NCBI GenBank assembly: GCA_022846035.1
Contig: AP025580.1
Span: 620,001-684,000, forward strand
Length of the DNA: 64,000 nucleotides
Direction: 5' to 3'
Origin: Christensenellaceae bacterium
GTDB taxonomy: Bacteria; Bacillota; Clostridia; Christensenellales; Christensenellaceae
Part shown: piece by piece, positions 1 through 64,000 of the stretch
Layout: the number at the start of each line of letters is the position of its first letter
Position numbering within the stretch: position 1 is the stretch's first letter
Position numbers and translations under genes: made by a program
Notes under the pieces: generated by a model
What the model saw: the letters and a program-made list of their open reading frames with translations, nothing else
What the model was told of the DNA's origin: nothing
Database searches by the model: none

Positions 1-16
1 GCACATCGGTTGCAGA

Positions 17-57
17 GCATATTGGATACTGTTGCCGCAGTTCCAATATGCTTTTTA
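17..57 (+). terminator. Rho-independent terminator of an upstream gene
   Basis: A 10-bp perfect stem (GCATATTGGA paired with TCCAATATGC) is followed by a short T run. It most likely ends a gene that lies outside the window to the left. Confidence 0.7.
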
Positions 58-188
58 TCTGGACTTTTTCATCTGGATTCCCCCTGATTATCTTTTATAT
101 TAATATCTTACTACATTTTCTTCGCGCGACAAAGGACATCCGCGGACATAAAAAGGACATGTGCGGACATCGATCGTTTGCATAAAAA

Positions 189-365
189 TCAAAGCAAGCT
201 TAAATAGAAAATAAGTTCTTTTAAGAGACGCTGGCCGTCCGCGTCTAATTTCAATGCCAGGCGGTCGGTCAGGTAATCGATATGGCGCAGGATTTCGGTC
301 CTGCGCTCTTTGTTTAGCTGGGAAAGATTAAAATCACTGTAAAGCTTCTCTTTGCGGCGGCGCAT
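189..365 (-). CDS. Small charged protein of unknown function (58 aa)
   Basis: An ATG is preceded by GAGGTGAT at ideal spacing on the minus strand, and the frame stays open for 58 codons to TGA. The product begins MRRRKEKLYSDF and ends LIFYLSLL; it is rich in Arg, Lys, Asp and Leu and probably helical, with no cysteines or membrane segment. I do not recognise the family. It is divergent from the XRE regulator that starts at 451, and the shared intergenic space carries two palindromes, so it is a likely regulatory target of that protein. It could also be the start of an accessory or phage-derived module that extends no further here. The ribosome binding site is the main support; function is unknown. 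Confidence 0.6.
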   Translation of the reverse strand: MRRRKEKLYSDFNLSQLNKERRTEILRHIDYLTDRLALKLDADGQRLLKELIFYLSLL

Positions 366-381
366 ATATCACCTCATAAAA

Positions 382-428
382 AATCCCGTTTGGGATTATC
401 AGCATCTCTATTATGCTACCAATTGGTA
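382..428. promoter_or_regulatory. Divergent control region with two palindromes
   Basis: Between the two divergent small genes lie AATCCC-gttt-GGGATT (382-397) and the perfect 12-bp palindrome TACCAATTGGTA (417-428). A TATTAT hexamer at 409-414 could be the -10 of the XRE gene. Position and symmetry suggest autoregulation by the XRE protein; this is inference. Confidence 0.45.
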
Positions 429-450
429 ACATGGTCAAGAGGTGAGCAAT

Positions 451-684
451 ATGTTTTTTCAAAGATTGGAAGATTTAAGAACTGATCATGACTTAACGCA
501 AAAGCAAATAGGAGAGATATTAACTTGCAGACAAAATGTCTATGGGCGATATGAACGCGGCGAAAGAGATATACCCGTTTGGGCTGTAATTAAGCTGGCG
601 GCACACTATGGCGTGAGCACGGACTACATCTTAGGCCTGACGGACGACCCGAGGCCGTATCCGCGCGCGAAGCACGCGCGCTAA
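451..684 (+). CDS. XRE-family helix-turn-helix regulator
   Basis: A 77-residue single-domain DNA-binding protein. The HTH_3 domain covers nearly the whole chain: the first helices and turn are LTQKQIGEILTCRQNVYGRY, followed by ERGERDIPVWAVIKLAAHYG and the family-typical ending VSTDYILGLTD. I chose the ATG at 451 because AGAGGTG lies 6-7 bases upstream; the GTG at 442 would sit inside that ribosome binding site. The 3' end overlaps the convergent corA-like gene by 4 bases. Probably a dimeric repressor acting on its own promoter and on the divergent 58-codon gene. No phage genes adjoin it in the window. Confidence 0.85.
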   Translation: MFFQRLEDLRTDHDLTQKQIGEILTCRQNVYGRYERGERDIPVWAVIKLAAHYGVSTDYILGLTDDPRPYPRAKHAR

Positions 685-1568
685 AACCACTTTTGTTTTT
701 TGAAGAACGCAATACTTAAAATGACGATCATCAGGCTGATGACGATCACGACGGGATAGGCAAACGGCGCGGCGTATTCGGGCATTTTCAGGTTCATGCC
801 GTACCAGCCGACGATGAGCGTCAAGGGCATGAAAATCATGGTGATGATGGTGAGTATCTTCATGATATTGTTCATGCGCAGGTCGACCTCGGCCTGGTAA
901 GCCTCGCGGATTTCTGAAACGTATTCGCGCAGGCTTTTTGTTTTGTCGTAGATAATGTTCAAAAAGCGCACGGAGCTTTTGCTGAACAGACGCTTTTCGT
1001 TCATGGAAAGGGATTCCAGTATATTCAAAAGCTGCTCATAATAACGCATGATCACCATCAGGTGTTTGCGCCTGTCGATGATACTTTTGGTGATGTTGCC
1101 CTGCTTATCCGTCAGTACGTCGTCCTCTAAGTCGCCGATCTGTTCTTCGATCCTGTCGAGGGAGGCCAGGTCGTCGTCCAGAATATACTCAAAAAACGCG
1201 CACACCAGCCGCCCGACGCTCGCTTCGCCTTTATTGGTATGCGCGAAGCGGTCAAGCAGCGAAGCCAGCTCTTCGCACTGGTCGCACACGAAGTGCAGGC
1301 GGCCGGCACGCAGGAAAATATAAACGGGAGGACTGTCCTTTAAGCGGTGCTCAAATTCGTAAAAGGGAATGCACAGCAAATCGAAATCATCGTAGGATTC
1401 GAAGCGGATAGACGGGTTTTCGAGGGCGGCAAGCAGCGTCTGACGCGGAATATCCGTAATATGGGCGGAGAATTCTTTGATGGTGGACGCGGAAACGTAT
1501 TCCGCCTCTTTTTTGCCGCCGACCGCGTCTGTTTGGGTCATGATCCCGTTGGTGATTTCGTATAACAT
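681..1568 (-). CDS. CorA-family divalent metal ion transporter
   Basis: A 295-residue member of the CorA Mg2+/Co2+ (and ZntB-like) superfamily. A long cytoplasmic N-terminal domain rich in charged helices is followed by two C-terminal membrane segments. The signature loop appears as GWYGMNLKMPEY between them, matching the YGMN selectivity motif of the pentameric pore. The chain ends in a basic tail (FFKKQKWF). I use the ATG at 1568, preceded by GAGGAACGC, not the longer upstream frame. The gene stands alone, divergent from argH. The exact ion (Mg2+, Co2+ or Ni2+) cannot be told from sequence. Confidence 0.9.
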   Translation of the reverse strand: MLYEITNGIMTQTDAVGGKKEAEYVSASTIKEFSAHITDIPRQTLLAALENPSIRFESYDDFDLLCIPFYEFEHRLKDSPPVYIFLRAGRLHFVCDQCEELASLLDRFAHTNKGEASVGRLVCAFFEYILDDDLASLDRIEEQIGDLEDDVLTDKQGNITKSIIDRRKHLMVIMRYYEQLLNILESLSMNEKRLFSKSSVRFLNIIYDKTKSLREYVSEIREAYQAEVDLRMNNIMKILTIITMIFMPLTLIVGWYGMNLKMPEYAAPFAYPVVIVISLMIVILSIAFFKKQKWF

Positions 1569-1633
1569 AGCATGCGTTCCTCGTTTCGCGTTCATTATAG
1601 CACCGGACAGGGAAAAAGGCAAAATCCCTATGT

Positions 1634-1660
1634 TATAATATACGCCGCTTATGGTATAAT
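1634..1660 (+). promoter_or_regulatory. Tandem extended -10 elements upstream of argH
   Basis: TGTTATAAT (TATAAT at 1634-1639) and TGGTATAAT (TATAAT at 1655-1660) both carry the TGn extension, which can compensate for the absence of a clear -35. The second lies about 35 bases before the argH start. Confidence 0.5.
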
Positions 1661-1694
1661 AAACAAGTATGAAAACAGAGCAAGGAGAAGCGTT

Positions 1695-3074
1695 ATGCCG
1701 AAATTATGGGGCGGAAGGTTTGAAAGGAATACGGACGAATTTGCAGAGGGCTTCCAGTCTTCTATCGGGTTTGACTGCCGCATGTACCGCGAGGACATCA
1801 CGGGGAGTATCGCGCACGCGCGTATGCTGGGCGAGCAGGGGATCATCCCCAAAGAGGACGCAGGGAAAATCATCGAGGGACTGAAAGGTATTTTAGAAGA
1901 TATTGACGCGGGCAAGGTGGAGTTTTCCGTACACGACGAGGACATCCACATGAACGTGGAGCGGCTTTTAACGGAGCGCGTCGGCGACGTGGGAAAGAAG
2001 CTGCACACAGGACGCAGCCGCAACGACCAGGTGGCGACGGATTTCAGGCTGTATATGCGCCGCTCGGTCGACGAGACGACACAAAACCTGATACAGCTAT
2101 GCGGCGTGCTTATCGACATAGCGGAAGAAAACACGGACACGATTATGTCCGCTTATACGCACCTGCAAAAGGCGCAGCCCACGACGCTCGGGCATTATAT
2201 GATGGCCTATTTTGAGATGTTCTACCGCGATATAGAGCGGCTGATTGACTGCCGCAGGCGCACGAACATCCTGCCCCTTGGGTCGGGCGCGCTGTGCGCG
2301 ACGACATACCCGCTTGACCGCGCGATGGCGGCGGAAGAGCTGGGGATGGACGAGATTACGCGCAACAGTTTAGACGGCGTATCCGACCGCGATTTTGCGC
2401 TGGAATATTTGTCGGCGGCTTCGATATGCATGATGCATTTATCGAGGCTGTGCGAGGAGATCATTTTATTTTCCACCAACGAATACGGCACGCTGCGTTT
2501 ATCGGACGCGTACTCCACTGGGTCGAGTATCATGCCGCAAAAGAAAAATCCGGATATGGCGGAGCTTATACGCGGCAAGACGGGCAGGGTATACGGCGAC
2601 CTGATGGGCCTGCTGACCGTTATGAAAGGGCTGCCGCTCGCGTATAACAAGGATATGCAGGAGGACAAGGAGGGCGTGTTTGACGCGGTAGATACGGTAA
2701 ACGCGTGTCTTCAGGTGATGTGCGGAATGCTCAAGACGGCGGAATGGAAGAAAGATATGCTGCGGCTGGGCGCGGGACGTGGTTTTACCAACGCGACGGA
2801 CGCGGCGGATTATTTCGTGAAGAACGGCATGGCGTTCCGCGACGCGCACGCGGTAGTAGGGCATTTGGTGCTTTACTGCGAGCAGAACGGCAAAGCGATC
2901 GACGAACTGACGCTTGAGGAAATCCGGAAGTTCGCGCCGGACGCGAAAGAGGACATTTTTGACGCGATCAGCCTTACGACCTGTGTGAACACGAGGAGCG
3001 TACCGGGAGGACCCGCGCCGGAAGCGGTGAATGAGCATATCCGGCAGGCGAAACGTTTATTGGGCGAGCTTTAA
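1695..3074 (+). CDS. argH: Argininosuccinate lyase
   Basis: Last enzyme of arginine synthesis: splits argininosuccinate into arginine and fumarate; a cytosolic tetramer. The 459-residue protein begins MPKLWGGRF and has the superfamily signature GSSIMPQKKNPD, plus LHTGRSRNDQVATD and TVLGHYMMAY-like segments of the active site. The ATG at 1695 follows AAGGAGAAGCG, giving the usual family length. argG lies 4 kb away on the opposite strand, so the two final arginine genes are not co-transcribed here. The stop codon lies inside a 22-bp palindrome (3071-3092). Confidence 0.97.
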   Translation: MPKLWGGRFERNTDEFAEGFQSSIGFDCRMYREDITGSIAHARMLGEQGIIPKEDAGKIIEGLKGILEDIDAGKVEFSVHDEDIHMNVERLLTERVGDVGKKLHTGRSRNDQVATDFRLYMRRSVDETTQNLIQLCGVLIDIAEENTDTIMSAYTHLQKAQPTTLGHYMMAYFEMFYRDIERLIDCRRRTNILPLGSGALCATTYPLDRAMAAEELGMDEITRNSLDGVSDRDFALEYLSAASICMMHLSRLCEEIILFSTNEYGTLRLSDAYSTGSSIMPQKKNPDMAELIRGKTGRVYGDLMGLLTVMKGLPLAYNKDMQEDKEGVFDAVDTVNACLQVMCGMLKTAEWKKDMLRLGAGRGFTNATDAADYFVKNGMAFRDAHAVVGHLVLYCEQNGKAIDELTLEEIRKFAPDAKEDIFDAISLTTCVNTRSVPGGPAPEAVNEHIRQAKRLLGEL

Positions 3075-3092
3075 TGAACGGTTGTTCATTAA
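3071..3092. promoter_or_regulatory. Perfect 9-bp-arm palindrome, TetR-operator-like
   Basis: TTAATGAAC-GGTT-GTTCATTAA overlaps the argH stop codon and precedes the L,D-transpeptidase gene. There is no T run, so it is a poor terminator. The TGAAC-n4-GTTCA core is the style of site bound by many TetR-family repressors. No tetR gene is in the window. Confidence 0.4.
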
Positions 3093-3122
3093 AAACAGCA
3101 AAGGGATGAGGAAAAACAGCCA

Positions 3123-4208
3123 ATGATGGGAAAAATACGAAAATACGCGCTTTTGACGGCGGCGGTAATGCTTTTTGCCGCGCTGTTTTCCGGCTGCGCT
3201 GCGCGTGAAAGCAAGGTAGACGGGCAGCCGAGCGAAGCGTTAGACGCGGCCGCCGCTCCCACGGCGGCGCCTACTCCGGCGCCTACGCCTAAACCAACCC
3301 CGACGCCCACGCCTACTCAGGCGACGCTTAAGGAGGGGGCGCAGTCGCCTGAAGTCACCAAATTGCAGGAGCGGCTTATTAAGCTCGATTACCTGCACGC
3401 GGACAAGGCGACAGATTATTACGGTTCGGCGACCAGGGAAGCGGTGGAAACGTTCCAGAGGCAGAACGGACTTGATGTCACGGGGATCGCGGACGCGCAG
3501 ACAATAGAATTATTAAATTCCGGCAAGGCGAAAGCATGCGATACGTTTTTAAAGCTCGCCCCTACGGTCGGCATGAGCTTCGAAGAGCTGGTGATGAGCG
3601 ACGACGGGACGCGCGACGAATATCCGAAAGGGTTCCCAGAGGCGGGAACGTATAAGATCATCGTGGATGTGGAGCATCAGGTGACGCTTGTTTATACGAA
3701 AGACGACGACGGGGATTATACGGTCCCCGTCCGTTATATGCTGTGTTCTACGGGTAAGGACGGCGCGACGCCGCAGGGTACTTTTAAAATGAACAAATAC
3801 CATGTGCGGTTCAGCCAGTTTGCGCGCGATAAGACGTATGGGCAATACTGGACGCAGATATACGGCGCGTTTTATTTCCACACGATCCTATATGATAAGA
3901 TGGATACGGGTACGTATATCGAAGAAGTATGGGAAAAGATGGGAACGGCGGATTCGCACGGGTGCGTGCGCCTTACCGTGCCGGACGCCAAGTGGATGTG
4001 GTACAACATCGCGCCGGGAACGGTGTGCGTGATCCGCGCGGGCGACCCGAACGATGAAAAGACGGCTTCGATCCGCGAGCAGTTGGAGCTGGCGCCGCTG
4101 CCCAGCGAGCGGCCGGACATTGATCCGGAAAACATTCCCAGTACGGACAACTGGAGCGTAGAGGATGTTGCGACGGACGTGCCCTTTGTGCAAGGTTCGC
4201 AGGATTGA
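3123..4208 (+). CDS. Lipoprotein L,D-transpeptidase with peptidoglycan-binding domain
   Basis: A surface-anchored enzyme predicted to form 3-3 cross-links or attach groups to peptidoglycan stem peptides. Order of parts in the 361 residues: lipoprotein signal peptide with lipobox ending at Cys25 (LFSGC), a Pro/Thr-rich linker around residues 42-62, a PG_binding_1 domain (about 68-130, with SPEVTKLQERLIKLDYL and TREAVETFQRQNGLDVTG), and a YkuD catalytic domain (about 175-310) holding the SHGCVRL motif whose Cys is the nucleophile. Two adjacent ATG codons (3123 and 3126) are possible starts. A bidirectional terminator follows. It stands alone between argH and a convergent MATE gene. Confidence 0.9.
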   Translation: MMGKIRKYALLTAAVMLFAALFSGCAARESKVDGQPSEALDAAAAPTAAPTPAPTPKPTPTPTPTQATLKEGAQSPEVTKLQERLIKLDYLHADKATDYYGSATREAVETFQRQNGLDVTGIADAQTIELLNSGKAKACDTFLKLAPTVGMSFEELVMSDDGTRDEYPKGFPEAGTYKIIVDVEHQVTLVYTKDDDGDYTVPVRYMLCSTGKDGATPQGTFKMNKYHVRFSQFARDKTYGQYWTQIYGAFYFHTILYDKMDTGTYIEEVWEKMGTADSHGCVRLTVPDAKWMWYNIAPGTVCVIRAGDPNDEKTASIREQLELAPLPSERPDIDPENIPSTDNWSVEDVATDVPFVQGSQD

Positions 4209-4220
4209 GGAAAAAAGGAA

Positions 4221-4253
4221 AGCGGTAATCCGGTGGATTACCGCTTTTTTTGA
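4221..4253. terminator. Bidirectional rho-independent terminator
   Basis: An 11-bp stem (AGCGGTAATCC with GGATTACCGCT) and a run of T at 4248-4253 end the L,D-transpeptidase gene; the stem can also serve the convergent MATE gene. Confidence 0.85.
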
Positions 4254-4258
4254 CACGA

Positions 4259-5605
4259 TCAGGACACGTTTTTGGCGGCCGCAGGATGCTTTTTGAAAAA
4301 GCGCAGCATGAAAATGAGCGCGCATACAAAGGTCAAAATCTCGACGGCGGGGCCGGCCATCCATACGCCGCGCAGTCCAAAGAAACGGGGTAGGAGCAAA
4401 ACAAACGGGATAATGAGCGCAAAGCCGCGCAGCGCGGAGATAACAAAGGACGGACGCGGACGGGCAATGGACGCGAAAAACGAGGTCGCCACGATGTTCA
4501 TGCCCGCAAAGAGGAAGCCGAAGAAATAGACGCGCAGGCCGTCCACCGTGAGGGCGGCAAGCTGCGGGTTGTTTTCGCTGTTGAAAGCAGCCGCGATCTG
4601 TGACGGAAAGAAAAGGCCGATCAGGAAAAATGCCAGCCCAAGGCCGGCCGCGATCGCCGCGCCGCCAATATAGACATGCCGTACGTGGTCCATGCGGCCC
4701 GCGCCGTAGGAGTGACTTAAGACGGGCTGGATACCCTGACTGACGCCGGTGAAAATGGCAATACACACCAGCGATAAGTTGGCGACGATACCGTAGGCCG
4801 CCACACCGAGATCGCCCGCGATGCGCAGGATGGTAAGGTTAAAGACAAAGATAATCACGCCCGAAGAAAATTCCATGATGAAAGAGGGAAAGCCGGTAAA
4901 GACCGATTTCCTGATTTCCACGCCGTTAAATTTTGTTTTTTGGAGCCTGAAATTGTTTTTTTTGCGCAGGAAATGCAACGAGAGGATCGCCATGCTCAAA
5001 ATAGGGGCGATACCCGTGGCCAGGGCCGCGCCGAAGATACCAAGCCGCAGGGGGAACACAAAGATATAATCGAATACGATGTTGAAAAGGCAGCCTGCGA
5101 GCATGGCGGTCATGGCGAGGCGGGGATCACCGTCGTTGCGGACAAACGCGACCAGGAGGTTATTTAAGATAAACGCGCACGAGAAGAGCATGAGCATTTT
5201 CAGGTAGGTGGACGTCATGACGACGATATGTTCGCCCTCCGCGCCGAGGAGGATGGCAAGCGGGCGGTTAAAAAGCATGCCGCAGGCGGTGAGGATCACG
5301 CCGCACACAAGGGCGACGGCGGCGGCCTGCGTAAAGATACGGTTTAGGGAATCCCGTTTGCCTTTGCCGATGGCAATGGAAAAAAGCGTGGCGCTGCCGA
5401 TACCTATCATCAGGCCGATACCGTTGATGAGGCTGAAAACGGGGATGGCGAGGTTTAAAGCCACAAGACCATCCGGCCCCACGCCGTTGGCGACGAAAAA
5501 GGTATCCGCCAGCACGTAAAGAGACAGGCCGAACATACTGAGTACGTTTAAGGAAACATACTTTAAAAAGGTGGCGGTGATGTTTTGGTTGTTTATATTC
5601 TGCAT
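4259..5605 (-). CDS. MATE-family multidrug/toxin exporter
   Basis: A 448-residue inner-membrane exporter of the MATE (NorM/MepA/DinF) superfamily, expected to use Na+ or H+ gradients. Twelve hydrophobic segments can be traced; N-terminal landmarks are FLKYVSLNVLSMFGLSLYVL and ANGVGPDGLVALNLAIPVFS, and the mid-protein repeat includes GVSQGIQPVLSHSYGAG. The ATG at 5605 follows AAGGAGAG; the frame remains open 36 codons further upstream, but that part covers a terminator in the leader. Preceded by a consensus promoter and attenuator-like leader (5606-5759). Substrate unknown. Confidence 0.9.
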   Translation of the reverse strand: MQNINNQNITATFLKYVSLNVLSMFGLSLYVLADTFFVANGVGPDGLVALNLAIPVFSLINGIGLMIGIGSATLFSIAIGKGKRDSLNRIFTQAAAVALVCGVILTACGMLFNRPLAILLGAEGEHIVVMTSTYLKMLMLFSCAFILNNLLVAFVRNDGDPRLAMTAMLAGCLFNIVFDYIFVFPLRLGIFGAALATGIAPILSMAILSLHFLRKKNNFRLQKTKFNGVEIRKSVFTGFPSFIMEFSSGVIIFVFNLTILRIAGDLGVAAYGIVANLSLVCIAIFTGVSQGIQPVLSHSYGAGRMDHVRHVYIGGAAIAAGLGLAFFLIGLFFPSQIAAAFNSENNPQLAALTVDGLRVYFFGFLFAGMNIVATSFFASIARPRPSFVISALRGFALIIPFVLLLPRFFGLRGVWMAGPAVEILTFVCALIFMLRFFKKHPAAAKNVS

Positions 5606-5759
5606 ATCGCTCTTACTCTCCTTACCAAATAAAAAAGGCCCGTGCGTATCCACAGGCCTAACAATACGAATCCTTACCATTTGGGAGCACCCGGCGGTGC
5701 ACAGCTTTCCCACTTATTTCATTGCTTGCCATTATAGCAAAGGGGGAGGGGGGTGTCAA
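5606..5759 (-). promoter_or_regulatory. Consensus promoter and attenuator-like leader of the MATE gene
   Basis: On the minus strand TTGACA (5759-5754), exactly 17 bases and TATAAT (5736-5731) form a perfect sigma-A promoter. The roughly 120-base leader holds a GC hairpin (GCACC-gccg-GGTGC flanked by TGGGA/TCCCA) and then an intrinsic terminator (AGGCC...GGCCT with T6, 5659-5631) placed before the ribosome binding site. A short frame from ATG 5680 (MVRIRIVRPVDTHGPF) crosses the terminator and is in frame with the exporter, but lacks a clear ribosome binding site. This layout suggests transcription attenuation, either by translation of a leader or by a ligand-binding RNA; I do not recognise a known riboswitch class. 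Confidence 0.6.
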
Positions 5760-5802
5760 GAAAAAAGAGCCGCCCGTTTTGGTGGCCCTTTGGATGAATC
5801 TT

Positions 5803-7017
5803 TTAGATTTCCTTGTCCTTTAACGCGAGCGCGCGCATCTTAAGCGGCAGGCCAAAGAGGTTGATGAAGCCCTCCGCGTCCTTGTGGTCGTATACCTCGT
5901 CCTCGCCGAAAGTCGCGAATTCTTCGATGTACAAAGAGTAAGGCGACTGGATACCGACATGTTTGCAGTTGCCTTTGTAAAGCTTCATGCGCACGGTTCC
6001 GGTGACTGTCTTTTGCGTCTCTTCCACAAACGCGGAGAGAGACTCGCGCAGGGGACAGAACCACTTTCCGTCGTATACAAGCTCCGCGAATTTGGTGGCG
6101 ACACCCTCTTTATAGTGCATAGTATCCTTGTCGAGCGTCAGAGTCTCCAGCGCGGCGTGCGCCGTATAGAGGATGCGTCCGCCCGGGTTTTCGTATACGC
6201 CGCGGCTCTTCATGCCGACGAGACGGTTTTCTACGAGATCATCGATACCTACGCCGTTTTCCGCGCCCAGTTCGTTTAATTTGGTAATCATCTCCACCGG
6301 ACCATATTTCTTGCCGTCTATGGAAACGGGGATACCTTTTTCAAATTCAATCGTGAAATAGCACGGCTTGTCCGGTGCCTGTTCAGGCGTTTTGCAAACC
6401 ATGTACAAATCGTCCTTGGGCTCGTTCCAGGGATCTTCGAGGTCCGCGCCCTCGTGCGACAGGTGCCAGATATTCGCGTCCATGCTGTAGTTATGCTCTT
6501 TATCGACTGGAACGGGAATGTTGCGTGCCTGCGCGTATTCAATTTCTTCCTCACGGGATTTAATATCCCAGATACGCCAGGGAGCGATGATGTCCAGTTC
6601 GGGCGCGAGCGCCTTGACCGTTAGCTCGAAGCGCACCTGGTCGTTGCCTTTGCCCGTCGCGCCGTGGCAGATCGCGTCCGCGCCGACTTCCTTTGCGATT
6701 TCAACGAGGCGTTTTGCGATGACCGGACGCGCGAACGACGTGCCGAGCAGGTATTTGCCCTCGTACATTGCGCCCGCCTGCATGGTCGGGTATACGTAAT
6801 CGGTGATGAATTCTTCCGTCAGGTCCTCGATATACGCGTCGCTGGCGCCTGTATGAATCGCCTTTTCATACAGGCCGTCAAGCTCCTTGCCCTGGCCGAC
6901 ATTACCGCATACTGCGACTACATCTTTTACGCCGTAGGTTTCCTTGAGCCACGGGATGATGATGGAAGTATCAAGACCGCCGGAATATGCGAGAACTACT
7001 TTATTATACTGTTTCAT
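5803..7017 (-). CDS. argG: Argininosuccinate synthase
   Basis: Condenses citrulline and aspartate with ATP to argininosuccinate, the step before ArgH. The 404-residue protein starts [18 protein letters not shown], where SGGLDTS is the N-type ATP pyrophosphatase loop, and continues with [24 protein letters not shown] and [14 protein letters not shown], all typical of the family. The start at 7017 follows AAAAGGAG. Its promoter (7069-7103) overlaps two ARG-box-like sequences, so arginine repression by ArgR/AhrC is likely. It stands alone, divergent from ruvC. Confidence 0.97.
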
Positions 7018-7068
7018 GTTAAAACTCCTTTTACCGCGCCTATATGCAGGCGTTTCATTCATTTGATG

Positions 7069-7103
7069 TTTATAATTATACATAAAAATGAATAATTATG
7101 CAA
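7069..7103 (-). promoter_or_regulatory. argG promoter with two overlapping ARG boxes
   Basis: Minus-strand TTGCAT (7103-7098), 17 bases, TATAAT (7080-7075). Two ARG-box-like sequences, TTTATAATTATACA (7069-7082) and TGAATAATTATGCA (7089-7102), have centres 20 bp apart, close to the 21-bp spacing of paired ArgR sites. They cover the -10 and -35, so repression is the natural reading. Confidence 0.6.
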
Positions 7104-7148
7104 TAGGCAATTTGAAAAAATACAAAATATTTTTAAGCGGGCGGGAAA

Positions 7149-7177
7149 TTGCGAAAAACGGCAGAATCATGTATACT
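7149..7177 (+). promoter_or_regulatory. Promoter of the ruvC-ruvA-ruvB-queA operon
   Basis: TTGCGA (7149-7154), 17 bases, TATACT (7172-7177), about 28 bases before the ruvC start. Divergent from the argG promoter. Confidence 0.55.
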
Positions 7178-7204
7178 AGAGCGTGTAGCGTGAAAGGGAA
7201 CAGA

Positions 7205-7708
7205 ATGATAGTATTAGGAATAGACCCAGGGCTGGCGACGGTCGGGTACGGCGTTGTGAGCTGCGATGAAAAAACGAGGCTGGAATTGATCGACTACGGC
7301 ACGATATTGACGGAAGCGGGGGAGCAGTTTCCCATTCGCTTAAAACAAATATCGCACGGGATCTCCCAGCTTTACGAAATGTATAAGCCGGATTGCGTGG
7401 CCTTTGAGGAGTTGTTTTTTAACAAAAACGTCAAGACGGCGATCAACGTGGCGCAGGCGCGCGGCGCGGCCCTGGTGGCGGCTTCGGAAAAGACGGAAGA
7501 GCTTTACGAGTATACGCCGTTGCAGATCAAGCAGGCGGTGGTCGGATACGGACGCGCGGACAAGAACCAGGTACAGATGATGGTTAAGACGCTGCTGTCC
7601 TTAAAGGAGATCCCCAGGCCCGACGACGCGGCGGACGCGGTGGCGGTGGCGATCTGCCACGCGCACAGCGCCAGGACGGCGGGTATTCTGAATACGAAGA
7701 TCAAATAA
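7205..7708 (+). CDS. ruvC: Holliday junction resolvase RuvC
   Basis: Endonuclease that cuts four-way junctions made by recombination, acting with the RuvAB motor. The 167-residue product has the RNase H-like fold with visible acidic residues: IVLGIDPGLATVGYG (first Asp), AFEELFFNKN (Glu) and RPDDAADAVAVAICH (C-terminal Asp pair). The ATG at 7205 follows AAAGGGAACAG and gives the normal family length; the longer upstream frame is rejected. First gene of an operon with ruvA 13 bases downstream. Confidence 0.96.
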   Translation: MIVLGIDPGLATVGYGVVSCDEKTRLELIDYGTILTEAGEQFPIRLKQISHGISQLYEMYKPDCVAFEELFFNKNVKTAINVAQARGAALVAASEKTEELYEYTPLQIKQAVVGYGRADKNQVQMMVKTLLSLKEIPRPDDAADAVAVAICHAHSARTAGILNTKIK

Positions 7709-7721
7709 GAGGTAGGAATTT

Positions 7722-8309
7722 ATGTACGCATATATATCCGGCGAGGTAGTACAGAAAGCGGCGAATTACGCCGTCATTGACGCGGGAGGCGTGGGATACC
7801 AGATTTTTACGGACACGTTTTCGCTGAACACGCTAAAAACGGGGGAAACGGGAAAGCTGTATACGTATCTGAAAGTCGCGGAAGCCGAAATGACGCTTTA
7901 CGGGTTTGCGACGGCGGAGCAGAGGAATATGTTCGAAAAGCTGATCACAATCAGTGGGGTCGGCCCCAAGGTCGCCGCTTCCGTGCTTTGCGTGATGCGC
8001 GTAAACGATATTGCGGCGGCGGTTATTTCCGGTGACGACAAAGCTTTCGCGGCGGTTCCGGGAATCGGAAAGAAGACGGCGCAGAGACTGGTCCTGGAAC
8101 TTAAGGAAAAGGTGGATATTGAGGACGCTGTTGGGAGCGGCGTGGATATGGAGACGTTTACGCAGGACGCGGCGGGCGAGGCTGTCGCCGCGCTCAGCGG
8201 ACTGGGATATAACAGGCAGGAAGCGCTCGCGGCTATCGCGGCGGTGAAAAACCTGGGAGACAGCGCGGAAGAGCTGGTTTCACTGGCGCTGAAAAGAATG
8301 GGACGATAA
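7722..8309 (+). CDS. ruvA: Holliday junction branch migration protein RuvA
   Basis: Tetrameric junction-binding subunit that loads the RuvB motor. The 195 residues comprise an N-terminal OB fold (MYAYISGEVVQKAANYAVID), two helix-hairpin-helix motifs (ITISGVGPKVAASVL and AAVPGIGKKTAQRLVLELK), and a C-terminal UBA-like domain (AVAALSGLGYNRQEALAAI) that contacts RuvB. The order ruvC-ruvA-ruvB is conserved, but here a lipoprotein gene sits between ruvA and ruvB. Confidence 0.96.
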   Translation: MYAYISGEVVQKAANYAVIDAGGVGYQIFTDTFSLNTLKTGETGKLYTYLKVAEAEMTLYGFATAEQRNMFEKLITISGVGPKVAASVLCVMRVNDIAAAVISGDDKAFAAVPGIGKKTAQRLVLELKEKVDIEDAVGSGVDMETFTQDAAGEAVAALSGLGYNRQEALAAIAAVKNLGDSAEELVSLALKRMGR

Positions 8310-8321
8310 AAGGAGAAGCAT

Positions 8322-8900
8322 ATGAAGAGAGTATTGACGGTTATATTGGTAACGCTGCTCGCGGTAGTTATGGTATCGTGCGCGCAGCAGGAAGTTACGC
8401 CCAGCGAAACGCCCGCTCCGTCCGAGCCGCCGGAGCTTTCGGAGAGCGCGGAACCCTCGCCTGAAGCAAGCACGCAGCCGGAGCAGACGGCGGGCATGGC
8501 CAATCCGTGGAAAACGGTCGCGGACGCGGACGAGGCGGCGAGCGTGACCGGACTTACGATGAGCGCGCTGCCCGATGGCGCGAGCGACGCCGCATACTCA
8601 GTGATGGAAAGCGATAAAACGGCGCAGGTAACCTTTACATGGAACGGCGACGTTTACACATACCGCATGGCGCCGGGCACGCCGGAGACGGACCTTTCCG
8701 GTATGTTCGTGGAGTTTGACAATACGGAAGACCTGACATGGAAAGATCATCCGTTTACAGTAAGTTATAATGAGGGCAAGGAAGGAAAATCGGTATGGCG
8801 CGACGAGGTTACGGACGTTACCTGTTCCGTAACGATGTCCGGCGGGGCGACAAGAGACAAGCTGGCCGAGGTTTCCAAGGCGCTGATCCCTGCGGGGTGA
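8322..8900 (+). CDS. Lipoprotein of unknown function inside the ruv operon
   Basis: A 192-residue predicted lipoprotein: signal peptide with lipobox ending at Cys20 (VMVSC), then a Pro/Ser/Glu-rich linker (about 22-58), then a compact beta-rich domain with many short polar strands (for example AQVTFTWNGDVYTYRMAPGT and HPFTVSYNEGKEGKSVW). The domain faintly recalls DUF4367-like lipoproteins of Clostridia, but I cannot assign it. It lies 12 bases after ruvA and 17 before ruvB in the same orientation, so it is probably co-transcribed although its extracytoplasmic location has no evident link to recombination. Confidence 0.8.
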   Translation: MKRVLTVILVTLLAVVMVSCAQQEVTPSETPAPSEPPELSESAEPSPEASTQPEQTAGMANPWKTVADADEAASVTGLTMSALPDGASDAAYSVMESDKTAQVTFTWNGDVYTYRMAPGTPETDLSGMFVEFDNTEDLTWKDHPFTVSYNEGKEGKSVWRDEVTDVTCSVTMSGGATRDKLAEVSKALIPAG

Positions 8901-8917
8901 GCTGAAAGGGGTATCGC

Positions 8918-9964
8918 TTGAGTTTTGATGAAGAAGAATCCCGTATTGTTTCAGGGATGAAAATGACCGAGGATATTGTTGCGGACGCGACGCTGCGCCC
9001 GCAGTCCTTAGAGGAATATATCGGCCAGGACAAAGTAAAGGAAAAAATGGCCGTCTTTATTGAGGCGGCGAAAAAGAGGGGAGAGGCGCTTGACCACGTC
9101 TTGCTTTACGGACCGCCGGGGCTGGGGAAGACGACGCTTGCGCACATCATTGCGCAGGAGCTGAACGTCAATATCCGCATTACGTCCGGACCGGCAATCG
9201 AACGGCCGGGAGACCTCGCGGCGCTGCTGACGAACCTCACGGACAAGGACGTGCTTTTTATCGATGAGATACACCGCCTTAATTCCAGTGTGGAAGAGGT
9301 GCTTTATCCGGCGATGGAAGATTACGCGCTCGATATTATCCTGGGCAAGGGACCGTCCGCACGGTCTATGCGCATCGATTTGCCGCGCTTCACGCTGGTG
9401 GGCGCGACGACGCGCGCGGGCATGCTGACCTCGCCCCTGCGGGACCGCTTTGGGATTATCAACAGGCTGCAAATGTACGACGCGGACCAGCTCAAAACGA
9501 TCGTCCGGCGTTCGGCGAGGATCCTCGATATTCATGTAGACGAGCAAGGCGCCGAGGAGATCGCGCGCCGCTCGCGGGGAACCCCGCGTATCGCCAACAG
9601 GCTGCTGCGCCGTGTGCGTGATTTCGCGGATGTACGTGCGGAGGGGATGATCACCAAAAAAGCGGCGGACGAGGGGCTTAAGCTTTTGGAAGTGGACGAA
9701 CTTGGGCTTGACCATTCCGACCGTCTGGTGCTGGACGCGATCCTTACGAAGTTTGGCGGCGGACCGGTGGGACTGGAGACGCTCGCGGCGACGACGGGCG
9801 AAGAATCGGGCACGATCGAGGATGTGATCGAGCCGTTTTTACTGCAGCTTGGGTTTATACAGAGGACGCCGCGCGGCCGCTGCGCGACGGAAAACGCTTA
9901 CCGGCATATGGGGTTGCCCATGCCGGATAATGACGGAAACAAGGGGCAAACAAAGCTGTTCTAG
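8918..9964 (+). CDS. ruvB: Holliday junction branch migration ATPase RuvB
   Basis: AAA+ hexameric DNA motor of RuvABC. In 348 residues: Walker [13 protein letters not shown], Walker [11 protein letters not shown], sensor 1 [21 protein letters not shown], arginine-finger region, and a C-terminal winged helix ([27 protein letters not shown]). The start is TTG at 8918 behind GAAAGGGG; it retains the family N-terminus (EEESRIVSG). Translation from the ATG at 8957 would lose that segment. queA follows 15 bases later. Confidence 0.96.
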
Positions 9965-9979
9965 CTTGAATAATACACT

Positions 9980-10999
9980 ATGAAAACATCGGATTTCGAC
10001 TATGACCTGCCCGAGGAACTGATTGCACAGACGCCCATCGAGCCGCGTGACCATTCGCGGCTTTTGGTATATGACCGCTCGTCAAAAGAAGTGGAGCACA
10101 AGCATTTTTACGACGTGGCCGATTATCTGAAAGCGGGCGACGTGCTGGTGGTGAATGAAACGAAGGTTATTCCCGCGCGGCTGTACGGAAAGAAGCGCGG
10201 GGCGCTTACGGACTTTGAGTTTCTGCTTTTGAAGCGATTAAGCCTTGATACGTGGGATGTGATCATGCGCCCGGGAAAGAAGCTCAAGCCGGGCGGCTAT
10301 GTGGATTTTTCAGACGACCTGTGCGCGAAGCTTCTGCAAAAAAAAGAGGACGGCGTGTGTGAAGTCAAATTCGAATACGAGGGCGTATTCGAAGATGTGC
10401 TTGAGAGGTACGGCAACATGCCGCTGCCACCGTATATCACGCAGCGCCTGGAGAAAAAGGAGCGTTACCAGACGGTATACGCAAAGGAGGACGGCAGCGC
10501 GGCCGCGCCCACGGCGGGACTGCATTTTACGCCCGGGCTTTTGAAAAAGCTGGAAGACAAAGGCGTGATTTTGGTAAAAATATTGCTGCATGTGGGGCTG
10601 GGGACGTTTCGCCCGATGAAAGAAGAGACGGTGGAAAACCACATCATGCATTCGGAATATTACAGCGTGAGCAAGGAAGCGGCGGAGGCAGTCAACGCCG
10701 CCAAACGCGAGGGCAGGCGGGTGATCGCCGTGGGTACGACGTCCGTGCGGACCTTAGAGAGCGCGGCGCACGGCGGCTTTGTATCTGCGGGCAGTGCGGA
10801 TACGGATATTTTTATTTATCCGGGCTATGAGTGGCAGATCGTGGATGCGCTCATCACCAATTTCCATTTGCCGAAGTCCACGCTGGTAATGCTGGTAAGC
10901 GCATTTTGCGGACGGGAGGAGACGCTGTCCCTGTACAGGCAGGCGGTCGGGCTGAAATACAGGTTTTTCAGCTTCGGGGATGCGATGCTGATATTGTGA
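9980..10999 (+). CDS. queA: S-adenosylmethionine:tRNA ribosyltransferase-isomerase
   Basis: Adds the epoxycyclopentane precursor ring from SAM to 7-aminomethyl-7-deazaguanine in tRNA, making epoxyqueuosine. The 339-residue chain begins [19 protein letters not shown] and contains [22 protein letters not shown] and [12 protein letters not shown], all hallmark QueA blocks. In most Clostridia tgt follows directly; here five unrelated genes separate them. Its TGA overlaps the ATG of the next gene. Confidence 0.96.
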
Positions 11000-11823
11000 T
11001 GGATATAAAAAAGGTTTGGGCGGTTTATTTCAGCGCGACGGGTACGACCCAAAAAGTCGTCAGCGCCATTGCGCGGGAAATCGCACGGGAAATGAAAACA
11101 GAATGTGAGACGTTTGATTTCACGTTGCCTGAGGCAAGAATGGGCGCGCCCATTTTCGGCGTGCGGGATATTGTCGTTTTCGGCACGCCTGTATACGCGG
11201 GGCGCGTGCCCAACGTACTGTTAAAATATTTGAAGACAGTCAAGGGAAACGGCGCCCTGGCAGTGCCGGTCAGCGTGTTCGGCAACCGCGATTTCGACGA
11301 TGCGCTCATCGAGCTGCGCGATATTTTGCAGGAAAACGGATTTGTGCCAATCGCGGCGGCGGCCTTTGTGGGAGAGCATTCTTTTTCCGATGTGCTGGCA
11401 AAGGGCAGGCCGGACGATGAGGATATGAGAAAGGCACGGGAATTTGCACAGGACGTTACGAAAAAAATCCACGCGCGGGGCGGTAAAAAAGGCGGTGCGT
11501 TGGCGGTGGACGGCACGCCGTATCCTTACCGTGGATATTATACTCCTAAGGACAGGGCGGGCCGGCCTATCGACATACGTAAGGTAAAGCCGTTGACAAG
11601 CGGCGCATGCAACGACTGCAAGCTGTGCGCGGAAGTTTGCCCGATGGGCTGTATTGACTATGAAAATGTACGGGAATATACTGGTATTTGTATCAAATGC
11701 GGCGCATGTATTAAGCGGTGCCCCACGGGAGCGAAATACTATGACGACGCGGGCTATCTATACCATAAAACGGAGCTGGAGGAAGGGCTGACGCGCAGGG
11801 CGGAGCCCAAGCTCTTTTTGTAA
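10999..11823 (+). CDS. EFR1-type flavodoxin-ferredoxin fusion protein
   Basis: A 274-residue fusion: N-terminal flavodoxin-like domain (VYFSATGTTQKVV is the FMN phosphate loop; FGTPVYAGRVPN the second flavin loop) and a C-terminal dicluster ferredoxin with two 4Fe-4S motifs, CNDCKLCAEVCPMGC and CIKCGACIKRCPTGA. It fits the EFR1 family, presumed to move electrons between donors and unknown reductases in the cytosol. The ATG overlaps the queA stop (TGATG), indicating translational coupling. Physiological partner unknown. Confidence 0.88.
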   Translation: MDIKKVWAVYFSATGTTQKVVSAIAREIAREMKTECETFDFTLPEARMGAPIFGVRDIVVFGTPVYAGRVPNVLLKYLKTVKGNGALAVPVSVFGNRDFDDALIELRDILQENGFVPIAAAAFVGEHSFSDVLAKGRPDDEDMRKAREFAQDVTKKIHARGGKKGGALAVDGTPYPYRGYYTPKDRAGRPIDIRKVKPLTSGACNDCKLCAEVCPMGCIDYENVREYTGICIKCGACIKRCPTGAKYYDDAGYLYHKTELEEGLTRRAEPKLFL

Positions 11824-11835
11824 GGGAGTGGTCAC

Positions 11836-12312
11836 ATGTTCGGGCACCTGGGGTTTTCTTATGTCGGACTGATTTTTCTGTTGATGTTAGCGATCCCCAA
11901 TATTCTTTGGAGCCGGCGTATTCCGGCAGATTACAGCGACGAGGGCGAAAACGGTATTCTCTTATTTTTGGAGCGTGTAGGAGAGATCGGCTGCGCGGTG
12001 TGCGCGCTGATGTTTGCGGATTTCAACTGCGAGCCGGCGTCGCCGCAGTTGGCCTGGCTGATCGTGGCATTGATTCTGATGGGGCTGTATGACCTTTGCT
12101 GGCTGCGTTATTTTAAAGGCAGGCAAAGGGCCAAGGACATGTACCGAAGTTTTTTGCGGATTCCCATTCCATTGGCGGTTTTGCCCGTGGCGGGCTTTTT
12201 GCTGCTGGGGATTTATGGCAAGGTGATCTGGATGATCCTTTTTTCCGTTATTCTGGGCGTGGGTCACATTGGCATCCATTGGTATCATGCGAAAAGATTG
12301 GGCACGCTGTAA
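11836..12312 (+). CDS. Predicted integral membrane protein, unknown function
   Basis: A 158-residue protein with four hydrophobic segments (around residues 7-25, 45-62, 72-90, and 112-150, the last probably two helices) separated by short polar loops. ATG 11836 follows AAGGGAGTGGTCAC. The N-terminus GHLGFSYVGLIFLLMLAIPN and the His-containing end VGHIGIHWYHAKR are distinctive, but I cannot name the family. It is 12 bases behind the flavodoxin-ferredoxin gene, likely the same transcript, and is followed by a terminator. Confidence 0.75.
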   Translation: MFGHLGFSYVGLIFLLMLAIPNILWSRRIPADYSDEGENGILLFLERVGEIGCAVCALMFADFNCEPASPQLAWLIVALILMGLYDLCWLRYFKGRQRAKDMYRSFLRIPIPLAVLPVAGFLLLGIYGKVIWMILFSVILGVGHIGIHWYHAKRLGTL

Positions 12313-12326
12313 AAACAACAAATAAA

Positions 12327-12354
12327 AAGCGGGGCTTGCGCCCTGCTTTTTTGT
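12327..12354. terminator. Rho-independent terminator between convergent genes
   Basis: AAGCGGGGC paired with GCCCTGCTT, then six T, closes the queA transcript; the A run on the other side lets it act for the convergent yeiH-like gene too. Confidence 0.75.
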
Positions 12355-12364
12355 TGACGCGCTG

Positions 12365-13381
12365 TTACCAGATACCCAGCACATGCTGCATGCCGAGGCT
12401 GACGACCGCGATGCCGATCCAGCAAATGAGGCCCATGAGGATGGGCTTGCCGCCTGTCTTTACCAGCTTGACGATGTTGGTGTTAAGGCCGATCGCCGCC
12501 ATGGCCATGATAATAAAGAATTTGCTCAGTTCCTTAAGCGGTCCGGTGACAAAGGACGGCAGGCTGAATACGGTGGTGGCGACCGAGGCCAGCACAAAAA
12601 ACAGTACAAACCACGGGAATATTTTTTTGAAGCTTACCTTGATGCCCTCGCTCGCTTCCAGCTTCTTTTCCCTGCGGGTGCGCACGAACGCGAGGACAAG
12701 CGTGATGGGGATGATGGCAAGGGTGCGCGTCAGCTTGACGATTGTCGCGGTGTCAAGGGTGTTGCTGCCATGAATGCCGTCCCACGCGGCGGCCGCCGCC
12801 GTGACGGACGAAGTGTCGTTGATGGCCGTTCCCGCAAAGAGGCCGAAGCCTTCGTTTGACAGACCGAGCGCGCCGCCCAGGGTCGGGAAAATAAGGGCCG
12901 CGATCACATTGAATAAGAAGATAACGGAAATCGATTGCGCGATCTCTTCGTCGTTGGCGCCGATCACGGGCGCGGTGGCCGCGATGGCGCTGCCGCCGCA
13001 GATGGACGAGCCTACGCCGATGAGCGTGGAGATACGCGAGGGCATTTTCATAGCGCGGTACATGATGTATGCTAAAATGAGCGACGTTGCAATGGTGGAT
13101 ATGATGATGGGCAAGGATTGCGCGCCTACGCGCAAAATCTCCGTGAGGTTCATGCCGAAGCCGAGCAGCACGACCGCCCACTGCAATATTTTTTTGGATG
13201 TGAAGTTGACGCCCGCGTCAAGGCCGTCCCTGTTTTTGATCAGCAGCGCGAGCACCATGCCGATGAGGATGGCGAAGACAGGCCCGCCGACCACGGGCAG
13301 CAGTTTTCCTAAGAAGAAAGCCGGAACCGCGATGACAAGGCAAAGCAGCAGCCCTTTCCAATGCTTTTTTAAAAAATCCAT
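12365..13381 (-). CDS. YeiH/UPF0324-family putative sulfate or anion exporter
   Basis: A 338-residue membrane protein with about ten helices. Family landmarks include [38 protein letters not shown] and [15 protein letters not shown], the conserved blocks of UPF0324. Relatives such as YeiH have been proposed to export sulfite, sulfate or related anions, but the substrate is not firmly established. The divergent LysR gene recreates the classic yeiH-yeiE arrangement, so that protein is the probable regulator. Confidence 0.88.
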
Positions 13382-13414
13382 ATTCCTACCTCTTTATGAT
13401 TGCGAATTACTTTT

Positions 13415-13481
13415 ATTATAACACCTTAGATGATAAAATAAAATTATATATATTTATATTTGGATAAATATATATTATAAT
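13415..13481. promoter_or_regulatory. Divergent yeiH-lysR control region with long palindrome
   Basis: Perfect 12-bp inverted arms ATATATATTTAT (13446-13457) and ATAAATATATAT (13464-13475) are separated by 6 bases. TATAAT at 13476-13481 serves the LysR gene and minus-strand TATAAT (13420-13415) the exporter. The palindrome covers the -35 zone of the LysR gene, a typical position for autoregulation. Confidence 0.55.
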
Positions 13482-13507
13482 AGATACAAAAGGAAAGGAG
13501 CGCAGCT

Positions 13508-14383
13508 ATGCTGGATTTCAGGACCGAAACGTTTCTTACGGTGTGCAAGCATCTGAATTTTACAAAAGCGGCGCGGGAATTGAATATCACGCAGCCGGCA
13601 GTGTCACAGCATATCCGGTTTTTAGAGGAGCATTACGCGGCGAAGCTGTTTTTAAAAACGGGCAAAAAGATCGAGCTGACGGAAGCGGGAACGGCTCTTC
13701 GCAGCGCGCTTATCGCCATGAAACACGACGACCTTTTCCTGCGCAAAAAGCTGGCGCGGGGGCCGCATAAAAAGGAGCTTCATTTTGGCGTGACGCTTAC
13801 GGTAGGCGAATTTGTGATCCCGCGTCCGGTCGCGCGTTACCTGAAAAAACATCCGGAAACCCAACTTAAGGTCTCTGTCGCCAATACGCAGCAGCTCTTA
13901 AGGAAGCTGGACGAGGGAGATATTGATTTCGCGCTGGTGGAGGGCTATTTTGCCAAAAACGAATACGACCACATCGTTTTTCGCACGGAGCCGTATATTG
14001 CGGTATGCGGCGCGCGGTACCGTTTTAGTACGCAGCCGCGAACACTGGAGGACCTGCTTTCGGAGCGTATCGTGATCCGCGAGATGGGAAGCGGCACGCG
14101 CGAGGTACTGGAAAAATGCCTTGAGGAAAGGAATTTGCAGGTCGCGGATTTCCAGGACATTGTGGAGATCAGCAACCTGAGCATGATCAAAACGCTGGTC
14201 AGGGAAAACTGCGGGGTAACGTTTTTATATGAAGCGGCGGTACGCGAGGAGCTGGACGCCGGCGTGCTGCGAAAAATCGAACTCGACGATTTCCATGTGC
14301 AGCACGACCTGACGTTTATCTGGCGGCAGGGCAGCGTTTTCTCTGATGATTACCGGACTTTATATGGCGAACTGCATGGTTAA
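13508..14383 (+). CDS. LysR-family transcriptional regulator (YeiE-like)
   Basis: A 291-residue LysR-type regulator. The N-terminal winged HTH (FLTVCKHLNFTKAARELNITQPAVSQHIRFLE) is followed by a two-lobed periplasmic-binding-like effector domain (about 90-290). Divergent from the YeiH-like exporter, which it probably activates in response to an anion or its precursor. Preceded by GGAAAGGAGCGCAGCT, a strong ribosome binding site. The co-inducer cannot be deduced. Confidence 0.92.
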   Translation: MLDFRTETFLTVCKHLNFTKAARELNITQPAVSQHIRFLEEHYAAKLFLKTGKKIELTEAGTALRSALIAMKHDDLFLRKKLARGPHKKELHFGVTLTVGEFVIPRPVARYLKKHPETQLKVSVANTQQLLRKLDEGDIDFALVEGYFAKNEYDHIVFRTEPYIAVCGARYRFSTQPRTLEDLLSERIVIREMGSGTREVLEKCLEERNLQVADFQDIVEISNLSMIKTLVRENCGVTFLYEAAVREELDAGVLRKIELDDFHVQHDLTFIWRQGSVFSDDYRTLYGELHG

Positions 14384-14396
14384 AGACGCGTTTTTC

Positions 14397-14667
14397 TTGA
14401 CGGCGGCGGATCCGGATGATATAGTAAACAATATCAAAAAAAGAAGGAGACAGTGCGGTGCGTAAAATTTCTTGCAGATAATTGATTTTATAAGGACGCG
14501 GGAAGCGGGAGATATTCCGTTTGTTTGGCCGCGTTTGTGCAAGAAAGTTACCAAACCGGCGTAGAAATACCTGTTCTCACGTACAGGTGGGGATATTCCC
14601 GTTTGCGGCATATATGGCCTGCGGAAAAGTAATTTTCTTGCAGGCTTTTTTATTGAAAGGAAAAGAT
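14397..14667 (+). promoter_or_regulatory. Promoter and attenuator leader of the ABC-F gene
   Basis: TTGACG (14397-14402), 17 bases and TATAGT (14420-14425) form a good promoter. The leader of about 235 bases contains a seven-codon ORF (14458-14481), two similar blocks (around 14508-14529 and 14589-14619) that can pair alternatively, and an intrinsic terminator (GCCTGC...GCAGGC and T6-7, 14617-14651) ending 12 bases before the ABC-F ribosome binding site. ABC-F resistance genes such as vmlR and lmo0919 are known to be induced by ribosome-stalling drugs through such leaders; the same here is inference. Confidence 0.65.
14458..14481 (+). CDS. Putative leader peptide upstream of ABC-F gene (7 codons)
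   Basis: GTG CGT AAA ATT TCT TGC AGA TAA encodes MRKISCR. AAGGAG lies 8 bases upstream, the best ribosome binding site in the leader, and a promoter lies about 35 bases earlier. The peptide probably has no function of its own; ribosome stalling on it could switch downstream RNA folding so that the terminator at 14617-14651 does not form. Confidence 0.5.
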   Translation: MRKISCR

Positions 14668-16143
14668 ATGTCACAAATCCATATTTCCCATCTGATTTTT
14701 GCCTATGACGGAAGTTGCGATACGGTTTTTGACGATGTGAGCGTCACGCTGGACACGGACTGGAAGCTGGGGCTTACCGGCAGGAACGGCTGCGGGAAAA
14801 CGACGCTGCTGAGGCTTCTGCGGGGAGAACTGGAATACCAGGGAAGCATTCGTACGGATACTTCATTCGATTACTTTCCCTTTGAAGCCAGCGACCCGCA
14901 GGAGACGGCAATCGACATAATAACCGCAATATCACAGTGCGAAAGCTGGCAGGCGCAGAGGGAAACGTCATTATTAGAGCTCGCGGAGGATGCGTTATGG
15001 CGGCCGTTTGGCAGCTTAAGCCATGGGGAACGCACAAAGGCGCTGCTGGCGGCTTTGTTTTTGAAGCAGGGAAACTTTTTGCTGATCGACGAACCGACCA
15101 ATCACCTCGATAGCCGCTCGCGCAAAGTGGCGGCGGAATACTTACGCGGGAAAAAGGGCTTCATCCTTGTCTCGCACGACAGGATGTTCCTTGACGGCTG
15201 CGTCGACCATATCCTCAGCATCAACCGCAGTGGCATTGAAGTACAGGGGGGCAATTTTTCTACATGGATGGAAAATAAGAGGCGACAGGACGCACATGAA
15301 CTGGAGCGCAACAGCGTGCTGAAAAAAGAGATCAAGCGCCTCGCGGCGACGGCGCGGCAACAGGCGGACTGGGCAGGCAAGGTGGAGAAGACCAAGAAAG
15401 GTACGCGCGTCGCGGGACTGAAACCAGACAGGGGAGCGATCGGGCACAAGGCAGCCAAGATGAACAAGCGCGCAAAGACGGCAGTCCGGCGCACGCACAG
15501 GGCTGCAGAAGAAAAAGCGGGGCTTTTGAAAAATATCGAAACGGCGGAACGGATCGTTTTAAAACCGCTTGACTTCCACGAACAGCGTCTCTGGCAATGC
15601 CGCGGCCTGAAAATATATTACGGCGGGAAAACGGTGTGCGAGCATGTGGATTTAGCGATTGGACGGGGCGAGCGGATCGCGCTCACGGGAAAAAACGGCT
15701 GCGGGAAATCAAGCGTCTTAAAACTGATTATGGGCGGGGCGATCCCCCACACGGGCGAAATATATAGGCGAGCAAGCTTGAAAACGTCGTATATTCCGCA
15801 GGATACATCGTTTTTAAGCGGCAGCCTGAATGATTTTATCAAGCGGTATGCGCTTGACGGCACGCTGATGCGTACGCTGCTTAAAAAGCTGGACTTTTCA
15901 CGCGGGCAGTTTGAAAAAGACCTGGGGGATTTAAGCGGAGGCCAGAAAAAGAAAGTTCTGATCGCAAAAAGCCTGTGCGAAAGCGCGCACCTTTACGTAT
16001 GGGACGAGCCCTTAAATTTTATCGACGTGGTCTCGCGCATGCAAATCGAGGAACTTTTGCACGAAAGCGGGGCTTCCATGATTTTTGTGGAGCATGACGC
16101 GGCGTTTGTGGAAAATGTTGCCACGCGCCGGATATGTTTGTAG
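14668..16143 (+). CDS. ABC-F ribosomal protection protein, Lsa-like
   Basis: A 491-residue soluble protein with two ABC domains and no membrane part. First domain: Walker A GRNGCGKTTLLRLL, signature LSHGERTKALLAAL, Walker B FLLIDEPTNHLDS; a long basic linker (about 190-290) that would be the ribosome-inserting arm; second domain: GKNGCGKSSVLKLI, LSGGQKKKVLIAKS, LYVWDEPLNFIDV. The blocks track Lsa(A)-type proteins, which displace lincosamides, streptogramin A and pleuromutilins from the peptidyl transferase centre. Drug range here is inferred only. Start at 14668 behind GAAAGGAAAAG. The leader supports drug-inducible expression. Confidence 0.88.
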   Translation: MSQIHISHLIFAYDGSCDTVFDDVSVTLDTDWKLGLTGRNGCGKTTLLRLLRGELEYQGSIRTDTSFDYFPFEASDPQETAIDIITAISQCESWQAQRETSLLELAEDALWRPFGSLSHGERTKALLAALFLKQGNFLLIDEPTNHLDSRSRKVAAEYLRGKKGFILVSHDRMFLDGCVDHILSINRSGIEVQGGNFSTWMENKRRQDAHELERNSVLKKEIKRLAATARQQADWAGKVEKTKKGTRVAGLKPDRGAIGHKAAKMNKRAKTAVRRTHRAAEEKAGLLKNIETAERIVLKPLDFHEQRLWQCRGLKIYYGGKTVCEHVDLAIGRGERIALTGKNGCGKSSVLKLIMGGAIPHTGEIYRRASLKTSYIPQDTSFLSGSLNDFIKRYALDGTLMRTLLKKLDFSRGQFEKDLGDLSGGQKKKVLIAKSLCESAHLYVWDEPLNFIDVVSRMQIEELLHESGASMIFVEHDAAFVENVATRRICL

Positions 16144-16205
16144 GTAAATTTACTTTTTACCGGCCATCTGGTAAAATAAAACGAACGAAAAAGCAAACGA
16201 GGTAA

Positions 16206-17318
<1,113 letters not shown>

Positions 17319-17374
17319 CCGGAAACGGGCGGCGGTTTGCGGCGCGCAAAAGGCGCGGCAAGCGCAAATAATGG

Positions 17375-17403
17375 TTGACTTAAGGGCGCAGTCACGATAT
17401 TAT
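17375..17403 (+). promoter_or_regulatory. yajC promoter
   Basis: TTGACT (17375-17380), 17 bases, TATTAT (17398-17403), about 45 bases before the yajC start. Confidence 0.5.
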
Positions 17404-17449
17404 AATAAAAGTACATTTTTTGTTTAATTGAAAGGCGGTATATGAGTTT

Positions 17450-17836
17450 ATGAGCACAGATGCTTTGGGCGGCCTGACGGGCGGCAATGCGATGACACTG
17501 CTGTTCCCGATCCTGCTGATCGTTATTTTTGTAGTGTTGATCATCGTTCCGAACAGGAGAAAAGAAAAGAAATTCAAGGATATGCTCTCGACACTGCGCG
17601 TGGGAGACAGTATCAAGACGATCGGCGGATTCTACGGCAAGATTATATCCATCAAAGAGGATTTGATCACCTTTGAATGCGGTCCGGAAAAGACAAAGCT
17701 GGTTATCGCGAAAGGCGCGATCGCTTCGGTGGAGAGCTTCGAAGAGGGCAAGGTTCCCGAAAAGGTAGAGGAAGCGAAGAAAGAAGAGCCCAAGAAAGAA
17801 GAACCGAAAAAAGAGGAAACAAAAAAGAAAAAGTAA
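17450..17836 (+). CDS. yajC: Preprotein translocase subunit YajC
   Basis: A small accessory protein of the SecDF-YajC complex. Of 128 residues, one N-terminal membrane helix (LLFPILLIVIFVVLIIVP), then the conserved NRRKEKKFKDMLSTLRVGDSIKTIGGFYGKI block, then a highly charged Lys/Glu tail with KKEEPKKEE repeats. AAAGGCGG lies 12 bases upstream of the chosen ATG, rather far; a competing ATG at 17442 gives only a three-codon frame. secD and secF, often downstream, are absent; the SCIFF genes follow. Confidence 0.9.
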   Translation: MSTDALGGLTGGNAMTLLFPILLIVIFVVLIIVPNRRKEKKFKDMLSTLRVGDSIKTIGGFYGKIISIKEDLITFECGPEKTKLVIAKGAIASVESFEEGKVPEKVEEAKKEEPKKEEPKKEETKKKK

Positions 17837-17838
17837 GG

Positions 17839-17879
17839 GTTTCGTAACACTTGAAATTGTTTCGTAACCATGATACACT
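17839..17879 (+). promoter_or_regulatory. scfA promoter with 20-bp-spaced direct repeats
   Basis: TTGAAA (17851-17856), 17 bases, TACACT (17874-17879). The decamer GTTTCGTAAC occurs at 17839-17848 and again at 17859-17868, exactly 20 bp apart (two helical turns), bracketing the -35. This is the geometry of a dimeric regulator binding direct half-sites. Confidence 0.55.
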
Positions 17880-17913
17880 TATCAATGGAAGTTTCCCTTA
17901 GGAGGTTTGTCAT

Positions 17914-18057
17914 ATGAAACATATTAAAACGATAACCAAGAGTAATTTGAAAGATACGCTGAAGACGGGCGGCTGCGGCGAATGCCAGACATCCTGCCAG
18001 TCGGCTTGTAAGACTTCGTGCACGCTTGCTAACCAGAAGTGTGAGAAGAAAGCATAA
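17914..18057 (+). CDS. scfA: SCIFF ribosomal peptide precursor (six cysteines)
   Basis: A 47-residue precursor of a ranthipeptide, too short for usual gene finders. It has six Cys at positions 21, 24, 28, 32, 36 and 43, in the core GGCGECQTSCQSACKTSC followed by LANQKCEKK; the leader MKHIKTITKSNLKDTL matches the family. The radical-SAM maturase downstream is known to install Cys-to-alpha/gamma carbon thioether links in such peptides. AGGAGG lies 9 bases before the ATG. A terminator separates it from the maturase gene, allowing more precursor than enzyme. The role of SCIFF in the cell is not settled; signalling has been proposed in Clostridia. Confidence 0.95.
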   Translation: MKHIKTITKSNLKDTLKTGGCGECQTSCQSACKTSCTLANQKCEKKA

Positions 18058-18072
18058 ATAACGGTCTAAAGG

Positions 18073-18113
18073 TAATGACGGCAGTGTATTTTGCACATGC
18101 CGTCATTTTTCTA
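18073..18113 (+). terminator. Terminator between scfA and its maturase gene
   Basis: ATGACGGCA-GTG paired with CAC-a-TGCCGTCAT and followed by T5. Partial read-through would set the precursor-to-maturase ratio; no separate promoter for the maturase is obvious. Confidence 0.75.
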
Positions 18114-18171
18114 TGCGCGGGGAGGGCAGCGCGTTTTGCCCGCGCGCAGGCCGAAGGGAGTACAATGTAGT

Positions 18172-19506
18172 ATGGTTCATTTAATAGAATTCTGCGGGCA
18201 TTACGCGGCGCTCGACGTGGAGTCGGGCTCGGTGCACGCGATCGATAAGGACGCGATGCGCGTGCTTACCTTTAAAAACGCGGGCAAGACAAATGAGCAG
18301 ATCATAGCCGATCTGGGCGAGGAAGCGCGCGAGATCTTAGACGAGGTAGAAGAGCTGACAAAGCAGGGGCTTTTGTATTCGCGCTGCGAGATAGACGGAG
18401 AAAACGCGCAGTTTAATACGCCTGTCATCAAGGCCCTGTGCCTGTTGGTGGCGCAGGACTGTAATTTGCGTTGCTCGTATTGTTTTGCGCAGACGGGGGA
18501 ATACCACGGCGCGCGCGCGCTGATGAGCCTTGAGACGGCAAAGGCGGCCATCGATTTTCTGATCGCGCACTCCGGAAACCGCAAGAACCTTGAGGTGGAC
18601 TTTTTCGGCGGCGAGCCGCTGATGAATTTTGAGGTGGTAAAGGGTACGGTAGACTACGGACGTAAGCAGGAAAAGCTGCACGGTAAAAATATCCGTTTCA
18701 CGCTCACCACCAACGCATACCATGTGACGGACGAGATGGCGGACTTCATCAACAAGGAGATGAAGAACGTGGTCATCAGCATAGACGGGCGCAAGGAAGT
18801 GCACGACAAGATGCGCAAGAACGTGGAGGGAAAGGGAAGCTATGACAGGGTGCTTGCAAACGCCCGCAAGATCGTCGACGGGCGCGCCGGCCAGGAATAT
18901 TATGTGCGCGGCACCTATACGGCGGACAACCTCGATTTTTCAAACGACGTATGCGCGATTGCCGACGCGGGCTTCGACCAGATTTCCGTGGAGCCTGTGG
19001 TGACGGGCGAAAGCTATGCTATCCGCGAAGAAGACCTGCCGCAGATAAAGCATGAATACGAAATGCTGGCGCGGGAGTGTATCAAGCGGGAGAAAGCGGG
19101 AAAAGGCTTTCATTTCTTCCACTTTATGATCGATTTGAATTCCGGTCCGTGCCTCAACAAGCGTCTGCGCGGCTGCGGCGCGGGCAGCGAATACCTCGCG
19201 GTATCGGCGGACGGAAAGCTTTATCCGTGCCACCAGTTCGCGGGGATGGAAGATTTTTATATGGGCAGCGTGTTTGAGACGGACGTCGACAAGAAGATCA
19301 AACAGGAATTTTTGGATACGCACGTCTTTACCAAGCAGGGATGCAGTGAATGCTGGGCCAAGTATTATTGCTCGGGCGGATGCGCGGCGAACGCATACCA
19401 TGCCACGGGAAGTATACGCAAGCCATATAAGATCGGCTGTGAAACGGAAAAGAAGCGCATCGAGACGGCGATCGCCATCAAGATTTTTGACGAGGAGCTG
19501 ATATGA
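18172..19506 (+). CDS. scfB: SCIFF radical SAM maturase
   Basis: A 444-residue SPASM-type radical SAM enzyme that forms thioether bonds in the ScfA peptide. N-terminal precursor-binding region (about 1-90, including HLIEFCGHYAALDVESGS), radical SAM cluster motif CNLRCSYCFAQ near residue 98, FFGGEPLMNFE substrate/SAM loop, and C-terminal SPASM cysteines in GPCLNKRLRGCGAG, YPCHQFAG and CSECWAKYYCSGGCAAN, ligating auxiliary 4Fe-4S clusters. ATG 18172 chosen behind AAGGGAG. The stop overlaps the start of the next gene (ATGA). Confidence 0.95.
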   Translation: MVHLIEFCGHYAALDVESGSVHAIDKDAMRVLTFKNAGKTNEQIIADLGEEAREILDEVEELTKQGLLYSRCEIDGENAQFNTPVIKALCLLVAQDCNLRCSYCFAQTGEYHGARALMSLETAKAAIDFLIAHSGNRKNLEVDFFGGEPLMNFEVVKGTVDYGRKQEKLHGKNIRFTLTTNAYHVTDEMADFINKEMKNVVISIDGRKEVHDKMRKNVEGKGSYDRVLANARKIVDGRAGQEYYVRGTYTADNLDFSNDVCAIADAGFDQISVEPVVTGESYAIREEDLPQIKHEYEMLARECIKREKAGKGFHFFHFMIDLNSGPCLNKRLRGCGAGSEYLAVSADGKLYPCHQFAGMEDFYMGSVFETDVDKKIKQEFLDTHVFTKQGCSECWAKYYCSGGCAANAYHATGSIRKPYKIGCETEKKRIETAIAIKIFDEELI

Positions 19507-20021
19507 TCAGCGCGCTTTTCGGAAAGGCGCCGGATATTCACGAGACGGCGTATGTGCACGCGACGGCGGCAGTGATCGGCGATGTGACCCTGAAAGAAAA
19601 CGCAAGCGTATGGCCGGGCGCCGTACTGCGCGGGGATATATGCAATATCAGTATTGGCAAAAATTCGAACGTGCAGGATAACAGCGTGCTGCATACCGGA
19701 AAGGGAAAGCCGTTGGTGGTTCATGACAACGTGGGTATCGGCCATAACGTAAGCCTGCATTCGTGCGAGATCGGCGCAGGATCGCTTGTGGGTATCGGAG
19801 CGATCGTGCTGGACGGCGCGAAGATCGGCGCGGGAAGTATTGTGGCGGCGGGGTCGCTCGTACCGCCGGACAAGGAATTTCCGGACGGCATGATGATCAT
19901 GGGCTCGCCCGCCAGGGCCGTGCGGACGCTTACCGCGCGGGAAAAGGAATATTTAAAGCATGTCACGACCTCGTATACGAAGATGATGCAGGTATACAAG
20001 GAAGCGGAAAAAATCCTTTAG
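19503..20021 (+). CDS. Gamma-carbonic-anhydrase-like hexapeptide-repeat protein
   Basis: A 172-residue left-handed beta-helix protein of the YrdA/PaaY group. Hexapeptide repeats run from SVWPGAVLRGD to AGSIVAAGSLV. Metal-ligand histidines of the gamma class can be placed in SVLHTGKG and GIGHNVSLHSCEIG. Carbonic anhydrase activity is often weak or absent in these proteins, so function stays open. Overlaps the maturase stop by 4 bases, so it is co-translated with scfB; a link to SCIFF is possible but not shown. Confidence 0.87.
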   Translation: MISALFGKAPDIHETAYVHATAAVIGDVTLKENASVWPGAVLRGDICNISIGKNSNVQDNSVLHTGKGKPLVVHDNVGIGHNVSLHSCEIGAGSLVGIGAIVLDGAKIGAGSIVAAGSLVPPDKEFPDGMMIMGSPARAVRTLTAREKEYLKHVTTSYTKMMQVYKEAEKIL

Positions 20022-20035
20022 AAAAGACAAAAACG

Positions 20036-20066
20036 GACCCGCAGGCACTGTTTGCTTGCGGGTTTT
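20036..20066 (+). terminator. Terminator of the scfA-scfB transcript
   Basis: ACCCGCA...TGCGGGT stem with inner GCA/TGC pairs and a T-rich tail. Confidence 0.75.
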
Positions 20067-20118
20067 GTTATTTTTCGGTATAATGACTAAGTAATTATCA
20101 TTTTTAAGGGGTGTCTGT

Positions 20119-21609
20119 ATGGAACTGGATTGGGGAGTAGTCCTTTCTTTTATCGGCTATTTTATTTTTGTATTGCTGATCGGCTTTTATTTTTATAAAA
20201 AGTCGTCCAATATTTCGGATTATGTGCTGGGCGGGCGCGGACTGCACCCGGCGGTAGCGGCGCTGAGCGCGCAGGCTTCGGACATGAGCGGCTGGCTGCT
20301 GATGGGATTGCCGGGAGCGCTTTACCTTTCGGGTATGAGCGAGGTCTGGATCGGCGTGGGCCTTGCCGTGGGCGCGTATTGCTCGTGGTTGGTGGTGGCC
20401 AAACGCCTGCGCCAGTATTCGTATGTGGCGGGCGATTCCATTACCATACCGCAGTTTTTTGAAAACCGTTTCAAGGATGAGAAAGGCTTGCTGCGCTTCA
20501 TAAGCTCGGCGGTCATCCTCGTGTTTTTCACTTTTTATGTGGTATCCGGCTTTGTATCGGGCGGCACGGTTTTCAGGGCCGTATTCCCGGGCATGGACTA
20601 TACCGTGGCAATGGTCATCTGTGCTGCGGTCATCATTGCATATACGTTTATGGGCGGTTTTAAGGCGGTGTGCTGGACGGACTTTTTCCAGGGTATGCTG
20701 ATGCTGGTGGCGATCTTCGTGGTGCCGCTTGCCGTGATGGGCAAGCTGGGCGGACCGGCTGAGGCTGCTGAGGCCGCAAACCAGATAGCGCCCGGCTTCC
20801 TCGATCCGTTCACGACGGCGGACGGACAGGCGCTCTCTCCCATGTCTCTGATTTCCAACCTGGCGTGGGGGCTGGGATATTTCGGTATGCCGCACATCAT
20901 CATCCGCTATATGGCGATCAAGGAGCCGCGCATGATCAAGGCTTCCCGCCGGATCGCGACGGGCTGGATCGTGCTCGCGCTCGCGGGCGCGGTTATGGTC
21001 GGTATCCTAGGACGCGTCTATTTGGGGGATATGTTTACAGACGCGGCAGGCGCGCAGACGGTGTTCCTCGTCCTGGCGGGACAGCTCTTTGTGCCGGTGG
21101 TCGCTGGTATTCTGCTTTCCGCGATCCTGGCGGCGGTCATGAGTACGGCGGATTCACAGCTTTTGGTCGCGTCGTCGGCGATTACGGCCGATATTTACGG
21201 CAAGCTGGCCAAGAAAAAACCGTCAGAAAAGAAACTGATGTGGATCGGGCGCATCGGCGTTATCGCCATTGCCGTATTGGCGGCCTTTTTAGCGCGCGAC
21301 CCCAATACGTCCATTATGTCCGTGGTATCTTTTGCCTGGGCGGGCTTTGGCAGCGCTTTCGGGCCGATCGTGCTGCTGGCGCTGTTCTGGAAGCGCACAA
21401 CCAAAAACGGCGCGCTGGCGGGTATGATCGTGGGCTTTGTCGTTTCCATCGTCTGGAACCAGCTGCTGGCGGGACCGACGGGCGTCTACGAGATGATTCC
21501 CGGATTCGGGCTGGCGCTTATCACGTGCATCATCGTAAGCCTTGCAGGCAAGGAGCCATCGGATGAAATCAAGAGGGAATTCGACGAAGCGGTTAAATGC
21601 GACGCATAA
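20119..21609 (+). CDS. putP: Sodium/proline symporter
   Basis: A 496-residue member of the sodium:solute symporter family with about 13 membrane helices. PutP landmarks are YVLGGRGLHPAVAALSAQASDMSGWLLMG near the N-terminus, TFMGGFKAVCWTDFFQG (SSF signature region) and AAVMSTADSQLLVASSA (Na+ site). Expected to bring in proline for nutrition or osmoprotection. Stands alone with its own ribosome binding site (AAGGGGTGTCTGT) and strong terminator. Confidence 0.92.
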   Translation: MELDWGVVLSFIGYFIFVLLIGFYFYKKSSNISDYVLGGRGLHPAVAALSAQASDMSGWLLMGLPGALYLSGMSEVWIGVGLAVGAYCSWLVVAKRLRQYSYVAGDSITIPQFFENRFKDEKGLLRFISSAVILVFFTFYVVSGFVSGGTVFRAVFPGMDYTVAMVICAAVIIAYTFMGGFKAVCWTDFFQGMLMLVAIFVVPLAVMGKLGGPAEAAEAANQIAPGFLDPFTTADGQALSPMSLISNLAWGLGYFGMPHIIIRYMAIKEPRMIKASRRIATGWIVLALAGAVMVGILGRVYLGDMFTDAAGAQTVFLVLAGQLFVPVVAGILLSAILAAVMSTADSQLLVASSAITADIYGKLAKKKPSEKKLMWIGRIGVIAIAVLAAFLARDPNTSIMSVVSFAWAGFGSAFGPIVLLALFWKRTTKNGALAGMIVGFVVSIVWNQLLAGPTGVYEMIPGFGLALITCIIVSLAGKEPSDEIKREFDEAVKCDA

Positions 21610-21621
21610 AAACAAGAATAA

Positions 21622-21653
21622 AAACCGGCGCAAAACGGCGCCGGTTTTTTTGT
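21622..21653. terminator. Terminator between putP and the convergent MATE gene
   Basis: AACCGGCGC paired with GCGCCGGTT and followed by seven T. Confidence 0.85.
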
Positions 21654-21658
21654 TTCTT

Positions 21659-23089
21659 TTATATACTTGCCATACAGAGCCTGCCCGCGGCTTCGTCGCT
21701 GATCCAGCGGTTTAGCTTCTTCATTTCGAAGATCATAAAAACGGCCACGATGGCAGCCGAACCGATGTCGGCGATGGGAAAGGCGAAGAGCACGCCGTCC
21801 AGCCCAAAGAAAATCGGCATAATCAGCATCATGGGAATGAGCAGCAAAAGCTGGCGCAGCATGGACAGGATCGTCGCCTTGAGCGGCTGTCCGGTCGCCT
21901 GGAAATAACTCGTAGAAACGATCTGGAAACCGGACAGAAAGATACCGATCAGGGCGATGTGCATGGCCTTGACCGCGAAATTCGTAAAATCTGCGTTCTC
22001 ACTGCCGAACAGGCTCAGGATCTGTTCCGGAAAGAGCTGGCACAAGACGGCGGCCGCCGTAACGACGGCGGTGGAGATCCAGGCCGCCATGACGTAGGTC
22101 TTTTTGATCCGCTTGGGCTGTTTGGCTCCCCGGTTAAAGCCCAGGATGGGCTGGGCGCCCACGCCGATGCCGATGCAGGCGGAGGCTAATATCATAGCTA
22201 CTTTCATGACGATGCCCATGGCTGACAGCGCCACGTCGCCGCCGACGGAGCTCTGGTTGCCGTAATAAACGAGGGTATTGTTCATGACGATCTGCATCAC
22301 GCACGCCACGACCTGCGTGACAAAGGACGATATTCCCAGTGTAAAGGTCATCTTGCATACGCGCCCCGAAAGCCGCATGTATTTTTTATGGAACTGCATG
22401 CTTTTGCCTCTGCGGGCGAAATACACTGTAAGCACAATCGTGGAAATGAGCTGCGAGGTGATGGTGGCGATGGCCGCGCCCGTAACGCCCCAGTGCAGTA
22501 CAAAAATATAGATCGGGTCCAGTATTGTATTGAGGACGGCGCCGATCAGGATGCTATACATGGAAAGACGTGGGCTGCCGTCCGTACGCGCCATATTGGA
22601 AAGCGCGATACTGATGATGGAAAAGGGCGTGCCCAGCAGGATGACAAACGCATAATCGTGCGCGTAGGGCAGGCTGGCGTCCGTAGCCCCCAGCAAACGG
22701 AGCATGGGGTCCAGCGCGACCAGCCCCGCCGTGACGATGACGGCGCTCAAAATGAGGCTGAGCACAAGAACGTTGTTGAGCGTTTTTTGCGCGGCTTCTT
22801 CTTTCTTTTCGCCGAGTTTGAGGGCAGCATACGCGCTGCCGCCCGTACCGACAAGCGTCGCGAACGCGACAAGCACCGTCATGATCGGAAAAGAGATGGT
22901 TGTGGCGGCGTTTCCGAGGTAACCGACGCCCTGGCCGATAAAAATCTGGTCGACGATATTGTAGATCGAATTTACCAGGCAGGAGATGATTGCCGGAAGC
23001 GCGAAGCTTCGCAGCAGTTTGCCGATCGGCTTATAGCCGAGCGGATTTTTGGTTTCGGCGATTGGTTTATTGATTGTTGCTTCTTCCAT
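21659..23089 (-). CDS. MATE-family exporter, MarR-controlled
   Basis: A 476-residue MATE exporter of the MepA/NorM type. Twelve helices; first half begins GKLLRSFALPAIISCLVNSIYNIVDQIFIGQGVG and second half contains GIGVGAQPILGFNRGA. ATG 23089 follows GAGGAGG and lies inside the 3' end of the marR gene, so the two are translationally coupled, like mepR-mepA of Staphylococcus but unrelated in detail. Substrate unknown; induction by a MarR ligand is likely. Distinct in sequence from the MATE protein at 4259-5605. Confidence 0.92.
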   Translation of the reverse strand: MEEATINKPIAETKNPLGYKPIGKLLRSFALPAIISCLVNSIYNIVDQIFIGQGVGYLGNAATTISFPIMTVLVAFATLVGTGGSAYAALKLGEKKEEAAQKTLNNVLVLSLILSAVIVTAGLVALDPMLRLLGATDASLPYAHDYAFVILLGTPFSIISIALSNMARTDGSPRLSMYSILIGAVLNTILDPIYIFVLHWGVTGAAIATITSQLISTIVLTVYFARRGKSMQFHKKYMRLSGRVCKMTFTLGISSFVTQVVACVMQIVMNNTLVYYGNQSSVGGDVALSAMGIVMKVAMILASACIGIGVGAQPILGFNRGAKQPKRIKKTYVMAAWISTAVVTAAAVLCQLFPEQILSLFGSENADFTNFAVKAMHIALIGIFLSGFQIVSTSYFQATGQPLKATILSMLRQLLLLIPMMLIMPIFFGLDGVLFAFPIADIGSAAIVAVFMIFEMKKLNRWISDEAAGRLCMASI

Positions 23090-23540
23090 ATTTGTCCTCC
23101 TCAATCAAACTTGAAATGTATTCATAGGCATTTTTCGCCATTTGACCCATTGCCTTTTCCGCCGCCACGATTTCTTCGACGGCCATGTCACCTTTTAAGA
23201 TGCGGTTCCATTTATCCACGGCCTGGTATACTTTGTCTACGATCGGTTTTGCCTTAAGCGTGGTATAGAAACGGAATTTGCGCTTATCGGCGCTGTCCGT
23301 TTCCCGCCGGATGTAGGAAAGCTCCTCTAGCCTTTGCAGCGCGCGGGTGGCCGTTGCCTTGTCAAAGCGCCCCTTGTTTGCAAGTTCCTGGGCGGTGTGG
23401 CCCTGTTCTTCATAGATGTGCGCGAGAAAAAAGTATTGTCCGGCCCCAATCTGTGAATCATTTAATTCCTGGTCAAAGAACTGCATACTGAACCTGTTGA
23501 TGATCGAAGCGTATTTGCTGAGCGAATATGTTTCTTTCAC
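23067..23540 (-). CDS. MarR-family transcriptional repressor
   Basis: A 157-residue winged-helix regulator. Features: GAGQYFFLAHIYEEQGHTAQELANKGRFDKATATRALQRLEELSYIRRETDSADKRKFRFYTT in order covers the recognition helix and wing (positions roughly 45-110), with a dimerising C-terminal helix. The GTG at 23540 follows AGAGGT and is preferred to an upstream in-frame ATG that would lie in the operator. Overlaps the downstream MATE gene by 23 bases. Two inverted repeats in the promoter are the evident binding sites. Confidence 0.9.
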   Translation of the reverse strand: MKETYSLSKYASIINRFSMQFFDQELNDSQIGAGQYFFLAHIYEEQGHTAQELANKGRFDKATATRALQRLEELSYIRRETDSADKRKFRFYTTLKAKPIVDKVYQAVDKWNRILKGDMAVEEIVAAEKAMGQMAKNAYEYISSLIEEDKYGRSNNQ

Positions 23541-23570
23541 GGCGAAACCTCTTTCACGATATGAAATATA

Positions 23571-23621
23571 GTTGCGCGAGCAACTGATATTATTATACAA
23601 CTATATGATTGCGCGAGCAAC
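23571..23621 (-). promoter_or_regulatory. marR promoter flanked by two identical operators
   Basis: GTTGC-gcga-GCAAC (23571-23584) and ATTGC-gcga-GCAAC (23608-23621) have centres 37 bp apart. On the minus strand the -35 TTGCTC (23620-23615) lies in the distal site, TATAAT (23597-23592) follows after 17 bases, and the proximal site covers the start point. Binding at either would block transcription. Confidence 0.75.
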
Positions 23622-23636
23622 GATTTTTTTAAAAAA

Positions 23637-23666
23637 CAAAAAGACGGCCGGTAAGCCGTCCCTTTG
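23637..23666 (-). terminator. Terminator of the pirin gene
   Basis: Minus-strand GACGGC-ttaccg-GCCGTC with T5 and a T-rich tail. Confidence 0.7.
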
Positions 23667-23689
23667 TTATATATGGGGAGGGAAAAGAG

Positions 23690-24532
23690 TTACCGGTGTT
23701 TGATAAACGTGCCTTGCTCCAGTTCAAAGAAAGCGTGGTTTAATTCTTCCTGCGTATTCATGACGATGGGACCGCCCCAGGCAACGCTTTCGCGCAGGGG
23801 TTTGCCCGCGAAATAGATGAAACGCACGCCGCTTTTGCCCGCGCGCGCCGAAAAGTCCGTTCCGTCGCCGAAAAGCGCGGCCGTATGGGAGGGAATCTCG
23901 TTTTCGCTGTCGCCGAACGCCGCGCCGCCGCTGACGATATATATGAACACATTTTTTTCCTGCGCGGTGGGAAAGGCGATGACTGCGCCTGGGTCAAGGG
24001 AAATATCGAGAATATCCGGCTGCACGTACTTACCCTGCGTGGGTCCGGTATAGCCGTTATACGAACCGCCGATGATACGGATGGTGTCGCCGTCTTCGCG
24101 CAGGGTGGTGACCATATCCGCCGTGATGTCAAAGTATTTAGGATTAGTCATTTTATTGGCATTGGGTAAATTAAGCCAAAGCTGGAAGCCCAGCATGTGG
24201 CCGCACTCCCGTGGCATCTCCTGGTGCAATATGCCGCTGCCGGCCGTCATCCATTGGCAGCCGCCGTCTGTAATATTGCCCTTGTTGCCCATGCTATCCC
24301 CATGCTCGATATTGCCGTGGATGAGGTAGGTAAGCGTCTCGATCCCACGGTGCGGATGCCAGGGGAAGCCCTTGATATAGTCGTCCGGATTTTCGGAATC
24401 AAACGCATCCAGCATCAAAAAGGGATCGAACTCCTCGGTATCGTGATAACCGATCACGCGCACGAGATGCACGCCCGCGCCGTCGATCGTCTTTTGTCCT
24501 TTTACAGTTTTCTTTATATTCCGGTTCGGCAT
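23690..24532 (-). CDS. Pirin family protein
   Basis: A 280-residue bicupin. The N-terminal cupin carries the metal site FPWHPHRGIETLTYLIHGNIEHGDSMGN (in blocks WHPHRG and HGNIEHGDS, with three His and a Glu), then DGGCQWMTAGSGILHQEMP. The C-terminal pirin domain is about residues 170-275. Bacterial pirins bind Fe or other metals; some oxidise quercetin, others modulate enzymes, so no substrate is assigned. Single gene with its own terminator. Confidence 0.9.
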   Translation of the reverse strand: MPNRNIKKTVKGQKTIDGAGVHLVRVIGYHDTEEFDPFLMLDAFDSENPDDYIKGFPWHPHRGIETLTYLIHGNIEHGDSMGNKGNITDGGCQWMTAGSGILHQEMPRECGHMLGFQLWLNLPNANKMTNPKYFDITADMVTTLREDGDTIRIIGGSYNGYTGPTQGKYVQPDILDISLDPGAVIAFPTAQEKNVFIYIVSGGAAFGDSENEIPSHTAALFGDGTDFSARAGKSGVRFIYFAGKPLRESVAWGGPIVMNTQEELNHAFFELEQGTFIKHR

Positions 24533-24676
24533 TTTCCTTTTCCTTTCAGAGAGATTGCTATACTTTTATTAAACCGTTTGCCAACGAAATATCAGGTTTT
24601 GGTGAAAATGCGCAAAATCAACTGTTTAAAGCACGGCTGTCTGTTATAATAATAAGAAAAAAGGAGGAGCGGCATC

Positions 24677-25627
24677 ATGCGGAAAATTATCATCGATTGC
24701 GACCCGGGACACGACGACGCGGTGGCGTTGATTTTGGCGACGCGCGCAAAAAACTTTCAAATCCTGGGCGTGACGGCAGTCGCGGGCAACAGCATTCTTG
24801 AGAACACGGCGCGCAACGCGCTCGACGTACTTGCATTTGCGGATGCGGAAGAGATCCCCGTCTACGCGGGATGCTCCAGCCCGTTAAAGCGTCCGCTTCA
24901 CAACAATTCGGGCGTAAAAGTACACGGAATCAACGGCTTGGGAAATAAAAAGATCGAGACGTCTACGCGCAGGCCGGAAAAAATGCATGCCACGGATTTT
25001 ATTACAGAAACGCTGCGCAAGGCGGAAGAAAAAATTACGCTGGTATGCTTAGGGCCGCTCACGAATATCGCGCAGGCATTTTTAAAGGAGCCGGCCTGCA
25101 AGGAAAAGGTGGAAAGCATCGTTATCATGGGCGGCGCGGTCTACGCGCCGGGCAACGTCAATTCTGCAGCGGAGTTCAATTTCTTTATCGATCCGGAAGC
25201 CGCGCAGATTGTGATCAACAGCGGCTGTAAAATTTATTTAAACGCGCTTGACGTCACCATGAAAGCGCTTTTTTATAAAAAGGACATCGAACGGCTGGAG
25301 GAACACGAGCGCGGTAAGCTGTCGAGGCTGGTAGGCGGACTTTTATGGCTGTATGCGGGAACCTATGAAGAGGAGATGGGCTTTTTCGCCTGTCCGGTGC
25401 ACGACGCGGTATGCATTGCCGCTCTTTTGCGGCCGGAGCTGGTGAGCTACGAGCAGGTATGCGTGGAGGTGAGCACGCAGGGGATCACGGCGGGGGAGAG
25501 CGTAGCCGATTTTTCCGGCGCGTGGGGCAGAAAGCCCAACGTATGGCTGGGAAAAAAGATCGATTCCAAAGGGTTTGTGAAGCTGGTGACGAGGGCGGTC
25601 AGCGCGCCGCGCGGTTCTTTTGTTTAA
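24677..25627 (+). CDS. Nucleoside hydrolase (IunH family)
   Basis: A 316-residue enzyme expected to split ribonucleosides to base and ribose. The Ca2+-binding signature IIDCDPGHDDAVALILA starts at residue 4, with further family blocks VTAVAGNSILENTARNA, VCLGPLTNIAQAFL, IVIMGGAVYAPGNVNSAAEFNFFIDPEA and the His-containing CPVHDAVCIAALL. Strong AAGGAGGAGC ribosome binding site. Base preference cannot be told. Nearby sugar genes do not share its promoter. Confidence 0.93.
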   Translation: MRKIIIDCDPGHDDAVALILATRAKNFQILGVTAVAGNSILENTARNALDVLAFADAEEIPVYAGCSSPLKRPLHNNSGVKVHGINGLGNKKIETSTRRPEKMHATDFITETLRKAEEKITLVCLGPLTNIAQAFLKEPACKEKVESIVIMGGAVYAPGNVNSAAEFNFFIDPEAAQIVINSGCKIYLNALDVTMKALFYKKDIERLEEHERGKLSRLVGGLLWLYAGTYEEEMGFFACPVHDAVCIAALLRPELVSYEQVCVEVSTQGITAGESVADFSGAWGRKPNVWLGKKIDSKGFVKLVTRAVSAPRGSFV

Positions 25628-25688
25628 ACGGCGGGAAATGTTATTATATATAAAACCAGATGAAAAATAAGAAAGGCTGGTGTTTGAT

Positions 25689-25979
25689 ATGGTGACAAAA
25701 TTTTATTTGGGATATACGGAAGTACCGGAAGACAAGTATGAGGAAACCAAGGCCGCGGCGCTGCGCGACGGAAACGGGATTGCCGGACGGCGCGAGGTGG
25801 ACGGCAAGCCGGAGTATACGCTTGCAAACGGCACGGTAATCATGGCCAACGGCGACGCGGGCTTTAACCGTGTGGAAAACGGCGAGCTAAAGGAGCAGTG
25901 GCAGGTAGGTACCGCAAACGAATGGGCGCAGGGCGAATCTCTGGGAACCGGACGGGCGGAATTCTTCTTTAAAGAGTAA
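25689..25979 (+). CDS. Small soluble protein of unknown function (96 aa)
   Basis: Begins MVTKFYLGYTEVPEDKYEE and ends RAEFFFKE; acidic, beta-rich, with strands such as PEYTLANGTVIMANGD. No signal peptide or cysteine. ATG 25689 is preferred; a GTG at 25680 is too close to the AAAGG ribosome binding site. A terminator follows (26001-26027). I do not recognise the family. Placed 60 bases after the nucleoside hydrolase. Confidence 0.7.
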   Translation: MVTKFYLGYTEVPEDKYEETKAAALRDGNGIAGRREVDGKPEYTLANGTVIMANGDAGFNRVENGELKEQWQVGTANEWAQGESLGTGRAEFFFKE

Positions 25980-25999
25980 TAAAAACAGGCTGCAAAATA

Positions 26000-26028
26000 A
26001 AAGGCTCCGGATTTCCGGAGCCTTTTTG
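26000..26028. terminator. Strong terminator, usable in both directions
   Basis: AAGGCTCCGG-attt-CCGGAGCCTT and T5; the A run on the left lets it also end the minus-strand gene at 26041. Confidence 0.85.
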
Positions 26029-26040
26029 TGTCTTTAAGAG

Positions 26041-27099
26041 TTACAAGGTATCCACCAGTTCCCGAAAAGAGGCGATCCTGCTGGAATCGTCCGATATACA
26101 CAGTTCAAAATCAAACGATTTGGTTTCACCCGGCGCGATGTATGTGAGCATGCCGTTTTCCCGCGCGTGGGCGCGGCCCATAGGCGTATATACGCCGGGG
26201 TTGATACCCAGCGCGTAATCGCCGGCCATCATAGATTTCCACTCGGTCATGAAAGGAAGCTGCCGCACATTGTATTTTAAGGCGGCGGCGAGGCCGAGCG
26301 CCTTATTTTCTACCACTACCAGCGTATCGCCGCCGGCGTCGCCTTTGAGCTTGCAGAAAAAGCACTCCTCCGGCCGCCCAGCGCGCGGCGCGTCCATCTG
26401 GTAACGCGAGGAAAAGCCGCCCTGGGCAATCTCGTCGCGCGGCGTACATTCCTGTTCGGCGAGAAAGACCCTTGTATATTCGCTGACGAGCGGATAGCCG
26501 AAATTAAAATGATAAAGGACCATAAAGGGTTGCTTTTCAAAGCCCTTGTTTTCAATATCGTCATGGATGGTTATTTTGTCTTCGCCGTATTTCACGCGGA
26601 TCGTGCGTTCGCAGATCAGGTGCTCCGCGTAGACCTCGCTTTGGCGCAGTTTACCGCGCACAACGATCTCGGGCGCGTCGCCGGACGCGCCACGCACGTC
26701 CGCGCATACTTCTTCTGCCGGCGTGCAGGGCATAGGGCCATGCAGGCCAAGGCTTTTTCCCTGGTCTATACAAGGGGCGCCCATATGCGTCATGCCGCAG
26801 GACATCATCATGCCGCCGAAAAAGTTTTTGTAAAATCCATCCTTGCCGTTTTCGACATAATAGGCGGGCGATACGACGCCCGTATGGGAAAGGAAGCTCA
26901 GGTTTAAGCCTTTATAGGTCACTTCGCCCAAAGAAAGGCCACGGTCGCAAATCACCTCGGCCTGCAGATGCGCGCCGTTTTTGAGGCGCAGCAGCCTGAC
27001 GCCGCTTTCTTTACCGTCAAGGAGCATTTCCCGCCTGACGCCGAAAGTCTGGTAATCGTGCCCGATATAGGGCCGCGTTTGCTGATAATTAAGATTCAT
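26041..27099 (-). CDS. DUF4432 aldose-1-epimerase-like protein
   Basis: A 352-residue beta-sandwich protein of the galactose mutarotase superfamily. Features include EVICDRGLSLGEVTYKGLNL, GMTHMGAPCIDQGKSLGLHG and LYHFNFGYPLVSEYTRVF, matching DUF4432. Relatives are found beside sugar catabolic operons, and may epimerise or mutarotate unusual sugars. Divergent from the lyxose-isomerase-like gene and so probably part of the 26-38 kb carbohydrate locus, although I saw no clear LacI-type operator at its own promoter. Confidence 0.85.
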   Translation of the reverse strand: MNLNYQQTRPYIGHDYQTFGVRREMLLDGKESGVRLLRLKNGAHLQAEVICDRGLSLGEVTYKGLNLSFLSHTGVVSPAYYVENGKDGFYKNFFGGMMMSCGMTHMGAPCIDQGKSLGLHGPMPCTPAEEVCADVRGASGDAPEIVVRGKLRQSEVYAEHLICERTIRVKYGEDKITIHDDIENKGFEKQPFMVLYHFNFGYPLVSEYTRVFLAEQECTPRDEIAQGGFSSRYQMDAPRAGRPEECFFCKLKGDAGGDTLVVVENKALGLAAALKYNVRQLPFMTEWKSMMAGDYALGINPGVYTPMGRAHARENGMLTYIAPGETKSFDFELCISDDSSRIASFRELVDTL

Positions 27100-27198
27100 G
27101 GTATCCTCCGTTTTTATAGTATTGACTTTGCTTTAAATAGATTATAATATAAAAACAGGAGAAAGAAAAACGTTTTTTTGGAAAGGGGAAAAATTAAT

Positions 27199-27762
27199 AT
27201 GGCACTCTCGGCAGAAAAAAGGGAAGAAATGAGGAAAAAGGCGCTGGAATATTTTGAAAAAGCGCATATTTACCTGACGGAAGAGGAAAAGGAAAACCTT
27301 GAGATCGCGGACATGGGCCTTAACAGGATCGACGAGTTCGGTATCCAGATCCACATTTATATCAACACCAAGCGGTATGCCGCCAAGGAAATGGTGCTGC
27401 TGCCCGGCCAGATATGTCCGGAGCAATGCCATCCGCCGTTTGAGGGCGACATCGGCAAGGAAGAGACGTTTCGCGTGCGCTATGGAACGCTTTATGTGTA
27501 TATCGAGGGGCAGCCCACGCCGGAAGCGGAAATCAGGGCCAAAATCCCCGCGGACAAAAAGGATTGTTTCCGCGTATTCCACCAGCTTATATTGAAAAAG
27601 GGCGACCAGTTTACGGTCAAACCGAATACGACGCACTGGATTTGCGGTGGGGAAGAGGGCTGTGTGGTCAGCGAATTTTCGACGTATAACCGCGACGACC
27701 TCGATATTTATACAGACCCGCAGATAAACAGGATGGATGGCGTGGTGCATAAAGAAAGCTGA
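27199..27762 (+). CDS. D-lyxose isomerase-like cupin (sugar isomerase)
   Basis: A 187-residue single-cupin protein of the D-lyxose ketol-isomerase family, which interconverts D-lyxose/D-xylulose and sometimes mannose/fructose. Metal-binding segment PEQCHPPFEGDIGKEETFRVRYG and the later THWICGG strand provide the His/Glu ligands. The N-terminal helices AEKREEMRKKALEYFEKA are family-typical. ATG 27199 follows GAAAGGGGAAA. Ends 10 bases before the promoter of the glycyl radical enzyme. The real substrate may be the sugar imported by the ABC system nearby. Confidence 0.85.
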   Translation: MALSAEKREEMRKKALEYFEKAHIYLTEEEKENLEIADMGLNRIDEFGIQIHIYINTKRYAAKEMVLLPGQICPEQCHPPFEGDIGKEETFRVRYGTLYVYIEGQPTPEAEIRAKIPADKKDCFRVFHQLILKKGDQFTVKPNTTHWICGGEEGCVVSEFSTYNRDDLDIYTDPQINRMDGVVHKES

Positions 27763-27771
27763 AAAAGCATA

Positions 27772-27913
27772 TTGACAATATGCAAAACACGAGATATGAT
27801 ATTGAATATGGTAGTAAAAGGTTTTTCCAATAATTTGGTTTAAATGTATCCAAAAATGATTATATGTTGAACAAAGAGCTTATTTTTTTACATATAAGAA
27901 AAACGTTTTACTA
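27772..27913 (+). promoter_or_regulatory. Promoter and two LacI-type operators before the glycyl radical enzyme
   Basis: TTGACA (27772-27777), 17 bases, TATGAT (27795-27800). Operator A, TAGTAAAAGGTTTTTCCA (27812-27829), lies just past the start point. Operator B, AAGAAAAACGTTTTACTA (27896-27913), lies about 45 bases before the ATG. Both match the palindrome found upstream of lacI (37930-37947), so repression by that regulator, with possible looping between A and B (84 bp, eight turns), is likely. Confidence 0.75.
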
Positions 27914-27958
27914 ACTTGAACCATTTTCAGGAACCAAAAAAAGCCAGGAGGTAAAGAA

Positions 27959-30400
27959 ATGAAAACAGAATGCAAGGATACTTATTCGGTCCCTGTAGAC
28001 CGTGACGCTATCTTCGATGTGAACAGCGAGGGGTACGCGCGGTGCCAACGGTTGAGGAACCAGGTAGTGAACGCGAAATCCTATATTTGCATGGAGCGCG
28101 CGAGATTGATCACACAGTCGTATAAAGAAACGGAGGGCCTGCATCCGCTGATGCGCAGGGCCAAGGCGTTTGAAACAATATTGGCGGGAATGTCCGTTTA
28201 TATCCTGCCGGACGAACTGATCGTCGGGCACCAGGCGGGCAAACAGCGCAGCGCGCCGTTGTTTCCGGAATTTGCCGTGGAATGGATCGACGAGGAGATC
28301 GAAACCTTTGAGGAACGGCCGCAGGATTCGTTTACGCCTATCAAGGAAGAGATCGAGGAATACAGGCGGGATATTGTTCCTTATTGGAAAGGAAAGACGA
28401 TGTACGACAGGATACAATCGTATATCACGGACGACATCCGTCTGGAGCGGTATGACGCGAACGTATTTTCACTGGGGCTTCATGAGGACGGCGGACTCGG
28501 GCATGTGCTGCTCGATTATGGGATGCTGTGCCGCGAGGGATTGGGCGGACTGATCGCAAAATGCGAGCGGAAGCTTGCGGAGCTTGATATGACAAAGCCG
28601 GACGCGCTGGATAAGCGGCTATGGTATGAATCTGCCATCAGCTATTGTAAATCTACGATCATGTTCGCGCACCGTTACGCGGACAAGGCCCTGGAGATGG
28701 CGAAAGAAGAAAAGGACGAAAAACGCCGGTCGGAGCTGGAGAAAATCGCGCAGGTATGCCGCCGTGTTCCCGAATTTCCTGCAGAAAGCTTCCATGAGGC
28801 TATGCAATCGCTGTGGTTCTGCCAGGTGGTACAGCAGATCAACGACAACGGCGTTTCCTATACGCTGGGCCGTTTTGACCAGTATATGTATCCCTATTAT
28901 GCTGCGGATATTGAAAACGGCGTTCTGACCAAACAGCAGGCGCAGGAATTGCTGGAAGCTTTTTGGGTCAAGATCACGGAGCCGATCAAGGTGTACCGTG
29001 AAGCGGACGCAAGGATTCACGCGGGTTATCCGATGGGGCAGAACCTTGTGATCGGCGGCATAAAACGCGACGGTACGGACGGCACGAACGATTTATCGTA
29101 CCGCTGCTTAGAGGCGCACACGCATATGCTGCTGATGCAGCCAAACTTTTCCGTGCGCCTGCACAACGGCACGCCGGACGAATTTATGGAAAAAGTCGCA
29201 GAAGCGATCCGCATGGGCAACGGCATGCCGCAAATCTTAAACGACGAGGTATATATCGAAGCGATGCAGCGCCTGGGCGTATCCTTAGAAGACGCGCGCG
29301 ATTACGCGCCGGTGGGATGTGTGGAGAACGCGCCGCTTGACGCATGGCACCGTGGGAACGGCGGTTATTATAATGTAGCCAAGATCGCGGAGCTTGCGTT
29401 AAACGACGGAACATGCAATATCTGCCACAAGCAGGTCGGCCCGCACACCGGAAAACCGGAAGACCTGAAAACCTTTGACGATGTGAAAAAGGCGTATGAG
29501 GAACAGATGGCCTATACGACGACCCTGTCCGTGCGCTTAAACGCCATCGTAGACGAGGTGCAGGCAGAGCTCATGCCCATACCGCTTACGTCTCTGCTCA
29601 TCGGGCCGACATGCCTTGAGCGCGGCAAGGACGCGCTTAGAGGCGGGGCAAAATATAACTGGACCGCGCCGCTGGGCCTGGGCGTAGCGAACGCGGGCGA
29701 TTCGCTTTACGCGGTGAAAAAGGTTGTGTACGACGACAAGAAATATACGATCCAGGAGCTGTGCGACGCGCTCAACAAAAACTTTGAGGGCGCAGAGCCG
29801 ATGCGTCAATACCTGTTTAACAGGGTGGAAAAATACGGCAACGACGAAGAAGAAGTGGACGCGATGGTCCATTACGCGGCGGACGTATTCTTTGATTCCC
29901 TGGAGGGCTACGAGGGCTATCACGGCGGACCGTTTGTCGGCTCCTTTGTACCTGTAGCCGCGAACGTAGCCTTTGGTTACACGACGGCGGCAACGCCAGA
30001 CGGCAGGCTTGCGGGAACCATCCTCGCGGACGGTGTTTCACCCTCCAACGGCGTGGATAAGCACGGACCGACGGCGGCCCTCAAATCCGTATGCTATGGC
30101 CTCGACCATATGCGCTGCCCCAACGGCGTTATCTTCAACCAAAAATTCAACCCGACTGTCGTCGCGGGTGAGGAGGGCCTGAAAAAGTTTATGAGCCTTA
30201 TCCGCTCGTATATCAAAATGCGCGGCGGACATGTGCAGTTCAACGTCGTTTCGGCAGATAAGCTCAAAGAAGCGCAGAAGATGCCGGATAAATATAAGAG
30301 CCTTGTCGTTCGCGTGGCCGGATACAGCGCGTTCTTTAACGAGCTTTCGAAAGACGTGCAGGATTCGATTATCACGAGGACGGAAAACGCGGCTATCTAA
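27959..30400 (+). CDS. Glycyl radical enzyme, dehydratase-like, substrate unknown
   Basis: An 813-residue anaerobic radical enzyme of the pyruvate formate-lyase superfamily. The PFL-like domain spans about 30-660. The active-site loop reads YAPVGCVENAPLD with the thiyl-forming Cys at residue 454 and Glu two residues on; GCVE is the pattern of diol and choline-type eliminases, not the CC pair of true PFL. The glycyl radical loop RVAGYSAFF places the radical on Gly788. ATG 27959 follows AGGAGGTAAAG. Its activase is next, and an ABC sugar importer and LacI follow, so the substrate is probably a sugar, polyol or derivative undergoing C-O cleavage. N454-adjacent residues differ from the common GCVEP of CutC and glycerol/propanediol dehydratases. 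PFL, HypD and CutC are unlikely by motif and context. Confidence 0.9.
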   Translation: MKTECKDTYSVPVDRDAIFDVNSEGYARCQRLRNQVVNAKSYICMERARLITQSYKETEGLHPLMRRAKAFETILAGMSVYILPDELIVGHQAGKQRSAPLFPEFAVEWIDEEIETFEERPQDSFTPIKEEIEEYRRDIVPYWKGKTMYDRIQSYITDDIRLERYDANVFSLGLHEDGGLGHVLLDYGMLCREGLGGLIAKCERKLAELDMTKPDALDKRLWYESAISYCKSTIMFAHRYADKALEMAKEEKDEKRRSELEKIAQVCRRVPEFPAESFHEAMQSLWFCQVVQQINDNGVSYTLGRFDQYMYPYYAADIENGVLTKQQAQELLEAFWVKITEPIKVYREADARIHAGYPMGQNLVIGGIKRDGTDGTNDLSYRCLEAHTHMLLMQPNFSVRLHNGTPDEFMEKVAEAIRMGNGMPQILNDEVYIEAMQRLGVSLEDARDYAPVGCVENAPLDAWHRGNGGYYNVAKIAELALNDGTCNICHKQVGPHTGKPEDLKTFDDVKKAYEEQMAYTTTLSVRLNAIVDEVQAELMPIPLTSLLIGPTCLERGKDALRGGAKYNWTAPLGLGVANAGDSLYAVKKVVYDDKKYTIQELCDALNKNFEGAEPMRQYLFNRVEKYGNDEEEVDAMVHYAADVFFDSLEGYEGYHGGPFVGSFVPVAANVAFGYTTAATPDGRLAGTILADGVSPSNGVDKHGPTAALKSVCYGLDHMRCPNGVIFNQKFNPTVVAGEEGLKKFMSLIRSYIKMRGGHVQFNVVSADKLKEAQKMPDKYKSLVVRVAGYSAFFNELSKDVQDSIITRTENAAI

Positions 30401-30427
30401 ACCATAAGTAAACACGAATAAAACGCT

Positions 30428-30462
30428 ACTCTGTGCCCCGAGCGGGGCACAGAGTATATTTT
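30428..30462 (+). terminator. Strong hairpin between enzyme and activase genes
   Basis: A 13-bp perfect stem (ACTCTGTGCCCCG with its complement) around a two-base loop, followed by only a loose T-rich tail. It may be a partial terminator or a 3' stabiliser giving more enzyme than activase. Confidence 0.6.
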
Positions 30463-30499
30463 ATCCCAAAAACGAAAAAGAGACGGAGAATGATGATTT

Positions 30500-31390
30500 A
30501 TGGAAGCTTTGATATTCAACACCCAGGGATACAGTATCCACGACGGCGGCGGAATCCGTACAATCCTGTTTTTTAAGGGCTGCCCGCTCGCGTGCGCGTG
30601 GTGCTCCAATCCGGAATCCCAGAAATTCGAACCGGAGTTTGAATTCAATGAAACAGACTGTATGGGATGCGGGTTATGCGTCAGCGAATGCCCGACGCAG
30701 GTAAGAAAGGCGCCGGGAATAAACGTATCCGGCTGCAACGGATGTTACACGTGCGTGGACGTGTGTCCCACGGCCGCCCTCAAGCTGAACGGGAAAAAAT
30801 ATACCGTGGAGGGCGCGCTCAAGCTCGCGCTTAAGGATAAGGAGTTTTACAACCAGTCCGGCGGCGGGGTAACGTTTTCCGGCGGCGAAGCGCTTTGCCA
30901 CGCGGAATTTATCAGCGAGCTTACGGACGCCCTGCACAAGGAAAACGTGAACGTAGCACTTGAGACGTGCGGAGCCCTGCCGTGGGAAAAGATCGAAAAG
31001 GCCATCGGCAAGATCGATACCGTTTTATATGACGTCAAGCATATGGACAGCGCCCTGCATAAAAAGTATACCGGAATGGGAAACGAGCTGATCCTGGAAA
31101 ACGCGCGTAAAATCGCGGCCGTAAAGGGCGGAAAGATGATTATCCGAATCCCGCTCATCGGCGGCGTAAATGCGGACACGGAAAATATCAGGAAAACGGG
31201 CGAGTTCGCAAAGGAAATCGGCGTCAGGGAAATACACCTGCTTCCATATCACCGGTTTGGGGAACCAAAATATAAAAAGCTTGGCAAACAATATGGGGGC
31301 GACGAGTTTTACACACCCACAGAGGAACAGCAAGAGGCGCTCGCCGCCATGCTCAAGGACATGGGGATCACTGTGGATATTGGAGGCTGA
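30500..31390 (+). CDS. Glycyl radical enzyme activase (radical SAM)
   Basis: A 296-residue enzyme that makes the glycyl radical on the upstream protein using SAM and a 4Fe-4S cluster. The cluster motif is GCPLACAWC (Cys28, 32, 35), followed by an inserted two-cluster ferredoxin (CMGCGLCVSECP and CNGCYTCVDVCP, about residues 54-95), as in activases of glycerol, choline and related eliminases but not of short PFL activase. SAM loop VTFSGGEALCH. Located 99 bases after its partner and ended by a strong terminator. Confidence 0.95.
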   Translation: MEALIFNTQGYSIHDGGGIRTILFFKGCPLACAWCSNPESQKFEPEFEFNETDCMGCGLCVSECPTQVRKAPGINVSGCNGCYTCVDVCPTAALKLNGKKYTVEGALKLALKDKEFYNQSGGGVTFSGGEALCHAEFISELTDALHKENVNVALETCGALPWEKIEKAIGKIDTVLYDVKHMDSALHKKYTGMGNELILENARKIAAVKGGKMIIRIPLIGGVNADTENIRKTGEFAKEIGVREIHLLPYHRFGEPKYKKLGKQYGGDEFYTPTEEQQEALAAMLKDMGITVDIGG

Positions 31391-31405
31391 CAAGAAAGCG
31401 CGGCG

Positions 31406-31436
31406 AAAAAGAGCCTTTTTTAAAGGCTCTTTTTTG
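31406..31436 (+). terminator. Terminator of the glycyl radical enzyme operon
   Basis: AAAGAGCCTTT paired with AAAGGCTCTTT and a T-rich tail. Confidence 0.85.
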
Positions 31437-31877
31437 TTGTGGCGATAGGGATAGCGGTATGAAATTTTACATATGTAAAGCAATTATATAAATATAAAAA
31501 AATATCGCTAAAACGGAAAATTAATATTGACAGTATAAAGCGTATATGTTAGGATATATTTGTAAAAACGATTTACCAACGGGATGACATATATAAACGA
31601 ATAATCTACAGAAAATTAAACATTAAGCTAGAAATAATTCCTTAAATTGTTAAAAAATGAAGAAACAGAGGTAAAAACGCCTATTGAGTAGAATAACCGC
31701 GTTTTTTTTGAAACATTAAGTAAAAGGTTTTACTAATTCTGTCGCGAAATGGCAGCCGTGCGGCGGCAATCCACCAATACCATGCAAGAGAAAGTATTAT
31801 TGCCGGACGCGAAACTGCCACAAAAATAAAAAAAGGTAAGAGTGCCATAGAAAATATGGCAACAAAAGGAGGAAAAG
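31437..31877 (+). promoter_or_regulatory. Control region of the sugar ABC transporter operon
   Basis: A 440-base AT-rich non-coding stretch. TTGACA (31527-31532), 17 bases and TAGGAT (31550-31555, with TGT before it) form a promoter. A weaker operator, GTAAAAACGATTTAC (31563-31577), covers the start point, and a near-perfect one, AAGTAAAAGGTTTTACTA (31718-31735), lies about 160 bases downstream. The region 31673-31710 can form an AAAACGC/GCGTTTT hairpin ending in eight T, perhaps an attenuator. I see no gene in it. Confidence 0.65.
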
Positions 31878-32981
31878 ATGAAGAAAATTTTATTCGCGGT
31901 CCTGGCAGTTATGCTGTGTTTTGCCTTAGTGGCTTGTTCCGCCACTCCGGCACAGGAAAGTACTGCGGCGACGGATTCTCCGGCGGCGCAGGAGACGAAG
32001 GATGATGCAGGCGAAAGCGCTGCGGCGACTACGGAGGCTTCGGCGGCGGCAGAGGGGCAGGAAGATACAGGCGACCGTCCGCTGGCAGAAGTGATCGATA
32101 CGGACATGAGCGTATTGGCTGGTAAAAAAATCGGCTTTGCGGAAAGAAATACCAACGGCGCATGGCTGATCGCGCAGCTCAATAACATGATCGATATTGC
32201 TGAGAAATACGATATTGAGCTCGTTTATACGGACGCTGACGACGACCAGGCAAAACAGATCTCCGACGTTGAGGACCTGTGCGCGCAGGGAGTGGACGCG
32301 ATTATTTACCCGCCGATCGAATATGAAGCGGGCGCGGCCGCGCTGGAAATCGCGGCAGAGCACGGCATTCCGGTATTCCTGTTAGGCAACGATTGCCAGA
32401 AGACAGACGATCAGTATGTTGCGGCTGCTTTGTTCGACTATGAAGTTGACGGCGGAACGTGCGGCGAATGGCTGGTGGAAAACAGCGACGGCGCGAATAT
32501 CGTCGAAATCCAGGGGATTTTAGGTTCCGATCCGGAAATGGGCCGCTCTAAGGGATTTGCGGACGCGATCGCCAAAGGCGGAGACAACTACAAGGTAATC
32601 GTGCAGCAGACCGGTAACTTCCTGATGGACGAAGCGCAGACGGCAATGGACAATATTATCCAGTCCTACAACGGACAGTTTGACACCGTATACTGCCACA
32701 CGGATGAAATGGCGCTGGGCGCGATCGCGGCCTTGAAGAACGCGGGACTCGAGGGCATTACGGTTCTTGGTATCGATGGCCAGAAACCGGCGGTACAGAA
32801 AATTATCGACGGCGAGATTTCGGCGATCGCTACCTGCGACACGCAGAACGGCGAATTGATTTATTCCATGCTGGCGGCTTACTTCAATGGCGAGGACCTG
32901 ACGAAAGAAACGACGATCCCGTCTGAAATCATCGACAGCAAAAACGCATCGGAAGCACTGACAAACGGTATGGCTTTCTAA
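31878..32981 (+). CDS. Sugar ABC transporter substrate-binding lipoprotein
   Basis: A 367-residue type I periplasmic-binding-like protein (RbsB family). Lipobox ends at Cys20 (FALVAC); an Ala/Glu/Ser/Thr-rich linker runs to about residue 70; the two-lobed domain starts near LAGKKIGFAERNTNGAWL and includes DADDDQAKQISDVEDLCAQGVDAIIYPPIE and YCHTDEMALGAIAAL. Ligand is probably a pentose, hexose or polyol. First gene of the transport operon, under LacI-type operators; a terminator-like hairpin after it would favour excess binding protein. Confidence 0.93.
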   Translation: MKKILFAVLAVMLCFALVACSATPAQESTAATDSPAAQETKDDAGESAAATTEASAAAEGQEDTGDRPLAEVIDTDMSVLAGKKIGFAERNTNGAWLIAQLNNMIDIAEKYDIELVYTDADDDQAKQISDVEDLCAQGVDAIIYPPIEYEAGAAALEIAAEHGIPVFLLGNDCQKTDDQYVAAALFDYEVDGGTCGEWLVENSDGANIVEIQGILGSDPEMGRSKGFADAIAKGGDNYKVIVQQTGNFLMDEAQTAMDNIIQSYNGQFDTVYCHTDEMALGAIAALKNAGLEGITVLGIDGQKPAVQKIIDGEISAIATCDTQNGELIYSMLAAYFNGEDLTKETTIPSEIIDSKNASEALTNGMAF

Positions 32982-32996
32982 CAAGGAACGGAAGAA

Positions 32997-33030
32997 AAAG
33001 GGAATGGCCCTAAGCTATTCCCTTTATTTA
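32997..33030 (+). terminator. Partial terminator after the binding-protein gene
   Basis: AAAGGGAAT...TATTCCCTTT and a short T tail. A second hairpin (CAGGGCTG...CAGCCCTG inside CCGGA/TCCGG, 33035-33078) follows. Such structures often reduce expression of downstream membrane components. Confidence 0.6.
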
Positions 33031-33160
33031 TCCCCCGGAACAGGGCTGGCCGCTTGATCGCAGCCCTGTGCTATCCGGATGTTACGGAAACAGTGAAGAA
33101 TGAAACGCGGCGGGGATATGAGAGGCCGCGCTAAAAAATCTAACGGCAAGGAGGCTTATA

Positions 33161-34681
33161 ATGTCTGAAGAAAAATCCATATTGCTTGAGATGAGGGGAA
33201 TCTGCAAGTCGTTTATTGGCGTTAACGCGCTCAAAGGTGTGGACCTTGTTGTACGGGAGGGCGAGGTACACGCGCTGGAAGGAGAAAACGGCGCGGGTAA
33301 ATCGGTATTGATCAAAATCCTGACAGGACTCCATCAACGGGACGCGGGGACGATACGGTTTGCAGGACGCGAAGTGAACTTTACGTCGCCTGCGCAGGCG
33401 CAGGCCGCGGGGATACAGCCGATCTACCAGGAACTTAACACAGCGCCTTTTTTGAGTATCGCGGAAAACATGTTCCTGGGAAACGAGATCAAAAAGAAAA
33501 GCGGGCTTATCGACTGGAAAGAAACGAACAGGCGCGCAAAGGAAATCCTGAGGGATTTCAATATCGACGTGGACGTGACGCGCCCCATAAGCACGCTTTC
33601 TGCGGCAATGCAGCAGATGGTCGCGATCGCGACGGCAGTTTCGCAGGACGCGAAGCTGGTCATTATGGACGAGGCGACGTCTTCGCTCGACGACAAAGAG
33701 GTTTCGGCGCTGATGGATATTGTCCGCCAGTTGCAGGCGAAGAATATCGCGGTGATTTTTATCACGCACCGGCTCAATGAGATATATGAGATCTGCGAGA
33801 AAGTTACGATCTTAAAAGACGGCGAATATATGGGATGCTACGACGTGGCTGAGCTTGACAAGCTGAGCCTGATCTCCAAGATGATCGGGCGCGACGCGTC
33901 GTCCATTGTTAATTTCCGCAAGGAATTCAACGAAGATCTGAAAAACAGTAAGGTAATCTGTGAATTTAAGAAAGTTTCCGACGGCGACAAGCTGCGGGGC
34001 GTAAGTTTTGAACTCCATAAGGGCGAGGTGCTTGGGCTTGCGGGGCTTCTCGGCGCGGGCAGGACAGAGATCGCCAACGCCCTGTTCGGCTGCTCAAAGA
34101 TCGAGGGCGGCGAAGTGGTCGTCAAGGACAGGGAGGTCAGGTACCGCAGCGTGCGCGACGCACTGCGCGATAAAATCATCCTTTGTCCGGAGGAACGCAA
34201 GCGCGACGCGGTATTTCCGGATATGTCCATCAAGGATAATGTGACAATGTCCATTTTAAAGGAAATCAGCAAATGCGGTTTTATTGACCGCAAAAAGCAG
34301 GATGAAATCGTTGAAGACTATATCGAAAAGCTCAAGATCAAGACGCCGAACGCAAAACAACTGATCAAATTCCTGTCCGGCGGGAACCAGCAGAAATGTA
34401 TTATCGCACGGGGATTGTGCGCGAATCCGGATATTATCATCCTGGACGAACCGACGCGCGGTATCGACGTCGGCGCGAAGATGGAGATCGAGATGTTGAT
34501 CCAGCAGCTTGCCAAGGAAAACATAAGCGTTATCATGATTTCTTCTATTCTGGAAGAATTGGCAAGGGATTGTGACAGGGTCATCATCATCAGGGAAGGC
34601 GAGGAAGTCGGAGAACTTTTAAGCGACGAGATCACGGAGGACAATATTATCCACAGGATCTCGGAAGCGCACGCCGTATAG
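33161..34681 (+). CDS. Sugar ABC transporter ATPase (RbsA/MglA type)
   Basis: A 506-residue tandem ATPase. First domain has Walker A GENGAGKSVLIKIL, the relaxed signature LSAAMQQMVAIA and Walker B LVIMDEATSSL. The second domain has the customary degenerate Walker A GLLGAGRTEIANALFG and a good signature LSGGNQQKCIIARGL with IIILDEPTRGIDVGAK. One polypeptide supplies both sites to the importer. ATG 33161 follows AAGGAGG. The order binding protein, ATPase, two permeases matches carbohydrate uptake family 2. Confidence 0.95.
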   Translation: MSEEKSILLEMRGICKSFIGVNALKGVDLVVREGEVHALEGENGAGKSVLIKILTGLHQRDAGTIRFAGREVNFTSPAQAQAAGIQPIYQELNTAPFLSIAENMFLGNEIKKKSGLIDWKETNRRAKEILRDFNIDVDVTRPISTLSAAMQQMVAIATAVSQDAKLVIMDEATSSLDDKEVSALMDIVRQLQAKNIAVIFITHRLNEIYEICEKVTILKDGEYMGCYDVAELDKLSLISKMIGRDASSIVNFRKEFNEDLKNSKVICEFKKVSDGDKLRGVSFELHKGEVLGLAGLLGAGRTEIANALFGCSKIEGGEVVVKDREVRYRSVRDALRDKIILCPEERKRDAVFPDMSIKDNVTMSILKEISKCGFIDRKKQDEIVEDYIEKLKIKTPNAKQLIKFLSGGNQQKCIIARGLCANPDIIILDEPTRGIDVGAKMEIEMLIQQLAKENISVIMISSILEELARDCDRVIIIREGEEVGELLSDEITEDNIIHRISEAHAV

Positions 34682-34708
34682 TCTGCGGAAATTCGGGAGG
34701 GTAAATCA

Positions 34709-35740
34709 ATGGAAAATTCGAATATAGAATTACAGAAAATCCAGGATTTGAGCAACCGTGCATTAAAGCGCAGCGAGTTTGCAAAAAAATACGGCGCAAT
34801 CATGGTGTTCCTGGTGCTTTTGGTAATCAATCTTTGCGTAACAAAGAACTTTGTCAGTACGACGACAGTGTGGAACCTGATCATCCATTCCACGACGGTC
34901 ATGTGCGTAGCGATGGGGATGACTTTTGTAATCGCGGTAGCCGGTATCGATATTAGCGTAGGCGCGACAATGGCCTTGTGCGCTACGGTGGTGGCCATGA
35001 TGGCGGAAGCGGGTATTCCGTTTATCGGCTGCCTGGTTATCGGGCTGCTGCTGGGCGTGGGTATCGGAACCTTTATCGGCGTGCTGACAGTCAAATTCAA
35101 GATACAGCCTATGGTGCTGACACTGGCGATGATGATCATCCTGCGCAGCGTGGCGCGCATGGTGAGTAACGCGAAAACGGTGCAGGTGCTCGACGAGGCT
35201 TTCCTCGCCATTTCGGGCACGACGTTTGGCGGGATACCGATCCAGCTTATCTATGTGGTTGCGTTTGCGGTGATATTCTTTATCATCGCGGAACGGACGG
35301 TGTTCGGTAAGTCGGTTGAGGCAATCGGCAACAACGCCACGGCGGCAAAGCTTTCGGGTATCCATTCCGACCGCATTGTGATCGTCGTATACCTCCTGCT
35401 GGGCGCGCTGACGGCGCTGGCGGGCGTGATGGCTGTTTCGCGTACACAAAACTGTAACCCAAGCTCGGTCGGTTCGGGCATGGAGATGCAGGCCATCGCG
35501 GCGGTCGTCATCGGCGGTACGTCAATGGCGGGCGGCAAGCCGCGTATTATCGGTACGGTCGTGGGCTGTTTTATTATCTCCATCATTACCATGACGGTCA
35601 ACATGAACGGCATTGATACTTCATGGTCCATGCTCCTCGAGGCGGCGATCATTATCCTGGCTGTTTATATCCAGTCGGATAAGGGCGCGAAGGGCCGCAA
35701 GATCAAAACTGCCAAAACTACTGTGGCAAAGGGGGCGTAA
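34709..35740 (+). CDS. Sugar ABC transporter permease (RbsC family), first copy
   Basis: A 343-residue membrane protein with about ten helices. Family blocks: GMTFVIAVAGIDISVGATMALCA and GNNATAAKLSGIHSDRIVIVVYLLLGAL, then AVVIGGTSMAGGKPRIIGTVVG. The N-terminus is a 35-residue cytoplasmic stretch and the C-terminus is Lys-rich. Paired with a second permease whose ATG touches its stop codon, so the transporter is probably a heterodimer rather than the RbsC homodimer. Confidence 0.93.
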   Translation: MENSNIELQKIQDLSNRALKRSEFAKKYGAIMVFLVLLVINLCVTKNFVSTTTVWNLIIHSTTVMCVAMGMTFVIAVAGIDISVGATMALCATVVAMMAEAGIPFIGCLVIGLLLGVGIGTFIGVLTVKFKIQPMVLTLAMMIILRSVARMVSNAKTVQVLDEAFLAISGTTFGGIPIQLIYVVAFAVIFFIIAERTVFGKSVEAIGNNATAAKLSGIHSDRIVIVVYLLLGALTALAGVMAVSRTQNCNPSSVGSGMEMQAIAAVVIGGTSMAGGKPRIIGTVVGCFIISIITMTVNMNGIDTSWSMLLEAAIIILAVYIQSDKGAKGRKIKTAKTTVAKGA

Positions 35741-36706
35741 ATGATGCAGGAAAATAAATTAAAGCACTTTATCAGCGGGAACGCAACGCTTGTCGCAGTA
35801 ATCATTATTATGATCGTCGCGTCAATCGCGTTTGAAAATTTCTTCTCGGTCAACAACATTGCAAACCTGTTCAAGCAGGCAAGCATGATCGGGATCATGG
35901 CTATCGGCGGTACGTTCGTCATATTGACGGGCGGGATCGACCTTTCGGTCGGTTCGCTCTTTGGCTTTTCGTCCGTAATCGTCGGCATGGTGGCGGCGCA
36001 ATGCGAAGTGCCGTTTGTGATGGCGATCGCGGCCGTAGGAGCTTGCGCGGGCATTGGCGCGCTGACAGGATTTTGTGTTACCAGGCTTAAGATACAGCCG
36101 TTTATCGTAACGCTGGCGATGATGTCCGGCGTCAAGGGGCTTGGCTTGCTGCTGACACAGGGCGGTAAATCGTTATCGGTCTCCGTGGCGTCTTTTAAAG
36201 TGATCGCGACGGGAACGGTCGGCCCTATCCCCATTCCGGCAATCATCATGGTTGCGGCCTTTGTAGTTGCGGCAATTGTGGCTAAGTACACGGTATTCGG
36301 ACGCGATTGCTACGCGATCGGCGGCAATGAGGAAGCGGCGGTTATGAAAGGGATACCTGTAAACAAGGTCAAATTCTTTACCTACTTACTGAGCGGCGCA
36401 TGCGCGGGCCTTGCGGGGGCAATCGTGGCGGCGCGCACCTATTCGGGCAACATCCTGCTCGGCGACGGCTATGAAATGGACGTGATCGCATCGGTGGTGC
36501 TCGGCGGAACGCTGCTTTCGGGCGGACGCGGTAAGGTGCTCAATTCAATGTGGGGCGCTATGATTATTACGATCATCGGCAATATTATCAATCTAAACCA
36601 AATATCCTATCTATGGGAAGGATGCATCACCGGCGGCGTGCTGCTGATTATACTGGTACTGCAATCGAGGATGACAAGAAAACAACATATGATTACGCAG
36701 AATTAA
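35741..36706 (+). CDS. Sugar ABC transporter permease (RbsC family), second copy
   Basis: A 321-residue homologue of the preceding permease, with GGTFVILTGGIDLSVGSLFGFSSVIVG, GGNEEAAVMKGIPVNKVKFFTYLLSG and ASVVLGGTLLSGGRGKVLNS. About ten helices. Starts at once after the stop of the first permease (ATG 35741 or 35744), ensuring coupled translation. Ends the transport operon before a strong terminator. Confidence 0.93.
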   Translation: MMQENKLKHFISGNATLVAVIIIMIVASIAFENFFSVNNIANLFKQASMIGIMAIGGTFVILTGGIDLSVGSLFGFSSVIVGMVAAQCEVPFVMAIAAVGACAGIGALTGFCVTRLKIQPFIVTLAMMSGVKGLGLLLTQGGKSLSVSVASFKVIATGTVGPIPIPAIIMVAAFVVAAIVAKYTVFGRDCYAIGGNEEAAVMKGIPVNKVKFFTYLLSGACAGLAGAIVAARTYSGNILLGDGYEMDVIASVVLGGTLLSGGRGKVLNSMWGAMIITIIGNIINLNQISYLWEGCITGGVLLIILVLQSRMTRKQHMITQN

Positions 36707-36766
36707 CGCCTCTTATCCAGGGCAATATGCTCAGGCACTATCGCCTCGCATTGCAGCCTGATAAGA

Positions 36767-36803
36767 ATACCCCCCGAGCAACGGCACGGGGGGTATTTAT
36801 TTG
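36767..36803. terminator. Terminator of the ABC transporter operon
   Basis: AATACCCCCCG paired with CGGGGGGTATT, then TTATTT. Confidence 0.85.
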
Positions 36804-36811
36804 CGCGGAAT

Positions 36812-36838
36812 AAAAAAACGGCAGTATACTGCCGTTTG
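36812..36838 (-). terminator. Terminator of the lacI-type gene
   Basis: Minus-strand AAACGGCAGT-at-ACTGCCGTTT followed by further T; back to back with the transporter terminator. Confidence 0.8.
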
Positions 36839-36852
36839 TGACATCTGTACTA

Positions 36853-37917
36853 TTACCAGTCATACAGGTCCCATGTGGTCTCACGGTCGACCTCGGTAGA
36901 CTTTCGCGGGATGATCGTAGTATTCAGGTAGGTGGGTTTTTTACAGTCGGGAAGCAGATGGTCGTCGGTGAACTGCAGCATCCTCGACATGGCCATCCGG
37001 CCCATCTGGTATCCGGGCACATCCACTGTGGAAAGGGAAGGCTCGATGAGCGTTCCGGCGTAAATATTATCGATACCGATCACGGCGACGTCCTGCGGGA
37101 TATGGCGTCCGAGATCTTTGAGGGCCTTAATGGCGCCGATTCCCGTTTCGTCGTTGGCCGCAAACACGGCGGTGATGTCCGTCTTGAGCATCAGATCGCG
37201 CATACACGAGTATCCACTTTCGGGCGTGAACAAACCCTCGCGCACATAGGACGGATTAAAGGGGATGCCGTGCTCTTTGAGCGCGCGGCAATAACCCTCG
37301 TAACGCTTGATACTTACATCCCGCGCCATGGGGCCGGAGATGTGGGCGATTTTCTTATGGCCAAGGCCGATTAAGTATTCCACTGTATCGTAAGCGGCCT
37401 GTTCGTAATCGGAAAGGATGGATTCTATGCCGGCGATCTCCAGGTGCCGCTCTAAACTGATGATCGGTATTTTCTTTTTACAGTTTACAAGCGCTTTCAT
37501 CGTATCGAAGCATTCCTTGCCGTATTCGTTTTGTTCGTTGGCGTAGCTGGAGATGATAATACCGTCCGGCATGCTGTATAAAAAACGGGCAAGGGAGTCG
37601 TACTCCCGTTTGAGGTCGCTGCCCGTTGCGTATACGTTGATCAGGTATTCGCTTCCGAGCGCCACATCCTGGATCCCCTTGAGGATACCGGCGTGGAACG
37701 GATGGTAAAAGGTCGGCAAAATCACGCCGACGACAAAGGATTTGTTGCCGCGCAGCCGGCTTGCCATAGGGTTGGGAATATATCCGAGCTGTTCAATCGC
37801 GTCGTTCACGCGTTTTACCAGTTCGGGCCTTACGTATTTGTTGCCGGTCCGTACGTTGGATACTGTGGCTTGTGAAACGCCGGCTAATTTTGCGACATCT
37901 TTTATGCTTGCAGGCAT
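36853..37917 (-). CDS. LacI-family repressor of the sugar locus
   Basis: A 354-residue regulator. N-terminal HTH SIKDVAKLAGVSQATVSNV with hinge helix NPMASRLRGNKS, then a periplasmic-binding-like effector domain (about 60-345) with FAANDETGIGAIKALKDLGRHIPQDVAVIGIDN. The start ATG 37917 follows AGAGGGA at 9 bases; the earlier ATG at 37926 overlaps that site. Its own leader carries CTCTAAAACGTTTTACTA, matching operators at the glycyl radical enzyme and transporter promoters, so it very likely controls the whole locus and itself. Convergent with the transporter. Confidence 0.93.
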   Translation of the reverse strand: MPASIKDVAKLAGVSQATVSNVRTGNKYVRPELVKRVNDAIEQLGYIPNPMASRLRGNKSFVVGVILPTFYHPFHAGILKGIQDVALGSEYLINVYATGSDLKREYDSLARFLYSMPDGIIISSYANEQNEYGKECFDTMKALVNCKKKIPIISLERHLEIAGIESILSDYEQAAYDTVEYLIGLGHKKIAHISGPMARDVSIKRYEGYCRALKEHGIPFNPSYVREGLFTPESGYSCMRDLMLKTDITAVFAANDETGIGAIKALKDLGRHIPQDVAVIGIDNIYAGTLIEPSLSTVDVPGYQMGRMAMSRMLQFTDDHLLPDCKKPTYLNTTIIPRKSTEVDRETTWDLYDW

Positions 37918-37929
37918 TGTTTTCATTCC

Positions 37930-38036
37930 CTCTAAAACGTTTTACTACCGTGCGCCTTATGAAGAAAACACGCGATCCTATCGTAAGTTCCGCACTTTGC
38001 AAGATTTATTATACTACACTTGAAAGGGTATTTCAA
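37930..38036 (-). promoter_or_regulatory. lacI promoter and autoregulatory operator
   Basis: Minus-strand TTGAAA (38036-38031), 17 bases, TATAAT (38013-38008). The operator (37930-37947) sits about 55 bases downstream of the expected start point, within the leader, consistent with roadblock-type autorepression. Confidence 0.7.
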
Positions 38037-38149
38037 TAAAAAAGCCCGCAATTTAGACTGGAATATGTGACAACGCAAAAAGGGCTGTAAATAGCGGAGT
38101 TAAGCTGTTTAGCCGCATTTAAAGCACGCATGGACCATCGCAGTAAAAC

Positions 38150-38182
38150 GCTAAAATAGGCCGCGCAAGGGGGTATGCGGCC
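38150..38182 (-). terminator. Terminator of the coiled-coil lipoprotein gene
   Basis: Minus-strand GGCCGC...GCGGCC followed by TATTTTAG; moderate T tract. Confidence 0.55.
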
Positions 38183-38213
38183 GTAACGCTGGTATTCAGG
38201 CGGCTGACAAAGG

Positions 38214-38753
38214 TCACGATGGAGGATTGCATTTTTTGCAGGCGCCATATCCACTAGATTTCGCTTCGCTCAGGGAAATAGCGTGTTTGCTTTTTTTAAG
38301 AGAACTGCAGCTTCCACGGTGATATTTGGCGCCGGTGTCCGTGATATATACAGTCGTATCGTTCGACTGGCCGGAGGCAGAGGAAGAGTTTTCAGATACT
38401 GCTTCTTTTTCACTGGACGAAGCAGTCTTTTGCGCCGACAAATCTGCCAGTTCACTTTCTTTAAGAGTGAGTTGACTACTCAGATCAGAATTCTGCGCAG
38501 TAAGTTCCTGAATAGTTGCATTTGCAGATTCAAGTTCTGCGGATAAACGGCTATTTTCATCCTTTAATTCCTGCAGTTCAACAGAAAGCGCATGCAGTTG
38601 CTCAGCCATATTGCTTGCCTCTGTCAACTGGGCGTTTTTCAATTCTTCATTTTCCTGCAAAACGCGGTTATATTCTTCCTGCGGTACCCCGCTGCATCCG
38701 GCAAAAGAAAAACATACGATGACTGCTAATAATATGGCGACAATCTTTTTCAT
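38214..38753 (-). CDS. Coiled-coil lipoprotein with C-terminal zinc-binding-like domain
   Basis: A 179-residue secreted protein: lipobox ends at Cys20 (SFAGC), a long coiled coil follows (about 25-110, heptads in LHALSVELQELKDENSRL), then a Ser-rich linker and a short domain VYITDTGAKYHRGSC...SGYGACKKCNPPS. The spacing YHRGSC...CKKC resembles the small Zn-binding domain found at the C-terminus of many secreted Gram-positive nucleases and cell-surface proteins. Function unknown. Slightly AT-richer than neighbours; begins the accessory patch between lacI and tRNA-Pro. Confidence 0.82.
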   Translation of the reverse strand: MKKIVAILLAVIVCFSFAGCSGVPQEEYNRVLQENEELKNAQLTEASNMAEQLHALSVELQELKDENSRLSAELESANATIQELTAQNSDLSSQLTLKESELADLSAQKTASSSEKEAVSENSSSASGQSNDTTVYITDTGAKYHRGSCSSLKKSKHAISLSEAKSSGYGACKKCNPPS

Positions 38754-38899
38754 ACAAATCCCCCTTATAATTGTACCAATTAACAGATATTTACAATTTA
38801 TGGTAACACTATTAAATTGCTGAAATCAAGCAAACGGGATTCTTCGTATAATAAAAGTATTTTTCGTGAAATTATGTGGACGATAACAACAGATATATT

Positions 38900-38941
38900 A
38901 AAAAAAGATGCTTCGAGCCAGCCTGCTCTAAAGCATCTTGT
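38900..38941 (-). terminator. Terminator of the 39.0 kb gene
   Basis: Minus-strand AAGATGCTT...AAGCATCTT followed by a run of seven T. Confidence 0.8.
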
Positions 38942-39005
38942 CTGCTGGATATTAAGTTATCATACGGAATCACGAAATAGGAAATGCTTTTGTAAGGCTT
39001 CTTTC

Positions 39006-39377
39006 TTACAGATTGCCGTTTGATACCAAAACGCCTGCGTTTTGAAAAGTTAAACCTACGGCATCATAAATATCGGAATAAAGGCCGGAAGCCTGACTTA
39101 CGCCGATAAGACCGCCTGAAGCGCCGCTGGTTCCCTGTATGAGTGTAATCACAGTTCCTTCCGGAGACGATTGGCATGAGACCCTCAGCTTTACATGGCG
39201 GCCCTTTTTTCCGGCAAACGCGCCAAGAAGAACCGATGCTCCCGAGGACCCTCTTTGCGCATCGGCAGACCAATCGTCAACATGGGTCAAAGTAAAGCCC
39301 TGGTTTTCCAGAGTGGTATAAACAGTATTGCGGGCCATAGCTGGATCGCCGCTCACTACAAATCTGTGCCCTTTCAT
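39006..39377 (-). CDS. Unknown 123-residue protein
   Basis: Perfect AGGAGG ribosome binding site 8 bases before the ATG. The protein starts MKGHRFVVSGDPAMARNTVY and has alternating strands and turns; a Gly/Ser/Ala-rich stretch (TLIQGTSGASGGLIGVSQASG) lies near residues 78-98 and may form a flexible or membrane-associated hairpin. No signal peptide, cysteine count one. Its own terminator follows. I do not recognise the family. Confidence 0.7.
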   Translation of the reverse strand: MKGHRFVVSGDPAMARNTVYTTLENQGFTLTHVDDWSADAQRGSSGASVLLGAFAGKKGRHVKLRVSCQSSPEGTVITLIQGTSGASGGLIGVSQASGLYSDIYDAVGLTFQNAGVLVSNGNL

Positions 39378-39559
39378 GCGCTTAACCTCCTGATAGAATA
39401 CAGTATAATTAAATTATATATGACGGGAGGATTTTTAGCAATCATTTACGGCCAACGCGCTTTTTGTTCCGCGACTAACTCGAATTACTATTTCGAAATT
39501 GAACGCATGCGATCTATTATGATATAGTATAGACAGTGATAATAAAGGAGTACTGAGTT

Positions 39560-40126
39560 ATGGAAAATACCATAGACCGTGGACCGCTCCATCATATCCG
39601 CAATTTTCTTATTGTCATTCTCATCATCTCTGTTTTATCTGCGTTGATTTGGTACAGGTTCTATATCCCGCCGGAAACAATAAAGTCTTGGAACACGCCA
39701 GGATTCCCACTGGGGGTAACAAATCTATTTCCTTTCACATCATCTATTATTTGTATTGTATTGTCTGCCTTTTTTCTATTTTACGCTGGAAATAAAAAAC
39801 GTTTGACATCTCAAATTTTATTCGCGGCAGGCGCTGTTGCGACAACAGCTGCCTGCATCATTTGCTGGCCTGATTTTGGAGTATTTTCAATCTTCAACGC
39901 GATTTTATTCGCGGGTTGTTGCTTTATGCCCTGTCACCGTATTTTTGCGCTGGTTTTTTCATTAGCTATTACTGTATGGGCCATCCTCTCAACATATGGT
40001 ATGTTTCTGCTTACGTGTTTACCTGCTATATTATTTCCGGTTGCGGTGTTCTTTACTGCAAAAACGGAATACCAGCCGATATTCTGGTTTAGCAGCTATT
40101 TTAAATATTTCAAGGGGATTCGATAA
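39560..40126 (+). CDS. Predicted multi-pass membrane protein, unknown
   Basis: A 188-residue AT-rich gene encoding about five hydrophobic helices (near residues 15-33, 52-72, 82-100, 104-120 and 128-160), with a short N-terminal polar tail MENTIDRGPLHHIRN. Ribosome binding site AAAGGAG 9 bases upstream. Codon use (ATT, TTT, TTA) differs from the GC-rich genes around it, suggesting transfer. No recognisable family. Confidence 0.65.
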   Translation: MENTIDRGPLHHIRNFLIVILIISVLSALIWYRFYIPPETIKSWNTPGFPLGVTNLFPFTSSIICIVLSAFFLFYAGNKKRLTSQILFAAGAVATTAACIICWPDFGVFSIFNAILFAGCCFMPCHRIFALVFSLAITVWAILSTYGMFLLTCLPAILFPVAVFFTAKTEYQPIFWFSSYFKYFKGIR

Positions 40127-40238
40127 TATTTCGGGAGCAGGATGGAATCAAAATTACTTAAAATCATCGACAACTGTTTTAAATTCGTCATCTGACAGCT
40201 TGGTGTAAAGCTTCCCAAAACTTTTCGATATTTACTTA

Positions 40239-40472
40239 TCAAAAAAAAGATTGTATTGGCACTCCCAGCACTTTTGACAAACCAGCCAATTCAATATCGG
40301 TAACAGTCCTCTCGCCACTTTCGATACGGGAAATAGAACCACGACAAATATAAACGGCGATTGTCTCTAGCTTGTCCGCTAATTGCTGCTGACTTATTTG
40401 TGCCGCCTTGCGTGCTTTCCTGACATTATCGCCAACAATATTTATCTTTTCTCCATCAATTATTCTTGCCAT
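40239..40472 (-). CDS. XRE-family repressor of the accessory patch
   Basis: A 77-residue HTH protein: VGDNVRKARKAAQISQQQLADKL then RGSISRIESGERTVTDIELAGLSKVLGVPIQSFF. ATG follows AGAGGTTGAG. Two 17-bp operator-like sequences lie between it and the divergent small gene. At its 3' end an eight-T run precedes TGA; losing one T would give the common ending FFDK, and the next 25 codons in that shifted frame (KSFGKLYTKLSDDEFKTVVDD) look coding, so a small indel may have altered the original end. Confidence 0.8.
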   Translation of the reverse strand: MARIIDGEKINIVGDNVRKARKAAQISQQQLADKLETIAVYICRGSISRIESGERTVTDIELAGLSKVLGVPIQSFF

Positions 40473-40482
40473 CTCAACCTCT

Positions 40483-40547
40483 TGTCTTGTATTAGGACAT
40501 TATTAGTGTATAATAAGGCTGTGAAAATCATGTCCTATGACAAGACA
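40483..40547. promoter_or_regulatory. Paired inverted operators around a divergent promoter
   Basis: TGTCTTGTATTAGGACA (40483-40499) and TGTCCTATGACAAGACA (40531-40547) are inverted copies, 15 of 17 positions alike, each an imperfect palindrome with TGTC/GACA ends. A plus-strand TATAAT (40509-40514) lies between, with TTGTAT 16 bases upstream inside the first operator. The adjacent XRE protein is the obvious ligand. Confidence 0.6.
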
Positions 40548-40575
40548 AGAAATGATTTGCTTCAAGAGGTATCGT

Positions 40576-40763
40576 ATGGAGAATTCTGAAATCAAAATGG
40601 ATTTATTAGTGGCAATAAAACCAGCTAAACTTCATGATTTAGACTATACAGAAATGCAAGTGGCCCTAGAACAGCAAATAACTATATGCTGTGTGAATTA
40701 CAGCTAGAATATGTAAGGGGATATAATAATCACGCTAGGCAATTTGGTTTACCGGAATTTTGA
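40576..40763 (+). pseudogene. Frameshifted small gene divergent from the XRE repressor
   Basis: ATG 40576 behind AGAGGT opens a frame that stops at 40707 after 43 codons (MENSEIKMDLLVAIKPAK...). From about 40640 a different frame is open to 40763 and looks more like protein (YMLCELQLEYVRGYNNHARQFGLPEF). A single indel would join them to about 60 residues. I cannot identify the intact relative. A genuine short 43-codon gene is the alternative. Confidence 0.4.
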
Positions 40764-41037
40764 TGACGATTGGGGTATGCGTCCTTTTGGCGGCAATTAA
40801 GCCACCAATCACAGGCGGGCAAGGGGGGCGTGCGTTGAAAAAATATTTTTCTCGCGGCTATGTGGTTGAAGTTGTCAAAAAAGGCGTAATGGTAACATGC
40901 AAAAACGGCGTGCCGTTTGCCGCCGCAAGCTTTGCAAATTGCCGTTGCAATTTCGCTTTTTAAAAAGTAAAATATGTTTGCAGGGATAGTTTGTTAGGCG
41001 GCGCACGCCCCACTTTCTAAAGAAAGGGGGTATGTCT
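40764..41037. other. Remnant-like accessory sequence without a supported gene
   Basis: Mixed-composition stretch. An open plus-strand frame gives LLAAIKPPITGGQGGRA and VEVVKKGVMVTCKNGVPFAAASFANCRCNF, which read like protein, but I find no convincing start or ribosome binding site and no family. 41001-41030 supplies the leader of the toxin-like gene, including AAAGAAAGGGGG. Confidence 0.4.
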
Positions 41038-41109
41038 ATGGCTGAATTGCTTTTGACAGTAATTGCCCTCGTATTCACATACGGGATAATAATTGCTTTA
41101 AAGAAGTGA
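41038..41109 (+). CDS. Candidate 23-residue membrane toxin (type I/holin-like)
   Basis: ATG 41038 lies 7 bases after AAAGGGGG and encodes MAELLLTVIALVFTYGIIIALKK: one hydrophobic helix with a Lys-Lys end, the plan of small type I toxins called holin-like in Bacillota annotations (related in design to TxpA/BsrG). An 11-bp stem overlaps the stop codon, and a complementary GGCGGC-rich segment sits 50-60 bases upstream, as in RNA-regulated toxins. An antisense antitoxin RNA is expected but I did not identify its promoter. It lies in the accessory patch beside tRNA-Pro. Confidence 0.5.
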   Translation: MAELLLTVIALVFTYGIIIALKK

Positions 41110-41140
41110 GCCGCCTATTCGCAGTAGGCGGCTCATTGTA
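41106..41140 (+). terminator. Terminator of the toxin-like gene
   Basis: TGAGCCGCCTA...TAGGCGGCTCA, 11-bp stem that includes the stop codon, with a weak T-rich tail. Confidence 0.65.
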
Positions 41141-41283
41141 GTTTTACTCTCTGGGTTGCCGTTTAGCGGCTATCCCTGCTTTTATTATAACCCTTATGCA
41201 TTATTTTATGCAATAGCTTTTTTCTTTTTCTGGCTTAGCCCAGCACGGCGGGTCACGTGGGGAGAGGGAGGAGCCATGGAACG

Positions 41284-41316
41284 AAAAAGTCCCACACCTG
41301 TTTTGGGTGTGGGACT
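41284..41316 (-). terminator. Terminator of tRNA-Pro
   Basis: Minus-strand AGTCCCACACC...GGTGTGGGACT followed by T5. Confidence 0.8.
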
Positions 41317-41340
41317 GACTGAGCGCAATGCGCTCCGACG

Positions 41341-41417
41341 TGGTCTGGGTGAGAGGATTCGAACCTCCGGCCTCTTGAACCCCATTCAAGCACGCTACCA
41401 AACTGCGCCACACCCAG
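41341..41417 (-). tRNA. tRNA-Pro (GGG anticodon)
   Basis: 77 nucleotides with CCA encoded. Acceptor arms CTGGGTG/CACCCAG, D arm with AGTTTGGTA, anticodon stem CTTGA/TCAAG around loop ATGGGGT (anticodon GGG), T arm GAGG-TTCGAAT-CCTC. The accessory patch abuts its 3' end, the usual side for element integration, but no repeated 3' fragment or integrase was seen. Confidence 0.95.
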
Positions 41418-41574
41418 ATATTCAGTTTACAAGGACTTATCTATTCTATCATATTTTATCGTTTTTGCAAATACTTTCTTCATGATAAAAGTAACGAAAA
41501 ATGGCGCGAAGCTATAGTGCGCATGCGCGTGAAGTGATATACTGGATACAAACTTAAAAATGGAGCGAAATGAC

Positions 41575-42795
41575 ATGAAAACAGTTGCGCTGGTAGGCAC
41601 CTTTGATTCCAAAGGGGCCGAGTATTTATATGTGAAAGGGCTGCTCAATGATGTGGGGATCAATGTATTCACGATACATAGCGGCGTATTCGAACCTGCG
41701 TTTGTTCCGGACGTAAACAACGATGCGGTGGCGCGGGCGGCGGGCGAGGATATTGGAGAGCTGGCGCGGGCAAAAGACCGTGCGCGTGCGACAGCCGCGC
41801 TAGCCAGTGGGATCGAGGTTTTATTGCCCAGGCTTTTTGGCGAGGGGAAATTCGACGGTGTGCTTTCGTTCGGCGGGTCGGGCGGTACGTCCATCGTTAC
41901 GCCGGGCATGCGCGCGCTGCCGATCGGCGTGCCTAAGATCATGGTTTCCACAGTTGCCGCGGGAGACGTTTCCGTGTATGTGGGCACGAGCGATATTATG
42001 ATGTATCCTTCCATTGTGGACGTAGCGGGATTGAATTCGCTTTCCACGAAAATATTTTCCAACGCGGCGCACGCGATGGCGGGCATGCTGAAATTCGAGG
42101 CGACGCGGCAGGCGGAGAAAAAACCGTTGATCGCGGCGACGATGTTCGGCGTGACTACGCCGTGCGTGGACGCTGCGCGCGAGTATCTGGAGGAACGCGG
42201 CTACGAGGTGCTGGTTTTCCATGCCACGGGTACGGGCGGCAGGACGATGGAAAGCCTGATCGCGTCGGGATTTTTCGAGGGGGTTTTGGACCTCACGACG
42301 ACGGAATGGTGCGACGAGCTTTTGGGCGGGATCCTTGCCGCGGGAAAAGGGCGCATGGATGCGGCGGCAAAATATGGCGTACCGCAGGTGGTTTCGGTGG
42401 GCGCGCTCGATATGGCAAACTTCGGCCCGTATGACAGCGTGCCGGAGAAATATAAGGAACGGAATTTATACCGCCATAATCCGACGACCACGCTTATGCG
42501 CACTACAAAGGAAGAAAACGCGCGGCTTGGGCGCATTCTTGCGGAAAAAGTAAACAAGAGTACTGCGCCGGCGGCGTTAATGCTGCCGCTTGGGGGTGTT
42601 TCCATGATCGACAAAGAGGGAGAGCCTTTTTACGGGCGCGAGGAGGACGAGGCGCTTTTTGAGGCTGTCCGCAAAAATCTTGACCGCAATAAGGCGGAGC
42701 TGATTGAACTGGACTGCCATATCAATGACGCGCAGTTCGCAAAGGCTGCCGCGCAAAAATTAATAGATGAAATCAATGTGAAAAAGGAGAGGTAA
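41575..42795 (+). CDS. Tm-1-like ATP-binding protein (UPF0261)
   Basis: A 406-residue protein related to the N-terminal part of tomato Tm-1 and bacterial UPF0261. Blocks: [57 protein letters not shown] and [33 protein letters not shown] binding is known for Tm-1; the bacterial role is unclear. ATG 41575 follows GGAGCGAAATGAC; ATG 41560 would overlap that site. The TIM-barrel partner begins 4 bases after its stop, the usual pairing. Confidence 0.88.
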
Positions 42796-42799
42796 CACT

Positions 42800-43621
42800 A
42801 TGAAAAGACAGGAAGTAATCGACCGGTTGAAAGAGCAGGTTGCGCAGGGCAAGATCATCCTCGGCGCGGGCGCGGGCACGGGAATTTCGGCAAAGTTCGG
42901 TGAAGCGGGCGGCGTGGACCTGATCATTATTTATAATTCCGGACGTTACCGCATGGCGGGACGCGGTTCGCTCGCGGGACTGCTTTCCTACGGCGACGCC
43001 AACCAGATCGTTGTGGAGATGGGAAGCGAGGTGCTGCCTGTTGTAAAGCACACGCCTGTTATGGCGGGCGTATGCGGCACGGACCCGTTCCGTTTGATGG
43101 ACGTGTTTTTGAAACAGCTAAAAGAGCAGGGATTTTCCGGCGTGCAGAATTTCCCGACCGTGGGACTGATCGACGGCATGTTCCGTGCGAACCTTGAGGA
43201 GACGGGCATGGGCTACGGCGTGGAAGTGGACATGATCAAAAAGGCGCATGAGCTGGACCTGTTTACCTGCCCGTATGTATTCAATGAAGAGGACGCGAAA
43301 AAAATGGCGCAGGCCGGCGCGGACTGCCTGGTAGCCCATATGGGCCTGACTACAAAGGGGTCCATCGGCGCGCGGACGGCGCTCACGCTGGACGATTGCG
43401 TGGAGCGCGTACAGGCGATCTGCGACGCGGGGCGCGCGGTGAATCCGGATATTTTTGTGATCTGCCACGGCGGGCCTATCGCAGAGCCGGAGGACGCGCA
43501 GTATGTAATCAGCCGTACAAAGGGCGTCGACGGTTTCTTCGGCGCGTCGAGCATAGAGCGGTTTGCCGCCGAGGTGGGGATCAAGCAGCAGGCGGAAGCC
43601 TTTAAAAGCATTCAGAAATAA
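42800..43621 (+). CDS. TIM-barrel protein of the phosphoenolpyruvate hydrolase-like family
   Basis: A 273-residue single TIM barrel (PF09370-like). Markers: [45 protein letters not shown] in blocks, [26 protein letters not shown] and [17 protein letters not shown]. Annotated in databases as phosphoenolpyruvate hydrolase or signal-transduction barrel without firm proof of reaction. Pairs with the UPF0261 gene, and the two correspond to the two halves of fused Tm-1-like proteins. Ends in a terminator. Confidence 0.87.
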
Positions 43622-43623
43622 AG

Positions 43624-43656
43624 CAAAGGCCTCTTGGTTTCCATGAGGCCTTTTTT
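43624..43656 (+). terminator. Terminator of the Tm-1-like pair
   Basis: AAAGGCCTC...GAGGCCTTTTTT. Confidence 0.85.
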
Positions 43657-43687
43657 GATGCGTTTTTATTTCGTTTTTTACCACCGC

Positions 43688-44113
43688 TCATTCTTCCCTT
43701 GTCTCCCAAACAGGCAGCGGTTTGCCCGTCAGATACATGGTGCACGTACACGTGCATACCACGTGGTTTTCTTCGTTGAAGATGGTCACGTCGCATACGC
43801 CGATCTTGCTTCCGCAGTGCGTTTCATGCGCCACCGCGCGCAGGGTGCCTCCGGAAGCGGGACGGATATAGTTGATGGCGCTGTTTAAGGTCACGCACAA
43901 GCTGCCGTGGGAGAGCAGGGCGCTGCCGGCGGCGACATCCGCCATTGTGAACAGCGCGCCGCCGTGCATAGTGCCCATGAAATTGGCGCGGCGGGAGGAA
44001 AAGTCAAGCTCCGCTTCGGCAAAGCCGTCGCCGATCTTTTTAAGGCGTATGCCGCTTTCCCTGCTGAATACATCGTGTTCGTTGAAATATTCGATAAATT
44101 TTTCGTAGTCCAT
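43688..44113 (-). CDS. PaaI-type hotdog thioesterase
   Basis: A 141-residue acyl-CoA thioesterase-like protein. The hotdog helix block NFMGTMHGGALFTMADVAAGSAL, with HGG and Asp in the active-site position, and INYIRPASGGTLRAVAH match PaaI/YbgC relatives. Substrate not predictable. Single gene downstream of murC on the same strand but separated from it by a terminator. Confidence 0.9.
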   Translation of the reverse strand: MDYEKFIEYFNEHDVFSRESGIRLKKIGDGFAEAELDFSSRRANFMGTMHGGALFTMADVAAGSALLSHGSLCVTLNSAINYIRPASGGTLRAVAHETHCGSKIGVCDVTIFNEENHVVCTCTCTMYLTGKPLPVWETREE

Positions 44114-44147
44114 AGCCAGCTTGTATGTCCTTTCGTGCCTGCATAAT

Positions 44148-44180
44148 GAAAAAAAGGCGGGATATTCGCACCCCGCCCGC
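44148..44180 (-). terminator. Terminator of murC
   Basis: Minus-strand GGCGGG...CCCGCC followed by T7. Confidence 0.75.
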
Positions 44181-44183
44181 TTT

Positions 44184-45566
44184 TTAATCTTCGAAGAATA
44201 CCAGTTGCTGCTTGTTGACGTCGCCCGAACCGAGCGTAATCACAATATCGCCTGGCTGCCAGTTTTTGAGGAGATAGTCCTTGATTTCCCCGAAAGTCGG
44301 GATATACAGGCAGATCGCTGAGTTGGCGTTGATTGCCGCGACTACGTCGCGCGCGTGGATCCCCTGGGTGTCCGTATCCCGTCCGGGATAAATATCCGGC
44401 ATAAGCACCTCGTCCGCGTCATGGAAGCACTGCGCGTATTTGTCTTTGAGGGTGCGCGCGCGGGTGTATGAGTTACACTGGAACACCACCCAAAGCTTGT
44501 TGTGCGGAACCAGCTTTGCCGCTTGCAGGCATGCCGCGATCTCGCTGGGATGGTGCGCGTAATCGTGGAACACCTTTACGCCGCCGCGCTCGCCCATAAA
44601 CTCGAACCGTCTGCCCGCCAGCTTATAATTTTTAAGAGAACGGATGGACGTTGCCGCGTCCACGCCAAAGACCTCGTAGGCAAAGGCGGCCGCGGCAAGG
44701 GCGTTGCGCAGGTTATGCAGCCCGGGCACGGTAAGTTCCAGCCGCCCCAGCTTCTCGCCGTGATAGGTAATCTCGCCGCTGCCGAAGCCGAACTCGTTAA
44801 AAGAGACGTCGTCCAGATACCAGTCGCTCTGCGGCCCGTTATTATAGGTCACGACGCGGCAGGGCGCATGCTCCTTTAAGCGGTAGGCAAGCCCGTCCGA
44901 CTGGTTAAGCAGCAGGACGCCGTTTGGACCGAGTTTTTCTATAAATTCCACGAAAGTATTGAAAATATCGTCGATGTCGCGGTAACAGTCAAGATGGTCG
45001 TCGTCGATGTTGTTGACGAGGATATGCGTGGGGTGCAGCGTCAGGAAACTGCGCACGTATTCGCACGCTTCGGTAATGAACGCGTCGCCCTTGCCGATTT
45101 TCACGCCGCCTTCCAAAAAATCGACCATGCCGCCCACGTGTACGGTGGCGTCCTGCTCGGTATTTTGCATGATGAGCGCGAGCATGGAGGTGATCGTCGT
45201 TTTGCCGTGGCAGCCGGCGATACACGCGACGCGCTGGTAATGCGCGGAGATGAGCCCTAAAAGCTTGGAACGCTCGAGCATGGGAATATTGTGGCTCGCG
45301 GCGTAGGCAAACTCCGGATTGAACGGCTTGATGGCCGCCGAATAGACCACGAGGCCCGCGCCGTGCACGTTCTTCTCGTCATGGCCGATGGTAACGGGAA
45401 TGTCTCGTTTTTGCAGTTGGCCTGTGAACGCGGATTCTTTCATATCCGAGCCGGTCACCTGATAGCCGTTTGCATGTATGATTTGCGCCAGCCCGCTCAT
45501 AGAGCAGCCGCCGATCCCGATAAAGTGGATCGGTTTATCCTTTAAATCTGAAAAATTGATTTCCAT
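44184..45566 (-). CDS. murC: UDP-N-acetylmuramate-L-alanine ligase
   Basis: Adds the first amino acid of the peptidoglycan stem. In 460 residues: N-terminal nucleotide-binding domain starting KPIHFIGIGGCSMSGLAQIIHANG, ATP loop AGCHGKTTITSMLALI, VNNIDDDHLDCY and the C-terminal HDYAHHPSEIAACLQAA segment. The ATG at 45566 follows GGGAGAACAG. Stands alone with its own terminator, divergent from purR, as in several Clostridia. Confidence 0.96.
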   Translation of the reverse strand: MEINFSDLKDKPIHFIGIGGCSMSGLAQIIHANGYQVTGSDMKESAFTGQLQKRDIPVTIGHDEKNVHGAGLVVYSAAIKPFNPEFAYAASHNIPMLERSKLLGLISAHYQRVACIAGCHGKTTITSMLALIMQNTEQDATVHVGGMVDFLEGGVKIGKGDAFITEACEYVRSFLTLHPTHILVNNIDDDHLDCYRDIDDIFNTFVEFIEKLGPNGVLLLNQSDGLAYRLKEHAPCRVVTYNNGPQSDWYLDDVSFNEFGFGSGEITYHGEKLGRLELTVPGLHNLRNALAAAAFAYEVFGVDAATSIRSLKNYKLAGRRFEFMGERGGVKVFHDYAHHPSEIAACLQAAKLVPHNKLWVVFQCNSYTRARTLKDKYAQCFHDADEVLMPDIYPGRDTDTQGIHARDVVAAINANSAICLYIPTFGEIKDYLLKNWQPGDIVITLGSGDVNKQQLVFFED

Positions 45567-45666
45567 TCTGTTCTCCCGATAAAATTTCACCATATACAAT
45601 ATACGGCGTATCTATTATACTGAATATACAATATTTCTGCAACCAAAACATAAGACGCGGGGGTGT

Positions 45667-46467
45667 ATGGCTATGCAAGGGAAAAAACAGAGGATCGCGA
45701 TGATGAGCGCGCTGCTCGCGAAAAACCCCAACAAATTGTATTCCTTAAATTATTTCAAAGAGATGTTCGGCGCGGCGAAATCCAGTATTTCGGAGGACGC
45801 GGCCGTTTTGAAGCAGGCGTTTTTGGACGCGGACATCGGGCGCGTGGAAACGGTGGCGGGCGCGCACGGGGGTATCCGCTATGTGCCGGAAATGCCCGCG
45901 CGCTCGAAGAGCGCGCTTAAAAAGGAGCTGATCGCGAAGATGTCGGATACGTCGCGCATACTGCCCGGCGGTTATATGTATCTGGTAGACCTCTTTTGCA
46001 CGCCGTATTATGTTGACGGGATGGCGCAGATCATCGCGGAATGGTTTTCCGATAAAAAAGCGGATTTCATCGTGACGGTAGAGACCAAGGGCGTGCCCCT
46101 TGCCATGAGCGTGGCGCGTATCTTAAACCTGCCGCTTGCTATCGCCCGCCGCGAAAGCAAGCTGACGGACGGCTCCGTCGTTTCCATCAACTACCTTTCC
46201 GGCTCGTCGCGGCGCTTGCAGACCATGTCCTTATCAAAGCGGCTCATCCGCGAGGGCGGCAGGGCGCTCGTCATCGACGACTTTATCGGCGGAGGCGGGA
46301 CGATCAAGGCGATCAGTGACATGCTCGGTGAATTTCATATTTCGGTGGTGGGCACGGGCGCGGCCATCGTCAACAAATATCCGCAGAAAAAGCGTATCAG
46401 CGAATACCGTTCCATTTTTGTTTTGGAGGAGCTGAGCGAGACAAAAATCGAGTTTTCGGCCGTGTAA
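45667..46467 (+). CDS. purR: Pur operon repressor, Bacillus PurR type
   Basis: A 266-residue regulator with an N-terminal winged helix (RIAMMSALLAKNPNKLYSLNYFKEMFG) and a phosphoribosyltransferase-like domain with the PRPP loop ALVIDDFIGGGGTIKA. In Bacillus, PRPP binding releases it from purine promoters. Leads a gene order like that of Bacillus (purR-spoVG-glmU-pth-mfd). Start may be 45667 or ATG 45673 (MQGKKQ). Confidence 0.94.
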   Translation: MAMQGKKQRIAMMSALLAKNPNKLYSLNYFKEMFGAAKSSISEDAAVLKQAFLDADIGRVETVAGAHGGIRYVPEMPARSKSALKKELIAKMSDTSRILPGGYMYLVDLFCTPYYVDGMAQIIAEWFSDKKADFIVTVETKGVPLAMSVARILNLPLAIARRESKLTDGSVVSINYLSGSSRRLQTMSLSKRLIREGGRALVIDDFIGGGGTIKAISDMLGEFHISVVGTGAAIVNKYPQKKRISEYRSIFVLEELSETKIEFSAV

Positions 46468-46644
46468 CGGGAAAGGAAACGCCCCGAAAAGCCGATAACG
46501 GACGCAAATATTGATTTCTGGAAAAAAATGTGATAGAATAACAAAAAATAGAATATCGAAGAATGTTTTTGTGCAATATACTTAGCTGTGGTATAGGCAT
46601 GAAGTTAGTAGCAGTCATAGACAAGACAAGGTGGAGGATTGAAT

Positions 46645-46938
46645 ATGAACATTACGGACATTCGAATCAGGAAAATCGACGGCACAGGAAAGATGAAGGC
46701 GATCGTTTCCGTCACCTTTGATGACATGTTTGTGATCCACGACATGAAAATCATAGAAGGCGCGAGCGGGCTTTTCATTGCTATGCCAAGCAGGAAAACG
46801 CCAAGCGGGGAGTATAAGGATATTGCACATCCTATCAACTCCGACACGCGCGAGATGATCCAGCAGGTGATATTGAAAGAATATGAAAATATGCCTGAGG
46901 ACCAGACGGACACGTTTGGCACGGGAGACGAGTATTGA
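46645..46938 (+). CDS. spoVG: SpoVG RNA/DNA-binding regulator
   Basis: A 97-residue global regulator: [27 protein letters not shown], then [21 protein letters not shown], the near-invariant family block. ATG 46645 lies 7 bases after GTGGAGG; TTG 46639 is too close. Known to bind RNA and influence septation, virulence or sporulation; its presence alone does not prove sporulation. Confidence 0.96.
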
Positions 46939-46950
46939 TTCACAGCGAAA

Positions 46951-46982
46951 AGAAGGAACCCTTGTGCAGGGTTCTTTTTTTG
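46951..46982 (+). terminator. Terminator of spoVG
   Basis: GAACCC-ttgtgca-GGGTTC and T7; the next TATAAT (46985-46990) begins the glmU promoter. Confidence 0.85.
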
Positions 46983-47028
46983 CGTATAATAATATAGGTT
47001 TGAAAAACGGTTGAAGGAGAAATCTATC

Positions 47029-48396
47029 ATGGGAAATAAATGTGCGGCTGTCGTTCTCGCGGCGGGCGAAGGAACGCGGATGAAATCGAAAACGCCGAAA
47101 GTGCTTCATGAAATCGCCGGCGTTCCAATGCTCGGCTGGGTACTGCGCGCCGCGCGCGGGGCGGACCTGGAAAAGTGTATCGTCGTCTGCGGGAACGGAT
47201 CGGACCTGCTGCGGGAACGGATGGGGGATTTAGTACTGTACGCGCAGCAGGAGCAGCGCTTAGGAAGCGGACACGCCGTTATGTGCGCGTCGCATTTGCT
47301 GCAGGGTTTCGACGGCTATACGCTTATTATAGCGGGAGATATGCCCCTGCTTACGCAGGAGACGGTCGCGGCGATGGTAGACGCGGCGGCAGCAGGAAAT
47401 TATGCCTGCACGATGCTGACGGCGGAGCTTGACAATCCGTATGGATACGGGCGTATTCTGCGCAATGAATTTGGCGACGTGACGGCGATCGTGGAAGAAA
47501 AGGACGCAAGCGAAGAGCAGCGCGCGATCCGTGAGGTCAACGCCTCGTGTTATTGCGTATGCACGCCCCTTTTGCTGGAATGCTTAAAAGAATTGAAACC
47601 CGCAAACGCGCAGGGGGAATATTACCTGACGGACATTGTGGGTATCCTGAACGCAAAGGGAGAAAAGGTGGGCGCGTATATTGCGGCGGACGCGCGGGAA
47701 TGCATGGGCGTTAACGACCGCGCGCAGCTTGCCCAGTGTGCGGAAATACTGCGCGGCCGTATTGCAAGCGGGCATATGAAAAACGGCGTGAGCATGGTGG
47801 ACCCCAAAACCGTGTATATCGACGCGGACGTGAAGATCGGGCGGGATACGGTGATTTATCCAGACGTGACGCTGGAAAAAGGCTGCGTGATCGGCGAGGA
47901 CGTGACGCTTTATCCGGGCTCCCGCATTGTAAACAGCGAGATCGGCAACGGAACGTCGGTGCAGAATTCCGTGATCGTGGACGCGAAGATCGGTGGGAAT
48001 ACGACGGTCGGGCCGTACGCGTATGTGCGCCCGAATTCTGATATTGGCGACGGGTGCCGCATTGGGGATTTTGTGGAAGTGAAAAATTCAAGCATTGGCA
48101 ACGGAACAAAGGTATCGCACCTCACGTACATCGGCGACGCGGATTTCGGCGAGCGCATTAACGTCGGCTGCGGCGTGGTGGTCGTCAATTACGACGGCAA
48201 GAAGAAGTTCCGCACGAGCGTGGGCGACGATGCTTTCGTGGGCTGTAACACGAACCTTGTTTCGCCCGTAAACGTGGGCAAGGAAACGTACATCGCCGCC
48301 GGTTCGACGATCACAGACGATATTCCGGACGGCGCGTTTGCCATCGCCCGCTCGCGGCAGACGGTGAAAACCGACTGGAAAGACAAGAGGAAGTAA
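47029..48396 (+). CDS. glmU: Bifunctional GlmU: glucosamine-1-phosphate acetyltransferase / UDP-GlcNAc pyrophosphorylase
   Basis: Makes UDP-GlcNAc for cell wall. The 455-residue protein has an N-terminal nucleotidyltransferase (AVVLAAGEGTRMKSKTPKVLHEIAG) and a C-terminal left-handed beta helix from about residue 255 (VMIDPKTVYID-like region, then GCGVVVVNYDGKKKFRT near the acetyl-CoA site). ATG 47029 chosen behind GAAGGAGA. prs, which usually follows in Bacillus, is missing; pth is next. Confidence 0.96.
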   Translation: MGNKCAAVVLAAGEGTRMKSKTPKVLHEIAGVPMLGWVLRAARGADLEKCIVVCGNGSDLLRERMGDLVLYAQQEQRLGSGHAVMCASHLLQGFDGYTLIIAGDMPLLTQETVAAMVDAAAAGNYACTMLTAELDNPYGYGRILRNEFGDVTAIVEEKDASEEQRAIREVNASCYCVCTPLLLECLKELKPANAQGEYYLTDIVGILNAKGEKVGAYIAADARECMGVNDRAQLAQCAEILRGRIASGHMKNGVSMVDPKTVYIDADVKIGRDTVIYPDVTLEKGCVIGEDVTLYPGSRIVNSEIGNGTSVQNSVIVDAKIGGNTTVGPYAYVRPNSDIGDGCRIGDFVEVKNSSIGNGTKVSHLTYIGDADFGERINVGCGVVVVNYDGKKKFRTSVGDDAFVGCNTNLVSPVNVGKETYIAAGSTITDDIPDGAFAIARSRQTVKTDWKDKRK

Positions 48397-48398
48397 GC

Positions 48399-48953
48399 GT
48401 GTTTTTTGTGTTTGGACTGGGGAATCCGGGATTAAAGTATAAGAATACGCGGCACAACGCGGGATGGTGCGCTGTCGACGTACTGGCAAAGCGGCACGGT
48501 ATCAAGCTGAAAAAGACGAAGTTTGACGCGCTCGCGGGGCAGGGCACGATCGGCGGCCAAAAGGTCATGCTGGCAAAGCCCACGACTTTTATGAACAACA
48601 GTGGGTATGCTGTGGACGGAATGCTTGACTATTATAATGTAGGTCTTGAGAAGCTGATCGTGATGTATGACGACATCGATATTCCGTTTGGGTCGCTGCG
48701 TATACGCGACAAGGGCAGCGCGGGCACGCACAACGGCATGCGTTCGATCTTGAGTTATACGAAATCGGGCGATTTTACGCGCATACGTATCGGTATCGGC
48801 AAGCCGCGCTCAAGCCTGGTCGGGCATGTGCTGGGAAAATTCGAAAAGGAAAAGCGCGGCGAGGCGCAGGAGCTTTTTGAGCGCGCGGCAAACGCGTGCG
48901 AGCGCGTGATTACGGACGGCGTAAACTCCGCGCAAGCGGAGTTTAATAAATAG
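48399..48953 (+). CDS. pth: Peptidyl-tRNA hydrolase
   Basis: Recycles peptidyl-tRNA. 184 residues with FVFGLGNPGLKYKNTRHNAGW (catalytic His), KPTTFMNNSG and DDIDIPFGSLRIRDKGSAGTHNGMRSI. GTG start 2 bases after the glmU stop. The last nine codons (NSAQAEFNK) and stop lie inside the first copy of a repeat (from 48925), so the repeat has supplied or replaced the natural C-terminus. Confidence 0.95.
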   Translation: MFFVFGLGNPGLKYKNTRHNAGWCAVDVLAKRHGIKLKKTKFDALAGQGTIGGQKVMLAKPTTFMNNSGYAVDGMLDYYNVGLEKLIVMYDDIDIPFGSLRIRDKGSAGTHNGMRSILSYTKSGDFTRIRIGIGKPRSSLVGHVLGKFEKEKRGEAQELFERAANACERVITDGVNSAQAEFNK

Positions 48954-49200
48954 GGGCCCCCGCGCGGCTTGAGCGAAGCGAGCCGCGAAGGGGAAGAGGA
49001 GGAGCAAGCGGACGGGCGGAGTTTTGCGAGAGCGAAACGAAGCAAAGGAAGCTTTGGGACGACTCCGCGCAAGCGGAGTTTAATAATAGGGAATAGGGGC
49101 CCCCGCGCAGCTCGAACGGAGCGCAGCGCAGTGAGCTTCGCGGGGTGAGAGGAGGAGCCGCCCGAGGAGTGGAGAACGCCCGACAGGGCGGCGCGGAACG
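48925..49200. repeat. GC-rich direct repeats with nested hairpins
   Basis: ACTCCGCGCAAGCGGAGT followed by TTAATAA occurs at 48925 and again at 49062, 137 bp apart; each is followed by AATAGGGGCCCCCGCGC (the second with a 7-base insertion). The shared block is about 45 bases. Nested hairpins (ACTCCGC/GCGGAGT, CGCGGCT/AGCCGCG) give a REP-like structure. No gene is supported between pth and mfd. Confidence 0.7.
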
Positions 49201-49235
49201 AAAAGGGTGGGCGACGCCGAAAGAGGAGACATAAT

Positions 49236-52200
49236 TTGAACGACACGATCAGCCCGCTGATCGAAAAGAGCGGGGCATTTAAAGATGTTTTGGCGTGTAT
49301 CCGAGGGGGGAAATTGCCTTGCTCGGTTTTTGGCGTTACGCAGAACGCAAAGCCGTACTTTGCGCAGGCGTTAAGGAAAAATGCGCACACGCAGGTGCTT
49401 TGTATCACGGCGACGGAGCAGGGCGCGCGCGACATGGCGGCGGCGCAGGGCGGCGTTCTGTTTCCGGACAACGATTTTTCGCTGCGCAGCGTGGAGGCCA
49501 AGGGCAGGGAAGAAGAGCTCAGGCGCGTGGGTATCCTCAAAAACACGGCGCAGGCAAAGGGTGTGGTATACCTTTCGGTGCGTACGTTTTTAAGCCGTAT
49601 GCTGCCGCCCGACCGCTTTCGTGAATCCTGCCTTTTGCTTCAAACCGGCAGGGAGTACGATCCTGAAGAACTGCTCCATGCGCTGGCAAGGAGCGGATAT
49701 GAACGCGCGGGCACCGTGTATTCCAAAGGAGAGTGCGCGCGCAGGGGAGAGATCCTGGATATTTTCCCATCGGACAGCAAGCGCCCTCTGCGGGTGACCT
49801 TTTTTGACAACGAGATCGAGAGTATCCGCTTTTTTGACAGTGAAACGCAAAAATCAGAGAAAAAAACGCTGGCGGAGTATTTGCTGCCGCCCGCGAGAGA
49901 GGTCGTGCTGGACGAGGAAGCAAAGGATAAACTGCGTTATTACCTGAAAGAGCAGGACAACCGCGCCCTCGCGGAAAAGCTGCTGATGGCCGTTGATGAA
50001 TACGGAAATTTTGACAACTCGGACACCTTTTTGCCGGTGATGTTTGATCCGGCTTATATTACGGACTATTTTCCGGACGCGCTTTTGCTGTTCGACGATT
50101 TTGAATATGTATACGCGGAAGCAAAGCGGCTTAAAACTGAGTTTGACGACGCGTGCAAGCGCCTTGAAAGGGACGGCGAAGCTTTTGCCGCGCAGGGCGA
50201 AAGTATCTCTGCCATAACGCCCGTGCTGAAGAAAAAAGAAAGCTTGATTCTCGATATGGCGGGCTCAAGGAACGCGCGCCTCAAAACCGTATGCGAGGCG
50301 GATTTGAACCTGCGCGCCGCGCCGGGATATAACGGACGCATAGACATGCTTGCGCAGGCGGTGACGGACCGCTTAAAGCACGGATATTCGGTCGTTTTGT
50401 GCGCGGGAGCAAAGGCGCGTTCTTTAAGCGACGCGCTTGGGGAATTCGATCTGATAGCGCCTGTTTTAAAAGAACCGCAGGACGGCGGCGTGAGCGTATG
50501 CGGGGAATATTTGCCGTACGGCTTTGAAATCCCGTCGGCGCGGACGATCGTGCTGGGCGCGAACGATATTTTCGGGCGCGTACATAAAAAAGCCGCAGGC
50601 AGGAAAGCGGCGCGGCAGGCGAGCGAAGAGGATATTTTCAGCGACCTCGCACCCGGGGATTTCGTGGTGCACGAGGTGCACGGAAAAGGAAAATATTTAG
50701 GGCTGAAAACGCTTGAAGCGGGCGGTAACGTCGCGGAATATATGGAGATCGAGTATCGCGGCGGGGACAAGCTTTACATCCCTACGGCGCAGATCGACCG
50801 CGTACAGAAGTATATCGGCAGCGAGGACGCGCCGCCGCAGTTATCGAAGCTGGGCGGCAAGGAATGGGAAAACGCCAAAACCAAGGCGCGCGAATCCGCC
50901 CTCAAGCTGGCTTTCGATTTGGTGGAGCTGTACGCCCAGCGTTTTGAGAGCAAGGGCCACGCGTTTGCAGAAGATACCGTATGGCAAAAGCAATTCGAGG
51001 ACGCGTTTTTATACGAGGAGACGGAGGGGCAGCTTCGGAGCATTGAACAGATCAAGAAAGATATGGAATCGCCGCGCGTGATGGACCGGCTGCTTTTGGG
51101 CGACGTGGGCTATGGCAAGACTGAGGTAGCGATGCGCGCCGCCATGAAAGCCGTGACGGACGGCAAGCAGGTGGCGGTGCTTGTGCCGACGACGCTGCTC
51201 GCGCGCCAGCACCTGAAAACGTTCCGCGAGCGTTTTGCGGATTTTCCCGTGACTATCGCCGGACTTTCGCGGTTTTCGAAAGCAAAGCATAAGGAAGTGC
51301 TCGCGGATTTGCGGCGTGGCAAGATCGATATTGTCATCGGCACGCACAGGCTGCTCTCAAACGACGTGCAGTTTAACGACCTGGGACTTTTGATCGTGGA
51401 CGAGGAACAGAGGTTCGGCGTTTCGCACAAGGAGAAGATCAAGCTGATGAGGCAGAGCGTGGATGTGCTGACGCTGTCGGCGACGCCCATCCCGCGTACT
51501 TTGGAGATGTCTATGGTCGGTATCCGCGACCTGAGCACCATCGACACGCCGCCCGCTATGCGCAAGCAGCCGTATTCGTATGTGATGCGCTATTCTGACG
51601 GGCTTTTGGCGGACGCGGTCATGCGGGAGATAAACCGCGGCGGGCAGGTCTACCTGGTATGCCGGCAGATCCGCGAAATGGATAAACTATTAGCCGACGT
51701 CAGGCGCAACGTGCCGCAGGCGCGCGTGGCGGCCGCGCACGGACAGATGGGCGAAGCGGAGCTGGAGCGCGTGATCGGCGGCTTTATCGACGGGGAATAC
51801 GACGTGCTGGTGTGTACGACCATCATTGAAAGCGGTATCGATATTCCCAGCGTAAACACGATCATCGTTTACGAAGCGGACAAGTTCGGCTTGTCGCAGC
51901 TATACCAGCTTAAGGGGCGCGTGGGACGTTCGGACAAAAATTCGTACGCCTATTTTACGTACCTGGGCGACGGCAGCATGAAAGAAAACGCTGCCAAACG
52001 TATGGCGGCCATCCGCGAATTTACGCAGCTTGGAAGCGGCTTTAAAATCGCCATGCGCGATTTGCAGATACGCGGCGCGGGCAATCTTTTGGGACCGGAG
52101 CAAAGCGGGCACATGGCGACCGTCGGCTACGCGATGTACTGCAAGCTGATGCGCGAAGCGGTGGCGACCGCCAAGGGCAAGCGGGTAGAGCCGGAAACCG

Positions 52201-52634
52201 ACACGGCGGTGGAACTGAATGTGCCGGCCTATATCCCCGACCGTTACATCAAAAACCAGACGGACAAGATGGATATTTACAAGCTGATTTCCAAGGTCAA
52301 GAGCATAAGCGACGCCAAAGCGGCGGCAAACGATATTGCGGACCGTTACGGCAAAATACCAAAAGAGGTCAACAACCTGATTATTGCCGCGGCCGTCAAG
52401 GCCTACGCCAGCGCCGCGGGTATTGCCAGCGTCATTAAAAAACGCGGTTGTATTGAACTGAAATACGGCGAACAGACGCAGCCACATGTAAAGAAACTGT
52501 TAAAAATCGTAGATTTGCATAAGGACCGTGTTATACTGAGACCGTCAGTGCCGCCGGTCATCGTTTATAAGATTGAAAAAGACATGCAGCTAAACGACTT
52601 CCTGGAGTTTTTGAAGCAGCTTAGATTGCGGTAG
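49236..52634 (+). CDS. mfd: Transcription-repair coupling factor
   Basis: Removes stalled RNA polymerase and recruits UvrA. 1132 residues: UvrB-like N-terminal domains, CarD-like polymerase-binding domain (near [20 protein letters not shown]), SF2 translocase with Walker [25 protein letters not shown] motif, [13 protein letters not shown], and [17 protein letters not shown] (motif VI), then the TRCF C-terminal domain. TTG start at 49236 behind AGAGGAG. Same position as in Bacillus. Confidence 0.96.
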
Positions 52635-52743
52635 GGAGCGGAAAAGCGGACGCGCAAAGGCAGTTTTTTTTAATATTACGTTGCGAAGAGCGGGAGGGTG
52701 CTGTATAATAAACCCGTTATTGTTGAGAAAGGATACTTGTTTA

Positions 52744-53961
52744 ATGATGAATAAATGGAAGAAGTTACTTGGCGTGGTGCTCGCGGGCGTAATGTGTATT
52801 TCTCTCGCGTCGTGTTCGATGGTGCAGATAAATAAGGAGCGTGACGCGGCGCAGGTCGTAGCGGAAGTGAACGGCGCGCCGATTACGAAAGGCGAGGTAG
52901 ACGAATCGACGGACGCCATGCTGTCCATGTACGGCATGACGGCTGATACGTTCAAGCAGCAGTACGGCGAGGAACAGCTTAACAGTATGCGCACCAGCAC
53001 GCTGCAAACGCTGATACAAAACGAGATGCTTTACCAGAAAGCAAAAGAAGACGGCCTGGTCGACGAATCGGACGAAAACAAGGCGGCGATCAGAGAAGAA
53101 CTGGAAACGTCGCTTCAAGGGCTGAAAGATTCCATCCAGTCGAGCGTGGAAGCGGACGCAACCATCGCGGAAGCGGACAGGCAGGCAAAGATCGACGAAC
53201 AGACGGAACAGTTTATTACGATGTACGGCTACGACGATCTCGACCAGAGGGTAGCGGATCGTATCAAGTCCGACGCGATTTCCAAGGAAAAGGAAAAGCT
53301 CAACGGCGAGGTGTCGTATACGGAAGAGCAGGCTAAGACTTTCTACGACGAGCAGGTAGCGGAGCAGCAGCCAAAGGTTGAGGAAAATCCGGCCAATTAT
53401 TCGACATACAACAGTTCGAGTATCGCGGTCGTCAATCCGGCGGACGCGCGTTATATCAAGCATATACTGATCCAGATCCCCGAAGACGTGCAGCAGGAGA
53501 TCAAGGAGCTGCGCTCCGGCGGCGACGAAGCGGGCGCGGACGTGAAATATGACGAGGCGCTGGCGGCAATCAAGAGCCGTGCCGACGAGGCGCTGGCGCG
53601 CGCGAAAGCGGGTGAGGATTTTGACGCGCTCCTCGAAGAACTGGGCGAGGATTCGGGCATGAAGAGCGAACCGCAAAAGACGGACGGATACCTTGTTTAC
53701 GAGGGCTCCGGTATGGTCAGCGAATTCGAGGAAGCGGCTCTTAAGCTGGCGGAGGGCGAAATTTCTGATCTGGTGGCGACAGACTACGGCTACCATATCT
53801 TAAAGAACGTAGGGGACGCGGGCGGCGTAATACCGTTTGACGATATTAAGGAAAAGATCATGGAAAAGAAGCTGTCCGAAGCGCAGGCCACGCATTTAAA
53901 CGAGGTTTATGACCAGCTTAGCGAGCAGTACGACGTTAAGACATACGCGGATAAATTATAA
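52744..53961 (+). CDS. PrsA/SurA-like foldase lipoprotein
   Basis: A 405-residue extracytoplasmic peptidyl-prolyl isomerase: lipobox ends at Cys24 (ISLASC), a SurA-like N-terminal helical domain (about 45-230) and a parvulin domain near residues 235-375 ([12 protein letters not shown]... through [15 protein letters not shown]). It carries an unusually long charged insert between the first parvulin strand and [19 protein letters not shown]. Likely helps secreted proteins fold at the membrane surface. Confidence 0.9.
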
Positions 53962-53988
53962 TTGTTGCCAACCGGTTTTTCTGGAGGA

Positions 53989-54029
53989 ACAAAGGGGAGT
54001 TTGCGAATGACGCAGACTCCCTTTTGTAT
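53989..54029 (+). terminator. Terminator after the foldase gene
   Basis: AAAGGGGAGT-ttgcg paired with cgcag-ACTCCCTTTT. Confidence 0.75.
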
Positions 54030-54110
54030 GCGCGTAAACGCACGCGGTTGAAATCCGCGCGGCATGGGGCTATAATTTTAAGGAATCCATGAAAAGTTGA
54101 GGACGGGAAT

Positions 54111-55526
54111 ATGGTACAGGTGGTTGGATGTACGCCGGAATTTGATTTGCTGCCACTTCGCGCGCTGCGCGCGGTAAGAGAGGCGGACGCCGTTGTTTTG
54201 CAAAGCGAAAAGTCTGCCTGCGCGCAGGGAATACGCGAAGAAAACGGCAATATACTGGCGCTGGATGATTTATATGAACAGGCTGAGGACTTCGACGCGC
54301 TGTTTGCGGAGGGCGCGCAGCGTATTTTGGAACAGGAGAAAAAAGGCACGGTCGTTTTTTGCGCGGTGGGAGACCCGTTCCGAAACGGTTTTGTGCAGGA
54401 ACTGAAAAAGGCGGGGGCAACGGTTGCCTACGTTACGGGCGGATACGCGGAAGCCGCGGCCGTGGCGGCCGCGGCACAGCGCATGGACACCGGCGGATAC
54501 ACTGTCATAAACGCGCGGGAACTGCAGCCGCTCGGCGTGGACACCTCAAAGACGGTGGTGGTGACGGGCGTGGAAAACGCGCTGGTCGCGGAAAGCGTGA
54601 AATGCGCGCTTTCAGATTATTATAAGGAAGATACGCAGGCTCTTTTTTATGCGGACGGGAAAAAAGAATGGATTGATTTTTACGGGATCGACCGTATCGG
54701 CCAGTGGCGCGAGGGCGGCGTGCTCGTGCTGCCGCCGCAGCCGCTTAAGCAAAAGGAACGCTACGGACTTTACGACCTTGTGCGCATTATGAAGATCCTG
54801 CGCGGGGAAAACGGGTGCCCGTGGGACGCGGAACAGACGCACAAGAGCCTGCGGCAGTATATCCTCGAGGAAGCGTACGAGACGGTGGACGCCGTGGACT
54901 CAGGCGACATGTTTGCGCTTTACGACGAGCTGGGGGACGTATTCCTGCAGGTCGTATTTCAGTCGGAAATCGCGCGGCAGTGCGGCGAATTCGACATTGA
55001 CGACGTGGCTACGTCGGTATGCGCGAAGATGATAGGCCGGCATCCGCATATTTTCGGGGAGACGGAAGCAAATACGGCAAACGAGGTGTTTTTAAACTGG
55101 GAAGCGATCAAGCGCAAGGAAAAAAAGAACGAGGACTTCGTATCCGTGCTGCGCGACGTACCGCGCTCTATGGGCGCGATGATGCGCGCCTATAAGCTGC
55201 AGAAAAAGGCGGCGGGCATTGGTTTTGACTGGAAAGACGCCAGGGGAGCGATGGAAAAGGTGCGCGAGGAGCTTATGGAATGGCAGGCGGAAATAAAGGC
55301 CGGCAATGCGGACGGGGCGGAAGCGGAAGCAGGGGATTTATTGTTTTCCATCATCAACGTATTGAGGCTTTTGAAAGTCAATCCCGAGGTAGCCTTAAAC
55401 CGTACATGCGAAAAGTTTGTAGCGCGCATGGAATATATGGAAAAAACCGCGCAAAAAGGGCTGTACGACGTAAGCGCCAGCGAACTGAACAACTTATGGG
55501 ATGAGGCGAAGAAAATAATTGGATAA
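54111..55526 (+). CDS. yabN: YabN: tetrapyrrole methylase-like / MazG nucleotide pyrophosphohydrolase fusion
   Basis: A 471-residue fusion. The N-terminal 220 residues follow the tetrapyrrole methylase fold (VVGCTPEFDLLPLRALRAVREAD, FCAVGDPFRNGF) but with weak SAM motifs, so its activity is doubtful. The MazG part has two EExxE-type units: EEAYETVDAVDSGDMFALYDELGDVFLQ and VREELMEWQAEIKAGN...EAGDLLFSI. It should hydrolyse abnormal NTPs. Gene order mirrors Bacillus. Confidence 0.92.
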   Translation: MVQVVGCTPEFDLLPLRALRAVREADAVVLQSEKSACAQGIREENGNILALDDLYEQAEDFDALFAEGAQRILEQEKKGTVVFCAVGDPFRNGFVQELKKAGATVAYVTGGYAEAAAVAAAAQRMDTGGYTVINARELQPLGVDTSKTVVVTGVENALVAESVKCALSDYYKEDTQALFYADGKKEWIDFYGIDRIGQWREGGVLVLPPQPLKQKERYGLYDLVRIMKILRGENGCPWDAEQTHKSLRQYILEEAYETVDAVDSGDMFALYDELGDVFLQVVFQSEIARQCGEFDIDDVATSVCAKMIGRHPHIFGETEANTANEVFLNWEAIKRKEKKNEDFVSVLRDVPRSMGAMMRAYKLQKKAAGIGFDWKDARGAMEKVREELMEWQAEIKAGNADGAEAEAGDLLFSIINVLRLLKVNPEVALNRTCEKFVARMEYMEKTAQKGLYDVSASELNNLWDEAKKIIG

Positions 55527-55551
55527 ATGCTGAAAATCCTTGAAATTATGG

Positions 55552-55580
55552 TTGATTTATAGGTTTGAATGTATTATAAT
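55552..55580 (+). promoter_or_regulatory. hup promoter
   Basis: TTGATT (55552-55557), 17 bases, TATAAT (55575-55580). Confidence 0.7.
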
Positions 55581-55646
55581 CGTTTTTGTAATCTAACCGG
55601 GCGGCTCCCCAGCCGTTACGGAATATTATTTAAGGAGGGGAAGGTT

Positions 55647-55919
55647 TTGAATAAGACTGAACTCGTAGCTGCTATTGCGGCAAAAGCTGGTATCTCCAAG
55701 AAGGACGCTGACGCTGCATTGGGCGCATTTGCTGACAGCATTATCGCTGAAATCAAAAAAGGCGGAAAGGTACAGATCGTAGGATTTGGTACATTTGAAG
55801 CCAGAAAACGTGCTGCAAGAACAGGCATCAACCCGCAGACGAAACAGCAGATCAAAATCGCTGCTTCCACTGTTCCGGCGTTTAAAGCTGGTAAGGCTTT
55901 CAAAGACGCTGTAAAATAA
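55647..55919 (+). CDS. hup: Nucleoid protein HU
   Basis: A 90-residue DNA-bending protein starting MNKTELVAAIAAKAGISKKDADAALGAF and carrying the beta-arm VGFGTFEARKRAARTGINPQTKQQI. TTG start 55647 behind AAGGAGGGG. Codon use (GCT, AAA) is less GC-rich than neighbours, usual for very highly expressed genes. Own promoter and terminator; lies between yabN and rqcP as in several Clostridia. Confidence 0.96.
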   Translation: MNKTELVAAIAAKAGISKKDADAALGAFADSIIAEIKKGGKVQIVGFGTFEARKRAARTGINPQTKQQIKIAASTVPAFKAGKAFKDAVK

Positions 55920-55934
55920 GTAAGAAAACAATAA

Positions 55935-55964
55935 GGGACGTTCACATGGTGAGCGTCTTTTTTG
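55935..55964 (+). terminator. Terminator of hup
   Basis: GACGTTCAC-atg-GTGAGCGTC followed by T6. Confidence 0.75.
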
Positions 55965-55992
55965 TTTTGCGGACAGCGATGGCGGGGCCGTA

Positions 55993-56060
55993 AGGAACAA
56001 AGCGGTTTTGCGGGTGGGAACACGAAATAGCGCCGCAAGGCGAAATGGAGCAGGGAGGGC
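55993..56060. repeat. Dispersed intergenic repeat, copy 1
   Basis: AGGAACAAAGCGGTTTTGCGGG (first 20 bases AGGAACAAAGCGGTTTTGCG, 55993-56014) and AGCAGGGAGGGC (56049-56060) recur in the same order upstream of rpoB (61575-61634) with similar spacing. The whole 304-base gap 55920-56223 holds only the hup terminator, this repeat and the rqcP promoter. Confidence 0.6.
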
Positions 56061-56106
56061 GAGGAGCGACGAATGTTAAGAAGCCGTTAACATATGCGCG
56101 GTCCGG

Positions 56107-56134
56107 TTGAATATTTTCTGAAAAATGGTATAAT
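56107..56134 (+). promoter_or_regulatory. Promoter of the rqcP-ispDF operon
   Basis: TTGAAT (56107-56112), 16 bases, TATAAT (56129-56134) preceded by TGG (extended -10). Confidence 0.65.
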
Positions 56135-56223
56135 ACGCAGAGTAGAATGTGGCGGCAGGCGGGATGAAATAAGCCGCGTGGGGCATGGGGAGCGGGCGCT
56201 CTATGAGGAAAGGCGGAAAAGGC

Positions 56224-56466
56224 GTGAGATTAGATAAATATTTAAAAGTATCGCGGCTGATCAAGCGCAGGACGGTCGCGCAGTCGGCATGCGAGGGCGC
56301 GCGCGTGCTGGTAAACGGCAAGGTGCAAAAGAGCAGCTATACCGTCAGGATCGGCGACGAAATCACCATTGAATTTGGATCGAAACCATTGAAAGTCCGT
56401 GTTTTGGCGATCGTGGAAACGACGAAAAAGCAGGAGGCCGACGGAATGTACGAGGTAATTGGATAA
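56224..56466 (+). CDS. rqcP: RqcP-type S4-domain RNA-binding protein
   Basis: An 80-residue S4 protein (YabO). MRLDKYLKVSRLIKRRTVAQSACEGARVLVNGK is the RNA-binding helix-loop-helix, followed by SYTVRIGDEITIEFG. In Bacillus, RqcP works with RqcH in alanine tailing of stalled nascent chains. GTG 56224 is chosen because it gives the conserved N-terminus; ATG 56185 or 56203 would add an atypical Gly/Lys extension. yabP and yabQ, usual downstream sporulation genes, are absent. Confidence 0.9.
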   Translation: MRLDKYLKVSRLIKRRTVAQSACEGARVLVNGKVQKSSYTVRIGDEITIEFGSKPLKVRVLAIVETTKKQEADGMYEVIG

Positions 56467-56468
56467 GG

Positions 56469-57641
56469 ATGAAGATTTGTGCTGTGCTTCTTGCCGCAGG
56501 CAGCGGCAGGAGAATGGAAATCGATACCAACAAGGTATTCATTAAGTTTGAAGAACAAAGCGCCGTCATCCGGTGCTTAAAAACGTTCCACGCGACGGGC
56601 TTGTTTTCCGATATGATCGTGACGTGCAAAAGCGAAGAGCGCGAAATCGTCACCCGCAAGGTGGAAAAGTATATAAGCGGCGAGGAAACGGTGATGATCT
56701 GCGACGGCGGCAGCGAACGGCAGTATTCCGTGATGAACGCGCTGGCGCTGGTGCCGCAGGACGCGGATATTGTGGTTGTGCACGACGCGGCGCGGTGTTT
56801 TGTGACGGAACGTATCATCCGCGATTGCGTATCGAGCGCGATCCGCCACGGAAGCGGAGTCGCGGCGGTGGCGGCGACGGATACCATCAAGCGCGCGAAA
56901 AAGGGCATTGTGACGGAGACGCTGCCGCGCGAGGAACTGGTATGCGTACAGACGCCCCAGGCCTTTAAAAAGGATTTGATCATGCAAGCCTATGAGAAAG
57001 CGGACGAGGACGGTTTTTTGGGCACGGACGACGCCTCGCTGGTGGAGCGGCTGGGTATCAGGGTACACGTTGTAACGGGATCGCCGGACAACATCAAGCT
57101 GACCACGCCCAAGGACGTGGACCACGGCAAGCAGATCGTGAAAAACCAGGAGTCATCCGACCTGCGTATTGGCAACGGGTTTGATATGCACCAGTTCGCG
57201 CAGGGGCGCAGGCTCGTTTTGGGCGGCGTTACGATCCCCAGCGAAATCGGGCTGGAGGGGCATTCGGACGCGGACGTGCTTGTACACGCGATCATGGACG
57301 CGCTTTTGGGCGCGGCGCGGCTGGGGGATATTGGCGGGCTGTTTCCGGATACCGATCCCAAATACAAGGACGTTTATTCGATCCGTTTGCTGCGTGAAAT
57401 CGGCGATTTGCTGCGCAAGTATGGTTATAAGATCATCAACATCGACAGCACGATCATTATGCAGAAACCAAAGGTGAGCGCGTACCGCGAACAGATGATG
57501 GACAATATCGCGCACGCGCTGGATATGACGCGCGAATATGTAAACGTCAAGGCGACGACGACGGAATACCTCGGCGCGGTCGGGCGCGGCGAGGGCGCGG
57601 CGGCGCAGGCGGTATGTATTTTGCAGAGGCAGAGAAGATAA
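56469..57641 (+). CDS. ispDF: Bifunctional IspD-IspF isoprenoid enzyme
   Basis: A 390-residue fusion of two methylerythritol-phosphate pathway steps. Residues 1-225: cytidylyltransferase IspD (CAVLLAAGSGRRME, DIVVVHDAARCFV, CVQTPQAFKKDLI). Residues about 232-388: MECDP synthase IspF (RIGNGFDMHQF with the zinc Asp/His, GHSDADVLVHAIMDALLGAARLGDIGGLF). The intermediate IspE is encoded elsewhere. Starts 2 bases after rqcP. Confidence 0.96.
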   Translation: MKICAVLLAAGSGRRMEIDTNKVFIKFEEQSAVIRCLKTFHATGLFSDMIVTCKSEEREIVTRKVEKYISGEETVMICDGGSERQYSVMNALALVPQDADIVVVHDAARCFVTERIIRDCVSSAIRHGSGVAAVAATDTIKRAKKGIVTETLPREELVCVQTPQAFKKDLIMQAYEKADEDGFLGTDDASLVERLGIRVHVVTGSPDNIKLTTPKDVDHGKQIVKNQESSDLRIGNGFDMHQFAQGRRLVLGGVTIPSEIGLEGHSDADVLVHAIMDALLGAARLGDIGGLFPDTDPKYKDVYSIRLLREIGDLLRKYGYKIINIDSTIIMQKPKVSAYREQMMDNIAHALDMTREYVNVKATTTEYLGAVGRGEGAAAQAVCILQRQRR

Positions 57642-57650
57642 TAAAGTAAG

Positions 57651-58904
57651 ATGAAGAGAAAGAAACACAGGGGAATGAGCACGATCCGCCGTCCGATGGG
57701 CGTGGATCGCGTAAGGCGGAGCAATGTCTGGTCTATGTGGCGGTACATCATTTTGATTGCCGCGGCCGCGGCCGGCGTTCTTTTGATGATCTTTTTCGGC
57801 TTTCCGCTGATCGAGGACCTGATAAAGGGAGTGGATCCGTCGCTCCGTTACCAGCCTAAAGTAGAAGCGGACTTTAAGCTGGAGGAAAACACCCTGCAAA
57901 CGGGGAACGCGATACCGGACGAGCTGTTTATCAATGATTTTACGGACAGCGACGGCCAGGTGTACAAGGTGCGTATCAAAAACGAGCCTTTTATCGACGG
58001 TGACAACATCATTTTCACTACGCAGTTTTCACAGCAGGGCACGCTGGCGCTCGATACGGTGATGATTTATAATACGCAGACGCACGAGCTGAAAAAGCTT
58101 CCCAATGTGGAAAAGAAATACGACAGGCTTTTGTCGCCCATGCTTTCAGGCGATTACGCGGTATGGGTGGATTGTTATAATAACGGCGGCGGACGCATTG
58201 TCGGCTATGACCTTAAGGCGGAGCAGCAATTTTTGATCAAGGAATTCGTTTACGCGCAGCCGCAGATCTCCATCGCGGGTAATATGATCGCCTTTATGCA
58301 GTGGGCGGGCGAAACCACGCAGAGGCTTTATGTATATGATTTGGCTACGCGCGAGGCGGCGACGGTCAAGCTTTACGAGGATACGGCGCAGGGCAACAGC
58401 GCGGCAAGTATTTCCGAAAACGACCTTGTATGGGCGGAATACGGCGCAGATGGGAAAGGAATTCTAAAGCGCATTGATTTTTCAGGCGGCGCGGCGAAGT
58501 TTGACAGCTACAATTTCGGCGACGCGGTATACGAGCCCAAGACGAACGGCAGGGATATTGTATTTGCGACGGCGAAAGACATCATAAGCGGGTCGCTCAT
58601 GCTTTCCACGAACGGGTCGGCGCCGGTGAAAATCGCGGAGAACGTCGTGAATTACGCGCTGGGCGATAATTTTGTCGCCTACACGAAAGATATGAAAGTA
58701 ACGGTATGTTACACGGACGCGCAGATGACGCAGACGATGACGGGGGATACGACAAAAAACCTGCTGGCGTCCGCCAACAAAAACGGTATTTGCTATTATG
58801 ATACCACGGACACGAAGATCGCGGACGAAGCGGTGATATACGCGTATATGGAAAGCGCGGACGATAAGAGCGCCGCGCCGCAAAGCGAGGAAGCAAATGG
58901 TTAA
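57651..58904 (+). CDS. Membrane-anchored TolB-like beta-propeller protein
   Basis: A 417-residue protein: basic N-terminus, one membrane helix (about 30-55, IILIAAAAAGVLLMIFFGF), then an extracytoplasmic propeller with at least five YDLATREA-type blades (IYNTQTHELKKL, VGYDLKAEQQFLIKEFV, LYVYDLATREAATVKLY). No catalytic motif; a sensing or binding role is possible. Its 3' end overlaps radA by 8 bases, so the two are coupled, though their functions show no evident link. Confidence 0.78.
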   Translation: MKRKKHRGMSTIRRPMGVDRVRRSNVWSMWRYIILIAAAAAGVLLMIFFGFPLIEDLIKGVDPSLRYQPKVEADFKLEENTLQTGNAIPDELFINDFTDSDGQVYKVRIKNEPFIDGDNIIFTTQFSQQGTLALDTVMIYNTQTHELKKLPNVEKKYDRLLSPMLSGDYAVWVDCYNNGGGRIVGYDLKAEQQFLIKEFVYAQPQISIAGNMIAFMQWAGETTQRLYVYDLATREAATVKLYEDTAQGNSAASISENDLVWAEYGADGKGILKRIDFSGGAAKFDSYNFGDAVYEPKTNGRDIVFATAKDIISGSLMLSTNGSAPVKIAENVVNYALGDNFVAYTKDMKVTVCYTDAQMTQTMTGDTTKNLLASANKNGICYYDTTDTKIADEAVIYAYMESADDKSAAPQSEEANG

Positions 58905-60246
58905 GACGAAAACGCAGTTCGTATGCTCGGAGTGCGGGTATACGAGCGGGAAATGGTCGGGAAAATGCCCGTCGTGCAACGAATGGAATACGATGGTCGA
59001 GGAAGTGGTGCAGGCGGCCCCTGCGGGCAAGGCGAGGATCGTTCCCGCGCCGGCGAAGATCATTACCTTTGATAAGATTCCCCTGGAAAGCGAAAAGCGG
59101 TTTGCGACAGGAATCGGTGAGTTTGACCGCGTGCTGGGCGGCGGCGTGGTACCCGGCGGCGTTTGCCTCGCGGGAGGCGAGCCGGGCATTGGCAAATCGA
59201 CGCTGTTTTTACAGATAGCGCGGCAGCTTTGCCATGCGGGAAACGTGCTTTACGTTTCGGGCGAGGAATCCCCCGCCCAGATCAAGATGCGCGCGCAGCG
59301 CCTGGGCGTTGCGGAAAATATTTACCTGATGGCGGAAACAGAGGTGGGCAGCATCCTGGCGGGCGTGGAGGAATTGAAGCCGAAATTTTTGATCGTGGAT
59401 TCCATACAGACTCTCTATGACGCGAACCTTTCGTCCGCACCGGGCAGCGTGGCGCAGGTACGGGGCTGCGCTTGCGCCCTGACGCAGGCGGCAAAGCGCA
59501 TGGGTATTTCTACGTTTATCATCGGGCATGTGACCAAGGAGGGCGCGATCGCCGGACCGCGCGTTTTGGAGCATATTGTAGATACGGTATTATATTTCGA
59601 GGGGGAGCGCACCTCCAACCTGCGGATTCTGCGCGCGGTCAAGAACCGTTTTGGGTCTACGGACGAAATCGGCGTTTTTGAGATGCGGGATATGGGTATG
59701 ATGGAAGTGAAGAACCCGACTATGCTTTTTGAGGGCGACTTCGCGGACGATCTTTCGGGCGTTTCTATTTTTGCGGCGACGCAGGGTACGCGGCCCATGC
59801 TTTTGGAGATACAGGCGCTGTGCGCGCACACGCAGCTTAACATCCCGCGCAGGCTTTGCTCGGGCGTGGACGTCAACCGGCTTTACATGATTTGCGCGGT
59901 GCTGGAAAAGAAGATCGGTTTGAAGCTTTACAACGAGGATATTTTTGTTAATGTGGCGGGCGGCATTAAAACGAAAGAATACGCCGCCGACATGGCGATG
60001 GCGATGTCCATTGTTTCATCCCTGCGCAACCTGCCCATCCCAAGGGATACGGCGTTTATCGGCGAGATCGGGCTTTCGGGCGAGATCAGGCACGTTTCGC
60101 AGCTTTCGCGGCGGGTGAGCGAATGCGCGAAGATGGGCGTCGGGCGCGTGTTTGTGCCGAAATACAGCGTGGAAAAAGGGATGGATAAGGACATAAGGAT
60201 CGAGGGGGTGGGAACGCTTTCGGACGTGCTGGCAAGAGCCTTTTAG
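58897..60246 (+). CDS. radA: DNA repair protein RadA (Sms)
   Basis: RecA-like motor that helps branch migration. 449 residues: zinc finger CSECGYTSGKWSGKCPSCNEW, Walker A GEPGIGKSTLFLQIA, family motif VKNRFGSTDEIGVFEM (KNRFG) and a C-terminal Lon-protease-like domain (VFVNVAGGIKTKEYAADMAMAMSIVSS). In Bacillus and most Clostridia disA follows; it is missing here. Confidence 0.96.
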   Translation: MVKTKTQFVCSECGYTSGKWSGKCPSCNEWNTMVEEVVQAAPAGKARIVPAPAKIITFDKIPLESEKRFATGIGEFDRVLGGGVVPGGVCLAGGEPGIGKSTLFLQIARQLCHAGNVLYVSGEESPAQIKMRAQRLGVAENIYLMAETEVGSILAGVEELKPKFLIVDSIQTLYDANLSSAPGSVAQVRGCACALTQAAKRMGISTFIIGHVTKEGAIAGPRVLEHIVDTVLYFEGERTSNLRILRAVKNRFGSTDEIGVFEMRDMGMMEVKNPTMLFEGDFADDLSGVSIFAATQGTRPMLLEIQALCAHTQLNIPRRLCSGVDVNRLYMICAVLEKKIGLKLYNEDIFVNVAGGIKTKEYAADMAMAMSIVSSLRNLPIPRDTAFIGEIGLSGEIRHVSQLSRRVSECAKMGVGRVFVPKYSVEKGMDKDIRIEGVGTLSDVLARAF

Positions 60247-60385
60247 GAATTTTTAAGGTTTTGTTCATACGCAAGACATATTTTAATGATAAATTGTAAA
60301 ATGGATTGATGACAGCCGGATCCGGCAACAAGAACCGGAACGAAGCTTTCATCAACAAAATTGAATAAGGAAAGGAGAAAGCAAC

Positions 60386-61480
60386 ATGTTTTACAAACTG
60401 ATGAGACTATTCATCATTGTACTGGGCTTTTTGATCGGGCCGGGGCTTGTGCTGCTGGGAGTGACGCTGCACGACTACTTCGCACAGGCGGACCTGTTCT
60501 CGAATTTCCAAACGTGGGTGCCATTCGCTGCATATATTATCAGTGGACTTATATCCGGAATCATATTCTTAATTTTATCCCGCAGGATGGCGCAGGCGTT
60601 TGAGAGAAACACAAAAAACATCGAGCAAAAACTGGAGGCAACGCCGACAACGACTCTTTTTTCAGGGACGATCGGCCTGATTGCAGGCCTTGTGGTGGCG
60701 GCGCTTATATCCGTTATCATCGGCCTTATTCCCATCGCGTGGGTCTCGATCCCGCTGACGATACTCGTTTACCTGCTGTTCGGCTCCATCGGGCTTTCGA
60801 TCGGGGTGAAGCGGCGTGTGGACGTCGCGGGGATACTGCGCGGCAGGAAAGCGGGAAGAGGAGCGAGCGAACAACATAAAAAGGAGGGGATTTCCCCCAA
60901 GATACTGGATACGAGCGTCATCATCGACGGGCGTATTCTCGACATCTGCAGGACGGGGATGTTCGAGGGGGATATTATCGTGCCGGAGTTCGTGTTAAAG
61001 GAGCTGCAGAAGATCGCGGATTCGGGCGATTCCATGAAGCGTACGCGCGGGCGGCGCGGACTCGATATTCTCGGCGATATGCAAAAGGAACTGAAAGCGG
61101 CGGTGAGGGTCACGGACGTCGACTACGAGGATGTGCCGGAGGTGGACATCAAGCTGCTGAAGCTCGCCAAGGATATAGGCGGCACGGTGGTAACCAACGA
61201 TTATAACTTAAACAAGGTCGCGGCGGTGCAGGATGTGCCGGTGTTCAACATCAACGAACTGGCAAACGCGGTCAAGCCGATCCTGATGGCGGGCGAGGAA
61301 ATGAGCGTGACTATCGTAAAGGACGGCAAGGAGCAGAGTCAGGGCATCGCCTACCTCGACGACGGAACGATGATCGTCGTGGAGGGCGCGAGGGGCATGA
61401 GCGACAAGACGCTCACGGTGATCGTGACGAGTGTGCTGCAGACGGCGGCGGGGCGGATGATCTTCGCGAAAATCAAATAG
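60386..61480 (+). CDS. PIN/TRAM-domain membrane protein, YacL type
   Basis: A 364-residue protein with four N-terminal membrane helices (to about residue 135), then a PIN nuclease domain (ILDTSVIIDGRILDICRTG, with acidic residues at EGDIIVPEFVLKEL and VTNDYNLNKVA) and a TRAM RNA-binding domain (GQGIAYLDDGTMIVVEGAR-like). Likely an RNase, target unknown. Gene order radA-yacL minus disA, followed by rpoB. Confidence 0.9.
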   Translation: MFYKLMRLFIIVLGFLIGPGLVLLGVTLHDYFAQADLFSNFQTWVPFAAYIISGLISGIIFLILSRRMAQAFERNTKNIEQKLEATPTTTLFSGTIGLIAGLVVAALISVIIGLIPIAWVSIPLTILVYLLFGSIGLSIGVKRRVDVAGILRGRKAGRGASEQHKKEGISPKILDTSVIIDGRILDICRTGMFEGDIIVPEFVLKELQKIADSGDSMKRTRGRRGLDILGDMQKELKAAVRVTDVDYEDVPEVDIKLLKLAKDIGGTVVTNDYNLNKVAAVQDVPVFNINELANAVKPILMAGEEMSVTIVKDGKEQSQGIAYLDDGTMIVVEGARGMSDKTLTVIVTSVLQTAAGRMIFAKIK

Positions 61481-61492
61481 CAAGGCAAAAGG

Positions 61493-61526
61493 AAAACAGG
61501 GTGCGGGACACAGCGCCCTGTTTTTA
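61493..61526 (+). terminator. Terminator of the yacL-like gene
   Basis: AAAACAGGG...CCCTGTTTTT. Confidence 0.75.
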
Positions 61527-61529
61527 CTT

Positions 61530-61684
61530 GAACAAAGTGAGCGCGCGGCCACGCACGATTTCGTTACGTTCGTCAGGAATAAATCGGTTTTGCGAGGCGG
61601 AAGCCGAGGCAAAACAACTGCTAGCAGGGAGGGCACGCGGGAGGGATTGCACAATCCCTGCCCGCGAAGCGAACAAAGTGAGCG
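61530..61684. repeat. Dispersed intergenic repeat, copy 2, bounded by direct repeats
   Basis: The 15-mer GAACAAAGTGAGCGC occurs at 61530-61544 and 61670-61684, 140 bp apart. Inside are AGGAATAAATCGGTTTTGCG (61575-61594) and AGCAGGGAGGGC (61623-61634), shared with 55993-56060, and a GGGATTG/CAATCCC hairpin. The 404-base gap before rpoB otherwise contains the terminator, promoter and leader. Confidence 0.6.
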
Positions 61685-61694
61685 CAAATAAGTA

Positions 61695-61860
61695 TTGACA
61701 TCTTGATTTTGCTATGATAATATAGTAAACTGCATTAGCATAGTTGTACTGTGGAGTATTGTCTCATCTCGCGCCCTTTTGGACGCGGCGAAAATCCGCA
61801 TAACAAGCGGGTTTTAGCGAGGACGGCCGTGCATGTGCGTCTTGTCTGGTATAATCAATT
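61695..61860 (+). promoter_or_regulatory. rpoB promoter and leader
   Basis: TTGACA (61695-61700), 17 bases, TAATAT (61718-61723) with TGA before it. A second extended -10, TGGTATAAT, ends at 61855. The leader of about 150 bases contains a GCGGATT-like inverted pair (AATCCGC...GCGGGTT, 61794-61815). Confidence 0.65.
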
Positions 61861-61884
61861 TTAATATAGGAGTTGTTGTTAAGT

Positions 61885-64000
61885 ATGCAGGAAGTTAAGT
61901 TTGGAACAAATAAGAGGATGAGCTTTTCCAAGATCAAAGAAGTTCTAGACATGCCGGACTTAATCGAAATCCAGAAAAACTCTTACAAGCGCTTTTTGGA
62001 AGAGGGACTGGGCGAAGTACTGCAGGACATCTCCCCCATCACCGACTATTCTGAAAATCTCGTACTTGAATTTGTGGACTACAAAATTCTGGACACCCCC
62101 AAGTATGACGTGGAAGAATGCAAAGAGCGGGACGTTAATTACGCCGCTCCGCTTAAGGTGCAGGTCCGCCTTTTAAATAAGGAAACGGGAGAAGTCAAGG
62201 AGCAGGAAGTTTTCATGGGCGATTTCCCGCTGATGACGGAAAAGGGAACGTTCATTATCAACGGCGCGGAGCGCGTTATCGTTTCGCAGCTCGTGCGCAG
62301 CCCCGGCGTTTATTACGGCGTGAGTAAGGACAAAACAGGAAAGGACCTTTTCAGTTCTACCGTAATCCCCAACAGGGGCGCGTGGCTGGAGTACGAGACG
62401 GATTCCAACGATTGTATGTATATCCGCGTGGACAGGACAAGAAAGCTTCCCGTTACCGTTTTCCTGCGTGCGATGGGACTTTCGTCCGATACGGACCTAA
62501 GAGACTATTTCGGCGACGACGAAAACGTCGAGGCAACGATCAAAAAGGATAATACCACGACGCAGGAAGAGGGGCTTTTGGAAATTTACAAGCGCCTGCG
62601 TCCGGGCGAACCGCCGACGGTGGAGAGCGCGAATATGCTCATCGGGTCGCTGTTCTTTGACCCCAAGCGTTATGACCTCGCGCGCGTCGGGCGGTATAAA
62701 TTCAATAAGAAACTTTCGATTGCGCAGCGTATCACAGACCAAGTAGCGGCTTCAAGCGTCATCAATGAGGATACGGGCGAGCTGCTTGTTTCCGCAGGCG
62801 AGGCGATCAGCGCGAAAAAGGCGAAAGAGATCGAAAACGCGGGCGTGAACATGGTGGAGCTTTCCATCGGCGAAGACGTGGTGCGCGTGCACGGCAACCA
62901 TTTTGTAGACGCGAAAGGCTACCTCGATTTTGATCCGGCGCAGGTCGGTATCAACGAGAAAGTATATTATCCGGCGCTTAAGGAAATCCTGGACGAGTGC
63001 GGCAAAGATAAGGCTCTTTTAAAGGAAAAACTGGCGGAAAGCATTTCCGTGCTTATCCCCAAGCATATTATCATTGACGATATGTTTGCTTCGGTGAGTT
63101 ATTTCTTAGGCCTCAAGCACGGAATCGGCGTGACGGACGACATCGACCACCTCGGCAACAGGCGTTTGCGCTCTGTGGGCGAGCTGCTGCAAAACCAGCT
63201 GCGCGTAGGCCTTACGCGCCTGGAAAGAGTGGTGCGCGAGAGGATGTCCATCCAGGACATGGACGTCGCGACGCCCTCCAACCTCATTAATATCCGTCCG
63301 GTGACGGCTTCCATCAAGGAGTTCTTCGGTTCCTCGCAGCTTTCGCAGTTCATGGACCAGACGAACCCGCTTGCCGAGCTGACGCACAAAAGAAGACTGT
63401 CGGCGCTGGGGCCGGGCGGCCTTAACCGTGACCGCGCGAGCTTTGACGTGCGCGACGTTCACCATTCGCATTACGGCCGTATGTGCCCGATCGAGACGCC
63501 TGAGGGACCGAACATCGGATTGATCGGTTCTCTTTCCACATACGCGCGTATCAATGAATATGGATTTATCGAAACACCTTTCCGTATCATCGACAAGAAA
63601 GCAGGCCGCGTTACGGAAAAGGTACAGTATATGACGGCGGACCAGGAAGAAGACCTGATCGTCGCGCAGGCCAACGAGCCTTTGGCCGACGACGGCGTGT
63701 TTGTAAACGAGCGCGTTATGTGCCGCGTACGCGACCAGATCGTCGAGGTTTCCAGAAACGAAGTGGACCTGATGGACGTTTCGCCCAAGCAGCTTGTATC
63801 TGTGGCGACGTCGCTCATTCCGTTCCTCGAAAACGACGACGCGAACCGCGCGCTGATGGGTTCTAACATGCAGAGGCAGGCGGTGCCGCTTTTGATCCCC
63901 GAATCTCCGGTGGTGGGAACGGGTATGGAATATAAGGCGGCTTACGACTCGGGCGTGCTCTCCATTTCCAAAAAGGCGGGCGTGGCCAAAACCGTAACCG
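61885..64000 (+). CDS. rpoB: RNA polymerase beta subunit (5' part, runs off window)
   Basis: First 705 codons of RpoB; begins [20 protein letters not shown] after AGGAG. Beta lobe and protrusion blocks are normal ([22 protein letters not shown]). The rifampicin region reads [33 protein letters not shown] in order, with the wild-type Asp, His and Ser at the positions most often mutated to resistance. The gene is not next to rplJ-rplL here. Confidence 0.97.

Follow-up and report, generated by a model that had tools for sequence, protein, structure and literature searches.

The leader of a MATE-family exporter gene in the window (the whole 64-kb stretch of DNA analysed here) probably controls the exporter as a guanidine-IV superfamily riboswitch that turns transcription ON, and its ligand is most likely guanidine (guanidinium) or a close relative. 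This interpretation is drawn from sequence comparison: the promoter, the P1 loop, P2 and the terminator are conserved, and an independent covariance model supports membership of the superfamily. In the window RNA the conserved AGGCC of loop 2 also serves as the terminator 5' arm, and hairpin P2 (CGUAU/AUACG) and the terminator are mutually exclusive; RNAs of this kind are referred to as overlap type. An outward extension of P2 forms the terminator in standard RNAs. All coordinates are collected in Table 1.

Table 1. Features of the MATE gene and its leader, with positions in the window.
Feature	Position	Strand	Layout and evidence
Promoter	5731..5759	(-)	-35 TTGACA 5759-5754; extended -10 TGcTATAAT; -10 hexamer 5736-5731
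Hairpin P1 up to apical stem	5687..5711	(-)	Basal GGGA 5711-5708, bulge, apical stem GCAC/GUGC (5700-5697, 5690-5687), loop CGCCGG 5696-5691; loop conserved, stem varied; P1 covariation in standard RNAs
Loop-1 kissing bases GCC	5693..5695	(-)	Loop 1/loop 2 match in R2 matches; GCC/GGC in 17/17 overlap-type RNAs
P1 3' basal strand UCCC	5683..5686	(-)	Fold only
Candidate anti-terminator hairpin P2	5645..5668	(-)	CGUAU 5668-5664, loop UGUUAGGCCUGUGG 5663-5650, AUACG 5649-5645; 4-7 Watson-Crick pairs in 17/17 overlap-type RNAs; aligned by R2
Loop-2 kissing bases GGC	5656..5658	(-)	Inside conserved AGGCC 5659-5655
Intrinsic terminator hairpin	5636..5659	(-)	5' arm AGGCCUGUG 5659-5651 (loop-2 bases), loop GAUACG (6 nt), 3' arm CACGGGCCU 5644-5636
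Terminator U run UUUUUA	5630..5635	(-)	Sequence
Shine-Dalgarno region AAGGAGAG of MATE gene	5616..5623	(-)	Sequence
MATE-family exporter gene	4259..5605	(-)	Regulated gene; ATG start 5605; PF01554; TIGR00797 above cut-off

The MATE gene and its leader

The promoter agrees with the consensus at 12/12 positions, has a 17 bp spacer and carries a TG ahead of the -10 element. It is the sole perfect promoter in the 64-kb window, where 0.014 would be expected by base composition, and perfect promoters with identical spacing were found in 6/6 Christensenella leaders, the window's included. Counted from a start inferred from the -10 element, the leader extends for about 95 nt downstream of the promoter. 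A preliminary description of this DNA had reported a perfect promoter and a terminator in the leader of a MATE exporter, and both were confirmed, the terminator with its U run at 5659-5630 and the MATE ATG at 5605. From the pair it read constitutive initiation and conditional elongation, and our results favour this as the leader's probable logic.

The gene upstream of MATE on the same strand is argG. Between argG and the MATE promoter a terminator-like hairpin is visible in the alignments, and the MATE gene therefore looks like its own unit. The genome of the window contains 8 MATE-like matches, so this MATE protein need not be the sole exporter. Two genes near MATE, argG (5806-7017, minus strand) and one that by eye is argH-like (1572-3074, plus strand), place arginine genes beside a guanidine-type switch. 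At L010, argG seems to be kept as a neighbour, judged by eye from its C-terminal sequence.

The genome of the window is Christensenella-like, the best three of the named loci belonging to Christensenella. A close MATE homologue was found in each of 6 Christensenella genomes, the other five being 68-84% identical to that of the window, and the leader was present in 6/6 of the genomes examined. There it follows a common plan of P1 (loop CGCCGG, varied stem), a linker of variable length, CGUAUUGUYAGGCCUNNGGAUACG and the terminator. Thermodynamic folding of the window leader is unremarkable (z -1.56; 12/200 shuffles fold equally well). The case for a structured RNA, a possibility raised in the preliminary description, is a comparative one, and the comparisons below support it.

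Relationship to guanidine-IV riboswitches

The guanidine-IV riboswitch, also named the mepA motif or GGAM-1, is described in the literature (Lenkeit 2020, PMC7736828; review, PMC12186494; smFRET study, PMC11611296) as two hairpins with kissing loops and a terminator, associated with SugE (SMR), PnuC and MATE genes. The reported guanidine binding range is ~64-210 uM (PMC11611296, PMC7736828). The window RNA resembles it in having P1, P2, possible kissing loops, terminator control, the loop-2 bases G71 and G77, and a MATE gene downstream.

A covariance model, R2, was built from 21 standard RNAs, none of them from Christensenella. Six training RNAs lie upstream of SMR genes (L158, L160, L167, L169, L171 and L180); L165, also SMR-upstream, was left out for its P2 register. 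Searched against the 64-kb window, R2 yielded a single match at E values up to 10, and this match was the leader (5700-5646, 28.2 bits, E 1e-5). Altogether R2 matched 5/6 Christensenella leaders at 20-31 bits: L009, L010 (31.3 bits), L012 (26.7 bits), L014 (25.0 bits) and L013 (20.5 bits). L042 was matched only at E 0.87, and no match at all was obtained at L011, at L020 or in the MATE-proximal RNAs of L105, L108, L112, L113, L115 and L116. At E 0.01, 27/80 MATE loci were matched, 10 of the 27 being in the training set. Whole-genome searches gave matches in 4/6 Christensenella genomes at E 0.1 (G003 and G005 were missed) and in 69/391 genomes of the class at E 0.001 under stricter filters, where the 69 did not include the genome of the window, and G000, G204, G317 and G379 were missed.

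Thirty class-wide R2 loci were studied, mostly the best-scoring ones out of a larger number of matches. The genes following 26 of 31 whole-genome R2 loci comprised 15 PnuC, 9 MATE, 1 SMR and 1 without a match; for the other 5/31 no downstream protein was taken. PnuC, MATE and SMR are the published transporter classes of guanidine-IV, and their occurrence after R2 matches supports membership. The kissing pair in the 28 classified R2 matches was ACC/GGU in 24 and GCC/GGC in 4, with no mismatch; these matches were found without a kissing filter, and 4 of the loci are also in alignment A6. In A6, which excludes 7/28 aligned loci, mostly for P2 register (L017, L018, L043, L056, L118, L145 and L165), 252/252 cells of P1, the kissing pair and P2 form standard pairs, against 73% for shuffles and 28-41% for a slid partner; members were picked for P1, P2 and kissing, a selection that partly accounts for the full pairing but not for the exchange of pair types. 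In many more distant MATE leaders an NRCCGG loop can kiss with an AGGYC loop, and these elements were also found upstream of Lactobacillales SMR exporters at 7/30 SMR loci (the six in R2 and L165).

Rfam 15, searched at gathering thresholds and at E values up to 10, returned no riboswitch in the leader, and its weak matches were mostly terminator hairpins. It likewise matched 0/18 loci that we had assigned to the superfamily by reading (11 standard, 5 of these SMR-upstream; 5 overlap-type; 2 whose loop 2 bears a further hairpin), which explains the leader's missing Rfam match; the guanidine-IV family seems to be absent from the Rfam 15 library. We regard the leader as very probably a member of the guanidine-IV (mepA/GGAM-1) superfamily. 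The orphan RNA considered in the preliminary description would then be a relative of a published riboswitch.

Model R1 was built from Christensenella leaders and matches them by construction, and was not used as evidence. A second R1 match in the window's own genome (L120, 31 bits) had the look of an ordinary AGGCCUGCG terminator, with no P1 loop or P2, and was rejected. Beyond Christensenella, R1 matches in the class scored 19-32 bits and mixed standard members of the superfamily with terminators that were apparently chance matches. The core pattern was not matched in viral contigs.

Loop 2 as a terminator strand

According to PMC7736828 and PMC12186494, the guanidine-IV aptamer contains the terminator stem, and this was called a new or unconventional mechanism. 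In the window RNA, by contrast, P2 excludes the terminator and loop 2 is the terminator 5' arm. The standard arrangement, with AGGYC unpaired with the terminator 3' arm, was found in 28/28 classified standard R2 loci; 31 loci were examined for this pairing, three unclassifiable ones (L202, L216 and L220) were dropped, and R2 itself favours the standard type. The overlap type comprises 17 loci including the window's: L009-L014, L042, L020, L105, L108, L112, L113, L115, L116, L232, L240 and L243. Two of them, L020 and the singly mismatched L011, were included after reading the sequences.

Within the 9-bp terminator helix, 116/117 cells are paired (99.1%) in an alignment (A7) of 15 overlap-type leaders with 13 distinct rows, from which L042 and L020 were left out because of other hairpin lengths. 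Both-sided (compensatory) changes occur at 3/9 pairs. As 14/15 rows were picked by script for at least 7 pairs, the percentage is partly due to selection, but the compensatory changes are not. P2 occurs in the overlap type in the versions CGUAU/AUACG, UUGUGUA/UACACAA, UUGUACA/UGUACAA, UUGUGC/GCACAA and GCAC/GUGC, and was tested sequence by sequence, since no column-wise alignment of P2 was possible between the two overlap-type groups. Shuffles reach the P2 pairing in 0.15-5.5% for 16 of the RNAs and in 11.5% for L020, so that P2 taken alone is within chance in L020 and weak in L011 (5.5%). The retention of P2 with varied sequences, together with the compensated terminator, indicates that both of the mutually exclusive helices are kept. 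The kissing pair is invariant within the overlap type; its covariation in standard relatives suggests that the window RNA uses it too.

A strict overlap-type pattern matched 35 of 391 class genomes. These matches were mostly chance-like, and a backward control matched too; among the matches listed, reading suggested a real overlap type in at least 6/391 genomes (G000, G001, G002, G204, G317 and G379). Judged by eye, the overlap type precedes two MATE types. It often lies behind a PNPOx-like gene (PF12900 in L240 and L108, others by eye), and at L105 (169-216), L108 (277-326) and L112 (280-329) a standard guanidine-IV-type RNA is followed by the PNPOx-like gene, an overlap-type RNA and MATE, the overlap-type RNA lying ~550 nt after the standard one. 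This tandem arrangement suggests that both RNAs respond to one signal.

Loop 2 doubling as a terminator strand seems to be a new wiring relative to published guanidine-IV members. No such overlap was found in the accessible parts of PMC9788692, PMC11611296, PMC7736828, PMC12186494 and PMC8632094, although published alignments may include it, and among the papers searched none named both 'guanidine-IV' and 'Christensenella'. Direct competition is a logic that the window RNA has in common with other riboswitches (a typical overlap), whose aptamers differ. Guanidine-IV has been singled out for an aptamer that contains the terminator stem, and a natural set with direct competition is of interest for that reason: with identical loops, the two types would provide matched platform pairs for one aptamer and let the working of the standard ones be tested.

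Loop-2 positions and the candidate ligand

In the standard numbering of the present analysis, position 75 is U in 27/28 R2 matches and in 20/21 training rows; in the overlap type U75 is kept in 2/17 RNAs and lost in 15/17, the window having a G. A79 is present in 28/28 R2 matches and 21/21 training rows compared with 10/17 overlap-type RNAs (lost in 7/17); the window keeps A79, but inside P2. G71 and G77 are present in 17/17. By a mapping inferred from text, the window would have the equivalents of the L. lactis binding positions G66 and G72, the counterpart of G62 would be a window G located three bases ahead of AGG, a position shared by 25/28 R2 matches, and that of U67 a window C facing the loop-1 G, as in the SMR-linked L167 and L171. 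The change of U75 in the window and of A79 in part of the overlap type distinguishes these RNAs from guanidine-IV, and because of these losses we call the window RNA a variant of the superfamily and not a plain member.

SMR proteins were found in none of the 6 Christensenella genomes examined, and in 1/22 genomes reached through MATE loci (PF00893); MATE and SMR may replace each other. The relationship, the gene class and the absence of SMR together make guanidine the best guess for the ligand and so a candidate for inducing a MATE exporter in this genus.

In an alternative that we find doubtful, the window RNA would combine the shared fold with the overlap platform, but its changed loop 2 would recognise a different guanidino or cationic compound; the same has been proposed for the Gd4v motif. 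The 3' half of loop 2 is unlike that of standard RNAs (U75 is changed to G in 15/17, besides the loss of A79). In the Gd4v paper (Lenkeit 2022, PMC9788692), guanidine was bound by one of three RNAs tested, and only weakly, no ligand was found, and MATE genes occur under both guanidine-IV and Gd4v motifs. However, the U-to-G change creates a G-C pair in the terminator helix and may therefore serve termination, and L012 and L013 retain U75 with identical architecture. The constancy of G71 and G77, the missing Gd4v hairpin D2 and the tandem with standard RNAs at three loci also argue against this alternative.

Gd4v and the window RNA have a common superfamily, an occurrence in gut bacteria and MATE among their gene classes (PMC9788692). 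They differ in that the window has a terminator without the D2 hairpin, and in that MATE follows and not the transaminase PRK07324, to which over half of Gd4v examples are linked according to the same paper. The latter difference weighs little, as MATE is also a Gd4v gene class. The D1 position, as described there, is never G in Gd4v; both candidate D1 positions in the window, chosen by elimination from the text, are G.

Proposed mechanism

In the mechanism we propose, RNA polymerase would initiate constitutively and P1 would fold first, exposing the loop CGCCGG. Transcription of loop 2 and AUACG would next allow P2 to form and its GGC to kiss the GCC of loop 1. Ligand would hold this P2 and kissing state, block the terminator and allow transcription of MATE, whereas without ligand the terminator would win and transcription would end at the U run. 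The MATE protein would presumably export the ligand. With the terminator 5' arm held within the P2 loop and its kissing interaction, the ligand-bound RNA would prevent the terminator directly.

The computed energies are -16.7 kcal/mol for the terminator vs. -3.2 kcal/mol for P2 (without ligand or kissing energy), and -25.4 kcal/mol for terminator and P1 vs. -11.9 kcal/mol for P2 and P1 (without kissing energy). With the terminator outweighing P2, the switch would be off by default; turning it on would require kissing and ligand to keep P2 in place for a sufficient time. When growing prefixes of the leader were folded by plain folding, P2 was never the best structure at the lengths tried before the terminator, and other linker hairpins won, which suggests that P2 needs the kissing pair or the ligand. 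AUACG is finished 9 nt ahead of the terminator 3' arm, pointing to a short decision time.

A terminator that is strong alone, a P2 disfavoured by plain folding and a folding z of only -1.56 would also suit a promoter that is simply constitutive, followed by a terminator that damps expression without any sensing. We consider this very unlikely, because the loops (C/U)GCCGG and AGGCC are conserved, P2 is kept by differing sequences, and R2 provides an independent match. Hardly credible is a leader-peptide attenuator, as suggested in the preliminary description, in which translation of MVRIRIVRP... would choose between the hairpins: the stretch MVRIRIVRPVDTHGPF does cross the terminator and continues in frame into MATE, and RIVRP-like residues reappear elsewhere, in different leaders and reading frames. 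In the nearest relative (L010), however, the ATG of this stretch is replaced by ATA; no Shine-Dalgarno sequence lies ahead of it, conservation of start codon, frame and ribosome site is lacking among the six Christensenella leaders, and the nucleotide changes fall where terminator pairs compensate. Where the preliminary description had looked to homologous leaders for a conserved structure or peptide, the six Christensenella leaders have the structure in common and not the peptide.

Further leaders

At L240 (1500-2254) an overlap-type RNA precedes a SfLAP-family membrane protein (PF11139); this is a single case, and SfLAP was not found named as a guanidine-riboswitch gene class in the accessible parts of the literature consulted. 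L044 has a standard-type RNA (296-354) ~650 nt upstream of a MATE gene and apart from it. In two further MATE leaders, at L052 (~827-920) and L049 (~774-870), loop 2 seems by eye to bear an extra hairpin like D2 of Gd4v.
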